Assembly (NCBI RefSeq): GCF_002192415.1 | Contig: NZ_CP021780.1 | Location: forward strand, 1,550,001-1,614,000 | Source: Paenibacillus donghaensis | GTDB lineage: Bacteria; Bacillota; Bacilli; Paenibacillales; Paenibacillaceae | Reading direction: 5' to 3' | DNA: 64,000 nucleotides | Part shown: positions 1 through 64,000 of the stretch, in pieces | Layout: every line of letters begins with the position of its first letter | How positions within the stretch are numbered: the stretch's first letter is position 1 | Position numbers and translations under genes: made by a program | Notes under the pieces: model-generated | Seen by the model: the letters and a program-made list of their open reading frames with translations, nothing else | What the model was told of the DNA's origin: nothing | The model's database searches: none

Positions 1-2499
1 TATCAGACCCAGCCTGAGACGCAGGCTGTAACTGCCCAAATTGCCAAATGGACACCGTTGTCCTTCCTGGATATGCACGGGTTCGTAAATGGCTTCCTGA
101 TTGAGCCGTGCACACCGCCGCATGATCCCAACGTTGAATATGATCTGATGCTTGACAGTATGTTGGAGCAGGCAACGGCCATGGGACAAGCGGGAATCGC
201 CAATACCAAATATGATTCCTATCATATCCCTTATCTGGAAAGTGAGAAGTTAAAAGCAGATCCGAACTATGTCTCTCCTTCCGGAACTTATGCTACGGGC
301 TGGGACGATGCTTCACCGGCCTATACCGCGGTATATGCGATGCATCAGGGTGCACTGGGCCATACACTTGAAGTTCCTGAGTTGAATGAAGATTCACTGG
401 ACGCCTTCTATTATGCAACGCTGGGAGCTACCAGTTACGTGATCGACAACAAAGAGAAGCTGTTCCTGAACCAGCTGGAAGTGTTCGAACGCGGGCTCAA
501 CAATACAGATATTGGCGCACCGGTAGACAAGTATCTGATCAATGGCAAGAATGAAGAGATCGGACGTCCGCGCGAGGGACAGACTAATTTCTTCCCTGAA
601 TATTATGTGCTTCCGGTATCCAAGGATCTGCAGAAGAACCAACTGGAAACCTATACAATGGTTCAATACCTGCTCCGCAACGGAGTGAAGGTAGAGCAGA
701 CCACGACTCCGGTTGTTGTGGATTCCGTTACCTACCCGGCCGGAACCTATATCGTCAACATGCATCAGGCCAAACGCGGATACGCAAATCTGGTGCTCTA
801 CGATGGCCTGAACGTCTCTGATTTCGAAGAAATGTATTCTGATACCGTACAGAACTTCGCAGATATGCGCGGGTTCGACCGTTATATCAGCCGTAAGGCC
901 GGTGCCTTCTCAGGGGTTACAACACCTGTAACCAGCGTAACCGTTCCAGTTACGAACCTGGATAACTACGCCTTCTCGCAGAATTATGTTATTCGTAACA
1001 GCAACAACGATGCGATCAAGGCCGTTAATGAACTGGTTGCAGCCAAAAAAGCGGTAACCCTGCTCTCGAATGACGGATATGGATATGAAAAAGGCAGCTT
1101 CCTGGTTTCCAGATCAAATCTGCTGACCGTAGCCTCTAAATATTTGCTGGATGTGGTGCCTTTCTACGGCGGCGATAGAACTGGCAAGCTGCTGAAGACT
1201 CCTACAGTCGGCATCACCGGAGCAGCGTCCTTTATCGTGGCTGATCTGGGCTTCAAGGTGCAGACTTCAGACCCGGCCACGGCAGATGTGCTGGTGAATA
1301 CAGGCACAGGCCTGATTGCTTCCGGCAAGCCGTTTATCGGCTATGGCAGAACGATGCTGAACACGGTCAAGGGACTGAAGCTGCTGCCTGGGCTGGACTT
1401 CGCCAATCCGGTCAACTCTGCTGGCAAAACGGATGCCCATGAGGGACTGTTCAAGGCGGCTCTCTCACAGGACAGCCTGATTACAGCTCCGTATGATGAG
1501 TCGGAATACCTCTACACCGTTTCGGCAGCTTATATCACCGCTGTTCCTGAAGGCGCAGAAATTCTGGCCAAATACGGAACAGGCGATGATTTCTTCAAGG
1601 CAGGCTGGTGGCCGAACAGCAGCGCGGCCAAGGATCAGGTGCTGGCACTGAACTATCAGACAGATCAGGTTCATGTAACGCTGTTCGCCAATGATCTGCT
1701 TAACAAATATCATCCGCAGAACCAGTTCAGACTGCTGGCGAATGCGATTTATGCGGCTGCACCGGCTGCGACTGAAGCGGATGGCATGGACGCTGGCGTG
1801 CTTATGCCAGAGCCGACTTCAGGTTCACAATATCCATCGGTACCTACAACACCAACAGCGACACCTGCACCAACGGCTACGGCTACACCTGCAACTGAAG
1901 CCACGCCTGCACCAACAGCAACCCCTGCGCCATCCACGGCACCGGTCAGCTTCAATGATCTGGGCCGGGTATCATGGGCAGCTGCTGCCATTAAGGAGCT
2001 GAGCAGCAAAGGTATCCTGAACGGTGTGAGCGAGAACAGCTTCGCACCGCTTAAGGAAGTCACACGTGCCGAGTTCATCACGATGATCGTGCGTGCTTAT
2101 GGACTGCTGGATGAGAATGCGGCAGCGGCTTTCTCCGATGTGAAGGCTTCGAATTGGGCCTACAGCTACATTGCTTCAGGAGTAAGCAACGGCCTGATCA
2201 ATGGAGTAGGCGGCGGTAGATTTGAGCCGGCGCGGGCGATTACCCGTGAAGAGATGGCGATTATCGCTGCCAATGCGCTGAAGAAGTTCAGCGGCAAATC
2301 GGTAGCGGATGCAGATAAGGCGCTGGCTGGCTTCAAGGATAAGGGCAGCATCGCTTCCTACGGCAAGGAAGCGGTAGCGCTGCTGGCCCAGGAAGGTGTC
2401 ATCACAGGGATGACTGTGGACACCTTCGGACCTAAAGGCATTGCCAACCGTGCCCAAGCGGCGGTAATTATCAGCAAGCTGCTTAATCTTAAATACTAG
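1..2499 (+). CDS. M14-type zinc carboxypeptidase with C-terminal SLH anchor, 5' truncated by window edge
   Basis: The reading frame is open from base 1, so the true start and the HxxE zinc motif lie outside the window. What remains begins in the FLDMHG region, where the His would be the third zinc ligand of an M14 carboxypeptidase. A Pro/Thr/Ala/Glu-rich linker (about bases 1840-1940) leads into three consecutive S-layer homology modules (about 1948-2496), which bind secondary cell-wall polymer and would tether the enzyme to the cell surface. The peptidase body is followed by a glutamine-amidotransferase-like segment of uncertain role. Surface peptide trimming is inferred; the substrate is unknown. 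An intrinsic terminator follows directly. Confidence 0.8.
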   Translation, partial: YQTQPETQAVTAQIAKWTPLSFLDMHGFVNGFLIEPCTPPHDPNVEYDLMLDSMLEQATAMGQAGIANTKYDSYHIPYLESEKLKADPNYVSPSGTYATGWDDASPAYTAVYAMHQGALGHTLEVPELNEDSLDAFYYATLGATSYVIDNKEKLFLNQLEVFERGLNNTDIGAPVDKYLINGKNEEIGRPREGQTNFFPEYYVLPVSKDLQKNQLETYTMVQYLLRNGVKVEQTTTPVVVDSVTYPAGTYIVNMHQAKRGYANLVLYDGLNVSDFEEMYSDTVQNFADMRGFDRYISRKAGAFSGVTTPVTSVTVPVTNLDNYAFSQNYVIRNSNNDAIKAVNELVAAKKAVTLLSNDGYGYEKGSFLVSRSNLLTVASKYLLDVVPFYGGDRTGKLLKTPTVGITGAASFIVADLGFKVQTSDPATADVLVNTGTGLIASGKPFIGYGRTMLNTVKGLKLLPGLDFANPVNSAGKTDAHEGLFKAALSQDSLITAPYDESEYLYTVSAAYITAVPEGAEILAKYGTGDDFFKAGWWPNSSAAKDQVLALNYQTDQVHVTLFANDLLNKYHPQNQFRLLANAIYAAAPAATEADGMDAGVLMPEPTSGSQYPSVPTTPTATPAPTATATPATEATPAPTATPAPSTAPVSFNDLGRVSWAAAAIKELSSKGILNGVSENSFAPLKEVTRAEFITMIVRAYGLLDENAAAAFSDVKASNWAYSYIASGVSNGLINGVGGGRFEPARAITREEMAIIAANALKKFSGKSVADADKALAGFKDKGSIASYGKEAVALLAQEGVITGMTVDTFGPKGIANRAQAAVIISKLLNLKY

Positions 2500-2526
2500 A
2501 AGCTATGCTTCAAAGGATTAGCGAGA

Positions 2527-2561
2527 ATGCCCCGGGCAGGGAACGGCCGCGGGGCATTTTT
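2527..2561 (+). terminator. Intrinsic terminator after the SLH peptidase
   Basis: A TGCCCCG/CGGGGCA stem (2528-2534 with 2550-2556) is followed by five T residues. Confidence 0.85.
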
Positions 2562-2647
2562 GCGTGAAGATAGGTTACTACTTACGCCTCCATATGATAA
2601 GAGCATCAAAGACTCCGCTCCTCTGGAAGGGCTTAAATGCATCCACC

Positions 2648-2838
2648 AATTTAGTTGCGAATATGCATCTAATTAGCCGATTATTTCTATTTTGGAGGAA
2701 ATAGTTGCAAAAAGGCACTTAATTCCTGCGTTTGAGCGTAGTAGGCTTGATTTGCTCGAAATTAGTTGCAGATTTGCACTTATTCGCCTCCTGACAGGAG
2801 TTTCAGCTGAAATTAGTTGCAGTTTCGCATCTAATTAT
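2648..2838. repeat. Family A intergenic repeat, copy 1 (four inverted units)
   Basis: Four units of the form ATTAGTTGCa..TGCATCTAAT lie at about 2648-2676, 2699-2726, 2759-2784 and 2810-2838. Each is an imperfect palindrome. The same four units, in the same order and with recognisably related spacers, recur at 8160-8349. The rest of the 2500-3028 gap holds a terminator and a perfect 9-bp hairpin (2910-2939) and no gene. Confidence 0.85.
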
Positions 2839-2909
2839 TCCAAAGGTTCGAGGTAACCTTCTAAATCCTCGCTGTCACCTAATTCGCTGGTACCTAAGCT
2901 GGCGAAATC

Positions 2910-2939
2910 GGCAGAAAGCCTATTGTAAGACTTTCTGCC
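2910..2939. other. Perfect 9-bp hairpin in the gap between convergent genes
   Basis: GGCAGAAAG (2910-2918) pairs with CTTTCTGCC (2931-2939). It lies downstream of both flanking convergent genes and has no clear T-run, so it could be a weak bidirectional terminator or an mRNA 3' stabiliser. Confidence 0.5.
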
Positions 2940-3028
2940 AACTCCTGATGTATATTCTTAAGTTCATGTTCTATAGAAGAAACTATAGGTTTCTCCAGTT
3001 CAGGTGATATCAGTGCTGCAGCTTCTAC

Positions 3029-4594
3029 TTATAGTGAGTTTACACCGGAGCCGGCATCTTCCGCTGCCGGCTCCCCTCTGCGCGGCTTCGCTGCCCGCGG
3101 GAAGAAGCCCGTAACCAGCAGCACGGCAATCCAGGCGAACAGCAGCAGCACGCTGTACTTCAGGCCAGACTGCAGGCCAAGAACGCTCCACAGGTAAGAG
3201 GCGCAGAACAGCGCCATGCCAATTACGGTGAGCAGCACCAGCCTGAAGCCGAGCAAGGCATAACGACGCCGGGTCTGGGCTGTGATGAAGACGCGACGTC
3301 CTCTGGCGACCCTGAAGGCAAAGAACAGTACGTACACGGCAAGCAGACCGCCAATGCCCCAGGCCAGCAAAGCGTTGGTGTGTCTTCCTGCCAGCAGGGC
3401 CTGAGTACTCTCTGGCATTTCACTGGTCTGGTACTCGATCCAGGCATGATAGAGGTCCTGCCGCAGATCGATGCCGTTCTCGCTGTTGGTCAGAACCACC
3501 ATTCCATCGCGGCTGCCTTGGATGAAGGCATAGAGCGCATGCCAGCCCCGGTTGTCTCCGGGATGGTAGATCAGCGTGCGCCCGTCGGAGAGGCCTCTGG
3601 CGAATACGCCCAGCCCGTTCTCCGCAAGCACCGGCTGCTGCATCTTCTCCACTAGGGCAGGCGGGATAACCCCTTTGCCTTTGAACGTATCCTGCTTGCT
3701 GTCCATGCTGGCCAGCATCAGCTTCATTAGATCTGTGGCTGTAGTGGTCAAGCCAGCCGCAGCCTGTTCGGTGAACTGGAACAGCGGCAGCTCCTGGCCG
3801 AAATAGCCGTAAGCCTTCGACATTCCCGGAGCCTGCGGGTCTTGATGGAAGGTGCTGAGGCCCATCCCCAGCGGCTGAAGCACCTCATTGTCCATATAGT
3901 CGGCAAAGGAGGTGTCAGTTACCTCTTCAATGACCAGTTGAAGCAGGGTATACCCTGCGCCGGAGTAAGCAGCGGCTGTGCCCGGCTCTGCCGTCACCTG
4001 CAGCGGCTCATTGGACCAGCCCTCGCCTGACAAGGATGCCTCCAGTGTAGTCAGCGGGCTGCCTGGCGAAGTGCCCAAATAACCCTTATGGGCAGGCAGA
4101 CCTGCGGTGTGGCTGAGCAGCCGCCGCAGGGTAACGCCGTTCAGGTCAAAGCCCGAGTCGGGCAGCTTGAAACGGCTCAGGTAGGTCTGCACAGGCTCAT
4201 CGAGCGATACCAGTCCTTTGGCAGACAGCTGGAGGATTCCCCAGGCGGTCAGGCTTTTGGAGATGGAACCTGCCTGGAAACGGGTGGTCTCGTCAAGTGC
4301 CTGCTTATTCTTGGAATCGGCATACCCGTAGTTAAGCGTGTACGCAATCTCCCCGTCGTCGATAATGCCGATGGCAACACCCGGCACACCATAGGTATCC
4401 TGCCATTCCGGTACTTTGCGGTCCAGCAGCTGTTTGAAGTCACTGGCTTGTCTGTCCTCAGCTCCCGCAGTTGGTCCCCCGCCTGCCGCCGATGCTCCAT
4501 TTCCCGCCAGCAGCATACACGCAACCAGGCTCCCGGCTATCATCCTGCACCAGGTTTTGCTGAAGATAACACCCTTTTGGTTCAACTTATTCAT
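3029..4594 (-). CDS. Beta-lactamase/PBP-fold serine hydrolase with C-terminal membrane segments
   Basis: 521 aa. It has an N-terminal signal or anchor segment (about residues 17-36) and a class C beta-lactamase-type domain: the catalytic S-x-x-K is SISK at residues 110-113, the Tyr motif is YSG near 208, and an HPG box near 343 takes the KTG position. After about residue 405 there are two to three hydrophobic spans, so the catalytic domain is external and tethered by its C-terminus. Such proteins act as D-aminopeptidases, esterases or PBP4-like enzymes; being a true antibiotic lactamase is not implied. The start is supported by AAGGAG eleven bases upstream. Expressed alone. Confidence 0.85.
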   Translation of the reverse strand: MNKLNQKGVIFSKTWCRMIAGSLVACMLLAGNGASAAGGGPTAGAEDRQASDFKQLLDRKVPEWQDTYGVPGVAIGIIDDGEIAYTLNYGYADSKNKQALDETTRFQAGSISKSLTAWGILQLSAKGLVSLDEPVQTYLSRFKLPDSGFDLNGVTLRRLLSHTAGLPAHKGYLGTSPGSPLTTLEASLSGEGWSNEPLQVTAEPGTAAAYSGAGYTLLQLVIEEVTDTSFADYMDNEVLQPLGMGLSTFHQDPQAPGMSKAYGYFGQELPLFQFTEQAAAGLTTTATDLMKLMLASMDSKQDTFKGKGVIPPALVEKMQQPVLAENGLGVFARGLSDGRTLIYHPGDNRGWHALYAFIQGSRDGMVVLTNSENGIDLRQDLYHAWIEYQTSEMPESTQALLAGRHTNALLAWGIGGLLAVYVLFFAFRVARGRRVFITAQTRRRYALLGFRLVLLTVIGMALFCASYLWSVLGLQSGLKYSVLLLFAWIAVLLVTGFFPRAAKPRRGEPAAEDAGSGVNSL

Positions 4595-4865
4595 TGTACT
4601 TGACTCCTTCTATGCAGGTATCTTGTTTACGTGATCCCAGCATAGAGCAAAGCGGACCTCCGGCCTATCGAATTGCCTTACCTGAAGCTTTAAGTTGTCT
4701 TACATTTTCCTTAAAGCACTGTAAGGTTGGAGCGAAGCTGAGAATGGTTGTGATAAAATTTGCGGTTGGAGAGGAAGAATGTGGCAAATCGGGTTATATA
4801 TATAGTGGGTTAACAGGCAAACCTGCCTAGTTACCCAAATCATACTGAAGAAACGGAGATTTGGG

Positions 4866-6704
4866 ATGAATACACAGGATAATTATCGATTTCAGGTTAA
4901 TCTAAGTGGAATGATCAACATTCTCTCCAACCATTTGTACAGCAATCCCAAAGTCTATTTGCGCGAGCTGATGCAGAATGCAGTAGACGCTATAACGGCC
5001 CGCAAAGCGCTGGACTCTCAGTTCGAAGGGCGGATAACCGCTGAGCTGACAGGCTCCGAAGACCATATCACCTTAATCATTGAGGACAATGGGGTGGGGC
5101 TCCAGGAAGAGGAGGTCCATCAATTCCTGGCGATGATCGGGCAATCCTCCAAGGGCGGCGGGCAGGACTTTCTGACCCGTGAGACCTCATTTATCGGCCG
5201 CTTTGGCATCGGGCTGCTCTCTTGTTTCATGGTCAGCGATGAGATTGTTATGCTGACCCAATCGGCGTCAGGAGGACCTTCCTTAGAGTGGAGGGGCAAG
5301 CCGGACGGTACATACAGCATCAGGAAACTGGATATTTCACTCTCGCCGGGCACCAAGGTCTTTTTGCGCTGCAAGCCGGGGTCCGAGCCCTATTTTGAAG
5401 CAGAGAATCTGAAGAAATGGCTGTATTATTATGGAGCGCTGCTGCCTTACCCTATACGACTGCAGACGGAGCTTGCCGACACGCTGATCAATCCCGCACA
5501 GCCGATCTGGATAGCTCATCCGGAGCTGGCCAGGGGAGAACGTGCAGAGGTGCTGCAATGGGGAGAGCAACTGCTGGGCGAGAAGTTTCGTGATTACATC
5601 CCGCTGACCACCGCTTCCGGGCGGACCGGAGGGATCGCCTACATTCTACCGCAGGCCGTCAATCTGAACGCCAAAAAAACGCATCGCGTCTATCTGAAGC
5701 ACATGCTGGTCTCGGAGAAGGCGGAGAATATTTTGCCGGATTGGGCTTTTTTCGTGAAATGCCTGGTCTGGACGGATGAACTGCAGCCCACGGCTTCGCG
5801 TGAGCATTTCTATGAGAATGAACGGCTGGAGGAGGTCCGCACGGAGCTTGGTGATGCTATCCGCAGCGAGCTGATGCGTATGGCTGAATATGATCCCGAC
5901 CGGCTGAAGCTGATTATTGGACAGCATGCCCTTTCGATGAAGGCGCTGGCAGCCGAGGATACGCATTTCCTGGGTATTATTCACCGTTGGCTGCCTTTTG
6001 AGAGCACATATGGGCAGAAAGAGCTGGGAGAACTGCTGCGTGAAGGCCAAAAAATCTATTATACGCTCACGCTGGACGAATACCGCCAGATTACTCATGT
6101 GGCAGCGGCGCAGTCCCTGCTGGTTGTGAACGGGGGCTACATCTATGATGCCGAGCTGCTGGCCCTGCTTCCACAGGTGGTCACAGACGCTGATACAGAA
6201 CGGCTGCTGCCGGAGGATGTTTCGCTGTCCTTCACGGACCTCTCCCCGGAGGAGCGTAGACAATATTATGAAGCGACTGCGATCGCAGATGCAGCCCTGC
6301 AGCGTTTCCGCTGCCAGGTGCAGCTGAAGCATTTCAGACCTGAGGAGCTGCCGGCACTCTATACGCTTTCCAAGGAATCCGCAGATTTCCGTTCCCTGGA
6401 GGCGGCCAAAGAGGTAAGCACGGATGTGCTCGGTTCCGTCTTAGGCAGTCTGGGTACCACCTATAGGAATGCGGCGTATTCCACACTGTATTTTAATCTG
6501 GATAATCCGCTGGTTTCGCGTGTGTTCAATGCAGGCAATCAAGCGATGCTGCAGCAGGCAGTAGAGATGCTCTATGTCAACGCGCTGATGATGGGCCATT
6601 ACCCGATGAGCCGGCAGGAGCTGGGGCTGATGAATCAGAGTATTGTGCGTTTTATTGACTGGGGTCTTAGCAATAATAATCAGAGCGGAGGATCAGAACA
6701 ATGA
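4866..6704 (+). CDS. Divergent Hsp90 (HtpG-like) chaperone
   Basis: 612 aa, about the length of HtpG. The N-terminal GHKL ATPase motifs are visible: the ELxxNAxDA motif with Asn38, DNGVG at 74-78, and the GRFGIG lid motif near 110. Middle and C-terminal regions diverge strongly from standard HtpG, and there is no C-terminal MEEVD tail. It is read as an ATP-dependent client-folding chaperone of the cytosol. The stop overlaps the next start by four bases, so it is co-translated with the helical-repeat protein at 6701, which suggests a dedicated partner. GGAG precedes the ATG by seven bases. Confidence 0.85.
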   Translation: MNTQDNYRFQVNLSGMINILSNHLYSNPKVYLRELMQNAVDAITARKALDSQFEGRITAELTGSEDHITLIIEDNGVGLQEEEVHQFLAMIGQSSKGGGQDFLTRETSFIGRFGIGLLSCFMVSDEIVMLTQSASGGPSLEWRGKPDGTYSIRKLDISLSPGTKVFLRCKPGSEPYFEAENLKKWLYYYGALLPYPIRLQTELADTLINPAQPIWIAHPELARGERAEVLQWGEQLLGEKFRDYIPLTTASGRTGGIAYILPQAVNLNAKKTHRVYLKHMLVSEKAENILPDWAFFVKCLVWTDELQPTASREHFYENERLEEVRTELGDAIRSELMRMAEYDPDRLKLIIGQHALSMKALAAEDTHFLGIIHRWLPFESTYGQKELGELLREGQKIYYTLTLDEYRQITHVAAAQSLLVVNGGYIYDAELLALLPQVVTDADTERLLPEDVSLSFTDLSPEERRQYYEATAIADAALQRFRCQVQLKHFRPEELPALYTLSKESADFRSLEAAKEVSTDVLGSVLGSLGTTYRNAAYSTLYFNLDNPLVSRVFNAGNQAMLQQAVEMLYVNALMMGHYPMSRQELGLMNQSIVRFIDWGLSNNNQSGGSEQ

Positions 6705-7750
6705 GTGTGGATTATGAAGAGTTGATGGAGCGGGCCTATGAGCTGCCGGAGGGACGGGCCAAGCTGGCTGTGCTGGAGGAGGCGGTTCGTGCAGCGGATA
6801 GTCTAGGTGACATCGATGCCGGTTATGAGGCGCGGTCCGAGATTGTTGAATCGGGAATTTTTAACGGATATCCGATGAAGGTGATTGTGGCCTTCTCCTG
6901 GCAGCTGGGGCAGTTTGACAAGGAGCCGGAGCGCTTCGATGATTTCACGCTGCTGTGGTCCTACAAGTGGATTGCGGATAAAGTGGCCTGTTTCCCGGAG
7001 GTGCCTAGGGAGCAGATCGATAATCTGCTGGAGGATCTCAAGAAACGGTATCTGGAGTTTGGCTATAACGAGCGCACTTATTACTATTATAAAAGCTTGG
7101 TGCATGGCCAGTACGGGGAATTGGAGGAATCCGCCCGGTATATGGAGAAGTTCAAGAGTATGGACGCGGATGAAATGGCAAACTGTGATGCCTGCGAACA
7201 GAACCGCGAAGTAGAGTTTAATGTGATGGTCGGCCGAGATGAGCTTGCCTTGAAGGCCGCGAGGCCAATTCTTGACGGAACAATGACCTGCGGAGAGGTT
7301 CCGCATGTCACCTTGTCGATGTTGCTGCTGCCGATGCACCGCTTGGGCCAGGCGAAGGAAGCGGAGAAGATCCAGAAACAAGGCTACCGCCTGATCAAAA
7401 CGAACCGTGAATTTCTGCTGCAGATCGGGGAGCATATCCGCTATTTGGCTCTCACCGACCCGTTCAAGGGGCTGGAGCTGTTCGAGCATCATGTGGCCCA
7501 TTCGCTGGATCACGAGAATCCTTACGACATTATGATGTTTAATGCCTACTCCGCGAGGCTGTTCAGACAGCTGGCTAAGGAGACGGTGGCCTTTCAGGTG
7601 AAGCTGCCCGCTGGCTATCCGCATCCCGAGCACGCGACGGATGTAGCCGCCCTTGCTGCATATCTTCAGCAGCAGGCGTTGTCCACAGCCACGCGGCTGG
7701 ACCACCGCAATGGCAACAGCTATTATACCGATTTGGTGAATAGCTTATAA
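6701..7750 (+). CDS. Helical-repeat (TPR-like) protein coupled to the Hsp90 gene
   Basis: 349 aa, predicted cytosolic and almost entirely alpha-helical, with repeated Tyr/Leu-rich helix pairs of TPR spacing and no signal peptide or membrane span. No catalytic motif is visible. The ATG shares ATGA with the end of the Hsp90-like gene, so translation is coupled. Eukaryotic Hsp90 uses TPR co-chaperones, and by analogy this could deliver clients or regulate the chaperone, but that is inference. A terminator follows about 120 bases downstream. Confidence 0.7.
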   Translation: MSVDYEELMERAYELPEGRAKLAVLEEAVRAADSLGDIDAGYEARSEIVESGIFNGYPMKVIVAFSWQLGQFDKEPERFDDFTLLWSYKWIADKVACFPEVPREQIDNLLEDLKKRYLEFGYNERTYYYYKSLVHGQYGELEESARYMEKFKSMDADEMANCDACEQNREVEFNVMVGRDELALKAARPILDGTMTCGEVPHVTLSMLLLPMHRLGQAKEAEKIQKQGYRLIKTNREFLLQIGEHIRYLALTDPFKGLELFEHHVAHSLDHENPYDIMMFNAYSARLFRQLAKETVAFQVKLPAGYPHPEHATDVAALAAYLQQQALSTATRLDHRNGNSYYTDLVNSL

Positions 7751-7867
7751 ATACATCGGAAACAAGTGGAATCGGCTACGCCGTTCATTTAAAGGACGGG
7801 GTGTTTCAGCGAGAAATAGAAGGATAATGGATAGCGTGAAACATATACATTCTTATATTTGAACAAC

Positions 7868-7904
7868 AAACTCTCCCGCCCATAGTCTGGGGGGAGAGTT
7901 TTTA
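7868..7904 (+). terminator. Intrinsic terminator after the Hsp90/TPR operon
   Basis: AAACTCTCCC pairs with GGGAGAGTTT and is followed by T residues. Confidence 0.8.
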
Positions 7905-8159
7905 CTGTGTTTTATGACGGAAGCAGCGTTCCGGAGATTGTCATTAATAATCGTTATCAATATACTAAAGAATAAGAAAACAGCAGGTGGTGTAGAATCC
8001 GAAATGAGAAATGCGAGGACCTTCCCGGCTGCCGAAGGCGGCATTAAGGGATTGGGATGATTTAACCTTTCGGCTGCGGTCGGTGGAGACGGTTAGAGGG
8101 GCAGCCGAAGAAGGAGCAGGGCTTAAGCTCCGGCGTTCTTATCATAAGTTCGCATCGAT

Positions 8160-8349
8160 GATTTAGTTGCGAATACGCATCTAAATTACTACTTTTTTCG
8201 ATTTTAGAGGAAATAAGTGCAAAAAGGCATCTAATTTCGACGTTTGATCGTAAACATCGCGATTTACTCAAAATTAGTTGCAGTTTCGCACTTAATCGCC
8301 TGATTTTTCACGATTCGGCTGGAATTAGTTGCAGTTTTGCATCTAATTT
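8160..8349. repeat. Family A intergenic repeat, copy 2
   Basis: Units lie at about 8160-8187, 8209-8236, 8270-8297 and 8322-8349, in the same orientation and order as copy 1 at 2648-2838. The 7751-8972 gap otherwise holds the upstream terminator, a weak 69-codon ORF at 8441-8650 without a convincing ribosome site, and the polyamine promoter. I see no reliable gene in it. Confidence 0.85.
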
Positions 8350-8892
8350 ACTCTGAACGTTCCAGAGCAACACTCTAACTGCTTGCTGGACTTAAGCAGT
8401 AACCACTTTCGCTTCTATAGTTCTTCACTGCTGCCGATAGTTGCCATTCTTTATGTACATAATAAAGATAGTGAATTCAAGACTAAAGTCCTCCAGAAGT
8501 CGGAACCACGATAACATAACCACAAAAACGGGTAAAAGAATATATTACGGCCTTTTTGCTGTGATGTTCGCCATGGTAATCGGCCTCGGCTGGAGAGCCG
8601 AAGAGGCAGATTATGCGGAGCTTGTATTCAGTGGATCTTCGCGGATCTGAAAGGACGGTGATAATTTTCATTGTTTTCTGAATAAAACATATGAAGGATC
8701 ATCCGGCTGTGATACAATAATCTAGTTGTCGTGATGCGCCTCCGCCTTAGGCAGATAGTTTGAAATCTGATCCTCTGCTCAGTCGCATCATTGTGAAAAA
8801 TAGAGTATTTCGGTGTATTTTCATGCATTTCGGAGTATGAATTGGAAAATTGCAGATTTTACACAGATAAGATCAATATTTGTCGGTTTTTA

Positions 8893-8921
8893 TTGATTTA
8901 TTGCGATGATTTATGTATAAT
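8893..8921 (+). promoter_or_regulatory. Sigma-A-type promoter of the carboxynorspermidine operon
   Basis: TTGATT (8893-8898), a 17-base spacer and a perfect TATAAT (8916-8921), with the operon start about 50 bases downstream. Confidence 0.75.
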
Positions 8922-8972
8922 CAGCCTTGTTGATTTTTGAGCAGAAATATGACTTTTGGGAGGTTATTCATT

Positions 8973-10172
8973 TTGGGAAAAGCATTAATTATTGGCGCTG
9001 GCGGCGTATCGAGTGTTGTTGTTCATAAATGCTGCCAGAACCCGGATGTATTCGAAGAGATCTGCATTGCCAGCCGTACGCTGGCGAAATGCGACGCTCT
9101 GAAAGATAAATTGGCCGGAGGCCGCACGAAGATTTCTACGGCTCAGCTTGATGCGGATAATACAGATGAGGTCATTGCGCTGATCCAGAGCTTCCAGCCG
9201 GATGTCGTTATTAATGTAGCTCTCCCATATCAGGACCTGACGATTATGGATGCATGTCTGGCAACGGGAGTTCATTATGTGGACACTGCCAACTATGAGC
9301 CGCAGGATACTGCTAAATTTGAATATTCCTGGCAATGGGCTTATAAAGAGAAGTTCGAGCAGGCGGGCATTACCGCACTGCTGGGCAGCGGCTTTGATCC
9401 TGGCGTAACCGGCGTATTTACGGCTTATGCGCAGAAGCATTATTTTGACGAGATCCATACGATTGATATTGTGGATGCGAACGCGGGCGACCACGGTTAT
9501 CCGTTTGCGACCAACTTCAACCCTGAGATCAATATTCGCGAGATTACAGCCAATGGCCGTTATTTCGAGAATGGCGAATGGATTGAAACTGCGCCGCTGT
9601 CCGAGAAAAAAGTCTACGATCTCCCGGAGATCGGCCCGAAAGATATTTACCTGCTGTACCATGAGGAATTGGAGTCGCTTGCGGTTAACATCAAGGGCGT
9701 GAAGAAAATCCGCTTCTGGATGACCTTCTCGCAGAACTATCTCAACCACCTGAAGGTGCTGGAGAATGTGGGCATGACCTCCATTGAGCCGATCCTGTAT
9801 GAAGGCAAGGAGATTGTTCCGCTGCAGTTCCTGAAGGCAATTCTGCCGGACCCGGCTTCGCTGGGACCAAGAACCAAAGGCAAAACCAATATTGGCTGCA
9901 TCATTCAAGGCACCAAAGACGGCCAGCCTAAAACGTATTATGTCTACAACGTGTGCGATCATGAGGAATGTTACGCAGAGGTCGGCTCCCAGGCGATTTC
10001 TTACACCACTGGCGTTCCTGCCATGATCGGCGCCATGTTAATTATAAAAGGAATCTGGAAGAAACCAGGCGTCTACAACGTCGAGGAATTTAATCCGGAC
10101 CCGTTCATGGAAGAATTGAACAAGCAAGGGCTGCCTTGGCAAGAGGATTTCTCGCCAACGCTGCTGGACTAG
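8973..10172 (+). CDS. Carboxynorspermidine/carboxyspermidine synthase (saccharopine dehydrogenase family)
   Basis: I place the start at TTG 8973 rather than further upstream, because GGGAGG sits at 8958-8963 and the Rossmann motif GAGGVSS begins just after; this gives 399 aa. The family condenses aspartate semialdehyde with a diamine using NADPH, giving carboxynorspermidine (from diaminopropane) or carboxyspermidine (from putrescine). The decarboxylase that completes the pathway follows nine bases after the stop, so the two genes form a polyamine operon independent of S-adenosylmethionine decarboxylase. The diamine substrate cannot be told from sequence alone. Cytosolic; no membrane segments. 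Confidence 0.9.
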   Translation: MGKALIIGAGGVSSVVVHKCCQNPDVFEEICIASRTLAKCDALKDKLAGGRTKISTAQLDADNTDEVIALIQSFQPDVVINVALPYQDLTIMDACLATGVHYVDTANYEPQDTAKFEYSWQWAYKEKFEQAGITALLGSGFDPGVTGVFTAYAQKHYFDEIHTIDIVDANAGDHGYPFATNFNPEINIREITANGRYFENGEWIETAPLSEKKVYDLPEIGPKDIYLLYHEELESLAVNIKGVKKIRFWMTFSQNYLNHLKVLENVGMTSIEPILYEGKEIVPLQFLKAILPDPASLGPRTKGKTNIGCIIQGTKDGQPKTYYVYNVCDHEECYAEVGSQAISYTTGVPAMIGAMLIIKGIWKKPGVYNVEEFNPDPFMEELNKQGLPWQEDFSPTLLD

Positions 10173-10181
10173 GGCCAGTTC

Positions 10182-11324
10182 ATGGATATTAATATCGATA
10201 TCAGCACCTTGCCGTCCCCCAGCTACCTTGTGGATGAGAGACTGCTTACCCGTAACCTGGAGGTTCTGAATTCGGTTCAGGAGCGTACGGGTGCCAAGAT
10301 TCTGTTGGCGCAAAAAGGCTTCTCCATGCATTCTTTGTATCCCTTGGTCGGTCAATACCTGCATGGCGTCACTTCCAGCTCGCTGTTCGAAGCCCGGCTG
10401 GGCTTCGAGAAGATGGGCAAAGAGGTGCATGTGTATGCACCGGCTTATGTAGACAGCGAGTTCGATGAGCTGCTGGGCTACAGCGACCATATAGTTTTCA
10501 ATTCCTTTGACCAGTGGAATCGGTTCAAGGACCGTGTGAAGCAGGCCGGGAAACCGGTCAGCTGCGGCATCCGCGTCAATCCGGAATATTCCGAGCTTGA
10601 AGTGCCGCTGTATGATCCTTGCTACAACTTCTCCCGCATGGGGGTAACGCTGCCGAACTTCCGGCCGGATGAGCTGGAAGGGATCGACGGAATTCATTTC
10701 CACACCATGTGCGAGCAGAATTCGGACACCTTGGAGCGTACGCTTCAGGTGGTTGAAGAGAAATTCGGCGAATACCTGCATGGGATGAAATGGCTGAATT
10801 TCGGCGGCGGCCATCACATCACGCGTCCTGATTATGATCTGGAGACGCTGGTGCGCTGCATCAACTACATGAAAGACAAATACGATGTGCAGATCTACCT
10901 GGAGCCTGGCGAAGCCGTAGCGCTGAACACAGGGTATCTGGTAGCTACTGTGCTCGACACCATGCACAACGGAATGGATATCGCCATTCTCGACACCTCG
11001 GCTGAATGCCATATGCCGGATGTGCTGGCGATGCCTTACCGCCCGAACATTGTTGGCGCCGGAGAACCGGGAGAATATGCCCACACCTACAGACTTGGCG
11101 GCATGACCTGCCTTGCCGGAGATGTGATCGGCGACTATTCCTTCGAGCAGCCGCTGAAGTATGGCGACAAGCTGATTTTCCTGGATATGGCCCACTATTC
11201 CATGGTTAAGAACCACACGTTCAACGGCGTGAATCTGCCTTCGATTGCTTCTTATAATGAAGAAGAGGGTATCAAGGTCATCCGCCAGTTCGCTTATGAG
11301 GATTTCAGTGGACGATTGAGCTAA
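10182..11324 (+). CDS. nspC: Carboxynorspermidine/carboxyspermidine decarboxylase
   Basis: 380 aa, the usual length for NspC. It is a PLP-dependent, alanine-racemase-fold decarboxylase: the PLP Lys lies in LLAQKGFSMHS near residue 45, with FGGGHH and EPGEA phosphate-binding and active-site motifs further on. It removes the carboxyl group from the product of the preceding enzyme to give norspermidine or spermidine. The gene shares the promoter at 8893-8921 and ends at a GC-rich hairpin. Norspermidine has biofilm roles in other bacteria; none is implied here by sequence. Confidence 0.9.
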   Translation: MDINIDISTLPSPSYLVDERLLTRNLEVLNSVQERTGAKILLAQKGFSMHSLYPLVGQYLHGVTSSSLFEARLGFEKMGKEVHVYAPAYVDSEFDELLGYSDHIVFNSFDQWNRFKDRVKQAGKPVSCGIRVNPEYSELEVPLYDPCYNFSRMGVTLPNFRPDELEGIDGIHFHTMCEQNSDTLERTLQVVEEKFGEYLHGMKWLNFGGGHHITRPDYDLETLVRCINYMKDKYDVQIYLEPGEAVALNTGYLVATVLDTMHNGMDIAILDTSAECHMPDVLAMPYRPNIVGAGEPGEYAHTYRLGGMTCLAGDVIGDYSFEQPLKYGDKLIFLDMAHYSMVKNHTFNGVNLPSIASYNEEEGIKVIRQFAYEDFSGRLS

Positions 11325-11341
11325 TCTCGTGTTCTATAGAT

Positions 11342-11374
11342 AACAGCCCCCGCCGGTATATGGCAGGGGCTGTT
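11342..11374 (+). terminator. Hairpin terminator after nspC
   Basis: AACAGCCCC pairs with GGGGCTGTT. The following T-run is short. The remaining roughly 290 bases to the next gene show no gene, only a possible TACAAT -10 near 11590. Confidence 0.65.
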
Positions 11375-11663
11375 TGCGGTAAGGGGGCGAAGCTGTTGTG
11401 GTGTGTGCTCGGAGGCAGCTATGTATGCAGGGGAGCTTGCTGCATATGTTGAGTTGTCAGATTGCTGAATGCAGCGGTAGCTACACAACTAACGGACTCC
11501 AGTGTCATCATGGCACCGTTCTCCATAAAGGTTATTGGCTGCCCTAAGGTTGCCGGAAATTAGGACTCTCCCTATAGGCCAGATTGTGATACAATAATTT
11601 AGTCTGTTTTTTGGAGCTGAACCGAGCAGGCAGGGATCGCATCTGAGGAGGAAATCAACACCG

Positions 11664-12287
11664 ATGAAACACGCATCATTTATAGCCGTGGAAGGGCCAA
11701 TCGGGGCCGGCAAAACCACATTAACCACCATGCTGGCCGCAGAGCTGGGTCTGCCGGTCATTAAAGAAATCGTCGAGGAGAATCCGTTCCTGGGCAAATT
11801 CTATCAGAATATGGATGACTGGAGCTTTCAGCTGGAGATGTTCTTTCTATGCAACCGGTACAAGCAGCTGGAGGACACCGTGCTGGAGTACATAGATAAA
11901 GGCAAGGCTGTCATTTCGGATTATCATATATACAAGAATCTGATCTTTGGCGAACGCACACTGAAGGGCACGAAACGGGACAAATACCGCGAAATCTACC
12001 ATGTGCTGACCGATGATCTGCCGAAGCCGAATATTATACTCTACATCAGAGCGGATCTGGACACCTTGCTGACCCGAATTGCCAAACGCGGCCGTTCCTT
12101 TGAGGCTGAAATGGATAATGCCTATCTGCAGCAGTTAATTGAAGATTATGATTCGGCGATGGCTTCGCTGGCGGTCACGGAACCGAACACAGTGATCCTT
12201 GCGATTGACGGGAATCAGTTTGACTTTGTGGAGAACCCGCAACATTTTGCCGAAATTGCCTCACAAGTAAAGGAGCTGCTAACATGA
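11664..12287 (+). CDS. dgk: Deoxynucleoside kinase, deoxyguanosine-kinase type
   Basis: 207 aa with the P-loop GPIGAGKTT near the N-terminus and the DYHIYKN segment seen in the Bacillus Dgk branch. It phosphorylates purine deoxynucleosides, salvaging them to dNMPs in the cytosol. GAGGAAAT lies upstream of the ATG. The stop overlaps the next gene by four bases (ATGA), matching the tandem dgk-dck arrangement known in Bacillus. Assignment to dGuo rather than dAdo is by resemblance and gene order. Confidence 0.88.
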   Translation: MKHASFIAVEGPIGAGKTTLTTMLAAELGLPVIKEIVEENPFLGKFYQNMDDWSFQLEMFFLCNRYKQLEDTVLEYIDKGKAVISDYHIYKNLIFGERTLKGTKRDKYREIYHVLTDDLPKPNIILYIRADLDTLLTRIAKRGRSFEAEMDNAYLQQLIEDYDSAMASLAVTEPNTVILAIDGNQFDFVENPQHFAEIASQVKELLT

Positions 12288-12934
12288 ATCCCTATAATAT
12301 CCCTGACAACGCTATTATCACTGTAGCCGGAACGGTGGGTGTCGGTAAATCGACGCTGACTGGCGCTTTGGCTTCACGGCTGAACTTTCAGACCTCGCTG
12401 GAGCAGGTGGACCAGAACCCGTATCTGGAGAAGTTCTATCATGATTTCGAACGCTGGAGCTTCCATCTTCAGATCTATTTCCTAGCCGAGCGCTTTAAGG
12501 AACAGAAGAAGATGTTCGAGCTGGGCGGCGGCTTCGTGCAGGATCGTTCGATCTATGAGGACACCGGTATTTTTGCCAAAATGCATGCGGATCAGGGCAC
12601 GATGTCCCCAACCGACTACCATACCTACACCAGCCTCTATGAGGCTATGGTAATGACACCTTATTTCCCGCATCCCCATGTGCTGATCTATATTGAAGGC
12701 AGTCTGCCGTCGATTCTGACCCGGATTCAGGAGCGCGGGCGCGAGATGGAGATTCAGACAGATGTCTCCTACTGGGAGCATATGCATGGCCGGTATGCAG
12801 AGTGGATCAATGGGTTCAACGCTTGCCCGGTGCTGCGCTTAAACATTGATGATTATGATGTCAACGATCCGGCGTCGATGGCCGATATCCTGATGCAGGT
12901 GGGGCGGACGGTTGGAGATCGGGCGTTAGTTTAG
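12284..12934 (+). CDS. dck: Deoxynucleoside kinase, deoxyadenosine/deoxycytidine type
   Basis: 216 aa with P-loop GTVGVGKST and the DRSIYED motif typical of the dAdo/dCyd kinase branch; an RERGREME lid segment lies near residue 150. It completes the deoxynucleoside salvage pair with the upstream kinase, with which it overlaps by four bases and is co-translated. The N-terminal halves of the two proteins are clearly paralogous. Confidence 0.88.
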   Translation: MNPYNIPDNAIITVAGTVGVGKSTLTGALASRLNFQTSLEQVDQNPYLEKFYHDFERWSFHLQIYFLAERFKEQKKMFELGGGFVQDRSIYEDTGIFAKMHADQGTMSPTDYHTYTSLYEAMVMTPYFPHPHVLIYIEGSLPSILTRIQERGREMEIQTDVSYWEHMHGRYAEWINGFNACPVLRLNIDDYDVNDPASMADILMQVGRTVGDRALV

Positions 12935-12965
12935 TATAAATAGTGTAAAAGAAAAGCGTTAAAGC

Positions 12966-13018
12966 AGCCTCAGAGGAGGCTATTTCATATAACAACAGCA
13001 CCTTATGGTGCTGTTGTT
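12966..13018 (+). terminator. Two tandem hairpins ending the dgk-dck operon
   Basis: The first hairpin is AGCCTC/GAGGCT (12966-12981). The second is AACAACAGCACC/GGTGCTGTTGTT (12991-13018). Confidence 0.7.
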
Positions 13019-13154
13019 GTGTGATTATGATCAGAATGTAAACGCATACGCAGGAAAAGGCAAGAATCGCAAGAAATATTAAGAGAATGTGAAATGGGCG
13101 GCGGCTATCGCGGAATATCGGGGGGAACGGGAGAATATCAGCGATTTTGAAAGT

Positions 13155-13182
13155 TTAAAATTGGAATAATATGCGTTATGAT
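13155..13182 (+). promoter_or_regulatory. Promoter candidate for the structured RNA
   Basis: A good -10 (TATGAT, 13177-13182) lies 16 bases after a weak -35 (TTAAAA, 13155-13160) and just ahead of the first hairpin of the RNA. Confidence 0.5.
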
Positions 13183-13187
13183 AGAGA

Positions 13188-13685
13188 CATCACCAAGGAA
13201 GCAACAAACATTCCTCAGGTGATTCGCTCAATCCTTAAATTAATTCATTAGTTTAAGAGAGGAGAGAAACCGATGTACCAGCGTTAGCGAAACATTCCGG
13301 AATCGGAGGCAGGATATCCAGGGCGAGGTGACAACGTCCTTGGTGCAGACCGTGGGAATGTGGGAACTAAGGCCAACCGTTGTTCAAGCGAAACCGGAGT
13401 CATCAGGAAAGTCCCATTCAAAGCAAGAACAAGCTTGCTAAGAAGGAGTGCGATTCCAGTGGAAAAGGTTAGCGAAGCGTACGAATACGAGGTCTCACAC
13501 TAGGAGAGGCGTCCGTGATAACGCAGCTCGTGAACATCGTGTACGCGGGAAATCAGCGGAAAAAATGAATAACAATACCGATGTGTAGCACATGGTTTGT
13601 TGCTGGAGGAAAAGATCGAATTGAATAGTTTAATTAAACCATAAATCCCCGGGCCTTAGACGTTAAGGTTACGGGGATTTATGTG
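13188..13685 (+). ncRNA. Candidate large structured RNA, about 490 nt, class not recognised
   Basis: No ORF of note lies on either strand, yet the interval is dense in pairing. Stems seen: TCACC..GGTGA with AGGAA..TTCCT inside (13190-13222); GAATG.TGGGA with TCCCATTC (13356-13365 with 13412-13419), enclosing a domain; a perfect AGCAAG/CTTGCT hairpin (13422-13439); GCGTAC.GA with TCGTGTACGC (13477-13484 with 13537-13546), enclosing another domain; AACAATACC.ATGTG with CACAT.GGTTTGTT (13571-13602). It is framed by a promoter candidate and a strong terminator. I could not match it to tmRNA, RNase P, SRP or 6S RNA. OLE-like RNAs or a group II intron remnant are possible, but no domain V-like hairpin was found. 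Confidence 0.6.
13643..13685 (+). terminator. Intrinsic terminator of the structured RNA
   Basis: AAATCCCC (13643-13650) pairs with GGGGATTT (13673-13680), with an inner CCTTA/TAAGG stem and T-rich tail. It can also serve the convergent gene at 13730. Confidence 0.85.
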
Positions 13686-13729
13686 TTTTTGTGCAGAAAA
13701 ATACATACAGCGGCAGGCTTCTCAGCTAA

Positions 13730-14485
13730 TCAGGTGTACTCGAAGCAGATTACCGCCTTGGCCAGCTCCCGGTCATAGAACAGATACACATTGTCGGCAG
13801 CGGCCGCTTGGAAGTAATACCCCGTAAAGCTGCCGATATAAGTGAGGACCTCGCCCTTGTTGTTCTTGGGCACATGGATCAGATTGGTTTGCTCGAACGC
13901 CAGCTGCTCTCCCAGCGTATCCCCGTATTCACTCATATGTTCCTGCCAATCCTCTGACTGAAAGCCTATATCATCCAGCACACCATTGATCTCTGGATAG
14001 GAGTGTTCCCAGCCCATAATGTGCTTGACTGTGAGATCCTGAACCAATTCATCGACGGATGCGAAATCTGAGTCATAAGTGGAATAGGGGTAGATACTAT
14101 GTATTTTCTGATACAATTGCTTGCGCAGCTCGTAATCCTCGCTGTTGAGGGCATAACCTTCCTCCTGATCTTCGCCGTATTCCTCCTCATTGATCCGGAA
14201 GTAATTCCAGTCCGCCTCGAATTTGTATTTGCCTTCAATCACATCGAAGCCGATCATATCCTCCTTGCAGAACGCGGTATGATAGGCCTGGGTCTCATCG
14301 CCCAAGCTGACGCCGTAGATCTCCTTGACTGACACGAAATGCACCCACTCATCCCGCTTCGGAAAAATACACTGCAAATTCACCGAGCAGATCGGCAAAA
14401 AATGCTTACGGTGGTTCTCGATATCATCATAAAATACATCCTCGTAGGCGGGGAAGGGTTTAATTAGATGCTCAGGTATGTTCAT
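13730..14485 (-). CDS. Hypothetical cytosolic protein
   Basis: 251 aa, acidic, with no signal peptide or membrane span, and not recognised. It is rich in Tyr, Asp and Glu, has a Trp-containing acidic middle and ends with a beta-rich segment (YIGSFTGYYFQ, VYLFYDRELAKAVICFEYT). Its general look recalls SMI1/KNR4 (SUKH) type immunity or partner proteins, but no diagnostic motif supports that. Stand-alone, convergent with the structured RNA. AAGGAGG lies upstream of the start. Confidence 0.6.
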   Translation of the reverse strand: MNIPEHLIKPFPAYEDVFYDDIENHRKHFLPICSVNLQCIFPKRDEWVHFVSVKEIYGVSLGDETQAYHTAFCKEDMIGFDVIEGKYKFEADWNYFRINEEEYGEDQEEGYALNSEDYELRKQLYQKIHSIYPYSTYDSDFASVDELVQDLTVKHIMGWEHSYPEINGVLDDIGFQSEDWQEHMSEYGDTLGEQLAFEQTNLIHVPKNNKGEVLTYIGSFTGYYFQAAAADNVYLFYDRELAKAVICFEYT

Positions 14486-14701
14486 TAATGTGTGCCTCCT
14501 TGATCGATTTAGGTGGTGAGAAGAGGGAATAGAAGCTAGTCTCTAGTATATAAAAAGAGGGGGTGGAAAGCCAGTTAAACCCCCTTAATATCTTTCTATA
14601 TAAGCTGCCCTGAGATGCTGGAGTAGAAGGTTAGGCTGGTCTCTGCGCATTTGCTCATGGTACAATAACCGGACAAGTGTGGAAGGATGAGGTGACTTTT
14701 G

Positions 14702-15883
14702 TTGAAGTATGATTTCAATCGTGTGATCGACCGCCGCAATACCCGTTCCTACAAATGGGACCAATCGGAGAAGCTGTTTGGAGACAAGGATATCATGCCG
14801 CTATGGGTAGCGGATATGGACTTCGAGAGTCCGCCCGCAGTCAAGCAAGCGCTGCTGCACCGTGTGGAAGAAGGAATCTACGGGTACAGTGTTCCCAGTG
14901 ACTCCTATAAGGAAGCTATCGTCGACTGGTACCGCAGACGGCATGATTGGCAGATCTCTCCGGGCTGGATTACGGATTCCCCCGGAATCGTGACCTCGCT
15001 AAGCTTCTCGGTGGAGCTGTTTACGAGCCCTGGGGACGAGGTGATTATCCAGTCTCCGGTGTATTATCCTTTCTATGATGTCATCCGGATGAATGACCGC
15101 AAGGTTGCCCTCAATCCGCTGCTGTTGCGGGGCGGCCGGTATGAGATGGATTATGCGCAACTGGAAGGGCTGATGCAGGGAGGAGCGAAGCTGCTGCTGC
15201 TCTGCAGTCCGCATAACCCAGGGGGGAGAGTATGGGAGCGTGAAGAACTGCTTCAGCTGGGCGAGCTGTGTCTGCGCTACGGGGTAACGGTGATATCGGA
15301 TGAGATCCACTGCGACCTGGCACTGCCGGGACACCGCCATATTCCATTCGCATCGCTGTCAGAGGAGCTGTCTGCGATAACCGTTACGACGCTTGCCGCA
15401 ACCAAAACCTTCAACCTGCCGGGTCTGCAGACCTCATATCTTGTCGCTTCGAACCCGGAGCTGCGAGTGAAGTTTGAACGCAAGCTGAAGACGCTGAGCC
15501 TGCATATGGCCAGCTTCCTGGCACCGGAGGCGGTGCAGGCCGCCTATAATGAAGGCGAGGAATGGCTGGATGCGCTGCTGCTGCATATCGACGGCAATGT
15601 TAATTACGCTATCGACGTTCTCACCCGGGAGCTGCCGCAGGTAGAGGTGATGCGTCCGCAGGGCACGTATCTGCTGTGGGTCGATTGTACCCGGCTGAAG
15701 CTGGACAGCGAAGGTCTGAAGCGTCTGATGTACAAAGAAGCGCGGGTCGCCTTCAACGAAGGCTCCGTCTTCGGCACCGAAGGGCAGGGTTTCCTGCGGA
15801 TCAACCTGGCTTGCCCGCGTTCCATTCTCGCCGAGGCGTTGGAGCGTTTCACGCGCGCCGCTGCTCCGTATGCAATGAACTAA
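14702..15883 (+). CDS. patB: PatB/MalY-type aminotransferase (cystathionine beta-lyase)
   Basis: 393 aa from TTG 14702; GAGGTG sits seven bases upstream, and a second TTG at 14699 is the alternative. It is a PLP fold-type I enzyme, with the PLP lysine in ATKTFNLPGL near residue 238 and the CSPHNPGGRVW substrate loop near 166. The MalY/PatB branch performs beta-C-S lysis of cystathionine or cysteine conjugates, giving homocysteine, pyruvate and ammonia. It is monocistronic and ends at a 17-bp hairpin. Confidence 0.88.
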   Translation: MKYDFNRVIDRRNTRSYKWDQSEKLFGDKDIMPLWVADMDFESPPAVKQALLHRVEEGIYGYSVPSDSYKEAIVDWYRRRHDWQISPGWITDSPGIVTSLSFSVELFTSPGDEVIIQSPVYYPFYDVIRMNDRKVALNPLLLRGGRYEMDYAQLEGLMQGGAKLLLLCSPHNPGGRVWEREELLQLGELCLRYGVTVISDEIHCDLALPGHRHIPFASLSEELSAITVTTLAATKTFNLPGLQTSYLVASNPELRVKFERKLKTLSLHMASFLAPEAVQAAYNEGEEWLDALLLHIDGNVNYAIDVLTRELPQVEVMRPQGTYLLWVDCTRLKLDSEGLKRLMYKEARVAFNEGSVFGTEGQGFLRINLACPRSILAEALERFTRAAAPYAMN

Positions 15884-15980
15884 GCTTTGTCGAACCGCCG
15901 GCTGCTCTCTGGGCCGGTGGTTTATTTAAAATATCAGAAAGTATAAGTTCTACCTGATCTTTTATCCTTCTATTTCTCGC

Positions 15981-16020
15981 AGAAACGGTTGCCGTCCCTA
16001 AAAGGACGGCAACCGTTTCT
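15981..16020. terminator. Perfect 17-bp hairpin, bidirectional terminator
   Basis: AGAAACGGTTGCCGTCC pairs exactly with its complement across a six-base loop. It lies between convergent patB and nagA. Confidence 0.75.
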
Positions 16021-16074
16021 GCTTGTTAAATAAGAATCTATATGTTTTAGGGGGAGCGAACCGTACCCCTTTAT

Positions 16075-16250
16075 TTAGTGGGTGCTCCATTCGATTGTTC
16101 CCCATGTCGATGATCATTGTCATCCGGGGCAATACGCTGCGCCCCACTTCGGCCAGCGCCTGGTGGGGTGAGCGTTTCGGTCGAAATCCATACGAGTTCG
16201 GGCGGAGGTCTACCTGAAGTCTGCCTGAAGATATCTTCCGCAATCAGTTG
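16075..16250 (-). pseudogene. Fragment of a group II intron reverse transcriptase
   Basis: On the minus strand a short frame reads RPNSYGFRPKRSPHQAL followed by AEV, the conserved RT0/RT1 segment of LtrA-type intron proteins, then a roughly 15-residue tail ending at IIDM. No start, no catalytic YADD and no maturase region remain, so it is a relic. It occupies most of the 15.9-16.35 kb gap between patB and nagA. No intact group II ribozyme was found near it. Confidence 0.65.
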
Positions 16251-16353
16251 CCTGTTTCTCGCCAAACCGATCCTTTCGCCGAAAAATCCTGTATTATTGC
16301 AGGAATTCACCCTAAAAGGCTGTATATCGATTCTCTCTAATTTAATTTTGGAA

Positions 16354-17550
16354 CTATGCTTGATTTGTGTGAATTTTGCGGCCGCAAACCCATACTCCGC
16401 ATAAATTCAATTCACCGTCAAGCAGCAGGATATCGCCGCGCTTGCCGGCTTCCAGGGTGCCCGTGCTCCGCTCTATGCCGAGTGACAGTGCCGGGGTAAG
16501 GCTTGCCGCGCGGGAAGCTTCTTCCAGGCTGAGGCCAACGGTCTGCACCAGATAACGAAAACCGCGAATCATCGTCAGTGTGCTTCCTGCCAGGGCTGCG
16601 GGATTTTCCTTGAGGGTGGCTATGCCATCCTTCACCACAACAGGCAAATCGCCGATTTTATATTCGCCGTCGATGAGCCCGGTGGCAGCCATGGCATCTG
16701 TAATGAGCAGCAGATTGCCGGCGCTTTTAAGCCGGGCCAGCAAGTCAATCGCGGCGGGATGAACATGAATGCCGTCCGCAATGATCTCTGCCCGTATCCG
16801 CTTATCGGACAGAACGGCTCCTGCGCTTCCCGGTTTGCGGTGATGCAGCGGCGTCATGGCGTTGAACATATGCACAGCCTGATTTAATCCGGCATCTGCC
16901 GCAGCAATAACCTCTTCATAAGTTGCATCGGTATGCCCGAGGGCTGCCGTTATGCCATGCTTTCTGAGCCAGAGAATAGCTGCCAGCGCACCCTCGCGTT
17001 CCGGTGCCAGGGTCACCTGCCGGATCAATCCCGGATATTCCGTTTCCCATTGTTCAAGCCATTCTATATTGGCCGGAACGATATGCTCGGGATTCTGCGC
17101 ACCGGACCATTTCGGGCTGATGAACGGCCCCTCCAGATGCATGCCCGCCAATTGGGCGAAGGGCATTGGAGCGGAACGGTACGTGTTCACCACGGACAGG
17201 ACGCGGTCAATGGAAGCCTTGGGTGCCGTCATCGTGGTGACAAGCATGGTGGTTGTTCCTTGTGAACTGTGGAATTCAGTAATAGCATCGAGTGACTCGG
17301 CATCACAATACATGAAGTCATGGCCGGCGCCGCCGTGCACATGCACATCGATGAATCCCGGAATGAGCAGACCCTCTGCGTCTTGTCCACTTGCCGGCCA
17401 GTGCGCATAATCTTCCGGCAGCCAAGTCGCTTCGCCCGCATAATGAATCTGGGCTTCAGAAACAGCAATGACCCCTTGATCAATCACGCCGCGGGGAGTC
17501 AATACTTTACCGAACAGCAGCTCTCCAGTTCCAGCGCTTATTTTAGCCAT
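16354..17550 (-). CDS. nagA: N-acetylglucosamine-6-phosphate deacetylase
   Basis: 398 aa of the amidohydrolase superfamily: HVHGG metal motif near residue 70, GHTDAT near 204, and ITDAM with the catalytic Asp near 280. It removes acetate from GlcNAc-6-P to give glucosamine-6-P for NagB. The gene overlaps the end of nagB by 13 bases, so the two are co-translated in an rpiR-nagB-nagA operon. It serves amino-sugar use and cell-wall recycling in the cytosol. Confidence 0.93.
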   Translation of the reverse strand: MAKISAGTGELLFGKVLTPRGVIDQGVIAVSEAQIHYAGEATWLPEDYAHWPASGQDAEGLLIPGFIDVHVHGGAGHDFMYCDAESLDAITEFHSSQGTTTMLVTTMTAPKASIDRVLSVVNTYRSAPMPFAQLAGMHLEGPFISPKWSGAQNPEHIVPANIEWLEQWETEYPGLIRQVTLAPEREGALAAILWLRKHGITAALGHTDATYEEVIAAADAGLNQAVHMFNAMTPLHHRKPGSAGAVLSDKRIRAEIIADGIHVHPAAIDLLARLKSAGNLLLITDAMAATGLIDGEYKIGDLPVVVKDGIATLKENPAALAGSTLTMIRGFRYLVQTVGLSLEEASRAASLTPALSLGIERSTGTLEAGKRGDILLLDGELNLCGVWVCGRKIHTNQA

Positions 17551-18266
17551 TTGCCTGCTCCTTCATCCAGCAGAACGACAACGTTGGGGTGGCTTTGCAG
17601 CAGGGAGGCCGGACATTGGGTCGTAATCGGGCCTTCCAGCGCATTTTTTACTGCCTCGGCCTTCTCCTCGCCGCGTACCAGCAGTACAATCTGCCGCGCC
17701 TTCAGGATTCCGCCGATTCCCATCGTGACTGCCTGGCGGGGCACATCCTCCAGCTTGTGGAAGAAGCGTGCATTGGCTTCCCGTGTCTCTTCCAGCAGAT
17801 CGACAACATGGGTGCCGCTGCTCAGGCTGGCATCCGGCTCATTGAACCCGATATGGCCATTGCTTCCGATGCCGAGAATTTGCAGGTCCACGGGACCATA
17901 ATCCTCCAGCATTTTGTCATAGGTGAGGCATTCAGCCTTCAGGTCGGCGGCATTGCCGTCAGGGACATGCGTCCGGGCAGGATCAATGTCGATATGATTG
18001 AACAGATGCTCATTCATGAAGCTGCGGTAGCTCTGCGGATGGTTCACGGGCAACCCTACATATTCATCGAGATTGTAGGAGGAAGCTTTGGAGAAGCTGA
18101 CCAGTTCTTTACGGTGCATTTCAACCAGCCTGGCATAGACGCCGACCGGAGAGCTGCCGGTAGCGAGACCAAGTACGGCCTTGGGGTTGCTCTGCAGCAG
18201 GCTGATGATAAGATTCGCGCCGGTCTCCACAAAATCCTCATCATTGCGGAACTTTAAAATATTCAT
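17538..18266 (-). CDS. nagB: Glucosamine-6-phosphate deaminase
   Basis: 242 aa, the usual length. Motifs are GLATGSSP near residue 36, NLDEYVGL near 66 and GIGSNGHIGFNEPD near 125. It converts glucosamine-6-P to fructose-6-P and ammonia. Its ATG overlaps the regulator's TAA by one base (TAATG), with GAGGAGG inside the end of the regulator gene, so it is tightly coupled to both neighbours. Confidence 0.93.
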   Translation of the reverse strand: MNILKFRNDEDFVETGANLIISLLQSNPKAVLGLATGSSPVGVYARLVEMHRKELVSFSKASSYNLDEYVGLPVNHPQSYRSFMNEHLFNHIDIDPARTHVPDGNAADLKAECLTYDKMLEDYGPVDLQILGIGSNGHIGFNEPDASLSSGTHVVDLLEETREANARFFHKLEDVPRQAVTMGIGGILKARQIVLLVRGEEKAEAVKNALEGPITTQCPASLLQSHPNVVVLLDEGAGKWLK

Positions 18267-19141
18267 TAGGATAAACCTCCTCGTTTGTTACGGTAGTATT
18301 GGACATTGAGGTAAGATTGCTCCAGCTTGGGAATGAAATCGCCAAACCGCGTGCTGACCATCCCCGTGAACAGGATATCAATAATATGCAGTTGCGCTAT
18401 GCGCGAAGCCATATCTCCGCGCCGCATCCCTTGCTCCAGGGATGAGGAGAACAGCGGGATATCGGCCAGGGTAGCCAATGTGCTGCTGCCATAAGACGTT
18501 AGAGCGATCGTGCTGGCGCCGCCGGCACCGGCACAGGTTAAGGCATCAATGGTTTCCGGAGTCTCTCCGGAATAGGATACCGCGAATGCGACATCGCCTT
18601 CGGAGAGCGAAGAAGCGGAAGTGATCTGCATATGGGAATCGGCAAAGGCGGTGCAGTTCACACCGATGCGGATCAGCTTCTGGTAGAAATCCTGGGCGAC
18701 GATAGAGGAGGTCGCCATCCCGTACAGATCGACCCGCCGCGCCCGGCATAATAGATCTACAGCGGACTGCAGCCGCTCAATATCCAGCAGTGAGGTTGTA
18801 TCCCGGATGGAGGCCAAATGGTTAGCCTGCATGGCTTCCACAATAACCGTGAGCGGATTGCCCGCTACAATATCCTGGTAAGAGGAGCTGCCATCCTGAG
18901 GTGCATCGCTGTGGGCGATTTCGGTCGCCAGCTTCATCTTGAAATCTGGGAAGCCCTTGAAATGTAATGCCTTGCAAAAACGCGTTATCGTTGCAGGGCT
19001 GAGGCCGCATTGCTCCGCCAGCTCTGTGATGCCCATATGCACAACCTCACCGGGCGAGGCGAGAATTCGCTCGGCCAGCTTGCGTTCCATTTGGGACAGC
19101 TTGGACTTCCCGTGCTCCAGGGCATGCAGGATTGGAGACAT
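18266..19141 (-). CDS. MurR/RpiR-family regulator of the nag operon
   Basis: 291 aa from ATG 19141; the longer frame to 19234 is unlikely because GAGGTGGT sits directly upstream of 19141. An N-terminal RpiR helix-turn-helix (about residues 20-75) is followed by a SIS phosphosugar-binding domain (about 120-260). The family usually represses amino-sugar genes until a sugar phosphate binds. It heads the nag operon, with palindromic operator candidates just upstream. The effector is probably GlcNAc-6-P or GlcN-6-P, by context only. Confidence 0.88.
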   Translation of the reverse strand: MSPILHALEHGKSKLSQMERKLAERILASPGEVVHMGITELAEQCGLSPATITRFCKALHFKGFPDFKMKLATEIAHSDAPQDGSSSYQDIVAGNPLTVIVEAMQANHLASIRDTTSLLDIERLQSAVDLLCRARRVDLYGMATSSIVAQDFYQKLIRIGVNCTAFADSHMQITSASSLSEGDVAFAVSYSGETPETIDALTCAGAGGASTIALTSYGSSTLATLADIPLFSSSLEQGMRRGDMASRIAQLHIIDILFTGMVSTRFGDFIPKLEQSYLNVQYYRNKRGGLS

Positions 19142-19169
19142 AACACCACCTCGTTTTCTTTGGCGAATA

Positions 19170-19216
19170 TTGAAATTATTTTTAGTATTATTAACATAAA
19201 CGAGAAAATTATTTTC
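19170..19216 (-). promoter_or_regulatory. Two palindromic operator candidates for the RpiR regulator
   Basis: GAAAATTATTTTC (19204-19216) is a perfect 6-1-6 palindrome. TGAAATTATTTTTA (about 19170-19184) is a degenerate second copy. They sit 20-70 bases above the regulator's ribosome site. Confidence 0.5.
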
Positions 19217-19282
19217 ATTATTAGAATAAAGCAAAATCTTACGGGATGCAAGAGTGATTTTTCAAAAGTGTTCAGCCCTTTA

Positions 19283-19330
19283 GAAAAAACAAACGACCGC
19301 TCTCCAGTGGAATACTGGCAAACGGTCGCT
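19283..19330 (-). terminator. Terminator of the GDP-fucose gene cluster
   Basis: On the minus strand a CGACCGTTTGCCAGT..ACTGG..CGGTCGTT hairpin is followed by a T-rich run, 25 bases after the last gene of the cluster. Confidence 0.75.
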
Positions 19331-19354
19331 GTGTGAGGATGTCATTATTCATGT

Positions 19355-20314
19355 TTAATACAGCAGCTTGATGTTTTTCTCCGGCCAATCTTTCATCCGC
19401 AGAACCGTATTCGACAAGCTGGAATACCCGTTGCCAATAAAATAATCGCATTGAACGGCAAGGTAAGTGTCTTTAATAATGTCTGAGGTGTCTTTTATGA
19501 GTTCAATTCCTTTATGCCGCTGGTTTGGAAAATTAGACCGGTTCGGATGGACTTTTCCTTTTAAGAACGTCTTTCGGCTATCACTTACAATTAACGTCTC
19601 GTATTTATCATAAATTTTTTGGAATTCGCGTACGAACTTATAATGATCTGTAATGAGAAACAGATGGCGGCATTCGAAATTGTTCATGAAACTCCATATA
19701 TTAGGATGATAAAATTCGTTGAGATTATAGATTTGTCCGATTTCACTGACGAGTGCGTTGGCCCGGATATGAACGCCTAAGATCGGTTTTTCATCACGGA
19801 ACTGTGGATTCACATAGATAAACTGTTTGGCTTCGTCAATAATACGAGGCTGGATTTTAATATATTTGTCGAACAGATACCGGTACAATTGGTGTGCTGT
19901 TTTGCCGTATAAAGGGTGCCGCTCGGGTATCAATGGTACAATAGAGCTGACATGGTAATACACATCACTCACCAGCACGTTGGCATCAGTGGCTACCATG
20001 TCCTGTAAATCTCGGAGCTCCCATTTCAGTTTGTCGGGGTCCTCCATCAAAACATTATGACTGTTCCAGGTGGACGGATAATACGAATAATCGGATCGCG
20101 TGAGTTCATGGGGCGCATGTTCGGAGATCGGCTCGAAAAACAACTCGAACGAATTTTCCGTCAATGACTCGGAATACAGACTATCCATCCCCCAGTACAC
20201 CACCGGAGTCCGGCTGGTAATCTCTGCCATCAGCAACTGGCCTACGATATGATCCACGTCTGCCCAAATGCTGTACCCCCAAGGTTTAATTAGGAGAAAT
20301 CGGTCACTGCTCAT
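19355..20314 (-). CDS. Fucosyltransferase-like protein 1 (GT23/NodZ-O-FucT type)
   Basis: 319 aa, no membrane span. It belongs with the next two upstream genes: a shared N-terminus (LLIKPWGYSIWADVDH), a VVYWGMDSLY segment, the HIRA basic motif where GT23/NodZ enzymes have HxRRTDK, a LITD segment, and a C-terminal DTYLAVQCDYFIGNGYSS block that resembles the donor-site region of alpha-1,6- and O-fucosyltransferases. The basic motif is degenerate (HIRANAL), so its activity is less certain than that of paralogue 2. It sits at the end of the GDP-fucose cluster, so GDP-fucose is the likely donor. The acceptor is unknown. GGAGGTGATTA is the ribosome site. Confidence 0.7.
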   Translation of the reverse strand: MSSDRFLLIKPWGYSIWADVDHIVGQLLMAEITSRTPVVYWGMDSLYSESLTENSFELFFEPISEHAPHELTRSDYSYYPSTWNSHNVLMEDPDKLKWELRDLQDMVATDANVLVSDVYYHVSSIVPLIPERHPLYGKTAHQLYRYLFDKYIKIQPRIIDEAKQFIYVNPQFRDEKPILGVHIRANALVSEIGQIYNLNEFYHPNIWSFMNNFECRHLFLITDHYKFVREFQKIYDKYETLIVSDSRKTFLKGKVHPNRSNFPNQRHKGIELIKDTSDIIKDTYLAVQCDYFIGNGYSSLSNTVLRMKDWPEKNIKLLY

Positions 20315-20319
20315 GTTGG

Positions 20320-21363
20320 TTAATCACCTCCGTACAGACTTGGGTATTGAGCCCGGTGTTGCTTGGCCCGATGTTTTTTGGTGGCCCATTCGGCTTTTGC
20401 CCTTTTGCGGGTGTTTCTCTTATCCTGCTTCAATGTTCTGTAGAAAAGCTTAATGTGGCTGTCCGGCCAATCCTTCAGGCGGTTGACGAAAAAAGAGACG
20501 TTGGAATACCCGTTGCCGATAAAATAGTCGCATTTGGCGGCAAGGTACGTATCTTTGATGATTTCGATGCCTTTTCTTCTTTTTACGACAAAGTTCTGCA
20601 GATGGGGAGCCTGGTCAACCGAGTTGCGGGGAGCTCTCACGCAATCGGTGTATACGACCATGGGACCGTAGCGTTTGTTGAAGTCATCAATAGAATCATC
20701 ACAATCCGTTATCAGGAATATCCGGCCGATGCCTTCCTTCAATACTTTACGGATTTCCCCATCGTACTGCTTGTTAAGCTGTGCAAGATTCTCCACCTCG
20801 CGTATTTTGTCGCTGGCCCGGATATGGACGCCAAGGAGAGGCCGGTGGTCCTTCAGATGCGCATTGTGAAATTCATTGATTTCCGCTTCAATATCCGGTT
20901 TTAAGCGTAAATATTTACGGATCAACTGACGGTAGATCTGTATTGCGCTCATTCCGTACGCCCAGTGATCCTTCGGAATATAAGCGAGCAGCGGCCTTGA
21001 GTAGAAATGGACGTCACTGACGGCCACATCCGCCTTGCTGGCCATGAGTTCCCCAATACCGCGGTGAAGCCGCGCCGTCTTATCCAGATCCTCGACCAAG
21101 GCGTTGCTTGCATTCCAGATCAGAGGAAAAAAAGTGTGTTCCGGCCGGATTACATCATTTATGGTGTGTGAGGAGACAGGTTCATAGTATAATTCAAAGG
21201 CATTTGTATCAATATATTCACTATATAAGCTGTGCGGCCCCCAGTACACCACAGGTATCCGTTTCGTCAGCTCAGCTACAAGCAGTTGCCCGGTCAGGTG
21301 GTCCATATCCGACCAAAATCCCCACCCCCACGTCTTAATAAGCAAGAATTTTTGCTCGTGCAT
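20320..21363 (-). CDS. Fucosyltransferase-like protein 2 (GT23/NodZ-O-FucT type)
   Basis: 347 aa from ATG 21363, which has GAGGTG ten bases upstream. Of the three paralogues it keeps the best donor motif (HIRASDK near residue 187), the LITDCDDS segment and DTYLAAKCDYFIGNGYSN. The C-terminus is a Lys/Arg-rich tail of about 30 residues (KRNTRKRAKAEW), absent from paralogue 1. It starts immediately downstream of paralogue 3 and upstream of paralogue 1 in the GDP-fucose cluster. Cytosolic, probably membrane-peripheral through the basic tail (inference). Confidence 0.75.
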   Translation of the reverse strand: MHEQKFLLIKTWGWGFWSDMDHLTGQLLVAELTKRIPVVYWGPHSLYSEYIDTNAFELYYEPVSSHTINDVIRPEHTFFPLIWNASNALVEDLDKTARLHRGIGELMASKADVAVSDVHFYSRPLLAYIPKDHWAYGMSAIQIYRQLIRKYLRLKPDIEAEINEFHNAHLKDHRPLLGVHIRASDKIREVENLAQLNKQYDGEIRKVLKEGIGRIFLITDCDDSIDDFNKRYGPMVVYTDCVRAPRNSVDQAPHLQNFVVKRRKGIEIIKDTYLAAKCDYFIGNGYSNVSFFVNRLKDWPDSHIKLFYRTLKQDKRNTRKRAKAEWATKKHRAKQHRAQYPSLYGGD

Positions 21364-21400
21364 TCGTATGGAGCACCTCAATTCTTTGGTTTTTAATGAA

Positions 21401-22576
21401 TTAACGCTCCTTCAATTGCTTCCAAGCGCGGGACGCACTATAAGCGAGCTGCCTGAATTTGCCTACGTACTTATTGTCAGGATACACGATGGAGTCCACC
21501 TGCGAATAATGGACTGTTTTCGAATTTTCCGGTACCCAGTACATCAATTTGTAATTGGTATTGGCCCAATCCTTAAGATACGTGACCGCTTGAGACATTT
21601 TTGAATAGCCATTACCGATGAAGAAGTTGCAGTTCGCGGCAATATAGGCGTCCAGAATGGCGTCTATTCCGTTTTGACGACGGTGCATATGCGTTTCGAG
21701 ATAAGGAGCCTCGACGTCATTAGCCGAATGCCGCAGCGCATCTGTATGCACAAGCATCGATCCATACAACTGCTGGTATTCTTCCAGAATTTCCGTGCAG
21801 TCTGTGAGCAGGAAAATCTTTTTGATGTTGAATTTCCCAAGCATATACTGGATTTCCTTATGATAGACCTTGTTGGTCGACTCAAGTTTGTTCACTTCAT
21901 GAATCCGGTAAATTTGATGAATCTTAAGTGTATCATTGGTGTTCTGCTCAGGCTTTCTTTTCAGCTTATACATCTTGGAATGATAGCGTTCGTTTAAATT
22001 GTGCTCAAATTCGTTAATGGTAAAGTTTTCGCGGACATGAACAGCCAGCACAGGTCCTTCATGCATAGAATTGGAATAAAAAAACTTATTGATCCTGTTT
22101 GTCAGGTCTGGCTTTAGTTTCAAATATTTATGCATCAAAGAACGGTACATCTGCACTGAATTCATCCCGTATAAAGGGTGATCCTCTCTAACAAGAGAGG
22201 GGATGGACAGTTTGTTCGGATACGTGTCGCATACCACGACATCAGCATCGCTCTCCAGCATTTCCCCGATGCTCCGTTCGGTCAGCGTGACCTGCCCGGG
22301 ATCAGGCAGCAGCAGGTTGTCATGCTGCCATGCGGAGGGGAAAAAGCTGTATTCTGGTTTCATTAAGTCTTCGATTACGTAGTTAGATATCGGCTCAAAA
22401 TACATGTCAAAAGCGTTATTATAAACCTTTCCGTTATAAAAGCTGCTGCTGCCCCAATGCACTACCGGAATTCTTCCAGTCAAATCTGCGAAAAGGAGCT
22501 GTTCGAGCAGTTGGCGTACATCCATCCAAATACTGTGGCTGTAACCTCTGATGAGCATAAATCGTACCCGTTCCAT
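21401..22576 (-). CDS. Fucosyltransferase-like protein 3, with an insertion at the donor motif
   Basis: 391 aa. The framework is the same as in paralogues 1 and 2 (LIRGYSHSIWMDVRQ, VVHWGSSSFY, LLTDC, NCNFFIGNGYSKMS), but about 40 extra residues, rich in Asn, Lys and His, separate the HVRE motif from the segment matching IREVENL of paralogue 2. This puts a loop in the presumed nucleotide-binding site. It is the first transferase gene after manC. The ribosome site GGAGGTGATTAGG resembles that of paralogue 1. Confidence 0.72.
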   Translation of the reverse strand: MERVRFMLIRGYSHSIWMDVRQLLEQLLFADLTGRIPVVHWGSSSFYNGKVYNNAFDMYFEPISNYVIEDLMKPEYSFFPSAWQHDNLLLPDPGQVTLTERSIGEMLESDADVVVCDTYPNKLSIPSLVREDHPLYGMNSVQMYRSLMHKYLKLKPDLTNRINKFFYSNSMHEGPVLAVHVRENFTINEFEHNLNERYHSKMYKLKRKPEQNTNDTLKIHQIYRIHEVNKLESTNKVYHKEIQYMLGKFNIKKIFLLTDCTEILEEYQQLYGSMLVHTDALRHSANDVEAPYLETHMHRRQNGIDAILDAYIAANCNFFIGNGYSKMSQAVTYLKDWANTNYKLMYWVPENSKTVHYSQVDSIVYPDNKYVGKFRQLAYSASRAWKQLKER

Positions 22577-22627
22577 TTTTCCTAATCACCTCCGTATTTC
22601 CTTTACGTCAAGGGGATAAGCGCAATT

Positions 22628-23704
22628 TCAGGTCCGTTCCCCGTATCCGATGCGTTTCAACAACTGGACGAACGCTTTGACATCCTGGGCCCGCTCCTTG
22701 GGACAAACCAGCAGAACATCCTCTGTTTTGATAATTATCATATTCGAGACCCCGATGGAAGTTACAAGTATATCGCTGCTGTATATTACAGAATCATGAG
22801 TGTCCATTCCGATGTGGCTGCCGCTGACGGCATTACCACTGCTGTCCTGGCCGATCATTGTAGCCAGCGAGTCCAAACTGCCGATATCATCCCAATCGAA
22901 GTAGCCCTTAATAGCCGTAAGGCTGCTGCTTTGTTCCAGCACACCGTTATCGAACGATATATCGGGTAACTGGCTGTAAGCCTCCTCTATAGACGAATCG
23001 TAGGAAGGGGAGTCCGACTGGTCCAAAACTGCTGACAGGATATTGAAGTGTTCCGGCATATGCTGCTGAATTCCGGTCCTGAAGGTCTGCAGATTGCCTG
23101 CGACCATGCCGCTGTTCCACAGGTAAGCCCCGGATTCTACGTAGGTGCGGGCAGTGGCCATATCGGGTTTTTCCTTGAACTGCAGTACACGGGAGATATG
23201 ATTGGAAACGGATGGTTTGCTCGGATCAATCTTAATATAACCATAGCCGGTGGCCGGGTAGGTCGGATTCACACCAATGATGGTCAGAGCGGAGCTGTTT
23301 ATACTCTCCCTATACGCTTGGTGGATCGCATTAAGGTACTCATATTTGTTGTTGACAAAGCTGTCAGCCGGAATGAAACAGACCGAGCCGGTCTGAAATC
23401 GACGTTCCAGCCATAAGGCCGCATAGGAGATACAAGCCCCGGTATTTTTACGGAGTGGCTCAAGTATAATATTTTGCACAGGAATGATTGTCTTAAGCAC
23501 TTCACGGGTGAGCTCTGCATAATTTTTGTTAGTTATGACAAAACATTTGTCCGGCGGAATCAGTTCGGTAATGCGCGCAAGGGTCTGCTCCAGCATGCTG
23601 CTCATTCCTTCCACGCTGATAAACTGTTTTGGCTTGTGTTCCCTGGAGAGGGGCCACAGCCGCGTTCCAGCACCACCGGCCATGATAACCGCATATTTAT
23701 CCAT
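22628..23704 (-). CDS. manC: Mannose-1-phosphate guanylyltransferase
   Basis: 358 aa. The N-terminal nucleotidyltransferase signature AGGAGTRLWPLSR and the KPKQF motif are intact. It makes GDP-mannose from mannose-1-P and GTP, the substrate for Gmd. It lacks the C-terminal isomerase domain of bifunctional ManC/AlgA, so mannose-6-P isomerase must be encoded elsewhere. It sits between fcl and the three transferase genes on the same strand. Confidence 0.9.
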   Translation of the reverse strand: MDKYAVIMAGGAGTRLWPLSREHKPKQFISVEGMSSMLEQTLARITELIPPDKCFVITNKNYAELTREVLKTIIPVQNIILEPLRKNTGACISYAALWLERRFQTGSVCFIPADSFVNNKYEYLNAIHQAYRESINSSALTIIGVNPTYPATGYGYIKIDPSKPSVSNHISRVLQFKEKPDMATARTYVESGAYLWNSGMVAGNLQTFRTGIQQHMPEHFNILSAVLDQSDSPSYDSSIEEAYSQLPDISFDNGVLEQSSSLTAIKGYFDWDDIGSLDSLATMIGQDSSGNAVSGSHIGMDTHDSVIYSSDILVTSIGVSNMIIIKTEDVLLVCPKERAQDVKAFVQLLKRIGYGERT

Positions 23705-23758
23705 TTTTTCACCTCCCCGATATTGAGCTGCAGAATGCGAAGCCTGTCGTTTATGAAG

Positions 23759-24688
23759 TTACTTAACGTGGTTCAGATAGTAGCGGTAGGTTTTATCAAG
23801 TCCTACTTCCAAGCGGGTTTTCGCCGTCCAACCGAGCTTCTCCATTTTAGATACGTCCAGCAGTTTGCGTGGCGTTCCATCCGGCTTAGTGGCATCAAAC
23901 AGCAGCTCGCCGTTGAAACCGACAACAGACTTCACCATTTCCGCCAGTTCGCGAATGGACAGATCCTCTCCTGTACCGATATTAAGGTACTCCGTTCCGT
24001 CATAATGCTCCATCAGGAACACACAGGCGTCCGCCATGTCGTCGATATACAGAAACTCCCGCCGCGGATTTCCCGTACCCCACAACTCCGCGCTGTGCTG
24101 ATCTGCTGACTTGGCGGCATCAATTTTGGCGATCATGGCTGGAATGACGTGGGAGTTGTTGACATCGAATTGGTCGTTCGGCCCATATAGGTTGGTGGGC
24201 ATAACGCTGATATAATTGGTTCCATACTGGCGATTATAGTACTGGCACATTTTGAGTCCTGATATTTTAGCCAGTGCGTAGGCTTCATTCGTCTCTTCGA
24301 GCGGACCCGTAAGGAGGTACTCCTCCTTAATAGGCTGAGGACAGAGCTTGGGATAGATGCAGGAACTGCCCAGGAAAATAAGCTTTTTAACACGTTTCTT
24401 AAATGAACTGCGTATAATGTTGCACTGGATAAGTTCATTTTCCATAATATAATCTGCGGGAAAGGTGCTGTTCGCCCCAATCCCGCCGACTTTGGCAGCC
24501 GCCAAAAACACATAGTCAATGTCCGTCGTTTCAAAGAAATGTTCCACTGCCGCCTGGTTTGTCAGATCAAGCTCCTGCCGTGTTTTACCGATGATATGCG
24601 TGTATCCTTTATCCTGCAGGTTTCTGATCAGAGCGGAGCCGACAAGGCCTTGATGTCCAGCTATATAAATCCGACTGTTCTTCTCCAA
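23759..24688 (-). CDS. fcl: GDP-L-fucose synthase
   Basis: 309 aa from TTG 24688, nine bases after AAGGAG; a TTG one codon upstream is the alternative. It is an extended short-chain dehydrogenase with the Rossmann motif GHQGLVGSA, the LGSSCIYP catalytic Ser segment and YALAK for the Tyr-Lys pair. It epimerises and reduces the 4-keto-6-deoxy product of Gmd to GDP-L-fucose with NADPH. Directly downstream of gmd. Confidence 0.92.
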   Translation of the reverse strand: MEKNSRIYIAGHQGLVGSALIRNLQDKGYTHIIGKTRQELDLTNQAAVEHFFETTDIDYVFLAAAKVGGIGANSTFPADYIMENELIQCNIIRSSFKKRVKKLIFLGSSCIYPKLCPQPIKEEYLLTGPLEETNEAYALAKISGLKMCQYYNRQYGTNYISVMPTNLYGPNDQFDVNNSHVIPAMIAKIDAAKSADQHSAELWGTGNPRREFLYIDDMADACVFLMEHYDGTEYLNIGTGEDLSIRELAEMVKSVVGFNGELLFDATKPDGTPRKLLDVSKMEKLGWTAKTRLEVGLDKTYRYYLNHVK

Positions 24689-24766
24689 CAAAGGTGACTC
24701 CTTTCTCAGTTGAGGTGTAGGTTGCAAATAGATGAAGTGAAGCTAATCCTGCAGACAGGGTATCCA

Positions 24767-25789
24767 TCAGACACCCTGATCGCTCTTGACCATCATTTCA
24801 ACAAGTTCCTTGAAAGATACTTTTTTCTCCCAGCCCAACCTCGTTCGCGCTTTGGCCGGATCGCCAAGCAACAGATCGACTTCGCTGGGCCGCAAATATT
24901 GTTCGCTGACCGTGATCAGTACGCGTCCCGTACTGGCATCAATCCCTTTTTCGTCCTTGCCTTCCCCTGTCCAGGCAAGCGTAATTCCGGCATGGCGGAA
25001 GGCAAGCTCACAGAACTCTCTTACGGTATGAGTTTCGCCTGTAGCTATAACATAGTCTTCCGGCTGCTCCTGCTGCAGCATCAGCCACATCGCTTCCACA
25101 TAGTCGCCGGCAAAGCCCCAATCCCGCTTGGCATCCAGATTGCCGAGCACAAGACGCTCCTGCTTGCCATTCAAGAGGTTAGCGAGGCCGATTGTAATTT
25201 TGCGAGTTACGAAATTCTTGCCCCGGCGCGGCGATTCATGGTTGAACAGGATCCCGTTGCAAGCATACAGATTGTAAGCTTCGCGATAGTTAACGGTTAT
25301 CCAGTAAGCGTACAGTTTGGCGACGGCATAAGGGCTGCGGGGATAGAACGATGTTTGCTCACTTTGCGGAACTTGCTGAACAAGGCCATACAATTCGCTG
25401 GAGGAGGCCTGGTAGAACCGGATGCCGGGGTTTACTTCCCGAATGCTTTCCAGGAGGCGCATCGTACCAAGTGCGTCTACATCCGCCGTGAATTCCGGAA
25501 TATCGAAGGACACTCTGACGTGGCTTTGCGCACCCAGATTGTAGACTTCAGAAGGCTCAATCTTGTGGAGTAGCCTGCTTAAGCCTCCCGGATCTGCAAG
25601 ATCACCATAGTGCAGGACGAAATCCGGCCGGTCCCCGGAGTGACCTTCCAGGAGATGATCAATTCTTTCTGTGTTTATTGAGCTGCTTCTGCGGACCATC
25701 CCGTGAACTTCGTAACCTTTGCTTAGCAAAAGTTCGGCCAGATAAGAGCCGTCTTGACCTGTCACACCAGTAATAAAAGCTTTTTTCAA
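24767..25789 (-). CDS. gmd: GDP-mannose 4,6-dehydratase
   Basis: 340 aa if started at TTG 25789 (AAGGAG eleven bases upstream); the frame is open further upstream, but those residues do not resemble the family. It has [15 protein letters not shown] at the N-terminus, the SSSELYG catalytic segment and the YAVAK Tyr-Lys pair. It converts GDP-mannose to GDP-4-keto-6-deoxymannose, the first committed step to GDP-fucose. It is first in the minus-strand cluster gmd-fcl-manC-three transferases. The 25.8-26.2 kb gap upstream holds no gene; the operon promoter must lie there, but I see no clear boxes. Confidence 0.92.
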
Positions 25790-26186
25790 GTGGGTTTCAT
25801 CTCCTTTTTTTTGGTATAGTCTATGTATATGAACAAGAATAGAGATGGTTTGGACAATTGTACGTTGGTTATATATTTGAGTAAGATATACCTCATCCAA
25901 GCCAGACAAAGACTGAAACCAGTGCAAATGACAGAGCTCTTGTTGGCTAATGGGAAACTAGTAGAGTAAGGGAGGACGGCGATGCCGTTTCTACTTGAAG
26001 TATCAGAAAGTATAAAATCATGGGTTGAGGGAGTCCCTTCAAAAAGGATATGAAAATTAATCATTCTATTAAGGGCTACATAAGAGGAACACAAGAAAGG
26101 GAATTCCCTCTAATTCCGATGACACCCGCCGAAACGGAGGATAGTTAGCTTTTTACACGTAGAAGCAAGGCGAGAACACACAAAGG

Positions 26187-26216
26187 ACCTGAGGCAGAGC
26201 CTCAGGTTTTTCTTAT
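26187..26216 (+). terminator. Hairpin with T-run ahead of the IS91-type transposase
   Basis: CCTGAGG/CCTCAGG is followed by TTTTT. It may shield the transposase from outside transcription or be part of the element's end. Confidence 0.6.
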
Positions 26217-26244
26217 TGTATAGGAAATTATAGAGTGTAAAAAA

Positions 26245-27561
26245 ATGTGGATAACTCCGATGAAAAAAGGAGGAGGGATGGACGTGAAGAATCAGGAGAG
26301 GTGGAAGAAACGAGGAGTCATCCGGCAGATTTTAAAAGATCACTTTCATGGATTCATGGAAATGCACGGACATCATCTGCCCAAGGAACTCCACAGTAGC
26401 ATGATAGAAACCGTGAATAAAGCGATACGCTGTGGTACACGGGATATGGGCTATGCCAGATATGAGTGCAAGGGATGCACGGAGGGAACGCCGGAACCCG
26501 TGTTTATTTGCTTCACCTGTAAAAGCCGTTTTTGTCATGGATGTGGGAAGAAATATACGGATGAATGGGCGGAAAAGCAGCAAGAACGAATACTAGATGT
26601 ACCTCATCGCCACCTCGTATTTACAGTGCCTGAAGAACTACGCAAGGTATTCTTTCAAGACCGGCGGAAGTTAAATGAACTGAGTAACCAAGTGGCCAAG
26701 GTCATTCAATATTATTACCGGCGGAAAAATAAGAGCAAGAAATACGAAGTCGGTGTGATTACCGTGATTCATACCTTTGGCCGTGATTTAAAGTTTAATC
26801 CGCATATCCATGCGCTAATTACGGAAGGCGCGCTAGACCGGAACAAGGAGTGGAAGAAGGCGGAGTATATCTCGTATGAGTACTTGCGGAAATCGTGGCA
26901 GAAACTGCTACTGGATTTAATGATGAAATGGTATCCGGAGGAAGAACGTATAAAGAGACTGGTGAATGAGTTATACCAGCGCTATTCGCAGGGGTTTTAT
27001 GTGAATGCGGAGCAGCGGATGAAAAATGCCCGAGGAGCAGCGAAATACATTGGGCGCTATTTGGCGCGTCCGGCGATCGCGGAGTACCGGGTAGTAAGCT
27101 ACAACTACCACAAGGTGCACTACTGGTATGAGGATCACCGAACGGGCAAACGGGTGGATGTGGTATCGCCGGTAATGAAATTCATTTACGATCTGGTGCA
27201 GCACATTCCACCCAAGCATTTTCGGATGGTGGGGCGCTATGGTCTATACAGCCGGGGGAAAAACAAAGAGTCACAAAAGGTAATTAATCTGTGGCGGTAC
27301 ATGGTCCACAAACAAATCGAGATGACTTTTCCAGCGGAGGAAAGGAAGAAGAAAAGCTACCGCCAGCGGATGCTGGAGAGCTATGGGCGAGACCCGATGC
27401 TTTGTCCCTGCTGCAAGCACCGGATGTTGCTTGTGGTGATTTGGCATGCGGAATATGGGAGAATTTATTATTATGACGAGCAGCGAGAATATGAAAACCA
27501 AAAGAAATGGGGGATACGAAGTCATGGGAAAAGAACAGGGCCAAAAGTCCGGACAGGATAA
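26245..27561 (+). CDS. IS91-family transposase
   Basis: 438 aa as read; an in-frame ATG at 26278 (MDVKNQERW, after AAAGGAGGAGGG) is a better start. The N-terminal zinc-binding region has paired cysteines (CKGC, CFTC, CHGC, residues about 75-110). The HUH metal motif is FNPHIHAL near 190, and the tyrosine region is YIGRYL near 270. It nicks and rejoins single-stranded DNA for rolling-circle transposition. The frame is intact, so the element may be active. Confidence 0.88.
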   Translation: MWITPMKKGGGMDVKNQERWKKRGVIRQILKDHFHGFMEMHGHHLPKELHSSMIETVNKAIRCGTRDMGYARYECKGCTEGTPEPVFICFTCKSRFCHGCGKKYTDEWAEKQQERILDVPHRHLVFTVPEELRKVFFQDRRKLNELSNQVAKVIQYYYRRKNKSKKYEVGVITVIHTFGRDLKFNPHIHALITEGALDRNKEWKKAEYISYEYLRKSWQKLLLDLMMKWYPEEERIKRLVNELYQRYSQGFYVNAEQRMKNARGAAKYIGRYLARPAIAEYRVVSYNYHKVHYWYEDHRTGKRVDVVSPVMKFIYDLVQHIPPKHFRMVGRYGLYSRGKNKESQKVINLWRYMVHKQIEMTFPAEERKKKSYRQRMLESYGRDPMLCPCCKHRMLLVVIWHAEYGRIYYYDEQREYENQKKWGIRSHGKRTGPKVRTG

Positions 27562-27778
27562 AGAACAAGAACTGGACCTATGGAATCCATGGGAGGAAGA
27601 AGAGGAGCCAGAGGTATGGATCGATTATATCTGCGTGAAATGTGGGATGATGGACCCTGTACCTGAATTTATAGTAGCCGAGTGTTCGTATGAACTGGAA
27701 GGCGGAGAATCCCCAGAGTTTTTCTGTCCTGTTTGTAATGGAACCTTGGTGAGAAAAGAAGAGCCAGCGGATAAATAA
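27524..27778 (+). CDS. Small zinc-ribbon protein in the IS91 element
   Basis: 84 aa from ATG 27524, which has GGGGGA nine bases upstream; the frame is open from 27446. It overlaps the transposase end by 38 bases. It is very acidic (WNPWEEEEEPE), with CVKC and CPVC pairs forming a probable zinc ribbon. Function unknown; it could be a transposition accessory or passenger. Confidence 0.6.
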   Translation: MGKEQGQKSGQDKEQELDLWNPWEEEEEPEVWIDYICVKCGMMDPVPEFIVAECSYELEGGESPEFFCPVCNGTLVRKEEPADK

Positions 27779-27944
27779 CCGCTGGCTAGAAAGTTATTCA
27801 CCCGCCAGGGTGATTTTGTTCTTTGTGTAGGAAATTATGGTTTTTTTCTGTTGATGATAAGGTATGTATAAGTGGCAAGAAATTCTACCGCTAGTTCATG
27901 GGGGAGGCCTAAGTAGTAACTCTTTTGGTTAAATAGTCATAATA

Positions 27945-28105
27945 TCTTGCGCATTCCGCAGGAACAGCCCGCCCTTGCCGTTAAGGTCTTGCGCATTCCG
28001 CAGGAACAGCCCGCCCTTGCCGTTAAGGTCTTGCGCATTCCGCAGGAACAGCCCGCCCTTGCCGTTAAGGTCTTGCGCATTCTGCAGGAACAGCCCGCCT
28101 TTGAC
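27945..28105. repeat. 42-bp tandem repeat, three full units and a partial fourth
   Basis: Identical 42-bp units start at 27945, 27987 and 28029, and a diverged partial unit starts at 28071. Because 42 is a multiple of three, a minus-strand frame (27929-28327) reads GGLFLRNAQDLNGK repeated. No ribosome site or start supports it as a gene. The rest of the 27779-28408 gap holds a GGGAGGG-rich hairpin near 28275 and nothing else seen. Confidence 0.85.
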
Positions 28106-28408
28106 CTTAGCCTCCGGCGTGCATTCCGTCAGGGATAGCGGGCCAGCCCATGCGGCGTCCAAGCGGTCCCGTAGGGATAAGCGCTCCCACCTCCCCAGCC
28201 TCCTAATCACCGTACCGCCAGGCTCATTCGCCAAATTTGCGGGTGTCCAGAGGGTGCAGCCCTTTGGGGCCCTCCCTTGGAAGGGAGGGTTTGGGAGGGA
28301 TCGAAAGGTTCGATTTCTTTCTTTCATCTATTTTGCTAAACTACTAAACAGTAGTAGAGTTATATACAAGCCTTGCTCATACTCTAGCAGAATGGAGACT
28401 TATCACTC

Positions 28409-29662
28409 ATGACTAGTAAATTAGCTAAATTATTCCTCGGAGTTACCCTCACATTCGGGAGTCTTACAGTTATACCGCAGAGCTCAGCCTATGCAGCAGC
28501 CGGAGGGGTCAGCATTATGCTCGACGGGTATCCGCTGCCCTTCCCTGTAGCACCTGTAATGATGAAAGGTACCACAATGGTGCCGTTCCGGGCGATCTCG
28601 GAAGCGCTGGGCATTCAGGTGGAATGGAACCAGAAGGCGAGGAAGATCACCGCCACGAAGACGGATGCGGCAGGCAAGAAGACGGTTGTACTAACGCTGG
28701 GCAGCAAAAATGCGGTCGTAAACGGCGCAGTGGTCCCGCTGGCGGTAGCCCCGCAGGATATCCGCGGCACCACGATGCTTCCGCTCAGCTTCTTCGGCCA
28801 GCAGTTTGGGGCAGGGGTGAGCTGGAGCCAGGCGACGAAGACGGTATCCATTACTTCGCCGAAGAAGGACATGTACACGCTTGGCTTCTACGCACTGGAA
28901 TCGTATGATCAGATCGCGATGCTTCCGAGCTTCGATGCGGCTGCTTTTGGCTGGAGCCAGCTTGATCAATCCGGGCAGTATACCACTGCGGTCAAGCCCT
29001 GGCGTTGGCCGCAACCTGCCGGTGATGTGACGCCGGAGTCGATTATCCAGAATGCAGCTGCCGCCGGTACAGCACCATATCTGATGGTATTCTCCGAAGA
29101 TGGCAGCCTGGAGCTGACCAAGAACCTGGAGGACAAGCAGCTTCAGGAGCAGACGATCAGCGGAATTATAGATACAGCGGTACAGAACGGCTTCAAGGGC
29201 ATCGCGCTCGATCTGGAGCAGCTGGGCTTCAGCGGGGACAAAGCGAAGGCGAAGGCGGATTATAATGCTTTTGTGCAGAAGCTCACCCAGCGTGCTCACG
29301 CCGCCAATCTGCAGGTTACCGTCATTGTGCACCCGCTCAACAGCGCGTATACCGGCTATGACTACAAAACGCTGGGCACGCTCGCCGATGACCTGATCCT
29401 GATGGCTTATGCTTATGGCGACCAGAAATCCCCCGAGCCTACAGGACTTGTAGATGAAGCCATCCGGCTTGCGTTGAAAGAGGTAAATAAGGATAAGCTG
29501 ATACTGGGGATCTCCACCGCCAGTGAGAACGAAAGCTCGATGAATACCAAGATCGGATTGGCTAAACGATATAATCTCAAAGGTGTGGCGTTCTGGCGGC
29601 TGGGGATTATCGGCACGGCGGAATGGGCGGAAATGCAGAAATCGCTAGAGCTTCAGCCGTAA
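28409..29662 (+). CDS. Secreted stalk-domain protein with GH18-like domain
   Basis: 417 aa. It has a signal peptide with cleavage near AYAAAG (residue about 30) and a copper-amine-oxidase-N (stalk) domain with the VPFRAISEALG motif at about 50-140. A glycoside-hydrolase-18 TIM barrel follows (150-415), resembling spore-cortex YaaH/YdhD proteins; the ALDLEQLGF segment replaces the usual DxxDxDxE, so the acid is reduced to one Glu and activity is uncertain. Predicted location is the envelope or spore coat. A ribosome site GGAG lies eleven bases upstream. Confidence 0.82.
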   Translation: MTSKLAKLFLGVTLTFGSLTVIPQSSAYAAAGGVSIMLDGYPLPFPVAPVMMKGTTMVPFRAISEALGIQVEWNQKARKITATKTDAAGKKTVVLTLGSKNAVVNGAVVPLAVAPQDIRGTTMLPLSFFGQQFGAGVSWSQATKTVSITSPKKDMYTLGFYALESYDQIAMLPSFDAAAFGWSQLDQSGQYTTAVKPWRWPQPAGDVTPESIIQNAAAAGTAPYLMVFSEDGSLELTKNLEDKQLQEQTISGIIDTAVQNGFKGIALDLEQLGFSGDKAKAKADYNAFVQKLTQRAHAANLQVTVIVHPLNSAYTGYDYKTLGTLADDLILMAYAYGDQKSPEPTGLVDEAIRLALKEVNKDKLILGISTASENESSMNTKIGLAKRYNLKGVAFWRLGIIGTAEWAEMQKSLELQP

Positions 29663-29711
29663 CAACAATTACAACAAAGAACCCAGACCAAGGAAAGGCA
29701 GGCGTTGTTTA

Positions 29712-30560
29712 ATGAAGAAACAGGATGAACGCACCGGTGCAATAATTATTCAGGAGGTCAACCGCACAGAGGTGCCTTACGGTACAGTGGCGGTCTGGTT
29801 CCTGGGGCAGGAAAGTGTAATTATCAAAGGCGACGGGGTTACGCTCTACATTGACCCTTATGTGTGTCCCAACCCCGACCGCACATTCCCGCCTCCGGTG
29901 GCTACGGAAGAGATCACGAATGCGCAGATATGCCTGATCACGCATGATCATTCCGACCATCTGGACAAGGATGCCCTGCCACAGATCATCCGCAGCAACC
30001 CAGGACTGCAGGTGGTGGCTCCGGGTGTGTGCAAGGACCAGCTGCTGGAGCTTGGCCTGACAGAAGGGCAATATCTCAAGGCAGAAACGGCTGAGTGGTT
30101 ATCAATCGGCTCCAAGCTGAAGGTGCTGCCGGTGGCTGCTGCGCATGAGCAGCTGGAGTGGGACGAGCAGGGCCACCCGAAATATGTCGGGTATGTCATT
30201 CAACTGAATGGCGTCACGCTCTATCATGCCGGAGATACAGTGCTGTTCCCGGAACTGGTGGAGACGGTAAGCGGGCTTGTCATTGACCTGGCCCTGCTGC
30301 CAATCAACGGCCGTGACTACTTCCGCAATAAGCGGAATATTGCCGGCAACATGAGCTACCGGGAAGCAGCTGAATTCGCTGCAGTTGCCGGATTCGATAC
30401 AGTGATTCCGCTGCATTATGACATCTTCGCCGGCAATGCCGAGAATCCCGGCTATTTCGTCGACTATCTGTACCGCCACTTTCCGCGTCAGAAGAGCCAT
30501 GTGATGGCTCCTGCAGAGCGGTTTGTGTATGTCTCGCCGCGCGCTTTTTTGAAAGAGTAG
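29712..30560 (+). CDS. Metallo-beta-lactamase-fold hydrolase, UlaG-like
   Basis: 282 aa, cytosolic. Metal-binding THDHSDHLDK near residue 77, AAHE near 145, YHAGDT near 175 and LHYD near 235 give the full MBL ligand set. The arrangement resembles UlaG (L-ascorbate-6-phosphate lactonase) and related hydrolases, but no ascorbate genes are nearby, so the substrate is open. It starts 50 bases after the GH18 gene, and AAGGAAAGGCAGG precedes it. Confidence 0.85.
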   Translation: MKKQDERTGAIIIQEVNRTEVPYGTVAVWFLGQESVIIKGDGVTLYIDPYVCPNPDRTFPPPVATEEITNAQICLITHDHSDHLDKDALPQIIRSNPGLQVVAPGVCKDQLLELGLTEGQYLKAETAEWLSIGSKLKVLPVAAAHEQLEWDEQGHPKYVGYVIQLNGVTLYHAGDTVLFPELVETVSGLVIDLALLPINGRDYFRNKRNIAGNMSYREAAEFAAVAGFDTVIPLHYDIFAGNAENPGYFVDYLYRHFPRQKSHVMAPAERFVYVSPRAFLKE

Positions 30561-30691
30561 GATAGATGCCCTGCCGTCTCCAAAGTACAGCGATAGAATA
30601 AAAGTCACATATTCCTCCGCCGCAAAGCATTATAATCGTTAAGGCCTGCCTTCATGGCGGGCTTATTCTAATTTGTGGAGGACGTTGGGTC

Positions 30692-31645
30692 ATGAGCACA
30701 AGATATAAATCACTGGAGCTGGACAAACCGCTCACCTATGAGCTTGAGGGGCTGGAGATCGGAGTCACCTCCAACTGTAATTTTCGCTGCGATTACTGCT
30801 GTGCCTATAATAGAAATGACGGACAATCGCTGGATGCCAAAGAGGTAATCCGGATTCTGGAGGAGCTGCCAGGGCTGAAGCGGGTACGCTTGTCCGGAGG
30901 CGAGGTTACGTTGAAGTTCCAGGAATGTGTGGAGATCGTAGCCTACTGCTCATCGAGAGGGATTCAGACTCAGCTGAACTCGAACGGGAGCCTGCTGAAT
31001 GCGGAGCGGATTGAACAGCTTGTAGAAGCCGGGCTGACCACGATCCATATTTCCTTTAACTTCACCACGGCGGAAGCCTTCTCCCGCTATTACAATATTC
31101 ATCCAACGATCTATGCCAAAATCAGAGAAAACATCACGATGTTCGCCGCCACCAGCGTCGATGTGGTACTGGAAACGCTGCTGTTCAACGAAACCGAAGG
31201 CCATATGCAGGAGATCAGCGAGCATGTGTACAGTATGGGGGTACGCACGCATGAGATTCAGAACAGTATCATTATGGACCATACCGGCTGGAAATCGATT
31301 GCTGCCCGTGAGCAGCTGAAGCTGGCCGTTCAAGAGCTGATCGACAATAAAAAGCAAGATACTGTGCTGTATTTCACCTGCATGGACCGTTTTATGGAGG
31401 CGCTGGGCTTCCAGGAGGAACCGGGCGTGTATTTCCCGCACTGCATTGAAGGCAAGAAGCAGCTTCATCTGCACGGCAACGGTGATATCCTGATCTCCGA
31501 GCTGTGCCATCCGGTCATTATCGGCAACATTTATCAGGGAACCTCCCTTAAGGATCTTTACAGCAACATGCCTGCTCCACTGGCGAAGTTTCTGGATAAG
31601 CAGCCTTGTCCGGCGCTGGATGCACTGTTTCCGCAGGGAGTCTAG
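30692..31645 (+). CDS. Radical SAM protein
   Basis: 317 aa with the [4Fe-4S] motif CNFRCDYC near residue 29 and the SGGE SAM-binding motif near 70. Extra cysteines near residues 226, 249 and 269 could hold an auxiliary cluster in the C-terminal part, as in SPASM/twitch proteins. The reaction is unknown; no obvious peptide precursor is adjacent, so a maturase role is unproven. It has its own ribosome site (GGAGG) and terminator. Confidence 0.82.
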   Translation: MSTRYKSLELDKPLTYELEGLEIGVTSNCNFRCDYCCAYNRNDGQSLDAKEVIRILEELPGLKRVRLSGGEVTLKFQECVEIVAYCSSRGIQTQLNSNGSLLNAERIEQLVEAGLTTIHISFNFTTAEAFSRYYNIHPTIYAKIRENITMFAATSVDVVLETLLFNETEGHMQEISEHVYSMGVRTHEIQNSIIMDHTGWKSIAAREQLKLAVQELIDNKKQDTVLYFTCMDRFMEALGFQEEPGVYFPHCIEGKKQLHLHGNGDILISELCHPVIIGNIYQGTSLKDLYSNMPAPLAKFLDKQPCPALDALFPQGV

Positions 31646-31658
31646 ACCAAGTTACAGC

Positions 31659-31697
31659 AAAAAGGGCACTTTCCGTAAGAGGCGAGTGTCCTTTTTC
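31659..31697 (+). terminator. Intrinsic terminator after the radical SAM gene
   Basis: AAAGGGCACT (31661-31670) pairs with AGTGTCCTTT (31685-31694), followed by Ts. Confidence 0.85.
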
Positions 31698-31799
31698 TGT
31701 GGCGATGCCGCTTATTCCGCTCAGAAGGCCAAATTAGATGCTTTCGGAGTTAGGTAGAGTTTAAAATGCCCTGGACTTGGGGCGCAATATGCAGCATGA

Positions 31800-31998
31800 T
31801 AAAGAAATCTATCCTTACCGTGACTATGCGGAAGGCCCATCTGATCGAGGCAGCGCTCAAAGAGAATGATCCCGGACTCTTCATGTCACCCATGTGAGGA
31901 GGTAGACGGTCTGAAACTGGAGGATGAAGCATTCTGCCGTTATATCCAGAGACAGCTGGAAATTAATTTTACAGATAAGGAATGTATGAGGCTTCATA
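31800..31998 (+). pseudogene. Frameshifted remnant of a small unknown gene
   Basis: One frame reads ILTVTMRKAHLIEAALKEND and stops. One base later another frame continues EEVDGLKLEDEAFCRYIQRQ to TAA near 31998. Removing a single T at about 31895 joins them. There is no convincing start, so it is also 5'-truncated. Parent family not recognised. Confidence 0.4.
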
Positions 31999-32015
31999 CA
32001 TAAGGTGAACTGCCC

Positions 32016-33032
32016 ATGTTAGCTAATGTAAGGAAAGGGCTGATCCGCTCCAATACCTTTCTGGAGAAAATCATGCCGCTGATCACGCCCACCGCCATTG
32101 CCGTCGGCGTTCTGAGCGAACAGACCCTGCTGCCGCATACGGGCCTTGTGCCGTGGATTTTTGCCTTCATGACACTGGTCGGCAGCTTCAAATCGAATAT
32201 GCACGATATGGTGACGGTGCTGCTGAAGCCGCAGAAGCTGCTGATCCTGATGCTGATTCTGCATGTCGTGATGCCGCTGATTGGCTGGCTAGCGGCGATG
32301 GCGATTTTTCCGGGTGATGTGTATACGGTGACAGGGTATGTACTGCTGTTTGCGATCCCCACCGGTGTGGTGAGTGTGGTCTGGGTGTCGATCTATGGGG
32401 GCAATATTGCGCTTACGCTGGCACTGATCTTACTGGATACGCTGCTCTCGCCGCTGATCGTGCCGGGTACGCTGTACTTGCTGATGGGAGCGAGTGTGGA
32501 GATTGAGATCGGGGAGATGATGAAAGGTCTGCTGTGGATGGTGGTGCTGCCTTCCCTGGTCGGGATGCTGCTGAACCAATGGACCAAGGGCAAGGTCAAT
32601 ACCGTATGCGGCCCGCCGCTGGCACCTTTTGTGAAGGTGGGGCTGTTCGTGGTGGTCGCCATCAATGGGTCGAGCATTGCGCGTTATCTGAAGCATCCCG
32701 ACGGCAAGCTGGTGCTGATTATCGCAGTGACCTTTGTGACAGTGTTGCTTGGCTATGTGATTGGAGCTCTGGTGGCGCGGCAGCGGCGCTGGAGCTATGA
32801 GGACGCAGTGGCGGTGCAGTTTAATTCGGGCATGCGCAATCTGAGTGCCGGTGCTGTACTCGCGGTCAAATATTTCCCTCCCGCCGTGGCCCTGCCGGTC
32901 ATCTCCGGGATGCTGTTCCAGCAGATTCTGGCGGCCTTGTTCGGTTATTTCATTCGTGCCCGCGCCCGGCGGCTGCTGAGAATTCATGCGCCAGTGCAGC
33001 CTGCTCCGCCGGAGCGGCCGGTTTCCCATTAG
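32016..33032 (+). CDS. Bile-acid:sodium symporter family (BASS) transporter
   Basis: 338 aa with about nine or ten hydrophobic spans and the FNSGMRNLSAG motif near residue 268, characteristic of the BASS fold. Bacterial members carry organic anions such as pantoate, pyruvate or keto acids rather than bile acids. The substrate is unknown and no biosynthetic genes adjoin. The C-terminus is a short Arg/Pro-rich cytosolic tail. Confidence 0.85.
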   Translation: MLANVRKGLIRSNTFLEKIMPLITPTAIAVGVLSEQTLLPHTGLVPWIFAFMTLVGSFKSNMHDMVTVLLKPQKLLILMLILHVVMPLIGWLAAMAIFPGDVYTVTGYVLLFAIPTGVVSVVWVSIYGGNIALTLALILLDTLLSPLIVPGTLYLLMGASVEIEIGEMMKGLLWMVVLPSLVGMLLNQWTKGKVNTVCGPPLAPFVKVGLFVVVAINGSSIARYLKHPDGKLVLIIAVTFVTVLLGYVIGALVARQRRWSYEDAVAVQFNSGMRNLSAGAVLAVKYFPPAVALPVISGMLFQQILAALFGYFIRARARRLLRIHAPVQPAPPERPVSH

Positions 33033-33092
33033 CAGAGCGGGCCTCAGAGCAGCGCAGCACGCCTAAGCCAATTCTCCGAAACTACATAAGAG

Positions 33093-33126
33093 GCAGAATG
33101 GGCAAACGGGCCTGTTCTGCTTTTTT
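33093..33126 (+). terminator. Terminator after the BASS transporter
   Basis: GCAGAA pairs with TTCTGC around a G/C-rich inner stem, followed by six Ts. Confidence 0.75.
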
Positions 33127-33302
33127 CATACAAATAAAGTCATAATTCGACAAAAAGTGATTTTATTTTTGAAAATACGTGCTAAATATATTCATTATCT
33201 ATTGCTCATTTCCGATATTAATTGTAATAAATGTAATTGCATTGGGTCCTGGCTATGTATCGAACACTAAAGATGAATGAGGCGGAAGGATGTAGATCCC
33301 AG

Positions 33303-35336
33303 ATGAAGATTCGAATGAAATTATCAATCATGATGATAGGTGTAACCCTGTTGTCCACTGCAGTTATGGGGGTCTTTATCTACAATAAGTCATCTGAAAC
33401 CATTCTGGACTTGACCGAATCTTCGATGAACCAGGTGACCACGAACAAAGCGGAAACAATCGAAGCCATGATTGAGAAGGAGAAGAGAAGCATAGCGCTG
33501 GTGGCCGGTGAGACCGAGATCAAGCAGCTGCTGCTGAGTTCGCAGAACGGCGGGCTGGCTTCCAGTGGAACGCTGCAGAACACTGTGAATACCAAACTGC
33601 AGGAGCAGGTTAAGGATGCCGGCAATCTGGAGCATATGTTTGTGGCGAACCTGCAAGGTATTGCGGTCGCGGATAGTGATACGAAGCTGGTGGGGACGGA
33701 TTTCAGTGAACGGAATTATACGATCAACGTCTTGAAGAGCGCACAGCCCGGGATCAGCGAGACATTGAAATCGAAAGCTACGGGTGCTTACGTGCTGGCT
33801 TTTGTACATCCGGTGACCAGTGGCGGCAAAATGATCGGGTTCGTGGCGTCGGCAGTTACTACCAACAGTCTGATTACCTATCTGGCAGATTCCAAGGTAG
33901 CCAATGCTCCGTCCTCTTACGCGTATCTCGTCGATGAGACGGGAAATATGCTCTATCATCCGGACGAGACCAAGGTAGGTTTGCCGGTGGAGAATGAGCA
34001 GATACAGGCCGTCGTTGAACGGGTGAAGGCAGGAGAGAAACCCGCGGCTGGGGTGATTGAGTATACGTTTAACGGAATGGACAAAAAAGCGGCTTTTACC
34101 GTTCTCCCTGAAACTCAGTGGACGCTGGTGCTTACGGGCGATCTGCAGGAAATTATGTTGCCTGTTGATAACATGACAAGCTATATCCTGTTGCTGGGAC
34201 TGGGCAGTCTGCTGCTGACGCTGATTATCGGGGTCCTGATAGCTGGTAGAATCTCTTCGCCGATTGTGAAATTAACTGAAATGATTAACCGTACCGCCGA
34301 GTTGGATCTGAAATATGATGCCCAGTATGAGCACTTAATTAAGAATAAAGATGAAACCGGCACGAGTGCCAAAGCGATGTTCCGCACGCGCAGCTCGCTG
34401 CGCGAAATGGCCGGAAGCCTGATTGCCATCTCGTCCAAGGTGCTGGATAATGCGGTAACACTGGAGAAGCTGTCGAATGACGTCAGGGAGAATGCCCATG
34501 ACAATTCGGCAACCGCCGAGCAGCTCTCGGCAGGCATGGAGGAGACGGCGGCGTCCACCCAGGAGATGACAGCGGCCATCCACGAGATCGAGAATAATGT
34601 GCTGCAGATCTCCAGCCGGGTCCGTGAAGGGGCTGAGGTGTCCGGGCAGATTACCGAGCGGGCGCTGGTGCTTCAGCATGATGCCGTTCAATCGATAGAC
34701 AACGCGAAGCACCTGTATCAATCGGTAAAGGCTGATATGCAGAAGGCCATAGAGCAATCGCACACGATCTCGGAGATCAATGTGCTTGCAGATACGATAC
34801 TGTCGATTACCAGCCAGACGAATCTGCTCGCGCTGAATGCAGCCATTGAGGCTGCCCGTGCGGGCGAAGCTGGCAGAGGTTTTGCCGTGGTGGCAGGTGA
34901 GATCCGTAAGCTGGCTGAGAAATCCTCCGAGACCGCTTCGGGAATCCGCGGGGTGGTCAGTGGCGTAACCGCCTCTGTGCAGCAGATGCAGGACAACTCC
35001 CAAGCCATCCTCGCCTTCATCGACCAGAATGTGCTGGGTGATTACGAACGGCTGACGGAAGTCAGCCAGCAGTATAACAGTGATGCCGCAATGGTGAATG
35101 AGCTGATGAACCAGTTCGAGACAGCCGCTGACCATCTCGGCACAACCGTGTCGAGCATTGCCATAGCCGTGAGTGAAGTAGCGGCCACGGTGAATGAGGG
35201 GGCGATCGGAGTGCAGGATATCGCGGTCAAAACGGCGGATATCGTAGAGAAAACCTTGCATGAAGCCACGATGGCAGATGAGAATACGCTCAGCGCCAAA
35301 GAGCTGCAGCAGCTGGTTGAGAAGTTTAAAATCTAA
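33303..35336 (+). CDS. Methyl-accepting chemotaxis protein
   Basis: 677 aa from ATG 33303; the frame is open upstream to 33237. It has one membrane span near residue 10, an extracellular dCache-type sensor (about 35-270), a second span (about 290-310), HAMP, and the MCP signalling coiled coil with the tip [17 protein letters not shown]. It senses an unknown ligand and signals through CheW/CheA at the cell pole. Monocistronic. Confidence 0.92.
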
Positions 35337-35352
35337 AGATATGCACAGGAAC

Positions 35353-35385
35353 CACCCCCGCCCGAATTCGGCGGGGTTTTTTTCT
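35353..35385 (+). terminator. Terminator after the chemotaxis receptor
   Basis: CCCCGCC/GGCGGGG stem with GAATTC loop region and seven Ts. Confidence 0.85.
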
Positions 35386-35543
35386 ATTACAGGAATAAAA
35401 AGGGTGTACCTATGACATTAATAGGAAGATTCGTTACTACTTAGGACCCTGCGAGGATATAGAAGGTTTACTTGCGAAGGTTAGGAGATCGCACTACCGT
35501 AATCCAAACCCTCCCCCACCCGAACTTCAGGTAACCCACGTCC

Positions 35544-35728
35544 TAACGGACCGTATAGCTCCTGTTTCCTCATTTCTGCGCTGGTTTGGAATGTAACGGA
35601 CCGCATAGCCTCTATATCGGAAAAACAGGCCTTACCTAGTGGGTTTCGGCTTGAATAGGGGCTCCTGAGTCCGTTAGAGCTGCAAAACAGCCTTCTTACA
35701 GCAAATAGGGGTTCCTGAGTCCGTTAAT
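35544..35728. repeat. Family B intergenic repeat, copy 1 (two forward, two inverted units)
   Basis: TAACGGACCGYATAGC units lie at 35544-35568 and 35593-35617. The reverse-complement form (AATAGGGGYTCCTGAGTCCGTTA) lies at about 35654-35676 and 35704-35728. The arrangement is head-to-head and would fold into a large cruciform. It recurs at 40041-40226. Confidence 0.85.
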
Positions 35729-35973
35729 AGTCTGAAAGTTAATCGCTGGTTACGGGCGACAGCCTTCCTTTGTTATGCTTAGCCTTCTTGTCGCGCCGTG
35801 TGGTATGACAGGCTCGGACGAGTAACACAAGGAACACAAGGGGGCTCTAAGTAGTAACGAAGATTCATTCTATTTCTCTATTTTTGGAAATGATAAAAAT
35901 CATTAAATTACGTAGAAAATAGTGGTATATTTTACTGGCTAAATATTACATTTTATCAAGAAAGGAGCCGAAT

Positions 35974-36069
35974 ATGAATAACTTCTTTTGAAGAATATTT
36001 AATACGCATCAGGTTGACTGAAGACTTGTGGCGTTATGTCAATATACTAATGACTTCAAGGAGGAGAAA
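35974..36069 (+). pseudogene. Frameshifted small gene, first of a pair
   Basis: AAAGGAG precedes ATG 35974, which reads MNNFF and stops. Removing one T from the TTTT run lets the frame continue EEYLIRIRLTEDLWRYVNIL to a TAG at 36071-36073. The good ribosome site and coding-like continuation suggest a broken gene. Family not recognised. Confidence 0.4.
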
Positions 36070-36073
36070 TTAG

Positions 36074-36333
36074 GTGGAAACCGATCCTCCTGATGAAAGA
36101 AGCTATACGAATCTTGATTTCATTATTGTATAGACGAAGAGGCTTTGGATGCAATTAGTGGAAACATTAAAGGGTTCTTGAAAAAAAGTTCATTGAAAGA
36201 AACAAGAGGTTTAGTATTCAGAACGTCTATCGATAAAATGGATGAAAATAATAAAGAGGGAATCGCAACGTACATACTCAAATTTTATGAAATACTAGAA
36301 AGTAAGATTTCAGATATGCTAAGAGGAAAGTGA
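36074..36333 (+). pseudogene. Frameshifted small gene, second of the pair
   Basis: GTG 36074, after AGGAGGAG, reads ETDPPDERSYTNLDFIIV and stops at 36131. A one-base shift restores DEEALDAISGNIKGFLKK and continues to 36333 (about 85 residues in total). Overlap with the preceding broken gene suggests they were once one operon or one gene. The parent function is unknown. Confidence 0.45.
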
Positions 36334-36607
36334 AGGGAGGGGAGGAATCAGATCTTCGGTTGGAGTGCTTATTCGGATCGGAGCTACTGTATGAGGAAAA
36401 GAAAGTACTAGACCGGAGTTGTTGATTTGATGCGGTTTTCGTTTTTGAAAAGCGTCAGATTTTGAGAAATAAGTGTTAGTCTGAGGCATCAAGTGAGCCT
36501 CAACAAGAAACGAACCAGATAATAAATTATTAGACTGAGTAGCCTCGATGAGTTGCTGGCCGGTGTAGCCGGTGGCCAATCATCGCGCCCGGCGTGTCCA
36601 GAGAAAA

Positions 36608-36931
36608 TTAGGAGCGTGAGCTGAAGTATCGAGCAGCTGCTGGCATCGTGACCGCTGCCGATCGCTGCCGGCTGTTTAGATTCCAGTCTAATACTTTATT
36701 TTCTTCCGAACATCTAAAATGAGGATAATCAACACTTTGAAGTGTTATCCGATACGGTTGACTGTTATTATTATTGGCATATAACTTAAGATAACCAGAA
36801 CCTGGGGGAATAGATAAAGTATTTGTATAAGTTGGTTCTCCGTCTTCCATACTCAATGACTTTACATCAATTGTTGTTACTTCATGATTTACTCTAGCGT
36901 CGACGTTATGTTTTTTCTGCCTCAACACCAA
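36608..36931 (-). pseudogene. Possible C-terminal fragment of a secreted protein
   Basis: 107 codons with no clear ribosome site. The middle reads like an extracellular beta-rich segment (SIPPGSGYLKLYANNNN), while the last 25 residues look random, as if read past a junction. The stretch 36334-36607 on either strand shows nothing convincing. Confidence 0.3.
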
Positions 36932-36962
36932 TTCTCCTGTAGCATTAAGCTAAGATGAAACA

Positions 36963-37006
36963 AAAGACTGCCGACAATATCCATCGGCAGTCTCTGCGTT
37001 TTTGGC
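36963..37006 (-). terminator. Terminator of the lipoprotein gene
   Basis: AGACTGCCGA/TCGGCAGTCT stem with T-rich flanks on both strands. Confidence 0.75.
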
Positions 37007-37014
37007 TTGGTGCT

Positions 37015-37476
37015 TCAATTAACAAATATTTCTTTAATCGAAATTACTTTTTCTCCCTGCGTATAAACCTCAAACGGATTTATCAACGGTTCCTCATTAT
37101 CTCCATACAAAAAAGCCATAAATTCCTGCTTGCTTTTCGTGGTATAGATTCTATCACTATCCTTATCTTGTACAAACAGAGTCCCTGTATCATAAAATGT
37201 ATATTCTGTATTGTCGTCAACAGCGAAGGACTTTATATCCTCAGATATATTGTGAATGTAGTAGCCATTAGGCATATCTTCAATCGTCAACCCTAATTCT
37301 TTCACTCTATCTTCGTCTTCAGAGTCAATAAACTCGAAATCATCTATTTTGAGCACATTTCCCTCCAAAGCAATATACCCTGTATAGTTTTGTTTCTCGG
37401 CTGACGACTCATTACTGCAAGAAACTAAAGAGACACTAAGAATAATAGCTAGGAAAATTATTAATATTTGTTTCAT
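37015..37476 (-). CDS. Small lipoprotein of unknown function
   Basis: 153 aa with a hydrophobic signal and a lipobox ending SLVSC at residue 20, then an acidic mature domain. It is secreted and lipid-anchored. No family recognised. A ribosome site GAGGAG lies ahead of the ATG. Base composition is AT-rich compared with the core genes, consistent with accessory DNA. Confidence 0.7.
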   Translation of the reverse strand: MKQILIIFLAIILSVSLVSCSNESSAEKQNYTGYIALEGNVLKIDDFEFIDSEDEDRVKELGLTIEDMPNGYYIHNISEDIKSFAVDDNTEYTFYDTGTLFVQDKDSDRIYTTKSKQEFMAFLYGDNEEPLINPFEVYTQGEKVISIKEIFVN

Positions 37477-37519
37477 TCCTATCTCCTCTTCTAAGCTGAA
37501 ATAAAGTTATTTCAATATA

Positions 37520-37888
37520 CTACAGTATACTACTAGAAGGCGTATAAAAAGAAGCATTTTCTGTTCTGTATACTGTATCTTTAGTCTGCGAAGCACCATG
37601 TTGAGTATACATAATTTTAACTCCATCACCATAAGTCACCAAAGCGACATGACTTGTCGTGTTCCAATACATTATACTTCCTGCACTCACTTGACTTTCA
37701 CTCGATTGTTTAACAAAGTATCCCTTATTAACCATATAAATGACAACACCAGTTTGGCCATTGTAACCTGTTCTAAACCAATGGTCTCCAGGCCAGCCGC
37801 CCCAACTGGATGCCTGATTCCATTTACCTGTTTTATCTTGAGGAATACCGCCATTAAATGTTTCCCGACTATTAACGACAGAGCAAGT
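37520..37888 (-). pseudogene. Amidase-like domain, 5' end lost at an IS110 junction
   Basis: Reads TCSVVNSRETFNGG, DHWFRTGYNGQ and SHVALVTYGDG, matching the C-terminal half of amidase_6-type (CHAP-like cysteine peptidase) domains of Firmicute cell-wall proteins. The N-terminal half with the catalytic Cys is missing: at about 37888 the sequence changes into an IS110 transposase frame on the other strand. It is therefore inactive. Confidence 0.6.
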
Positions 37889-38265
37889 CATTGCCGGCTG
37901 GAAACAATACGTAAAACGTCATGCAGGTTTACGGCGGGCCGAGCAGCTTATTACACTAGCTAAACGCAGCGTTGGTGCTACAAAGGCGCTACAAGCCTAC
38001 AAGTTGCACTTGGGTCAACTGCTCGAAGAATACAACTTGGCGCATCACCAGCTTGAGCAGATTGAACACGAAGTACATCTCGTATTGGAGCGCATTCCCT
38101 ATGCCCAAAAGTTACTTACCATTCGAGGTGTAAATGTAACCACTCTAGCCGGTGTGTTAGGAGAAGCTGGTGATCTTAGTGGTTACTCACACGGAAATGC
38201 CTTACTTCGTCATGCGGGTCTAAATTTAGCTGAAGCCAGCTCTGGGAAATGGCGTGGGAAAATGG
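37884..38265 (+). pseudogene. IS110-family transposase, internal fragment
   Basis: The frame is open from before 37888 and reads RRAEQLITLAKRSVG, then IRGVNVTTLAGVLGEAGDL and LRHAGLNLAEASSGKWRGK, the C-terminal Transposase_20 region of IS110/IS116 proteins. The N-terminal DEDD part and the real C-terminus are both absent. It sits between a truncated amidase and a truncated permease, so it marks a rearrangement point. Confidence 0.75.
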
Positions 38266-38308
38266 TACCGTTTTCATTTATGGATCGATTTATTATTTAC
38301 CCGTTGAA

Positions 38309-38662
38309 ATGAATTTGAGCCTATTATCAGAAGTTGTACTTATTCTAGGTGTGTATATGTTCATTCTCTTATTATGCTACCTGGTTCTGCTCTTTTCTAC
38401 GAAACTTAGAATGGTTGTATCCGTGGTCCTTGTCCTGCTCATGTATGCAGTTTTCTCAATTATGAATTATATACCCTATGTAAAATACATCTTACCCGGA
38501 TATTGGGCACTGAATAGTATCGAATTCTCAACAGGCACAAGCATAGGGATTCTGCTGCTGCAAGTAAGCATTAATCTGCTGCTGCAAGTAAGCATTAATC
38601 TGCTGCTGATCGTAATAGTAATCTGTCGAAGCAAGGCTGTATTTAATGCGATTGATTTGTAA
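38309..38662 (+). pseudogene. Membrane-protein fragment, ABC-2 permease-like C-terminus
   Basis: About 117 residues with three or four hydrophobic spans; it reads as the C-terminal part of an ABC-2 permease of the bacitracin/lantibiotic exporter kind. No upstream partner or ribosome site is present because the IS110 fragment adjoins it. A 24-bp unit is repeated at 38551-38598, giving LLLQVSIN twice. Could be a short membrane protein in its own right, but a remnant is more likely. Confidence 0.5.
38551..38608 (+). repeat. 24-bp tandem repeat inside the permease fragment
   Basis: Two exact units (38551-38574, 38575-38598) and 10 bases of a third keep the frame open. Confidence 0.85.
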
Positions 38663-38769
38663 AAATCACTGCTTTGCCGGAGACACGAGCAAGAATACTT
38701 TCCCCCTTGTGGAGTTGCCTGTATACTTACAAATATAGGATAAATCACTTCTCAAAGGAGAGCGGTACC

Positions 38770-39777
38770 TTGACAATAACCCATAGTAAGCCGAATGTGT
38801 TTATCGGCTGCTCCCGCGAAGCGATCGACTACGCCCGTGCCGTCAGCTCGCAGCTGGAATATACTGCTCAAGTAAACCCTTGGTACGCAGGCACCTTTGG
38901 CGCCAATAGCTATACCATGGAAGCACTGGAGGATGAGCTGAACGGCAATGATTTTGGCGTATTTATATTTGCTGCCGATGATGTGGCGCTGATCCGCGAC
39001 AAGACTGTGTTTATTACGAGGGATAATACGGTATTTGAAATGGGCCTGTTCTGGGGAAGGCTGGGCCGCAAAAGGGTCTTCTGCCTCATTCCGAGGGATC
39101 TGGCTGAACGCAATGATCTGATCAAGGATACGAATGTTTCCGAATACCATCTGCTCTCGGATTTGGCTGGACTCACCTTGCTGAGCTATGGCAGGCGCAG
39201 TGACGGGAAATATGCGGCAGCCGTGGATACGGCCTGTGGAGAGATCAAGAAGGCGATGGAAGCAGAGAAGGTGTTTCTGAATCCTGAAGTGGCACTTAGG
39301 CGCAAGCAGAGCATTTTGCATTTTTTCTGGGAGTATATTCGTAATATTACCATTGTAGATGCCGGTGAACGATATTCGGCATACGCGGAGGCGATCCGCA
39401 ACGCACTCCTGGCTCCTGCGGAGTTCCGGGTAACCGGGGCGGCCATCTGGAAACAGACCGGGGTACTGATCCGCCAGGTGGGCGGGAATGTCGGGCGTGG
39501 CCGCTCGTTCCACATTAGTGACAATGAAGGCAAGACGGAAGGAGAGCAGCGGATTTATGTGATCGACGCCTTCCGCAGCGGAAATTGGACGTTTTTTGAC
39601 CGCCACGAGATTGCGCAGGTATATATCCTATGCTATCCTTTAGATAGGAATCATGTGTTATCGGTTCATATTACAGGCAATCATACTTTAACGGATGAGC
39701 AATTGGCCAAGATTGTGGAAGATAACGATGAGCTGTTGATTACGATCAGAAACCTGGCAGGAGGGGATTCGCCATGA
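38770..39777 (+). CDS. TIR-domain (CAP12/PCTIR-type) NAD-hydrolase-like protein
   Basis: 335 aa from TTG 38770, with AAGGAG nine bases upstream. The N-terminal 150 residues match the TIR-like fold used by CBASS and Pycsar effectors: NVFIGCSRE at the start, FGVFIFAADDVALI, then RDNTVFEMGLFWGRLG with the presumed catalytic Glu, and RVFCLIPRD. The C-terminal 180 residues are not recognised; a sensor or GAF-like role is possible. Such TIR proteins usually cleave NAD on sensing infection. No cyclase gene adjoins. It overlaps the small gene at 39774 by four bases. Confidence 0.8.
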   Translation: MTITHSKPNVFIGCSREAIDYARAVSSQLEYTAQVNPWYAGTFGANSYTMEALEDELNGNDFGVFIFAADDVALIRDKTVFITRDNTVFEMGLFWGRLGRKRVFCLIPRDLAERNDLIKDTNVSEYHLLSDLAGLTLLSYGRRSDGKYAAAVDTACGEIKKAMEAEKVFLNPEVALRRKQSILHFFWEYIRNITIVDAGERYSAYAEAIRNALLAPAEFRVTGAAIWKQTGVLIRQVGGNVGRGRSFHISDNEGKTEGEQRIYVIDAFRSGNWTFFDRHEIAQVYILCYPLDRNHVLSVHITGNHTLTDEQLAKIVEDNDELLITIRNLAGGDSP

Positions 39778-39998
39778 ACAAGCGTTCACGCAAAGACATC
39801 GCCCGGATCACCGGATCTACCCGCAAGTCCAGCCGGTTGAAACCCGCAACTGAGCCGGTGAACCAAGCGGACAGCGGACAGTGGACCAAGCATTCCGGCA
39901 CCACCGTGTATATTGGACCTTCCGAAGAGGGCGCTGACAAGGAATATGTCAAACGCATCAGCGGCAAGGTAGACGACAGAAAACCATCCTTCGCATAA
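39774..39998 (+). CDS. Small basic protein coupled to the TIR gene
   Basis: 74 aa, start overlapping the TIR stop (ATGA), so the two are translated together; GGAGG at 39761-39765 is the ribosome site. The N-terminus is Lys/Arg/Ser-rich (NKRSRKDIARITGSTRKSSR) and looks disordered; the rest is polar. No family recognised. It could be an inhibitor, targeting factor or stabiliser of the TIR protein. Confidence 0.7.
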   Translation: MNKRSRKDIARITGSTRKSSRLKPATEPVNQADSGQWTKHSGTTVYIGPSEEGADKEYVKRISGKVDDRKPSFA

Positions 39999-40028
39999 AC
40001 CAACCGCCCTCCGGGCGGTTTTTTGTTT
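39998..40028 (+). terminator. Terminator of the TIR operon
   Basis: AACCGCCC/GGGCGGTT hairpin followed by TTTTTT. Confidence 0.88.
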
Positions 40029-40040
40029 GGTAGTGCTGTT

Positions 40041-40226
40041 TATACGGACCCTATAGCCTCTATTCAGGCGATTTCGCCTACTTTTTGGCTGTGGCGGACC
40101 GTATGGCCGTTATTGTATGAATTCAGGCCTCAAACGAGGCAAAGTTACTTCAATAGCGGCTCCTCAGTCCGCAACAGTACTGCATTAGCCAAATTCAGTA
40201 CAAATAGAGGCCTCTCGGTCCTTAAC
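40041..40226. repeat. Family B intergenic repeat, copy 2
   Basis: Forward units at about 40041-40065 and 40092-40117, inverted units at about 40152-40176 and 40201-40226. The head-to-head layout is the same as copy 1 at 35544-35728, with moderate sequence drift. Confidence 0.85.
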
Positions 40227-40258
40227 AGGAGGCAACGGGGATTAACACAATAATAACC

Positions 40259-40287
40259 TTGACTTAGGAAATCATATTCAGTATAAT
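40259..40287 (+). promoter_or_regulatory. Promoter of the T-box/metG transcript
   Basis: TTGACT (40259-40264), exactly 17 bases, TATAAT (40282-40287). Confidence 0.85.
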
Positions 40288-40309
40288 TTCCAATAACTTG
40301 AATATGCAA

Positions 40310-40592
40310 ACAAAAGCTATGAAGAGAAAGAGTACCACGGTGATGTCTTTTAACAGAGAGCCCCGGTTGCTGAAAAGGGGTAAAGAATAACTTTGGGAAT
40401 ATGGTCTCTGAGCTGCGCATCGAACCCTCATGTGGTTGTAGACTGCGCCGGAACCCGCACCCGTTACAGTGCTAGGGTATAAACGCGGGAAACGCGTCGT
40501 ACCTGAAGAGGTTAATGCCGCAAGGCATTAATAAAATTGGGTGGTACCACGTGAGCGCAGGCTCTCGTCCCTTTGGGATGAGGGTTTTTTTG
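40310..40592 (+). promoter_or_regulatory. T-box riboswitch with methionine specifier
   Basis: A Stem I region with AAGAGAAAGAGTA and the AGAGAGCCCCGG..GCTG distal motifs leads to GGGAATATGGTCT, where ATG (40401-40403) occupies the specifier position, matching Met-tRNA. The T-box core GGGTGGTACCACG is at about 40539-40551. A terminator hairpin with seven Ts follows (40562-40592), competing with the antiterminator. Uncharged Met-tRNA would permit read-through into the synthetase gene. Confidence 0.9.
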
Positions 40593-40616
40593 TGTGTCAA
40601 AAAAGGGGGAGTTTTC

Positions 40617-42257
40617 ATGGCAAATATTTTTATTGGCGGAGCTTGGCCTTATGCGAACGGTTCATTGCATTTGGGACGTTTGGCAAGTTTATTGCCAGGA
40701 GATGTGCTAGCACGTTATTTTCGGGCAAAGGGAGAACAGGTATTGTACGTATCAGGGAGTGATTGCCACGGTACACCTGTCGCAGTCCAGGCCATTAAAG
40801 AGGGTGTCACTCCAGGGGATATTGCAGATCGATTTCATCAGGAGTTTGCCGAGTGTTTTAAGCAACTGGGATTTACTTATGATTTGTACACACGTACTGA
40901 CCAAGAATTTCATCATCATGTAGTTCAAGAATTGTTTTTGAGTTTATTGGAAAATGGACATTTGTACAAGAAAGAAATACAGCAGACCTATTGTGAAACA
41001 GATCAACGATTCTTACCGGATCGATACGTTGAAGGGATTTGCCCTGTGTGTGGGAACCGCGCCCGAGGTGATCAATGTGATTTTTGTTCAACTCTGTTAG
41101 ATCCTGAAGACCTGTCAGACAAGACTTGCAAGATTTGTGGGAATCCCCCCACCCAGCGTCCAACAGAGCATTATTACCTTGCGCTCTCTCGATTCCAAGC
41201 TGAATTGACCGAGTATGCCAAACAAGCTCAAGGATGGAAAGGAAATGCTATACAGTTAACTGGACGCTACTTAAAAGAAGGACTTCAAGATCGTGCTGTA
41301 ACCAGGGACTTAACCTGGGGTGTAGATGTACCGCTTGAAGGGTTCGAAGATAAAAAAATCTACGTTTGGATCGAAGCGGTCAGCGGCTACTTATCGGCAA
41401 GCAAGCAGTGGGCTGCAGAGACAGGGGGTAGCTGGGAATCTTTCTGGTTGGAAGGGAAGGAGAAAACAATCGCTTATTATGTACATGGTAAAGATAATAT
41501 ACCTTTCCATACAGTGGTTTGGCCGGCGCTACTCTTAGGTGTGGGGGATCTCCATTTGCCAGATCGAATCATATCCTGTGAATACATGACCTTAGAAGGA
41601 AAAAAGTTTTCGACAAGTAACAATTGGGCGGTATGGGTACCGGACATGTTGAGTCGCTATCAACCGGATTCCATTCGTTATTTTTTAATAGCAAACGGGC
41701 CTGAGCACCGGGATACTGATTTCTCATGGAGGGAGTTCATCCATAGCCACAATGGGGAATTGCTTGGCGCATTTGGGAATTTGGTTAATCGTACATTGGC
41801 TTTTATCGACAAGTCTTTTGAGGGATACGTTCCAGACGGTAATCTTAGTGAAGAATGGAAGAGAACTATTGAGGATGGGTACGTTAAGTCCGGGGCCTTA
41901 ATTGAAGATGGTCATCTAAAGGAAGCCATTGAGCTGATTTTTACTTACGTTCGCCAAGCAAACAAATTCTTTGATGAACAAAAGCCATGGGTACAGATTA
42001 AGGAAAACCGAGAAGCGTGTGGGTATACACTGAACACATGTGTGCAAATTATAGTGAATTTATCCAATGTACTGCACCCGTTTATTCCCTTCTCCTGTGA
42101 AGAAATAGGAAAGTTCCTAACACTTGAACCACCGGTTTGGAGGTTGACTTCAGTTCCAGCTAACCGAAAAATCCAGAACTTAAAGCTATTGTTCGAGCGT
42201 ATTGATATTACTCGGATTGAAGAAGAAACTAGTTTATTGGAACAACAGAAATTGTAG
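40617..42257 (+). CDS. metG: Methionyl-tRNA synthetase, second (two-zinc-knuckle, KFSTS) type
   Basis: 546 aa from ATG 40617 (AAGGGGGA upstream). The HIGH-like motif is [10 protein letters not shown] and the KMSKS-equivalent is KKFSTSNNW. The connective region has two zinc knuckles (CPVC..CDFC and CKIC). It lacks the C-terminal EMAP/tRNA-binding domain that standard Bacillales MetRS carries (about 650 aa). This resembles the MetRS2 class known for resistance to MetRS inhibitors, and the base composition is lower in GC than core genes, so it is probably an acquired extra copy (inference). Confidence 0.88.
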
Positions 42258-42359
42258 TCCACTAGGAAATGACGTGCTATCCTCGATGTAGCTTTTTTGT
42301 CGTAGTTTGGCATTTTGCTGACGTAAGCGGGATACAGAGATCATTTATATTTTCACTCA

Positions 42360-42395
42360 AGGAAAAGGCTATCCTATGCAAGGATAGCCTTTCTT
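42360..42395. terminator. Hairpin between convergent metG and aac(3)
   Basis: AAAGGCTATCCT pairs with AGGATAGCCTTT; A- and T-rich flanks allow use in both directions. Confidence 0.75.
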
Positions 42396-42519
42396 CAAGA
42401 CTGACGGTACTTGTTGCACCCATAGAGATTCCTTCGGGCCTGTTGATTGCCTGATTGGAGCACCGCACTAGTCCCAACACATCTTTAGTGAAAGAGGTCT
42501 GCCGTACAGTTGGATGTGA

Positions 42520-43323
42520 TTAGACCCTATGCCTCTCCATCCAGGCCGTGGCCCAGTCGACTAGCGGCTTTTGTTCCAGAAATCGGACATCGGTATTCCC
42601 GATTCGATGTACCCTCAGATTTCTTTCTTTCTCATATTCTTCCCCTAAGGAGACAAAATCGCTGTCGTCCATAGCCTGGGTATTGTAAGTCACCCATTTG
42701 CGAGTCCCGTCAGCCATGATCGCACTGCTTTCGTTGACCATTTGCTTCCCAGGGAAGTCGGCTCTGGTTTCGGCTAAATGCAGGGATGTATTTTTATCAT
42801 GGCCTACGCCAATTAAGAGCACGTAACCATTCAGTTGATATAATTTATCCAACGGGGAGCCATCACCAAAAATATTGCTTAAATCATGAGTGTTTGTAAT
42901 ATATGCAGCATGTTTGCCTACCGCGGCTATGGATCGTGCAGGGTGATCCGACCTTTTGGCCCCCGGCCATTTGCGAAACATTTCGGCCACGACGCCCATA
43001 CCGATTGCCGGGGTAATATCTTTATCAAAGGCAGGCCAGTGTTCCCGAATAATGGGCCACCATTCTACAGGTTCTTTCCAGTGCACGCCCGTTGAAGGAT
43101 CGAGATTCTTCCAGGTTTGGGAAGGCATCATCAAGGTTCCTTCTTCTCCAACAATTTCTAGAAGAGACCGAATTAACGTTTCGGCTCCTCCAACGACAAA
43201 CCCCAGCTTGCTTAGCGAAGTATGCACAAATATGCTTTGTCCTTCCATCAGTCCGTAGCTTTTAAAGTGATTAACTAGGTCTTCTTTCGTTAAGATAGCT
43301 CTTGATTCTTGTAGTTCAGTCAT
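42520..43323 (-). CDS. AAC(3)-family aminoglycoside N-acetyltransferase
   Basis: 267 aa from ATG 43323, preceded by GGAGG. The family motifs are intact: MGVVAEMFRKWPG then RSDHPARSIAAVG, and VLLIGVGHDKNTSLHLAE near residue 170. The enzyme would acetylate the 3-amino group of the deoxystreptamine ring using acetyl-CoA. Genes of this family also act on other substrates, so resistance is probable, not proven. The upstream leader ORF and terminator imply drug- or stress-dependent induction. Confidence 0.88.
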   Translation of the reverse strand: MTELQESRAILTKEDLVNHFKSYGLMEGQSIFVHTSLSKLGFVVGGAETLIRSLLEIVGEEGTLMMPSQTWKNLDPSTGVHWKEPVEWWPIIREHWPAFDKDITPAIGMGVVAEMFRKWPGAKRSDHPARSIAAVGKHAAYITNTHDLSNIFGDGSPLDKLYQLNGYVLLIGVGHDKNTSLHLAETRADFPGKQMVNESSAIMADGTRKWVTYNTQAMDDSDFVSLGEEYEKERNLRVHRIGNTDVRFLEQKPLVDWATAWMERHRV

Positions 43324-43324
43324 G

Positions 43325-43390
43325 TTAACCTCCACCTTTCATGAAAAATAAAAACAACCCCGCAATAAGCAGCGGGGTTGTCTCCGGCAT
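43325..43390 (-). CDS. Leader peptide of the aac(3) gene
   Basis: 21-codon ORF: ATG at 43390, stop TAA at 43325-43327, one base before the aac(3) start. Its codons run through both arms of the terminator and end inside the aac(3) ribosome site (the GGTGGAGGT codons). The peptide is MPETTPLLIAGLFLFFMKGGG-like: a Thr/Pro start, a hydrophobic core and a Gly tail. An in-frame TTG at 43414 would make it 29 residues. No strong ribosome site precedes the ATG. Likely a sensor peptide for attenuation. Confidence 0.6.
   Translation of the reverse strand: MPETTPLLIAGLFLFFMKGGG
43343..43379 (-). terminator. Attenuator terminator in the aac(3) leader
   Basis: On the minus strand, CAACCCCGC pairs perfectly with GCGGGGTTG across an eight-base loop and is followed by TTTTTATTTTT. 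It sits between the promoter and aac(3), inside the leader ORF. Confidence 0.85.
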
Positions 43391-43430
43391 AGCCAGGAAA
43401 GCAGTGCCCTTCAATTGAATAATTTCCTAG

Positions 43431-43436
43431 ATTATA
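43431..43436 (-). promoter_or_regulatory. -10 element of the aac(3) transcript
   Basis: A perfect TATAAT on the minus strand, about 40 bases above the leader ATG. The -35 is weak (no TTGACA at the right spacing), suggesting an activator or low basal use. Confidence 0.5.
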
Positions 43437-43683
43437 CTATGAAATCATTGACTCCACTAATACAAATTTTTGTTGTGTCTTTATTCTTAGATACAACATG
43501 AAGTGAATCCTGCCGCGTTATCTTTTGGGTGGCGGGATACGGTATAGTTGCATATAGAAGCGTGGGGGCAAGCTGCCCCACTTTCTTTACCTACCGGAAT
43601 TAAACCCCGGGAACTAGAGGGGATTAAGGAGATATTCCAAGAAGAGTAAAGTATCTTGCAAATCAAGTAAATAGAGCCAAATA

Positions 43684-43733
43684 AAAAAGAGCATTGTCCC
43701 TCATCTCATGTTGAGGGATAATGCTCTTTTTTA
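43684..43733 (+). terminator. Strong hairpin in the gap before the ABC genes
   Basis: AAAGAGCATTGTCCCTCA pairs with TGAGGGATAATGCTCTTT around a short loop, then Ts. No gene precedes it between 43437 and 43684, so it may end a small RNA; another C/G hairpin (GTGGGGCA/TGCCCCAC-like, about 43561-43582) lies within that stretch. Confidence 0.7.
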
Positions 43734-43914
43734 TTTTCCCCGCGAATGTTTCCTGACGGTATGACGTTTAAATATTTAAATTCTAAAATATTCTTAGTGA
43801 AACTTGAGGGGAAAGCATCCTTGGCGTCGTCAAACCCAATGAACGTATGTTAGAGTTCTCCCTTGAGGTTATAGGAGAGCCCTTTGTTTTTACTAGATAC
43901 ATCAGGAGGGAATT

Positions 43915-44799
43915 ATGAAATTAACCATTGAAAACGTAAGCAAGAAATACAAGGGGGATTCTTACGGGCTCCGTGACTTATCCCTTCAGATCAATACAGG
44001 TGTTTTGGGATTGTTAGGTCCGAATGGTGCTGGAAAATCAACCTTGATGCGAATTCTATCAACCATTACTCAACCCACAGCGGGTAAGGTGAGCTGGAAT
44101 GACATCGATATTACTAAGGATCCTAATACTGTGCGAGGCATACTCGGTTATTTACCACAGGATTTTGGCGTATATCCTCATTTAAATGCAGTTGAGTTTT
44201 TGGAATATTTAGCAGCGATTAGAGGGTTGGATCATAAAATCGCCAAAAAAAGAATTGATGAATTACTTTTTTTACTTAATCTTCATGAGGTTCGCAAAAA
44301 ACCGTTACATAGCTTTTCAGGAGGGATGAAGCAACGTGTAGGAATAGCCCAAGCTTTATTGAACGACCCTAAGCTGTTAATCGTAGACGAGCCAACGGTT
44401 GGGCTTGATCCTGAAGAACGTATTCGTTTTCGTAATCTTTTAGCGGAATTGTCAGGGGATCGGATTGTAATCTTATCAACGCATATTGTATCTGACGTCG
44501 AAGCGACCGCAACAGACATCGCTATTGTCAATCAAGGCCGACTCGTGATACACGCAGCTCCGAGTGAGTTATTGGCTGCGGCGGAGGGGAAAGTGTGGGA
44601 GTGGTTGATACCGAGTGATACATGGATGGAAGTACGTAAGCAATTGTTAATCAGCAGCACTATTCAGAGCAGTGAAGGGGTACGTATGAAAGTCATTGCC
44701 GATATTCAGCCTTCAGCTGAAAGCCACTTGGTGACACCAACTTTGGAGGACGCGTATTTATATTGCATTTCGGCAAAAAAGCAGGAGGCAACAGCATGA
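43915..44799 (+). CDS. ABC transporter ATP-binding protein
   Basis: 294 aa. Walker A is GPNGAGKST near residue 38, the signature is FSGGMKQR near 135, and Walker B is LLIVDEPTVGLD near 155. It is a CcmA/drug-exporter type ATPase that powers the permease encoded next, with which it overlaps by four bases. Substrate unknown. GGAGG lies ahead of the ATG. The A+T-rich codon use differs from the core genes. Confidence 0.9.
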   Translation: MKLTIENVSKKYKGDSYGLRDLSLQINTGVLGLLGPNGAGKSTLMRILSTITQPTAGKVSWNDIDITKDPNTVRGILGYLPQDFGVYPHLNAVEFLEYLAAIRGLDHKIAKKRIDELLFLLNLHEVRKKPLHSFSGGMKQRVGIAQALLNDPKLLIVDEPTVGLDPEERIRFRNLLAELSGDRIVILSTHIVSDVEATATDIAIVNQGRLVIHAAPSELLAAAEGKVWEWLIPSDTWMEVRKQLLISSTIQSSEGVRMKVIADIQPSAESHLVTPTLEDAYLYCISAKKQEATA

Positions 44800-46394
44800 C
44801 ATCGCTTCGTATTCTATTTCAGATGATGAAAGCTGATTATTTAGAAAGGGTCCGAAGATACAGTTTTTTGATTACAGTACTTGTATCCATTTTTATCGTG
44901 TTTAAATTTATACCTTCAAGTAATGAGAATTATTTAACCTTATCACTAAACAATATGCGCGGCATATATAACTCCGATTGGGTCGGCAGTGCAATAGCTA
45001 TATTAGCCTCCATGCTATTAAGTCTTCCAGCGTTCTTTCTAGTGAAAAATGCGATTGAACGAGATGTGCAGACGGGAGTGGGACAAATTATAGCAACGAC
45101 TCCGATTACAAGGTGGATGTACACCATGGGTAAAATGTGGAGTAACTTCGTTCTCTTGATGTCTATTGTTGCTGTATTAATTGTATCCGCCCTTGCCATG
45201 CAACTGATTAGAGGGGAGAGTTATACGGTTGAACTGCTGAAATTATCGCTTCCATTTTTGTATTCCACATTGCCAACTATGGCTTTGGTAGCTTCAATTG
45301 CAATTTTATTTGAATCGGTACCTTTGTTGCGTAAGGGATTGGGTAATTTAATTTATTTTGTGTTATGGATTATTTCGCTTAAATTTTCGACTACAGCCAT
45401 TCATTCAAGCCAGGATATATTGGGGATTTCTCCGATCCTTACCAGACTATCGAGTGAGGCCAATGCGGGGCTTCCTCATAGCAATGGCGGCCATGTCTCT
45501 GGGATGAGCCCGCTCAAGGGGGATTTATTAACATACGACTGGACAGGTGTACATTGGACTATGCAGATGTTTGTAGAACGTTATATTTGGTTAGCTGTGG
45601 CAGTAGTGATTGTAGCAGTGGCTTCAATCTTCTTTCATCGCTTTGATCTGACGCGTTCTTCCAAAATTAATAAAAAAGGTAAACCCAGTGAATTTAGAAA
45701 AGCAGAGCCGCACATTATCTCTGTGCATATGAATGATAGTGGAATAAAGTTAACTCCCTATACTAATGTACAGGGGCGATCCCATTACATCACGATATTA
45801 GTTATGGAGTTGCGTCTTATGCTCAAAGGGTTACGTTTTTGGTGGTACTTGATCGCATGGGTCTTGATCGTACTGGGGTTGTTGTTGCCAATGGAGTCTG
45901 TATTAAAATTTGTTGCACCCATTACTTGGGTTTGGCCTATTCTGATCTGGTCGGCAATGGGCACGAATGAAACGTATCACCGTACCCATCAATTAATGTT
46001 TACGGCCACGCATCCGATTCGGAATCAATTTATAGTATTGTGGCTAGCCGGAATTATCGTTGCTTATTTGACAGGCAGCGGGGCTATCATTCATTTTCTT
46101 ATCGCAGGTGAATGGGAAAGTCTAAAGGCGATGGCAGTAGGAGGATTATTTATCCCAACGTTAGCAGTAGCTTTAGGTGTATGGTCGGGAAATGGCAAGA
46201 TTTTTCAGGTGATATTTATGTTAATGTGGTATCTGGGTCCTCTGAACAAATTAGAAGTTATGGATTTCATGGGAGCCTCACAGCAATCTCTTGACCTAGG
46301 GTTATATCGGTATTACCTGCTAGCTACGGCTATTTTGCTAATGCTGGCTGTTATTGGAAGAATGCGGCAAGTGAAGATCGCAACCAAGTACTAA
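44796..46394 (+). CDS. ABC-2-type permease
   Basis: 532 aa from ATG 44796 (AGGAGG upstream, overlapping the ATPase stop). It has about twelve hydrophobic spans in two halves, each starting with a cytosolic amphipathic stretch, so it may be a fused permease pair. An extracellular loop lies near residues 205-260. Exporter function is inferred from the ABC-2 arrangement. Confidence 0.82.
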   Translation: MTSLRILFQMMKADYLERVRRYSFLITVLVSIFIVFKFIPSSNENYLTLSLNNMRGIYNSDWVGSAIAILASMLLSLPAFFLVKNAIERDVQTGVGQIIATTPITRWMYTMGKMWSNFVLLMSIVAVLIVSALAMQLIRGESYTVELLKLSLPFLYSTLPTMALVASIAILFESVPLLRKGLGNLIYFVLWIISLKFSTTAIHSSQDILGISPILTRLSSEANAGLPHSNGGHVSGMSPLKGDLLTYDWTGVHWTMQMFVERYIWLAVAVVIVAVASIFFHRFDLTRSSKINKKGKPSEFRKAEPHIISVHMNDSGIKLTPYTNVQGRSHYITILVMELRLMLKGLRFWWYLIAWVLIVLGLLLPMESVLKFVAPITWVWPILIWSAMGTNETYHRTHQLMFTATHPIRNQFIVLWLAGIIVAYLTGSGAIIHFLIAGEWESLKAMAVGGLFIPTLAVALGVWSGNGKIFQVIFMLMWYLGPLNKLEVMDFMGASQQSLDLGLYRYYLLATAILLMLAVIGRMRQVKIATKY

Positions 46395-46427
46395 CAGAAT
46401 TTAAGTAGGAGCTTCTTATCCACCGCA

Positions 46428-46475
46428 GAAAAAGCGATCACTCCCCGTTTGAACATTGGGGTTGATCGCCTTTGT
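46428..46475. terminator. Bidirectional terminator between ABC permease and tlp
   Basis: AAGCGATCACTCCCC pairs with GGGGTTGATCGCCTT with one mismatch; A/T runs lie on both sides. Confidence 0.8.
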
Positions 46476-46479
46476 TCAT

Positions 46480-46704
46480 CTATTCCTGGGAATGCGCTGC
46501 TTCGTCCTTAACTTCCTCGCGAAAGCCCTTAATACTGTCTCTACGCCGTTCATTCTTTTCTTCGATTTGGTTACGCTCTTCACTGCTGATTTCAGAAGAG
46601 AATTCGTCTAAATAATCCTCAGCTTCATTTAAGTTCCGAAGTGTATGCTGAATATTTTGCTGCAAATGCTCGACATTATCTGCCCGATTATCCGGTTTTG
46701 CCAT
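46480..46704 (-). CDS. tlp: Small acid-soluble spore protein Tlp
   Basis: 74 aa. It starts MAKPDNRADNVEHLQ and has the IEEKNERRRDSI segment and an acidic C-terminus, matching the Tlp family of Bacillus spores. Synthesised in the forespore, probably under sigma-G. AGGAGG lies upstream. Supports an endospore-forming host. Confidence 0.92.
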   Translation of the reverse strand: MAKPDNRADNVEHLQQNIQHTLRNLNEAEDYLDEFSSEISSEERNQIEEKNERRRDSIKGFREEVKDEAAHSQE

Positions 46705-46886
46705 TAGTGTATCGCCTCCTGGTAGTTGATGCGCCCGTTAAGAGCACTAACCAGTAGGTTGAGCGTTATCGGAGGATATTATGCATTGATGAGCACAGCT
46801 TCTTTCTATAGAGATTGTTAATATGAAAAGACTATGGCAGAATATATGAGAACTAACAATGATTGTAGAGGGAGGACGACTGTAAA

Positions 46887-47483
46887 ATGAAGCAACTTTT
46901 ACTCAAATATATGACTCGGCTGAGCTCCTTAAGCGAAGAAGAGCAGCACGTGATTCTGGATGAAATTCTTGTCGAAGAATACAGGAAAGGAACCGTTCTG
47001 CTTAGACAGGGAGCGGTTCCCGACAAATGCTATTTCGTCCTGAAGGGGTGTGTGCGGCAGCATGCAGTTGACGCCATGGGGCGGGAAATCACCTCCAACT
47101 TCTACACGGAGGAGCAGGCGATCTCCATCTTTAATGCACATAAGCCGGATAAATCGTCAGAGTACACCCTGACCTGTCTGGAGGACTGCGTAATGGTTGT
47201 CGGTCCGCTGGACAACGAGAGGGAAATGTACGCCAAATATACGCAGCTGGAAACCATGACACGCCGGATGATTGAGGAAAACTTCGGTCAGGTTCAAGAG
47301 GAGTTCGCCGCTTTTATTGCCTCTTCCCCCGAAGAGCGCTTGAAGACTCTGGTTCAAAAAAGACCCGGACTGCTCAGCCGGGTCCCCCAGCATCAGCTGG
47401 CGAGCTATCTCGGGATGACGCCGGAGTCGCTGAGCCGGATCAAGAAGCGGATTTATCGCGAATACGAGGAGCCGGGACTCTGA
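46887..47483 (+). CDS. Crp/Fnr-family transcriptional regulator
   Basis: 198 aa: an N-terminal cyclic-nucleotide-binding-type beta roll (about 15-115), a dimer helix (118-140) and a short C-terminal winged helix with HQLASYLGMTPESLSRIKKR. There are no clustered cysteines, so it is not an Fnr-type iron-sulfur sensor. Its 3' end overlaps the convergent DUF4386 gene by 44 bases. The pair recurs in Bacillales, suggesting that it regulates that neighbour. Confidence 0.87.
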   Translation: MKQLLLKYMTRLSSLSEEEQHVILDEILVEEYRKGTVLLRQGAVPDKCYFVLKGCVRQHAVDAMGREITSNFYTEEQAISIFNAHKPDKSSEYTLTCLEDCVMVVGPLDNEREMYAKYTQLETMTRRMIEENFGQVQEEFAAFIASSPEERLKTLVQKRPGLLSRVPQHQLASYLGMTPESLSRIKKRIYREYEEPGL

Positions 47484-48147
47484 ACAGCAGCCATATCCCA
47501 AGGCCCAGCTCTCCCGCGGTCATCGGCAGCATTAACACCCATTCAAGCACTTTAATGAGATCTTCATACTCGGGAACAAGGGTGCGGAACAGATGGATAA
47601 CGAAATAACCGGCCGCAGCCAGCAGCAACAGAACACTGATCATCTTCGGTATATTCCCCGATTTGAACGTCAGCAGGCCTATAATCAGCAGATGCCCCCC
47701 AAACAGAATCAAACCGACCGACCATATCGCTTCAAAGGCTCGAAGAAACAGCACAACCCCTGACTGCAGCTGATCAGACGTGAATCCGGAAAGCGCCTGG
47801 CCCTTGCTGTCTGTAAGAAGCGAGACGACAACCAGGCTGGAGACGGCAATCGCCAAAACCGCCGTATAGGATAGACGCAGCCATGCGCCCAACATAGACA
47901 GGCTCGGATGCACAGGCTTCAGAACCGTATATAATGCCCACGCGGCTACGATGTCACAGGCTATGATCAGAACCCATCCCAGAATTTCAGCTCTAAACAG
48001 CATGGGGGAAGACTTCAGGTTGCCAAAGGTAACGGCCGCGTCCCCCTCCACGACAAGACTTCCATGAATATATCCATACGAGAGCGAGGCGGCGACCGCC
48101 ATCAGAATGATTGAAATACCGGCAATTCGCGCCACTGTAGCAGACAT
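47440..48147 (-). CDS. DUF4386 membrane protein
   Basis: 235 aa from the second ATG (48147), which has GGAGG eight bases upstream. Six hydrophobic spans with charged caps; ATVARIAG opens the protein as usual for DUF4386. Function unknown. It converges on and overlaps the Crp/Fnr gene. Confidence 0.8.
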   Translation of the reverse strand: MSATVARIAGISIILMAVAASLSYGYIHGSLVVEGDAAVTFGNLKSSPMLFRAEILGWVLIIACDIVAAWALYTVLKPVHPSLSMLGAWLRLSYTAVLAIAVSSLVVVSLLTDSKGQALSGFTSDQLQSGVVLFLRAFEAIWSVGLILFGGHLLIIGLLTFKSGNIPKMISVLLLLAAAGYFVIHLFRTLVPEYEDLIKVLEWVLMLPMTAGELGLGIWLLFRVPAPRIRDKSAS

Positions 48148-48250
48148 CAACATTACCTCCTTCTATTGATTGGTGGTTACATTGTACTATACGGGCACAG
48201 GAGCTTCATTGATTTAAGTCAATGGTGAACCTCGCGGTGAAGATTAGTCA

Positions 48251-48390
48251 CGGTGAACCGTACCATAAATAGGGGCAAGTTTTTTGAAGAAAAACTCGCA
48301 GGAGCCTGTATTTACAGCATGAGGACCATGGGTTAGGGCTGGGTCACATTCCCATGAGAAAGCTGCGTACACATGCTCCTTCAGCTATCA
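48251..48390. repeat. Family C intergenic repeat, copy 1
   Basis: GGTGAACCGTACC, then AGGGGCAAGTTTTTTGAAG, CTCGCAGGAGCCTGTATT and TAGGGCTGGGTCAC in order. The same string of elements occurs at 50900-51060 and in part at 57918 and 59461. It precedes the GTPase leader. Confidence 0.75.
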
Positions 48391-48541
48391 TGAGCTAAAG
48401 GTTTGACAAACTTCTCTTATTCCAATAAAATCAGTACAAGAGATATGATCTTCACAAGAAGCGCATTCACGAAAACGCTGAGTGAAATCATAAACCAGTA
48501 CACATTCCTTAACTTACGAGGATTCCCTGTATGCGGCAATC

Positions 48542-48631
48542 ATGAGGTTTTACGATGATGCTGTGCATACTTGCACGGTTTTTCACTATGTAAACCTCCT
48601 TGTTGGAAGACATATCTCTATATTCCAATAA
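48542..48631 (+). CDS. Leader ORF before the large GTPase gene
   Basis: A 29-codon ORF starts at ATG 48542 and stops with a TAA that is fused to the GTPase ribosome site (TAAGGAGG). Its last ten codons lie in the hairpin that hides this site. A second, overlapping 12-codon frame (48555-48593) ends at the hairpin's 5' edge. Either could control opening of the hairpin by a translating or stalled ribosome. No strong ribosome site is seen, so translation is unproven. Confidence 0.45.
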   Translation: MRFYDDAVHTCTVFHYVNLLVGRHISIFQ

Positions 48632-48642
48632 GGAGGTTTTTT
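48592..48642 (+). promoter_or_regulatory. 17-bp hairpin sequestering the GTPase ribosome site
   Basis: AAACCTCCTT (48592-48601) pairs with AAGGAGGTTT (48630-48639), then a G-U pair, then TTGGAA with TTCCAA (48603-48608 with 48623-48628). The 3' arm contains AAGGAGG, and six Ts (48637-48642) follow, so the same structure could terminate transcription. Confidence 0.75.
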
Positions 48643-48645
48643 ACT

Positions 48646-50814
48646 ATGAAAAGAAAAAAGTTTGCTAGTCTTATGCCGAGAGAGGCTTTGAAGCGCAGTA
48701 AGTCAGCACCAACAATTGTGGTCATTGGACCATCGACATCTGGCAAGAGTACCTTGGTTTATGTGTTGGTGAATCATAGAATAATTGGGTTTATCACTGT
48801 GGGAATCGGAGACAAGAGCCAAACCACAATCATTCCTTGCAACTTTGCATTCGATGAGCGTATTGAAAAAGATGAGCATTTTGCCATGCGTATTAGGATC
48901 AAAGATTTTTCGGCAAAGGATGTACATATCGAAATTCTTGAACAGCTGGCAAAACTATTTGCGAGTAACGAACTGTCTACAGAGGACACTTTGGATTCCA
49001 TTGATGTTGAGTGGTTCCAGAATATTCTGGAACCGAAAGATGCAGCCTATCATTTAGGGAAGATGGAAAAGCAGATTTCCATTGAGGATTTTAAAGAATC
49101 AATTGCTGATGTCTTATGTGCAATTGAGAATGCAGAGCCATCGTTCTCAGAACGTGTAAAGGTAAAGAAGAAGGAACTGGCTCAGCAGAAAGTAAAAATA
49201 TCCGAAATTAGAAGAATGGTTTTTGAGGATATTTGGGGGAGTATTTCTGATGACTTATTAGCTAGATATTTTAAGTGGCTTGATTATATAGGAGAGAATA
49301 TTACCAATAATTTGAATCTATTATTAGGTGAAGATAACTCACTTGGAGGAATACATGATTACAGTGCAAATGAAGACGATATCTTTATGTATGGTGGAAC
49401 AATTCTTCAAACACTATTTGATCCGTTCGAACCATTCAGCTTAATTGTTGAGGATATTACCTTGGCTTGCAGACCAAGAACAGAGATAATAACTAGGTCA
49501 GATGAAAACATTCCACTGAGATTTTGTTTACGTGATACCATGGGACTTACTCAGATCGGAATGGATAGTAACTCCATTAAAGATGCATTGGACATTGCAT
49601 TAAATTGTAGTCCTGATAGTATTTTGTTGCTGATGAATCTTGAAGAACGTGATGATGTCATTGCAGAAAGTTGTGATGCAATTGCAGAGAAACTTTCTAA
49701 AGCTACTAAACTGGATGTTCCAGTTAATGTTATATTCACAAAGGCTGATCGACTCATCGGAAACCTTGTTAATAAATCTAACAAAGAAACAGTTGTACTT
49801 AAGCAAGATGATTATGACGCAACTATTCTCGGTGCAATTGATAATATGGAGGAAAATATCAGGGGATATTTAACTAAACTTCCGCAGAAAAATGGAATGT
49901 GGCTATCATTAAGATATTTGGATGAGGGGATTGACCCCATACAACGTGCACTAAAAAATCAGGGCAGTGATAAGTTTGAACGTTTTACACCAACTGGATT
50001 ATATCAGAATATAGATGAAATAATTCGTGAAACACAAAAACGGATTCTACCTGAAGGTATTGAAACCCCGCTCTTTGTTACTGCTATTGATGCGGATGCT
50101 CCAGCTGTAGAGATGAAGGTTGAAGGCAAAATGATTTCTAATATTTTCAATTCAATACAAAATGTCCTTACTGAGGACAATTCCGTCGTGAATGGATATA
50201 CCATAACAACAAAATATACTCTTAGTGGGAGAAGTGTCGTTGCATATTATAATAAGTTGCAAAGGGGTCAAGGTCATACGACTAGAGCTAATGTCTACGG
50301 TAACTTTAGCATCAATATGAAAGCTATGTTGAACAAAATTCTATGTAACGAAATCCCTGATTTTCTTACACTTTATGAATCACAGGTTATTGGTACGGTA
50401 GTCGATAATCTTATAGATATAGAATTGGAGCATTTGGTTCAAGAATTTGATAAGAATCAACACTATAAAGACCTTGCATTCTGCGATATAAATCCTGCAC
50501 TCATAAGTAAGTGGTCTGATAAACAAAGAAATACTCAGATTTTACATCAAGCTATACGCCAATACTTTAGTTCTAGTGAGAAGTATTATATGGTTATGGA
50601 TAAAGTAGCTTTTAATTTATCATATGGCAATGAACAAATCAGGAAAATTATTGATGGGGTTTATCAAAAGCCTATCAGCTATGACCAAACCATGCGAGAG
50701 ATGCAAGACACCTTTAAAAAAATATTTGCAACTCAAGCTTTTTCAGCTATTATTGCCAAAGAGATTGGCGACGCTATGACCGATCTTATAAACAAGATGA
50801 TTATTTTAGTATAA
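48646..50814 (+). CDS. Large dynamin-like/GTPase-domain protein
   Basis: 722 aa from ATG 48646, nine bases after AAGGAGG. The G1 P-loop is GPSTSGKST near residue 30, G3 is RDTMG near 300, and G4 is FTKAD near 365. About 230 residues, partly coiled-coil (SERVKVKKKELAQQKVK), separate G1 from G3, an insertion in the switch region. The C-terminal 300 residues are helical with no clear membrane span. Codon use is AT-rich compared with the core genes, suggesting transfer. No close family recognised; large GTPases of this kind occur in phage defence and membrane remodelling. Confidence 0.75.
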   Translation: MKRKKFASLMPREALKRSKSAPTIVVIGPSTSGKSTLVYVLVNHRIIGFITVGIGDKSQTTIIPCNFAFDERIEKDEHFAMRIRIKDFSAKDVHIEILEQLAKLFASNELSTEDTLDSIDVEWFQNILEPKDAAYHLGKMEKQISIEDFKESIADVLCAIENAEPSFSERVKVKKKELAQQKVKISEIRRMVFEDIWGSISDDLLARYFKWLDYIGENITNNLNLLLGEDNSLGGIHDYSANEDDIFMYGGTILQTLFDPFEPFSLIVEDITLACRPRTEIITRSDENIPLRFCLRDTMGLTQIGMDSNSIKDALDIALNCSPDSILLLMNLEERDDVIAESCDAIAEKLSKATKLDVPVNVIFTKADRLIGNLVNKSNKETVVLKQDDYDATILGAIDNMEENIRGYLTKLPQKNGMWLSLRYLDEGIDPIQRALKNQGSDKFERFTPTGLYQNIDEIIRETQKRILPEGIETPLFVTAIDADAPAVEMKVEGKMISNIFNSIQNVLTEDNSVVNGYTITTKYTLSGRSVVAYYNKLQRGQGHTTRANVYGNFSINMKAMLNKILCNEIPDFLTLYESQVIGTVVDNLIDIELEHLVQEFDKNQHYKDLAFCDINPALISKWSDKQRNTQILHQAIRQYFSSSEKYYMVMDKVAFNLSYGNEQIRKIIDGVYQKPISYDQTMREMQDTFKKIFATQAFSAIIAKEIGDAMTDLINKMIILV

Positions 50815-50837
50815 TATGAAATAAGAGAGCATCCCAA

Positions 50838-50871
50838 GAAGCCCGAGCAGAATGACAATGCTCGGGCTTTT
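50838..50871 (+). terminator. Terminator after the GTPase gene
   Basis: AGCCCGAGC/GCTCGGGCT stem followed by TTTTC. Confidence 0.85.
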
Positions 50872-50899
50872 CGTATTATTTTAATCTTATGTGATGTTC

Positions 50900-51060
50900 G
50901 GTAAACCGTATATGAGTAGGGGCAAGTTTTTGAAGAAAAGCTCGCAGGAGCCTGTATTAACATCATCCAAACCGTAGGAGTGGGGTAGGTCACTCTCTAT
51001 GAAAAACAATGTGTAAACAGGCTTATGCGAGCTTTTTTATTGTGCTATATAATGATTGGG
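50900..51060. repeat. Family C intergenic repeat, copy 2
   Basis: TAAACCGTATATGAGTAGG, GGCAAGTTTTTGAAGAAAAG, CTCGCAGGAGCCTGTATT and GGGGTAGGTCACTCTCTAT, ending TTATTGTGCTATATAATGAT. It closely matches copy 1 at its start and the copy at 59461 at its end. With copy 1 it brackets the GTPase gene. Confidence 0.8.
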
Positions 51061-51071
51061 TTTGAGTGTGG

Positions 51072-51167
51072 ATGTTTAATTCCTATAATCGTGTATTAGC
51101 AGAAGCTTCTCAGGTAGTTATTGAAGGAGGCAGAGAAAGCGATATTCGATTTACAATATCAGACTAG
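51072..51167 (+). pseudogene. Short ORF, possible gene remnant
   Basis: 31 codons (MFNSYNRVLAEAS to FTISD) with no ribosome site. Coding-like in composition, but no family recognised. Lies in the 50.8-51.3 kb gap just after repeat C. Confidence 0.25.
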
Positions 51168-51176
51168 TATAATACT

Positions 51177-51302
51177 ATGAATTTAGAAGAATATTACATA
51201 GATTCAAGAGATACTCATCCCAAACCATCTGTCTTAATAGTTAGACACAGTGGTAAAACTCATTCGGGAAAACCAAAGAGGCAGGAAATAAAAAAACACT
51301 AA
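51177..51302 (+). pseudogene. Short ORF, possible gene remnant
   Basis: 41 codons (MNLEEYYIDSRDTH to RQEIKKH), basic at the C-terminus, with no close ribosome site; it ends inside the terminator shared with the next gene. Could be a small peptide gene or a relic. Confidence 0.25.
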
Positions 51303-51320
51303 GAATCAACTTAGTGTTTT
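51293..51320. terminator. Bidirectional hairpin after the alpha/beta hydrolase
   Basis: AAAACACTAAG pairs with CTTAGTGTTTT, with A/T runs on both sides. Confidence 0.8.
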
Positions 51321-51340
51321 TCGATATACAAAGGAAAGTC

Positions 51341-52192
51341 TCAATTGCCCTCAAGAATCCACTTGCTTAGCTCTTTGTCAAAGGTTCGAGGTTCTTCAAA
51401 CATCGGATTGTGACCACTATGCTCAAAGATCACTTTTTTTACGTGCTCATAGGTCTCATCAACAGAATTCCAAAGTGAAACAGGCGCTACCAAATAATCA
51501 TACCTGCCTAAACCGATAAATACTGGTTTGTTGAATTTAGCGAGTGATTGTATAAGATTCAGTTCTCCGAATGCTTCTCCCCACAGATGATCGATAATTG
51601 GCATATTCGTATATACATCTTCCCACATGTAAGCTGCGTCAAATGTATAGTCATAAAAGCTTTGGGCTCCCATCCGTATACACATGTGAACGAATCGTCG
51701 TTCAGGATCTTTCTGAATGTCACTTTCTAACAAAGCAGTATCCATCTCGAACTGTCTTTTTCTCTCTGGACTTGCTGTCTCATTAAAAAATGCAAAACTT
51801 TGACGCTGTCTTTCTTTGCTATTTGTAGGTGCTGAATTCAATAAGACAACTTTTTGGACATGGTGGGGATATTTTTTAGCATATTCTAAAGCCATGAAAG
51901 CATGTCCTGAATGCCCTAATAGGATGAAATTTGTTAAGTTAAGATCCTGCCTTGCCGTCTCTATATCATCTAATACTTTGTCCAATCTATAATCTTCGGG
52001 TTGCAGAGTTCGGGGTGGTTTCACAAATCCTCTATGATCAAGGAAAATAAACTGGAATGTATCATATAAATTTTCTGAGAATAGTTGAGGGTAATAAACG
52101 CTGCTGCCTATCACCAAAATAGGTATCCCAGTTCCTTTTACACTATAATTCAGTTCAAATCCATCGCTATTTATATTAAGGTATTTATTCAA
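51341..52192 (-). CDS. Alpha/beta-fold hydrolase
   Basis: 283 aa from a TTG start with AGAGG upstream. The nucleophile elbow is GHSGHAF near residue 95, the oxyanion strand FLDHRGF lies near 50, and the catalytic His is in HSGHNPMF near 260. Resembles proline iminopeptidase/haloperoxidase-type hydrolases; substrate unknown. Cytosolic. Confidence 0.82.
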   Translation of the reverse strand: MNKYLNINSDGFELNYSVKGTGIPILVIGSSVYYPQLFSENLYDTFQFIFLDHRGFVKPPRTLQPEDYRLDKVLDDIETARQDLNLTNFILLGHSGHAFMALEYAKKYPHHVQKVVLLNSAPTNSKERQRQSFAFFNETASPERKRQFEMDTALLESDIQKDPERRFVHMCIRMGAQSFYDYTFDAAYMWEDVYTNMPIIDHLWGEAFGELNLIQSLAKFNKPVFIGLGRYDYLVAPVSLWNSVDETYEHVKKVIFEHSGHNPMFEEPRTFDKELSKWILEGN

Positions 52193-52382
52193 TGTAATCG
52201 TCCTCTTTTCTTTTTAATTTTAGACATCACTCCTTCCTTTTACGGATTCCATTACATTCTCCATGGAACGTTCTAACATTCTGATCACCTCAAATATTGT
52301 GACTTGTAATAAATATTATGTTAGCATACTTTAGTCGTTATAGCGTAAGGCTTTTGGTGGATAAACGATAGCAAGAAACGGA

Positions 52383-53291
52383 TCATTCACCACAATCCGG
52401 CAGATGGTTCGAGAACGTCTCTCTGGTTAAATTTATAAAGGCATCAATCGCGGGCGAGATCCATTTCTCTTCATGCCAGAACATTTGCGTTGCAAAGGAT
52501 ACGGCTGTCAAATCCCAGGGTAGCGGAATCAGTTCTCCCCGATTCACCTCTGCTGCTACAGCCATTTCAGGCAAAATGGCGATACCCATCCCCATTTTGG
52601 CACATTGCTTAATCGCCTCCGCACTATTAAACTCTAATTCTGTAATGCTTCCCATCGCCTTCTGGGAAAGACTCCGCTCAAAAAACATCCGATAGGAGCA
52701 CCCCTGCTCCGTTAGTAGGAAGGTCTCGCCATTAAAGTCCTCAACCGTCAAAGCTGTCTGCGAAGCAAGCCGATGCTCTGGTGCAACCAATAAATAGAAG
52801 GTCTCGTCAAGCACCTTTTCCCCACAAAGTCCTGCCTCTCCCTTGATCTCATCCAGCACAAAAATAATGTCTGCACTGCCTTCCCGCAAGCTTTGCTTCA
52901 GGTTTGGCTCCGAGAGCGGGCGAAACATCAACCGGACTCCCGGATAGCGCAAGCGAAATCGCTTAAGCACTGCCGGAATTCGGTACGTACACAAGGTATC
53001 ATCCGCACTTATAGTTAGCGTACCTGTCATTTCACCCGTTTGCTTGACGGCATGCTGCGCCTCTTCCAGGTCACTCAAAATGTGATCCACATAAGCCAGA
53101 AAGCTTCTGCCCGCATCGGTCAGCGCCACCTTTTTCCCCATTCGATCGACCAGCTTGACCCCAAGCTCATCCTCTAATGCTTTCATCTGCATCGTAATGG
53201 TTGAGGGGACGTAGTTCTGCGCTTCCGCTGCGCGGCTAAAATTGAGGGTAGAGGCCAGGGTATGAAACGTTTTAAGTTGACGCAATTCCAT
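52383..53291 (-). CDS. LysR-family transcriptional regulator
   Basis: 302 aa from ATG 53291, just after AAAGGAGG; the longer frame is rejected. It has a winged helix (residues 1-60, FHTLASTLNFSRAAEAQN) and a periplasmic-binding-type effector domain (90-295). It is transcribed divergently from the acyltransferase-like gene at 53427, the typical LysR arrangement, so it probably controls that gene and itself. Confidence 0.88.
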   Translation of the reverse strand: MELRQLKTFHTLASTLNFSRAAEAQNYVPSTITMQMKALEDELGVKLVDRMGKKVALTDAGRSFLAYVDHILSDLEEAQHAVKQTGEMTGTLTISADDTLCTYRIPAVLKRFRLRYPGVRLMFRPLSEPNLKQSLREGSADIIFVLDEIKGEAGLCGEKVLDETFYLLVAPEHRLASQTALTVEDFNGETFLLTEQGCSYRMFFERSLSQKAMGSITELEFNSAEAIKQCAKMGMGIAILPEMAVAAEVNRGELIPLPWDLTAVSFATQMFWHEEKWISPAIDAFINLTRETFSNHLPDCGE

Positions 53292-53426
53292 CGTACTGTC
53301 CTCCTTTTGTTCAAAAAAAATGAACGTTTTATTCAAAAACGTTTCTTTGACTTAACAATAGCATTGCCTTAAAGTGATGACAAGAAATTCATTGCCCACC
53401 TTTGAATACGGAGAGGAGAAGATTAC

Positions 53427-54437
53427 TTGAGAGATTATGAGATTTTTAAGCTTGGGGATATCACACTGCAATCCGGAGAAATACTTCCTCAAGCGTTTCT
53501 CGCCTACAAAACCTATGGGACGTTGAATGCAGCCAAAAATAATGTGATTGTTTATCCTACCTGGTTTGCAGGTCAGCATGCCGATAATGAATGGTTGATC
53601 GGACCGGATAAGGCATTGGATCCGAATAAGTATTTTATCATCGTACCGAATATGCTTGGCAACGGGTTGTCCTCATCACCGAGCAACACGCCCCCTCCTT
53701 ATGACCGGGCCAACTTTCCAGAGGTTACGATCTATGACAATGTGCGACTCCAGCATCAGCTAGTAACTCAGAAGTTCGGTATTAACAAAATTGCTTTAGT
53801 CGTCGGCTGGTCACTCGGGGCCGTACAAACCTTTCAATGGGGAGCAAGCTATCCTGATATGGTGGATCGGATCGCTCCATTCGGAGGAACGGCCAAGACC
53901 CGGCCACATGCGAAGGTTGTTTTTGAAGGACTTATCGCAGCCCTTCAGGCTGATTCTGCTTGGAAGCAAGGCTTTTATACCGAACAGCCCAAGGCAGGAT
54001 TAGCTGCAATGGGGCGGGTTTATGCCGCATGGGGGTTCTCTCAGGCTTATTATCTGGAGCAGCTATTTCAGCAGGAAGGTTACCTTACGCTCGAAGAGTA
54101 TCTCGTAGATTATTGGGATGAAGTATTCCTAACCTTCGATGCCAATGACCTGATTACCATGCTGCGTACAGGGATACATGGAGATATTAGCGCAAATCAA
54201 CGGTATCAAGGAGATTTTGAGCTTGCGCTAAGCAAGATAACATCTCGAGCGCTTGTCATGCCGGGGAGTACGGATCTTTTCTTTCCTCCTGAAGATAATG
54301 AGTATGAGACTCATCATATGCATAACGCAATCTTTCTCCCAATTGAGTCCAAATGGGGGCACTGTTCCGGGATTGGACAGCATGAACCAGATTCATTATT
54401 CATAGACACACAGCTAAAACAATTTTTACTGGAATAA
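53427..54437 (+). CDS. MetX-like alpha/beta hydrolase (homoserine O-acetyltransferase family)
   Basis: 336 aa from a TTG start with GGAGAGGAGA upstream. The nucleophile is VGWSLGAVQ near residue 130, the acidic residue is in PGSTDLFFPP near 288, and the His is in SKWGHCSG near 312. The fold is that of homoserine acetyltransferase, but the diagnostic Met-biosynthesis loops are weak, so a related esterase is possible. Divergent from the LysR regulator at 52383. Confidence 0.8.
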   Translation: MRDYEIFKLGDITLQSGEILPQAFLAYKTYGTLNAAKNNVIVYPTWFAGQHADNEWLIGPDKALDPNKYFIIVPNMLGNGLSSSPSNTPPPYDRANFPEVTIYDNVRLQHQLVTQKFGINKIALVVGWSLGAVQTFQWGASYPDMVDRIAPFGGTAKTRPHAKVVFEGLIAALQADSAWKQGFYTEQPKAGLAAMGRVYAAWGFSQAYYLEQLFQQEGYLTLEEYLVDYWDEVFLTFDANDLITMLRTGIHGDISANQRYQGDFELALSKITSRALVMPGSTDLFFPPEDNEYETHHMHNAIFLPIESKWGHCSGIGQHEPDSLFIDTQLKQFLLE

Positions 54438-54610
54438 GGTCAGGATGTTGCAAAATAACAGGGACGTTTTCGTTTATGAAATCGTCCTTGTTTTCATTTT
54501 ATCTGTCGATTCCCTCTGCTGAGCCGTGTCCTCTGCTTGTTAATCTGCTTGACTTTCCCCTGCACAGGAAGCTTTATACTCTGAATATCATCTAGATTGG
54601 AGGCGAAATT

Positions 54611-55435
54611 TTGTTCAAAATCAGTGAATTTTCCAGGTTAAGCAAGGTTTCCTTAAAAGCATTGCGATACTATGACCACATTGGCATGTTAAAACCAAGA
54701 ACCGTTGACCAGGACACAGGATATCGATATTATTCAGCTGACCAAATCCTCGAGCTGAACCGAATCTTTATGTATAAGGAATTAGGTTTTACATTGCCAC
54801 AAATTATTGAGCTTCTAAATGAAGACATTACGTTAGAACAAATTCGAGGCATGTTCAACCTGAAAAGAAGTGAAATTCAGCAGGTCATCGACACTGAGCA
54901 AGCCAAACTCACTCGAATTAAGGAGCGTATGCAGCTGATCGAGAAAGAGGGATGTGTGGAGAGAGAGCAGGAAGTCGTGATTAAAGCAGTAGAACATAAG
55001 CTATTTCTTTCACTTAAAGCACGCGGTAAGGAACAGGATATTCCGGGACTTTTTCGAACGTTTAATCAATGGATAAGAAAAGAAAACCTGAATCTGGTGG
55101 AGAGTCCCAAAATCGTTATATGGAGTGAATTGGATGAAAACGTGGATGAGTTTGAATTTGAAGTAGGCCATTTTTTAAAGGGCGAACTGTCAGTACTTCC
55201 TGATGAACTTCAAATTCGTTCTCTTCCCCCAGAATTAATGGCGACACTGACCTTCCACTCAGATTCAGCCTTTGCTTGTACCGCTTGTGTGGATTTAGCC
55301 ACATGGATCGAGAACAATGGTTATCAAATCAAAGAGGATCAACCTGGCAGAGAGATTTATTTGCCGCTCCCCACGGAACAAGATATCCAATTGATAGAAA
55401 TTCAAATTCCGATAAAAGGTGGTGGAGAGGATTGA
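54611..55435 (+). CDS. MerR-family regulator with GyrI-like ligand domain
   Basis: 274 aa, TTG start after GGAGG. The N-terminal MerR helix-turn-helix includes VSLKALRYYDHIGMLKP; a coiled-coil linker lies at 80-115 and a GyrI/AraC-effector-like beta domain at 120-270. Such BmrR-type proteins sense hydrophobic cations and activate efflux pumps. It overlaps the start of the broken MFS transporter gene, its likely former target. Confidence 0.87.
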   Translation: MFKISEFSRLSKVSLKALRYYDHIGMLKPRTVDQDTGYRYYSADQILELNRIFMYKELGFTLPQIIELLNEDITLEQIRGMFNLKRSEIQQVIDTEQAKLTRIKERMQLIEKEGCVEREQEVVIKAVEHKLFLSLKARGKEQDIPGLFRTFNQWIRKENLNLVESPKIVIWSELDENVDEFEFEVGHFLKGELSVLPDELQIRSLPPELMATLTFHSDSAFACTACVDLATWIENNGYQIKEDQPGREIYLPLPTEQDIQLIEIQIPIKGGGED

Positions 55436-56601
55436 AAAATAGTACAGTGATCTATATTCTGGCTCTGGCTGTTTTCTTGATCGGAACCATTGAATATATT
55501 ATTACAGGAGTCATCGAAATGATTGCGTTAGACTTGAAGGTTTCTACTTCGGTCGCAGGATTATTAGTGACTGCGTTTGCTCTCTCAGCTGCCATTGGTG
55601 CCCAAATTTTAATTGCAACGACCATTAATATGGACCGTAAGAAAGTATTAATGAGTGCACTTAGTGTGTTCATCCTTAGTAATTGGTTAACATTGTTCAG
55701 CTCTACCTTTGAGGCCGTACTTGTTTCTCGCATTTTGCAAGGGTTAAGTGGCGGTGTCGACTAGGCTGGCAGTTAAGGAAAAAAGGGGCAACGCCATCGG
55801 TATTATTTTAATGGGCCTCAGCAGTTCACTCGTATTCGGTGTTCCCATCGGCACTTACTTTAGTGATTGGCTTGGCTGGAAATCCTTGTTTATTTGGATG
55901 GGGTTTATAACTATTTTTCCACTGCTCGTAATCTATAAGAAAGTTCCTGCCATTAAAGAAAAAGAAGCCGTTACCATTGGGATGCAGCTCTCTATATTAA
56001 AAGACAAAAGAATTCTGGTAGCCTTAGTCATCACCTTGCTTTATATCGGTGGCTATTCAACATTGTTTACCTACATTACGCTGTTTCTCCAGGCGACATC
56101 ACCTCTTTCGATGACCGAAATTAGTGGAATCTTATTTCTTGCTGGGGTTTGCAGTTTCGTTGGTTCGAGAGTGGGGGATTATTGGCAGATTCGAAAGGGC
56201 CAAAATCGACCATTTTCCTGGGGCTAACCTTGCAAGTAGTCATGTTTCTCTTTTTATCTCTTGTTGGTAACAATCTGGTATTGTTAATCGGTGTCTTAAT
56301 GATCTGGATGCTGGCGACTTGGAGCATTTCGCCGGCTCAACAATTAAATCTTGTCACCTTAGTGCCCCATTCACCTGATATTGCCTTAAGTGTGAACACC
56401 TCTTTTATTCAGTTTGGATTTGCGCTTGGCTCTGGTTTGGGTGGCCTTGTAATTAGCCATTCCTCCATTCTCCACTTGAATTGGTTAGGACTTGCAGTTG
56501 TAAGTATAGCTTTACTGCTGGCCCTCCTGCTGTTCACGAAGATGAATAGTCATGTCGGAAATCATGCAAATAGAGGTTGCGGTCAAACGTCTCATAAGTA
56601 A
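55432..56601 (+). pseudogene. MFS drug-efflux transporter, broken by two lesions
   Basis: Starts at TTG 55432, overlapping the MerR stop. The first frame covers four or five spans and ends at QGLSGGVD near 55764. The second frame resumes VKEKRGNAIGIILMG (about ten conserved residues are missing at the joint). Near 56170, in a run of Gs, it shifts again to GGLLADSKGPKSTIF and reads to 56601. All twelve spans can still be recognised, so inactivation is recent. The MerR-MFS pair was probably a drug-induced efflux unit. Confidence 0.85.
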
Positions 56602-56631
56602 TGGCGAAAAATTCGTAAGGAGATACATGCG

Positions 56632-57423
56632 ATGATTCGAACCTTTGAACCAATAAATAGCTTACATAGGATAGTGGACTATATCTGGGTAGTAGACTTT
56701 GACTTTCTCGCTAATGACAACAGAGAAGATATTATTATGCCGCTGGGGTATATCAATATCATTTTCAATTACGGGTCTGCTTACAGTCTGGTAAGAGAAG
56801 ATCAGGAAGTGGTGATCCCCAATACGGTTGTGATTGGTCAAATGAAAAGCGCGAAATATGTTCGATATGGACAACAGTTGTATCAAATCGGGATTTCATT
56901 AACTCCGTTAGGATTTATACACTTGTTTCAAGTGCCCGGCCTCGAATTGGAAGAGCGAATCCTACAAGCCACCGATGTGGACCCTGATCTAGATGAACTG
57001 TACCGGATGATGAGATTTAAAGATGTGGAACAAAATATCACAGCAATCAATCATTATTTACTCGATAAGATGATGTTGAATAAGAAGGATACTGGCCGCA
57101 TAGAGGAAATGCTTACTTATGTAGAACGAGAGTATGAAAACTTGAACATTGTGCGTATGGCAAAATTTTTTTGCATTTCAGTAAGTACGTTAGAGCGTTT
57201 CTTCAAAAGGCATGTCGGGCTTACCCCAAAGACGTATGGGGATATTGTGAAGTTTAGAAAACATGTTGAGGATGAAAGATTGAGGGAGGAGATGCAGTAT
57301 CGTTACTATGATCAGTCTCACCTCATCAAAACATTCAAAAAGTTTGCAGGCAAAACCGTCAAAGAGTTAGAGAAACTTCCACATGAATTAACCCTTCGAT
57401 ATGTCTGGCATGGTCAGAAGTGA
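56632..57423 (+). CDS. AraC-family transcriptional regulator
   Basis: 263 aa. An N-terminal DUF6597-like domain (1-130) and a C-terminal AraC double helix-turn-helix with NIVRMAKFFCISVSTLERFFK and DQSHLIKTFKKFAGKT. AAGGAG precedes the ATG. Target unknown; the downstream small membrane-protein gene is in the same direction. Confidence 0.85.
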   Translation: MIRTFEPINSLHRIVDYIWVVDFDFLANDNREDIIMPLGYINIIFNYGSAYSLVREDQEVVIPNTVVIGQMKSAKYVRYGQQLYQIGISLTPLGFIHLFQVPGLELEERILQATDVDPDLDELYRMMRFKDVEQNITAINHYLLDKMMLNKKDTGRIEEMLTYVEREYENLNIVRMAKFFCISVSTLERFFKRHVGLTPKTYGDIVKFRKHVEDERLREEMQYRYYDQSHLIKTFKKFAGKTVKELEKLPHELTLRYVWHGQK

Positions 57424-57519
57424 TGAACGCCAGATCATATAGATGCTGATTTTTTACAATACACTGTTATTCCTTCCTGCTAATCTTGAGACACTAACAG
57501 ATGAGAGGAAGGAATAACG

Positions 57520-57909
57520 ATGCAGGATATTATGATCATAGCAAGTTTACTAGTGTTTTTTAATGTAATGTTGTTGGCGATATTGGTTCCGGGAGGGCCG
57601 ATTGAGAATAGAGATTTTTCAAAATTAAAAGGGGTTGTATTTTGGGGATTTAATCTGTTTCTTATCTTACTTGGTGTTATGTCGTTTATCACGTGTTATC
57701 TCTTGTTGATTGCACATCCTAATGCGATTTTCATCACGAAAATTATCGCTGTTTTATACTTTATCGTGTACATTATCGATTTAGCTGGTATTTTTCCAAA
57801 ATCACCGACTAAAATGTCTAAGCCACTTATACTTTTTGAAATCATTAATGGATCGATGGCTGTCTTCCTCTTCCTCTTTGTGACGGCGATTGGGCATATC
57901 GGTTCATGA
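57520..57909 (+). CDS. Small membrane protein of unknown function
   Basis: 129 aa with four hydrophobic spans (about 4-24, 41-62, 70-90 and 104-125). No motif recognised. GAGGAAGG precedes the ATG. AT-rich. Could be regulated by the AraC protein just upstream. Confidence 0.65.
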   Translation: MQDIMIIASLLVFFNVMLLAILVPGGPIENRDFSKLKGVVFWGFNLFLILLGVMSFITCYLLLIAHPNAIFITKIIAVLYFIVYIIDLAGIFPKSPTKMSKPLILFEIINGSMAVFLFLFVTAIGHIGS

Positions 57910-57917
57910 GGACGAGA

Positions 57918-57965
57918 GCCCGTATCACAAGTAGGGCAAAATTTTTAGAAGCCTTGCGAAATATG
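57918..57965. repeat. Family C repeat, short copy 3
   Basis: CCCGTATCACAAGTAGGGCA, AAATTTTTAGAAG and CTTGCGAA match the opening of copies 1, 2 and 4. Confidence 0.55.
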
Positions 57966-57996
57966 AGTAATAGCGTTCGCTGATGGAGGGAGGGCT

Positions 57997-58485
57997 ATGG
58001 TAAAAAAGATTGCTCGTATTCTGAATGGGTTGTTCCTCATCCTCTGCGCATTTACGGCACTTTTTCCGATGCTCCATGTGCTTGCTGTATCATTCAGCAG
58101 TAGCCGATCCGTTTCAGTATTTCATTGGCTTCCAAGTGAGTACAATTATGTCCAGGACATGAGCCTATTCAGTGAAAACTATATCATAATTGCAATAGTA
58201 GCAAGCTTTTTCATTATTACACTTATACTACCCATAACGGAGGAACTCTATTTTCGAGGATTTCTACTGGCTCGTATGAAATGGATGGGCAAGTATAGTG
58301 TACTGGTCAATCTCGCATTATTTGCGGTTTATCATTTCTGGTCTCCTTGGCTAATAGTCGCAAGAATTGTAGCATTTTTACCACTATTTTATTTGGTATA
58401 CAAAAAAGATTCTTTGAAATTGGGAATATTTGTACATTGTTTGGCTAACTTTACAGATGTAATAGCTTTAGTGATGTTATTGTAA
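57997..58485 (+). CDS. Chimeric protein: sugar-permease N-terminus joined to a CAAX-protease (CPBP) C-terminus
   Basis: 162 aa with GGAGGGAGG just upstream. Residues 1-38 (LNGLFLILCAFTALFPMLHV, then LAVSFSSSRSV) match the first span of LplC/YtcP-type carbohydrate ABC permeases. From about residue 40 the sequence is a CPBP-family segment with the EELYFRGFLL and YHFWSPW motifs and a His in FVHCLANF. The CPBP part lacks its usual first spans. It looks like a recombination product; whether it is functional is unknown. Confidence 0.65.
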   Translation: MVKKIARILNGLFLILCAFTALFPMLHVLAVSFSSSRSVSVFHWLPSEYNYVQDMSLFSENYIIIAIVASFFIITLILPITEELYFRGFLLARMKWMGKYSVLVNLALFAVYHFWSPWLIVARIVAFLPLFYLVYKKDSLKLGIFVHCLANFTDVIALVMLL

Positions 58486-58654
58486 ACCGTGCCGTAATCC
58501 CTTAGACCGCGGCGGTTCGAAGGTTCTGAATGCCAATTCGGCTATGAACTAGTAATCAAAGCATCACTACTAAGAGAATAAATTTACGTACTCTAGATGC
58601 AGATTGGTGGATGTAGACTATGGAGAAAATATTGGAGTGAACGGGGGACTTCAT

Positions 58655-59431
58655 ATGACATTAGGACAGTACGGAAATAACAGTGAAGGTTTTATCAAAG
58701 ATATAATGAATATGATGGTACGGATTGAGGGTGGGGTTGTTGAATTACGCGATTATATTAATACGAATAAATGGCTTAGTTCTAACTACACGTTATCAGA
58801 CCCTGGAAGAGGAAGTGATAGAAAGGTTATTTTATTGAATGAAACAATTGAACCTTTCTATGTAATGAAGTATCCAGTAACACGGCAGTTGTATCATTTT
58901 ATCATGGATGAAGAAGAAGTAGAACCTGATGCGAGTAACCTGCCAATTACGCAAGTTTCGTGGCTAGATACTCTTGTCTTTTGTAACAAATTATCTAGAG
59001 TGCTTGACAGAACTGAATGCTACACAATAACAAGGGAAAGTGAGAGCACAATATATAACAAAGAAGCGAATGGATTTCGATTACTATCGGACGCTGAATG
59101 GCAGTATGCATGCAAAGCGGGAACCAAGGGATATCGGTATGAAAGAATCGATAAGATTGCGTGGTATAAGGAAAATTCCAACGGTTCAGCCCAGGAAGTT
59201 GGGAAAATGCTTTCTAATCCATGGGGACTTTACGATATGATCGGGAATGTTTGGGAATGGTGCTGGGATCTCTATGATACAGACCGATATGGCAACTATA
59301 GGGTCTTCCGAGGCGGGAGTTGGGCAGAAGTTGAAAACAACTGTGGTTCTACGGTTAGAAGGAAAAGCATGCCTGATTTCAAGATAGATGACCTTGGTTT
59401 TAGAATAGCATTCGGAGCACGAATAGATTAA
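58655..59431 (+). CDS. Formylglycine-generating-enzyme (SUMF1) family protein
   Basis: 258 aa from ATG 58655 after GGGGGA; a TTG at 58604 is possible. C-type-lectin-like FGE fold: MKYPVTRQLYHF near residue 75, SDAEWQYACKAG near 150, GNVWEWCWD near 200, and RGGSW with a following NNCGS near 225. Only one of the two copper-binding cysteines of true FGE is evident, so it may be a non-catalytic or different oxidase-like member. No sulfatase adjoins. Confidence 0.78.
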   Translation: MTLGQYGNNSEGFIKDIMNMMVRIEGGVVELRDYINTNKWLSSNYTLSDPGRGSDRKVILLNETIEPFYVMKYPVTRQLYHFIMDEEEVEPDASNLPITQVSWLDTLVFCNKLSRVLDRTECYTITRESESTIYNKEANGFRLLSDAEWQYACKAGTKGYRYERIDKIAWYKENSNGSAQEVGKMLSNPWGLYDMIGNVWEWCWDLYDTDRYGNYRVFRGGSWAEVENNCGSTVRRKSMPDFKIDDLGFRIAFGARID

Positions 59432-59433
59432 CG

Positions 59434-59485
59434 AAACTTGCCCTTACTGACAGCGCAGAGAACCGTATCGGGCAAGTTTTTTGCA
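59434..59485 (+). terminator. Hairpin after the FGE-like gene
   Basis: AAACTTGCCC pairs with GGGCAAGTTT and is followed by more Ts. The 3' arm belongs to repeat C copy 4. Confidence 0.65.
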
Positions 59486-59586
59486 GAAAAACATGCCGAC
59501 TATAGGAGCAGGGTAGGTCACTCTTTGGCCGGAACGGTGCTTAAACAGGCTTCTGCGAAGTTTTTATCGTACTACACAATGATTGG
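59461..59586. repeat. Family C intergenic repeat, copy 4
   Basis: AACCGTATCGGGCAAGTTTT, GGAGCAGGGTAGGTCACTCT and GCTTCTGCGAAGTTTTTATC with CACAATGATTGG, aligned with copy 2 at 50900-51060. Confidence 0.75.
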
Positions 59587-59679
59587 TTAACTTGTAGGAT
59601 AATCGTAAGGTTAAATCATTGAATAGATAAAAATCAGGCCTTCTTTAGAACAGGATGAACACTCATTTCCTCAGAATGT

Positions 59680-59845
59680 TTATCTTTTTTGCTTTATGTG
59701 GGATGTTGGAACGATAAGTCCAGCATTTTCATAATTCCACTCCCAATTCACATTCAAGCTCTCTTTCCGAATAATATATTCTCTATCATGTTGTCCTTGT
59801 CGAAATGATATTGTAATATCTTGGTATGTATTGTAGATTATTGTG
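59680..59845 (-). pseudogene. Fragment of an unknown gene
   Basis: On the minus strand a frame of about 54 codons without a start reads YQDITISFRQGQHDREYIIR and ends WNYENAGLIVPTSHIKQKR. Composition is protein-like, and the preceding in-frame stop cuts it off. Parent family not recognised. Confidence 0.35.
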
Positions 59846-60031
59846 TCTCAAAATGTTGCCGAACCTATAAGGCAATCGCAGCGGTCATCTGACGGTGATC
59901 TATATGTTTGTGCAGCATGTGGTAAGCCAATGACGGAGAAAGTTAAAGAATATTGTTTGTCGCAATCAAAACCATTCAATAAAAGGATCTACTGCTATGA
60001 ACATCAAAAGAGTATTCGAAGCAATTTATAA
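59843..60031 (+). pseudogene. Zinc-ribbon C-terminal fragment
   Basis: 62 codons. The second half reads CAACGKPMTEKVKEYCLSQ then CYEHQKSI, a treble-clef zinc-binding tail as found at the end of larger DNA-processing or phage proteins. No ribosome site. It overlaps the nuclease start by 35 bases. Most likely a relic. Confidence 0.4.
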
Positions 60032-60449
60032 TCTGAGTGAGACGACATCTATGGTTAATAAAGGTATAACATTTGAAACTTTTGTGCATGAGGTTTACTC
60101 CGCTATTTTAAGACTTGAAGATAAAACTGTACTAATTTCAAAAAACGTTACCATTCTGGGAAAGACGGGGGCCTCTCATCAGTTCGACGTGTACTATGAA
60201 TTCACAAAAGCAATTGTTAAACACCGAGTAGCTATTGAATGTAAAAACCATAGGCGACCAGTAGATAAGGGGAAAGTAGGCGAATTCAAATCAAAAATCC
60301 TTGATATAGATAATTTAATGGGGATTATGGTTTCAGCATCCGGGTATCAGTCTGGAGCTAGTACATATGCAAATGGAACAGGAATAGTATTGATGACACT
60401 TGATGATCTTCCAACTTACTTCTATCCATCACAAAACATCAGGACGTAG
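59997..60449 (+). CDS. Mrr-like PD-(D/E)XK nuclease-domain protein
   Basis: 150 aa with AAGGA upstream. The core nuclease motif is visible: HQFDVYYEF (Asp), then VAIECKNHRRPV (E-x-K) and KGKVGEFKSKI. It resembles restriction-endonuclease-type catalytic domains that cut modified or foreign DNA. It carries no recognisable DNA-reading domain, being about half the length of Mrr. No methylase adjoins. Confidence 0.7.
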   Translation: MNIKRVFEAIYNLSETTSMVNKGITFETFVHEVYSAILRLEDKTVLISKNVTILGKTGASHQFDVYYEFTKAIVKHRVAIECKNHRRPVDKGKVGEFKSKILDIDNLMGIMVSASGYQSGASTYANGTGIVLMTLDDLPTYFYPSQNIRT

Positions 60450-60616
60450 GATTTTTATTAATCCCTTTTGCTCTTAACCAAAAAAATGGTCAAGTTCTGT
60501 CATATATAATGAATCATGACGAGTTAATGGACGAGTATGTGGTTGAATAAGCACGATCGGCAATGAAAACAAAGGATATGCACTAGCGTCTTTATCCGTT
60601 TGGAGAACGAAATGAT

Positions 60617-60837
60617 ATGAGAAGATTAATAAAAATACATGAGATTGATGAATTATATGAGGTTATCAAAATTCCCGCTGGAACTATAAACGATGAGATT
60701 ATGAGAAACGTGGCAAAACTGGATGAAGAGGCGGAACTGGAGCAATTCACGAGGGACATTCTTTGTGATCCGAACAACACACTCTGCAAGTTCCTATTGA
60801 AATTGCTAATATCCTGACAACTTTGATTGTACTGCAA
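60617..60837 (+). pseudogene. Truncated, frameshifted nuclease-associated gene
   Basis: Starts MRRLIKIHEIDELYEVIKIP, a recognisable N-terminus of a family of restriction-type proteins. At about 60780 the frame DILCDPNNT goes off; a one-base shift restores VPIEIANILTT, then stops. The rest of the gene is missing. It follows the Mrr-like gene. Nothing else is seen up to 61112. Confidence 0.5.
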
Positions 60838-61111
60838 TGATAGTGCGAGCTTATCGACTAAAGACAATTAATTATAATCAGTACCACTACTTAATGAGAC
60901 AGATATCGACTCAGTGAAAGTAAGCAAAATGCAGTCGTTTTAAGTCTGCGTCATAAAGATATAAGAACTTAAATTAATAACGTCACACTGCTTATAAGGC
61001 TGGTATCGTTAAGGGACAGGTTCATTAATGTTAGACTGTTCCTTATTTGTATGGAAGCATTTTGCCGTACAACAAGCATAGATTAACCTATGATTTACAA
61101 CATGTGTCCCA

Positions 61112-61163
61112 TAAAAACGATAAGAGCGGAACACAAGCTAACAGCTTCATGCCCCGCTCTTAT
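61112..61163 (-). terminator. Terminator of the XRE regulator gene
   Basis: TAAGAGCGG (61121-61129) pairs with CCGCTCTTA (61154-61162); T-rich on the minus strand. Confidence 0.7.
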
Positions 61164-61169
61164 TCACGT

Positions 61170-61427
61170 TCACTCGCTCTCCCGCGCTTTCTCATATTCG
61201 ATCTCAATCAGCTTAAAAAAGTCAGACGGCTTGATCTTCAGTCCTTTGCAGAGATCAAATATTTTCGTGACGGAAGGCTCGTTTCTGCCAACCTCAATCA
61301 TGGAAATATAGGATCGGTCGACATTGCATTCGTGCGCTAGATCTTCTTGGCTTAGTCCTTGTTTGATGCGTATCGCTTTAACAGTTTTTCCGATAATTTG
61401 CTTAATGATATTGGACGGATCACTCAA
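61170..61427 (-). CDS. XRE-family helix-turn-helix protein
   Basis: 85 aa. Helix-turn-helix is LSQEDLAHECNVDRSYISMIEVG; FFKLIEIEYEK ends it. No extra domain. Such small regulators often control neighbouring accessory genes; it is divergent from the gene at 61647. The ribosome site is weak. The 61.43-61.65 kb gap shows A/T-rich sequence where both promoters must lie. Confidence 0.85.
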   Translation of the reverse strand: MSDPSNIIKQIIGKTVKAIRIKQGLSQEDLAHECNVDRSYISMIEVGRNEPSVTKIFDLCKGLKIKPSDFFKLIEIEYEKARESE

Positions 61428-61646
61428 GGAAAATAACCCCTTTTAAGTCCATTATCAATCTGATATAATGGTCACAACAGATAAAGTATTCAACAAAAAG
61501 TAAAATATATACATATTTTGATGTCGTTTCTGCACTTCTTGGTAGTATCTCGATTATCCAAAGTTACTCGGCCCAAAACATAGCTTACAGATAACGTACC
61601 CTCAAAAAATAAAAAATATTCTTATAGCCTAAAGGAGGCTCTACCC

Positions 61647-62210
61647 GTGCGCCCATCCTTTCTAAAATCACTAAACCTCGATGTTATTGTGGAGATGGTA
61701 GAGATGGCTTGCCGCTTGGAGAAGTGGGACAAGGTGATTGAGACATCGGAGATTTTGTACGAATGCGTGCAGTGCTTGTATCAGGAGCAGCAGTATCGAA
61801 AGGCTAAGTCTCTGCCACTGTTGACAATCGAGCTGGGGCATCCGCTGGTCTATTATTACGGATTCAGTCATCTGATTCGGGGAATGGCTTATCAGGAGAA
61901 GGGGAAGTATGAGGAAGCGCGTGCTTGCATTGATAAGTATGCCGAGATGGGATGGCTGGAGGATCTAGGTGAGGACTGGGTGGAGGTTGTAGAGGAGTTC
62001 CGATTTCTGGCCCAAGCGAACGGATATGCGCTTGAGCTTCTGTCTGGCCGGGTGGAGGTGCTGACTACCTATACTGACTTTCTACGGGAGAATCCCGAAG
62101 AAGTGCTGCCCGCACTGGATGTGATTCTACAGGCGACGCTGCGGTATGAGCTAGATGTGGACGAGTTGCTGAAGATGTTCGCGGAGCAGACGGCAGAATT
62201 CAGTAGATAA
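61647..62210 (+). CDS. TPR-like cytosolic protein of unknown function
   Basis: 187 aa from GTG 61647 with AAGGAGG upstream. Helical, with TPR-like pairs (AYQEKGKYEEARACIDKYAE). Similar proteins are the C-terminal halves of XRE-TPR regulators of Paenibacillus; here the XRE domain is separately encoded across the divergent promoter, which may be a split pair. No enzymatic motif. Confidence 0.65.
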   Translation: MRPSFLKSLNLDVIVEMVEMACRLEKWDKVIETSEILYECVQCLYQEQQYRKAKSLPLLTIELGHPLVYYYGFSHLIRGMAYQEKGKYEEARACIDKYAEMGWLEDLGEDWVEVVEEFRFLAQANGYALELLSGRVEVLTTYTDFLRENPEEVLPALDVILQATLRYELDVDELLKMFAEQTAEFSR

Positions 62211-62504
62211 GCCTGCTATTGGATTCGTATCATACCCGTGTGCATGAGCTAGGGGTTGTCGTCGGTCATTTAAAATCCTGCGTTTAAAATCTGTTTTTGC
62301 GTTTGCTGATACAGCAAGCAGCCGGACCTTGATGAAGGGGATTGTGAGAGGGATATATTTTAACATTCCATGTAATGTATTACTCGATTTGTGTTCATAA
62401 ATCCGCGACATAATCCGATAAAGAAATTAGTTGTTAAATATACAAATTACTACAAAATATTTGTATATTCGACATCATTAGATAGATCGGGCGGTGGTTT
62501 TTTT

Positions 62505-63818
62505 ATGGGGACAAGTAAGGCTTTGGGGGTATTGAAGGTATTGGTGGGTCTTCTGGTCCTTACAGGAATTGTAGGGTGCAGTAGCTCCAGTGGCACAACC
62601 AAGGAAAAGGCTGTAGAACAGGAAATTACACTGAAGTTTATTTGGTGGGGGAAAGAGCAACGGAAAGAGGATACGCTCAAGATAATTAATATGTACATGA
62701 AGGATCATCCGGGCGTCAAGATTGTGACTGAGGATTTCTCGGGTACAGATGCAGTATCTGCTCAACTGGCTATGGAGACGGCGGATCAGAATACCGCAGA
62801 TATCATCCAGGGGGATTATGGTTTTATTTTCAATTATATTAATCGGGATCTCATTGAGCCGCTTGGACCCTATATTGCGAATAAGAGTCTTTCCGTATCG
62901 AACGTTCCTCCGGAGTACCTGGTTGCAGGCATGAAGAACGATGAATTATATGCGGTAAATATCGGCATTAATTCAGAAGCTCTAGTCTATGATCCGGCAT
63001 TCTTTCAGGAAGCGGGCATTGAAGCCCCCTCTCAGGACTATACAATAGATGAGCTGTACAAGACACTTATAGAACTAAAAGAAACTATAGATGACCCCGA
63101 TTTCTATCCGATGGGGAATATGTTTGCTGCAAGCTATTTTCTGAGAACAAGAGGCGTATCCATGTATAATGCGGACGGAACGGCTCTTGGTTATGAAGAA
63201 GACAAGGATCTGGCGGATTACTTCGCCCTCTATAAACAATGGACGGATGAAGGCTTGATAGGCTCGTTCAAGGGAGTCAGCAGTGATGAGAATCATCCTG
63301 TAATTACGGGCAAGACAGCTTTCTTCTCCGTTTCCAGTAATGCAGCCTCAGTCTTGAGTAACAAGGCGGGACGTACCATCAAGCTGTTGCCGCTTCCGAA
63401 AGCGGGGGAGAAAGAAGGACGGTTCATTAAACCATCCATGTTCCTCGCAGTTTCTTCCTATTCTAAATATCCGGAAGAAGCTGCCAAATTCATTGATTTC
63501 TTCATCAATAGTGAAGCGGCAAATGACATCCTGAAGGGGGAACGGGGAGTTCCTGTCTCTAGTGTAATAGCTGCAAGTCTCTCTGACAAACTCGAAGAAG
63601 CGGGGAAACAACAGTATGAACTGATGGAGTATCTCACTACCCATTCATCGCCGATCGATCCTCCTGTTCCAAGTAGCTCAATCATTATCAACAATGCGTA
63701 TCAGATCATAAGTGATCGTGTGCTAGACGGCAGTATCACCCCGGAACAAGGGGCGCAGGAATATCGGACAGAAGCTGACTCCATTCTGAAGGGCAATGAG
63801 AAGGGGGGAGCGAAATGA
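62505..63818 (+). CDS. ABC-transporter solute-binding lipoprotein (family 1)
   Basis: 437 aa from ATG 62505; the frame is open upstream to 62391. Signal peptide with lipobox ending TGIVGC near residue 27, then an extracellular solute-binding fold (IWWGKEQRKEDTLKI onward). It is typical of sugar-binding proteins. No permease genes follow; instead its stop overlaps the start of a chemotaxis receptor (ATGA), so it may feed that receptor. Confidence 0.9.
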   Translation: MGTSKALGVLKVLVGLLVLTGIVGCSSSSGTTKEKAVEQEITLKFIWWGKEQRKEDTLKIINMYMKDHPGVKIVTEDFSGTDAVSAQLAMETADQNTADIIQGDYGFIFNYINRDLIEPLGPYIANKSLSVSNVPPEYLVAGMKNDELYAVNIGINSEALVYDPAFFQEAGIEAPSQDYTIDELYKTLIELKETIDDPDFYPMGNMFAASYFLRTRGVSMYNADGTALGYEEDKDLADYFALYKQWTDEGLIGSFKGVSSDENHPVITGKTAFFSVSSNAASVLSNKAGRTIKLLPLPKAGEKEGRFIKPSMFLAVSSYSKYPEEAAKFIDFFINSEAANDILKGERGVPVSSVIAASLSDKLEEAGKQQYELMEYLTTHSSPIDPPVPSSSIIINNAYQIISDRVLDGSITPEQGAQEYRTEADSILKGNEKGGAK

Positions 63819-64000
63819 GCAGACTCGGCAACCTGACAATTACAAAAAAATTATATGGCGGGTTCGGATTGATCTTGATCCTCCTGCTTGTAGTAGCCTT
63901 CACCAGCTACTCTTACCTTTCCAAGGTCAATGATACTTACACTCAACTGCTGACGAATAAAGCCCAGTCGGTCCAACTGATTAAAGATTTGCGAATTGCA
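63815..64000 (+). CDS. Methyl-accepting chemotaxis protein, 3' truncated by window edge
   Basis: Only 62 codons remain: TITKKLYGGFGLILILLLVV gives the first membrane span of a four-helix-bundle MCP, followed by the start of the extracellular domain (YLSKVNDTYTQLL). Overlaps the solute-binding gene by four bases. GGGGGAG is the ribosome site. Confidence 0.82.
   Translation, partial: MSRLGNLTITKKLYGGFGLILILLLVVAFTSYSYLSKVNDTYTQLLTNKAQSVQLIKDLRIA

Follow-up and report, generated by a model that had tools for sequence, protein, structure and literature searches.

A tandem-module RNA with start-site signals, conserved in Paenibacillus and patchily in other Bacilli

Described systems and the class of the RNA

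Among the bacterial RNAs that stand alone, OLE, ROOL and GOLLD are large and structured, with lengths of several hundred nucleotides. CsrB and RsmZ, also stand-alone RNAs, carry many copies of a ribosome-binding-site-like motif and titrate CsrA. The lambda bar minigenes consist of a Shine-Dalgarno (SD) sequence, a start codon, one further codon and a stop. The same two-codon arrangement is found in the axe-txe mini-ORF, a short leader in cis (PMC8708949), and dual-function small RNAs that encode small peptides (PMC5521070) combine a regulatory-looking RNA with short frames.

The RNA described here lies in a 64,000-nucleotide stretch, the window of this analysis, of the Paenibacillus donghaensis genome, a single contig of 8.54 Mb. 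It resembles OLE, ROOL and GOLLD in being large, structured and stand-alone, but unlike them it is a tandem of modules of about 75-120 nt with start-site signals, and it has no Rfam match. With CsrB and RsmZ it shares the presentation of many ribosome-binding-site-like motifs on a stand-alone RNA, whereas each of its modules is a large conserved hairpin that has a start codon and an internal loop with almost no variation, and the motif ANGGA is not enriched. From the axe-txe mini-ORF (PMC8708949) it differs as an array in a covarying RNA without a constant downstream gene, and from the dual-function small RNAs in having several frames, mostly of 2-19 codons, whose peptides are unconserved between clades.

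A sequence-only reading of the locus had proposed a large structured RNA of unrecognised class, and this is supported by the Rfam comparison, by homologues beyond the species and by strong covariation. Comparison with all Rfam models, which it had suggested as a check, was run with Rfam 15, and no family matched the RNA at the gathering score; at E up to 10, the region 12950-13900 gave only three matches, all at E 0.12 or worse. OLE, ROOL and GOLLD were without match at the gathering score, at E up to 10 and, in ten loci from distant clades, at E up to 1, so that the idea of an OLE-like RNA found no support. The same held for tmRNA, RNase P, SRP RNA and 6S RNA, with no covariance-model match to the RNA at the gathering score or at E up to 10. 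ARAGORN detected no gene in the whole window, and the sole Rfam match among the ten distant-clade loci was an unrelated cspA element. The only gathering-score match within the window is a T-box leader at 40310-40575 (+ strand, 114.2 bits). Titles and abstracts in the literature yielded no paper describing the RNA, and passages of PMC11109978 hold no description of it. For Paenibacillus riograndensis, PMC5670726 describes novel intergenic transcripts that include 27 small RNAs, three annotated and the rest of unknown function; these unassigned RNAs may include a homologue of the window RNA. We regard the RNA family as solid; its members are large and structured and have no entry in Rfam 15.

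On its 5' side, the RNA is flanked by deoxynucleoside kinase genes (Pfam dNK) ending at 12934, and on its 3' side by a gene without Pfam family on the opposite strand (13730-14485). The earlier claim of a TATGAT promoter and a strong terminator was borne out, as a sigma-A type promoter and a terminator bracket about 495 bases (Table 1). Judging from these signals, the RNA would be transcribed as drawn, probably from a start near 13187-13190. Homologues keep the promoter, the body and the terminator as one block. A TGAA-type box lies just 5' of the -35 in 34 of 60 oriented loci, as counted by hand with a loose pattern and without a null, and takes the form TTTTGAAAG in the genus of the window and TCTGAATA-TTTACA in other clades. 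Across several families, a TCTGAATATTTACA box is fused with the -35. By eye, this box approaches the CodY consensus, from which one position deviated in every case inspected, and CodY control is not claimed. Blastn finds the RNA as a single copy in its own genome. Further downstream, an inverted repeat at 15968-16038 gives weak microRNA-model scores on both strands; beside it lies an 81-aa frame (15998-16243, - strand) with GFRPKRSPHQAL and no Pfam family, which by eye resembles a remnant of a group II intron reverse transcriptase.

Table 1. Features of the RNA locus, in window coordinates
Feature	Position	Strand	Details
Promoter, sigma-A type	13145..13182	+	TTTTGAAAG box abutting -35 TTTAAA (13154-13159), 17-nt spacer, -10 TATGAT (13177-13182)
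RNA (predicted), ~497 nt	13187..13683	+	from folding and conservation as one unit in relatives
5' hairpin	13189..13223	+	ATCACC (13189-13194) / GGTGAT (13218-13223); kept in Paenibacillus homologues
Module A	13253..13372	+	R2 75.1 bits, E 1.3e-15
Module A parts			SD 13257-13266; AUG 13273; AGCGAA 13286-13291; P2 ACATTC 13292-13297 / GAATGT 13356-13361; GGGAA 13362-13366
Module A micro-ORF	13273..13287	+	ATG, MYQR*, 4 codons
Module B	13439..13557	+	R2 90.8 bits, E 1.1e-19
Module B parts			SD 13441-13448; GTG 13459; AGCGAA 13471-13476; P2 GCGTAC 13477-13482 / GTACGC 13541-13546; GGGAA 13547-13551
Module B micro-ORF	13459..13503	+	GTG, MEKVSEAYEYEVSH*, 14 codons and stop
3' micro-ORF	13605..13644	+	SD GGAGGA 13605-13610; TTG 13621; MNSLIKP*; stop 13642-13644 within terminator 5' arm
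Intrinsic terminator	13640..13691	+	CATAAATCCCC (13640-13650) / GGGGATTTATG (13673-13683), then T-run; strong

At the 21 loci compared, neighbouring genes are shared within subclades and different between them, and a constant partner gene was rejected, as no cluster is constant. The commonest cluster, presumably beta-lactamase/serine-hydrolase-like as judged by eye, occurs near 11 of the 21 at variable distance and side. Nor does the RNA keep a constant place upstream of a related same-strand gene at these loci, as a cis-acting leader (riboswitch, T-box or attenuator) might. A leader or attenuator of a downstream gene is thus highly improbable: the 3' micro-ORF of the window does overlap the terminator with its stop as in classical attenuation, but the next gene of the window lies on the opposite strand and the neighbours vary between clades. 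A phage or plasmid origin was likewise dropped, since the window RNA has no match in phages or plasmids; two distant homologues gave no match in plasmids, and two module patterns none in viral contigs.

Modular build, distribution and covariation

The window RNA contains two copies of one unit of about 120 nt. Two models were used in the searches: R1, built from the second domain with 23 sequences and no A modules, and R2, built from 34 diverse modules. Module A was among the 34 in R2; R1 also detects it, at 30.8 bits, and matched the first domain in several genomes. Beyond modules A and B, the next best R2 match in the own genome reaches only 16 bits. Relatives carry one to five modules, and most genomes of one genus (g37) have arrays of 3 to 5 modules by R1. 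Five is the highest accepted number, since two of six R1 matches in one genome (G215) are halves of a single module, split by a long insert and recovered as one 226-nt match. The tandem repeat, as well as the start codon and SD signals of each module, is what the sequence-only reading missed.

The blastn search for homologues that this reading had also suggested was positive in 47 of 150 genomes and 2 of 30 genera, well beyond the species; relatives in the collection are mostly Paenibacillus. R1 matched 70 of 245 genomes in the family sample and 96 of 296 in the order sample, and R2 matched 22 of 398 in the class sample, 6 of 299 in the phylum sample and 12 of 41 in family f62, where a compact one-module form is present; all these tallies may hold false matches near the limit. 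The blastn count and the R1 and R2 sample counts, apart from f62, include the own genome. Four weak matches at E 4e-4 to 6e-3 are probably chance, namely G696 (L169) and G517 (L185), which by eye appear to lie inside coding sequence, G1067 (L181), in a T-box-like leader by eye, and G845 (L182), which is short. At least one match of the class sample is probably chance, and the two matches of the phylum sample outside the class are weak. In the family of G536, 1 of 3 genomes was positive, and in that of G622 2 of 11, the second probably by chance. Searches across more than 40 genomes used stricter filters, at which weak true matches are lost. A pattern scan of an 84,980-species collection returned 37 stretches, titled Paenibacillus/Paenibacillaceae (29), Saccharibacillus (3), Cohnella (2), Fictibacillus (2) and Fontibacillus (1). 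As judged by covariance model, the RNA is conserved across Paenibacillus and patchily through Bacilli, in several families of the class.

Homologues measure about 415 to 590 nt, apart from one of 864 nt (L030) with a long divergent insert in place of the first domain, and five short members (L024, L026-L029) are without the core of that domain. Together with L044 of the same genome (G024) and with G080, G046, G085 and G029, L030 forms a sublineage of mutually similar core sequences. In one relative (L031, G003:C15) the RNA occurs twice, near 7244-7556 and, some 7 kb away, near 14083-14217; next to just one of these copies R1 detects a second module.

For the structure, we take covariation in relatives as the decisive evidence. 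The whole RNA, terminator included, is more stably folded than its dinucleotide shuffles (none of 100 as good, z -3.60); the two modules, folded separately, do not exceed shuffles in stability (z 0.46 and -0.01). Both R2 and the covariation count are based on an alignment of 34 of the 43 representatives. Over the helices P1, P2 and P4 of these 34 modules, 90.8% of cells are paired, compared with 79.0% in shuffled and at most 54.4% in slid alignments, with 80 double-change cells versus 24.1 shuffled and a covariation score of 0.450 versus 0.217. P2 has 99.5% of its cells paired and double changes at 4 of 6 pairs, and is fully paired in 146 of 155 unique modules. P4 shows double changes at all 8 pairs and 87.4% of cells paired, figures that were helped by leaving out nine representatives, namely three short modules, four whose inner hairpin diverges, one of atypical length, and L097_5025, which lacks a start codon. 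Covariation in this alignment therefore supports two helices, P2 and P4. A further helix P1 (UUCC/GGAA), suggested by eye and by RNAalifold, scored -6.1 for cognate and -6.4 for swapped partners in a partner swap; it is not supported by covariation and is kept only as possible, which counts against the ribosome-binding reading below as regards the presentation of the start site. By eye, the internal loop resembles 23S rRNA (GGUAGCGAA) and helix h18 of 16S rRNA.

Start-site signals and short reading frames

The sequence-only reading had seen no ORF in the region. A long ORF is indeed absent, but three short frames sit in a conserved start-site context. With modules aligned on the loop and xTG sought at four offsets, a start codon follows a purine-rich SD in 152 of 155 unique modules (ATG 111, TTG 38, GTG 3, CTG 0) and is missing in three; the 155 leave aside 12 unique hits that did not fit the core regex and those without the closing GGG. 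The 43 representatives, below 82% identity, give ATG 34, TTG 8 and none 1, with purines at -15 to -11 in 41 of 42. Throughout the 155, positions -17 to -11 are mostly purines, and C stands at -3 and -2 in at least 154.

Pairing of the region -22 to -1 with the 16S tail has a median of -17.1 kcal/mol in 100 unique module upstreams (varying from -12.2 to -22.3); for 266 control ORFs, each taken at its best start, the value is -11.8, and for shuffles -7.7 kcal/mol. The module median is attained by 7.9% of these controls, which are mechanically found frames of at least 250 codons, some perhaps not genes. The 16S 3' end GGATCACCTCCTTTCT occurs at nine places of the genome. When only -10 to -1 were shuffled and the SD half was kept, all 42 of the 42 representatives examined paired less strongly, the mean changing from -16.6 to -12.4, and thus the 16S complementarity reaches past the usual SD. 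Conservation of GAUUCC could be due to a fold rather than to 16S pairing.

Of the 152 started modules, 66 have a two-codon frame with the minigene layout; of the other frames, 5 have four codons, 75 have 8-19 and 6 are longer. All these counts, like those of the modules and of the 3' micro-ORF below, come from related sequences and do not represent independent events. Window modules read 4 and 14 codons. Two-codon frames occur in 16 of the 43 representatives (stops TAG 15, TGA 1), a stop at codon 3 is not conserved, and several compact members read start-ACN-stop by eye.

Besides the module frames, there is a 3' micro-ORF that stops at the terminator. With a pattern that accepted any xTG start, it was detected in 74 of 78 loci, with a length of 5-10 codons and most often 7. 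The better count is that of 64 unique frames, since some of the 78 loci were fetched twice from the same place. These start with TTG (42), ATG (15) or GTG (7) and never with CTG, 49 have seven codons, and the stops are TAA (32), TAG (23) and TGA (9), which are constrained independently because they overlap the terminator stem. On direct reading, four loci outside the 74 have frames as well, namely L005 (MHTGVNT), L099 (MNSRFGKR), L138 (MKSKQHYK) and L188 (MYEKKKE); the parser had found no frame in the first three and no module in L188, and for a few loci (e.g. L049, L016, L106) the frame recorded is an alternative that overlaps the expected one. When the 90 nt before the terminator were shuffled for the 64 unique cases, the whole test succeeded in 9.1%; with only the part from start to stem shuffled it succeeded in 19%, and CTG made up 12% of shuffle hits (138/1159). 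Shuffling the bodies of 36 frames with less than 60% identity left them open with a stop exactly at the end in 5.2% of trials on average. L124 (MNSNFNT) and L096 (MNSNININT) differ by two whole codons. The 3' peptide shows no conservation between clades.

A structured non-coding RNA, acting as scaffold or oligomer like the ornate RNAs and with a merely incidental start-site look, would account for the covarying helices, the nearly invariant loop, the two-domain or multi-domain build and the 3 of 155 modules without start codon. It is nevertheless rather unlikely, as two features are hard to explain without translation: the starts of the modules, and likewise those of the separate 3' frame, switch among ATG, TTG and GTG but never CTG, and frames that stay open over an almost constant length stop at the terminator far more often than in shuffles.

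In family f62, three loci (L189, L191, L192) have a 5' micro-ORF upstream of the module, with a long SD (AAAGAAAGGAG or similar) and the product MKQFFLSGASP* or variants. Expression of micropeptides from a polycistronic mRNA (e.g. MKQFFLSGASP*, MxxVSEAY, MNEESIV*), with the RNA structure regulating their translation, would fit frames that have SD and stop, and in f62 the 3' frame indeed reads M-x-(E/D)-E-x-I-x in several genomes and the 5' frame MKQFFLSGASP, MKRFFSAGASP and MKQFFLAGALP in three. Yet the sequences differ between clades, other f62 5' frames read MEMHVYLVGCA, MKVDIMLTGNT and MEYKILKKET, many module frames are only two codons long, and the residues VSEA fall on the structural motif GUNAGCGAAGC, all of which makes a peptide-coding purpose improbable.

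A possible engagement of ribosomes

Starting from what sequence comparison establishes, i.e. the family, the module, P2 and P4, the conserved start codon and SD, the 16S complementarity and the variable neighbours, we infer ribosome binding and a physiological purpose. Our preferred but tentative reading is that this structured RNA stands alone and acts in trans, and that its repeated unit serves to bind ribosomes. Each module carries an extended SD able to pair with much of the free 16S rRNA 3' tail, an asymmetric internal loop (RAUG-n6-GGUWAGCGAA facing GGGAA) whose 5' strand includes the start codon, and the covarying hairpin P2/P4 just 3' of the start site. The array might then capture initiating ribosomes (30S or 70S), which would be either held at start sites over-paired to the 16S tail or cycled through minigenes, and translation would be lowered or redirected in some condition set by the promoter. 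Ribosome capture or minigene cycling appears to fit best because the RNA stands alone, the number of start sites varies, the micro-ORF peptides are unconserved and the 16S complementarity is over-long. Its more specific form, a ribosome trap in which one to five super-Shine-Dalgarno modules sequester 30S subunits or drain initiation into minigenes, is possible, if somewhat doubtful. In this form, complete pairing with the 16S tail would reach nearly to the start codon and would be expected to interfere with normal placement in the P site.

In PMC8708949, two-codon minigenes are described as potentially toxic via peptidyl-tRNA release, with a strong SD raising toxicity and a Thr codon (ACT) previously classed as toxic. 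The minigene of that study acted in cis, not in trans, and did not inhibit growth, which by analogy would count against a trans-acting reading.

The SD purines also make GGA motifs that could bind CsrA. The modules might accordingly be a sponge for a CsrA-like translational repressor, mimicking its operator at real ribosome-binding sites and titrating it. A stand-alone RNA with repeated modules of variable number would suit such a role, as would the GGA count of the window RNA, 17 against 11.6 for shuffles, of which 4 in 300 scored as high, and a GGA 5' of the start in 40 of 43 representatives. Because sequence cannot separate SD from GGA, the sponge stands as a rival; it is, however, unlikely, given that ANGGA, the more complete CsrA-type motif, shows no enrichment (2 vs 3.9), that the conserved GGUWAGCGAA/GGGAA loop is left unexplained and that the own genome has no further strong module copy as a cis target.

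Titles and abstracts in the literature gave no bacterial counterpart of a decoy-start-site RNA. Even the family claim alone adds a large structured RNA without an Rfam 15 entry, present in several Bacilli families and evolving in module number; the residues to mutate are clear, so that its function is directly testable. If the preferred reading is true, Bacilli would have an RNA class that controls translation broadly via decoy start sites.
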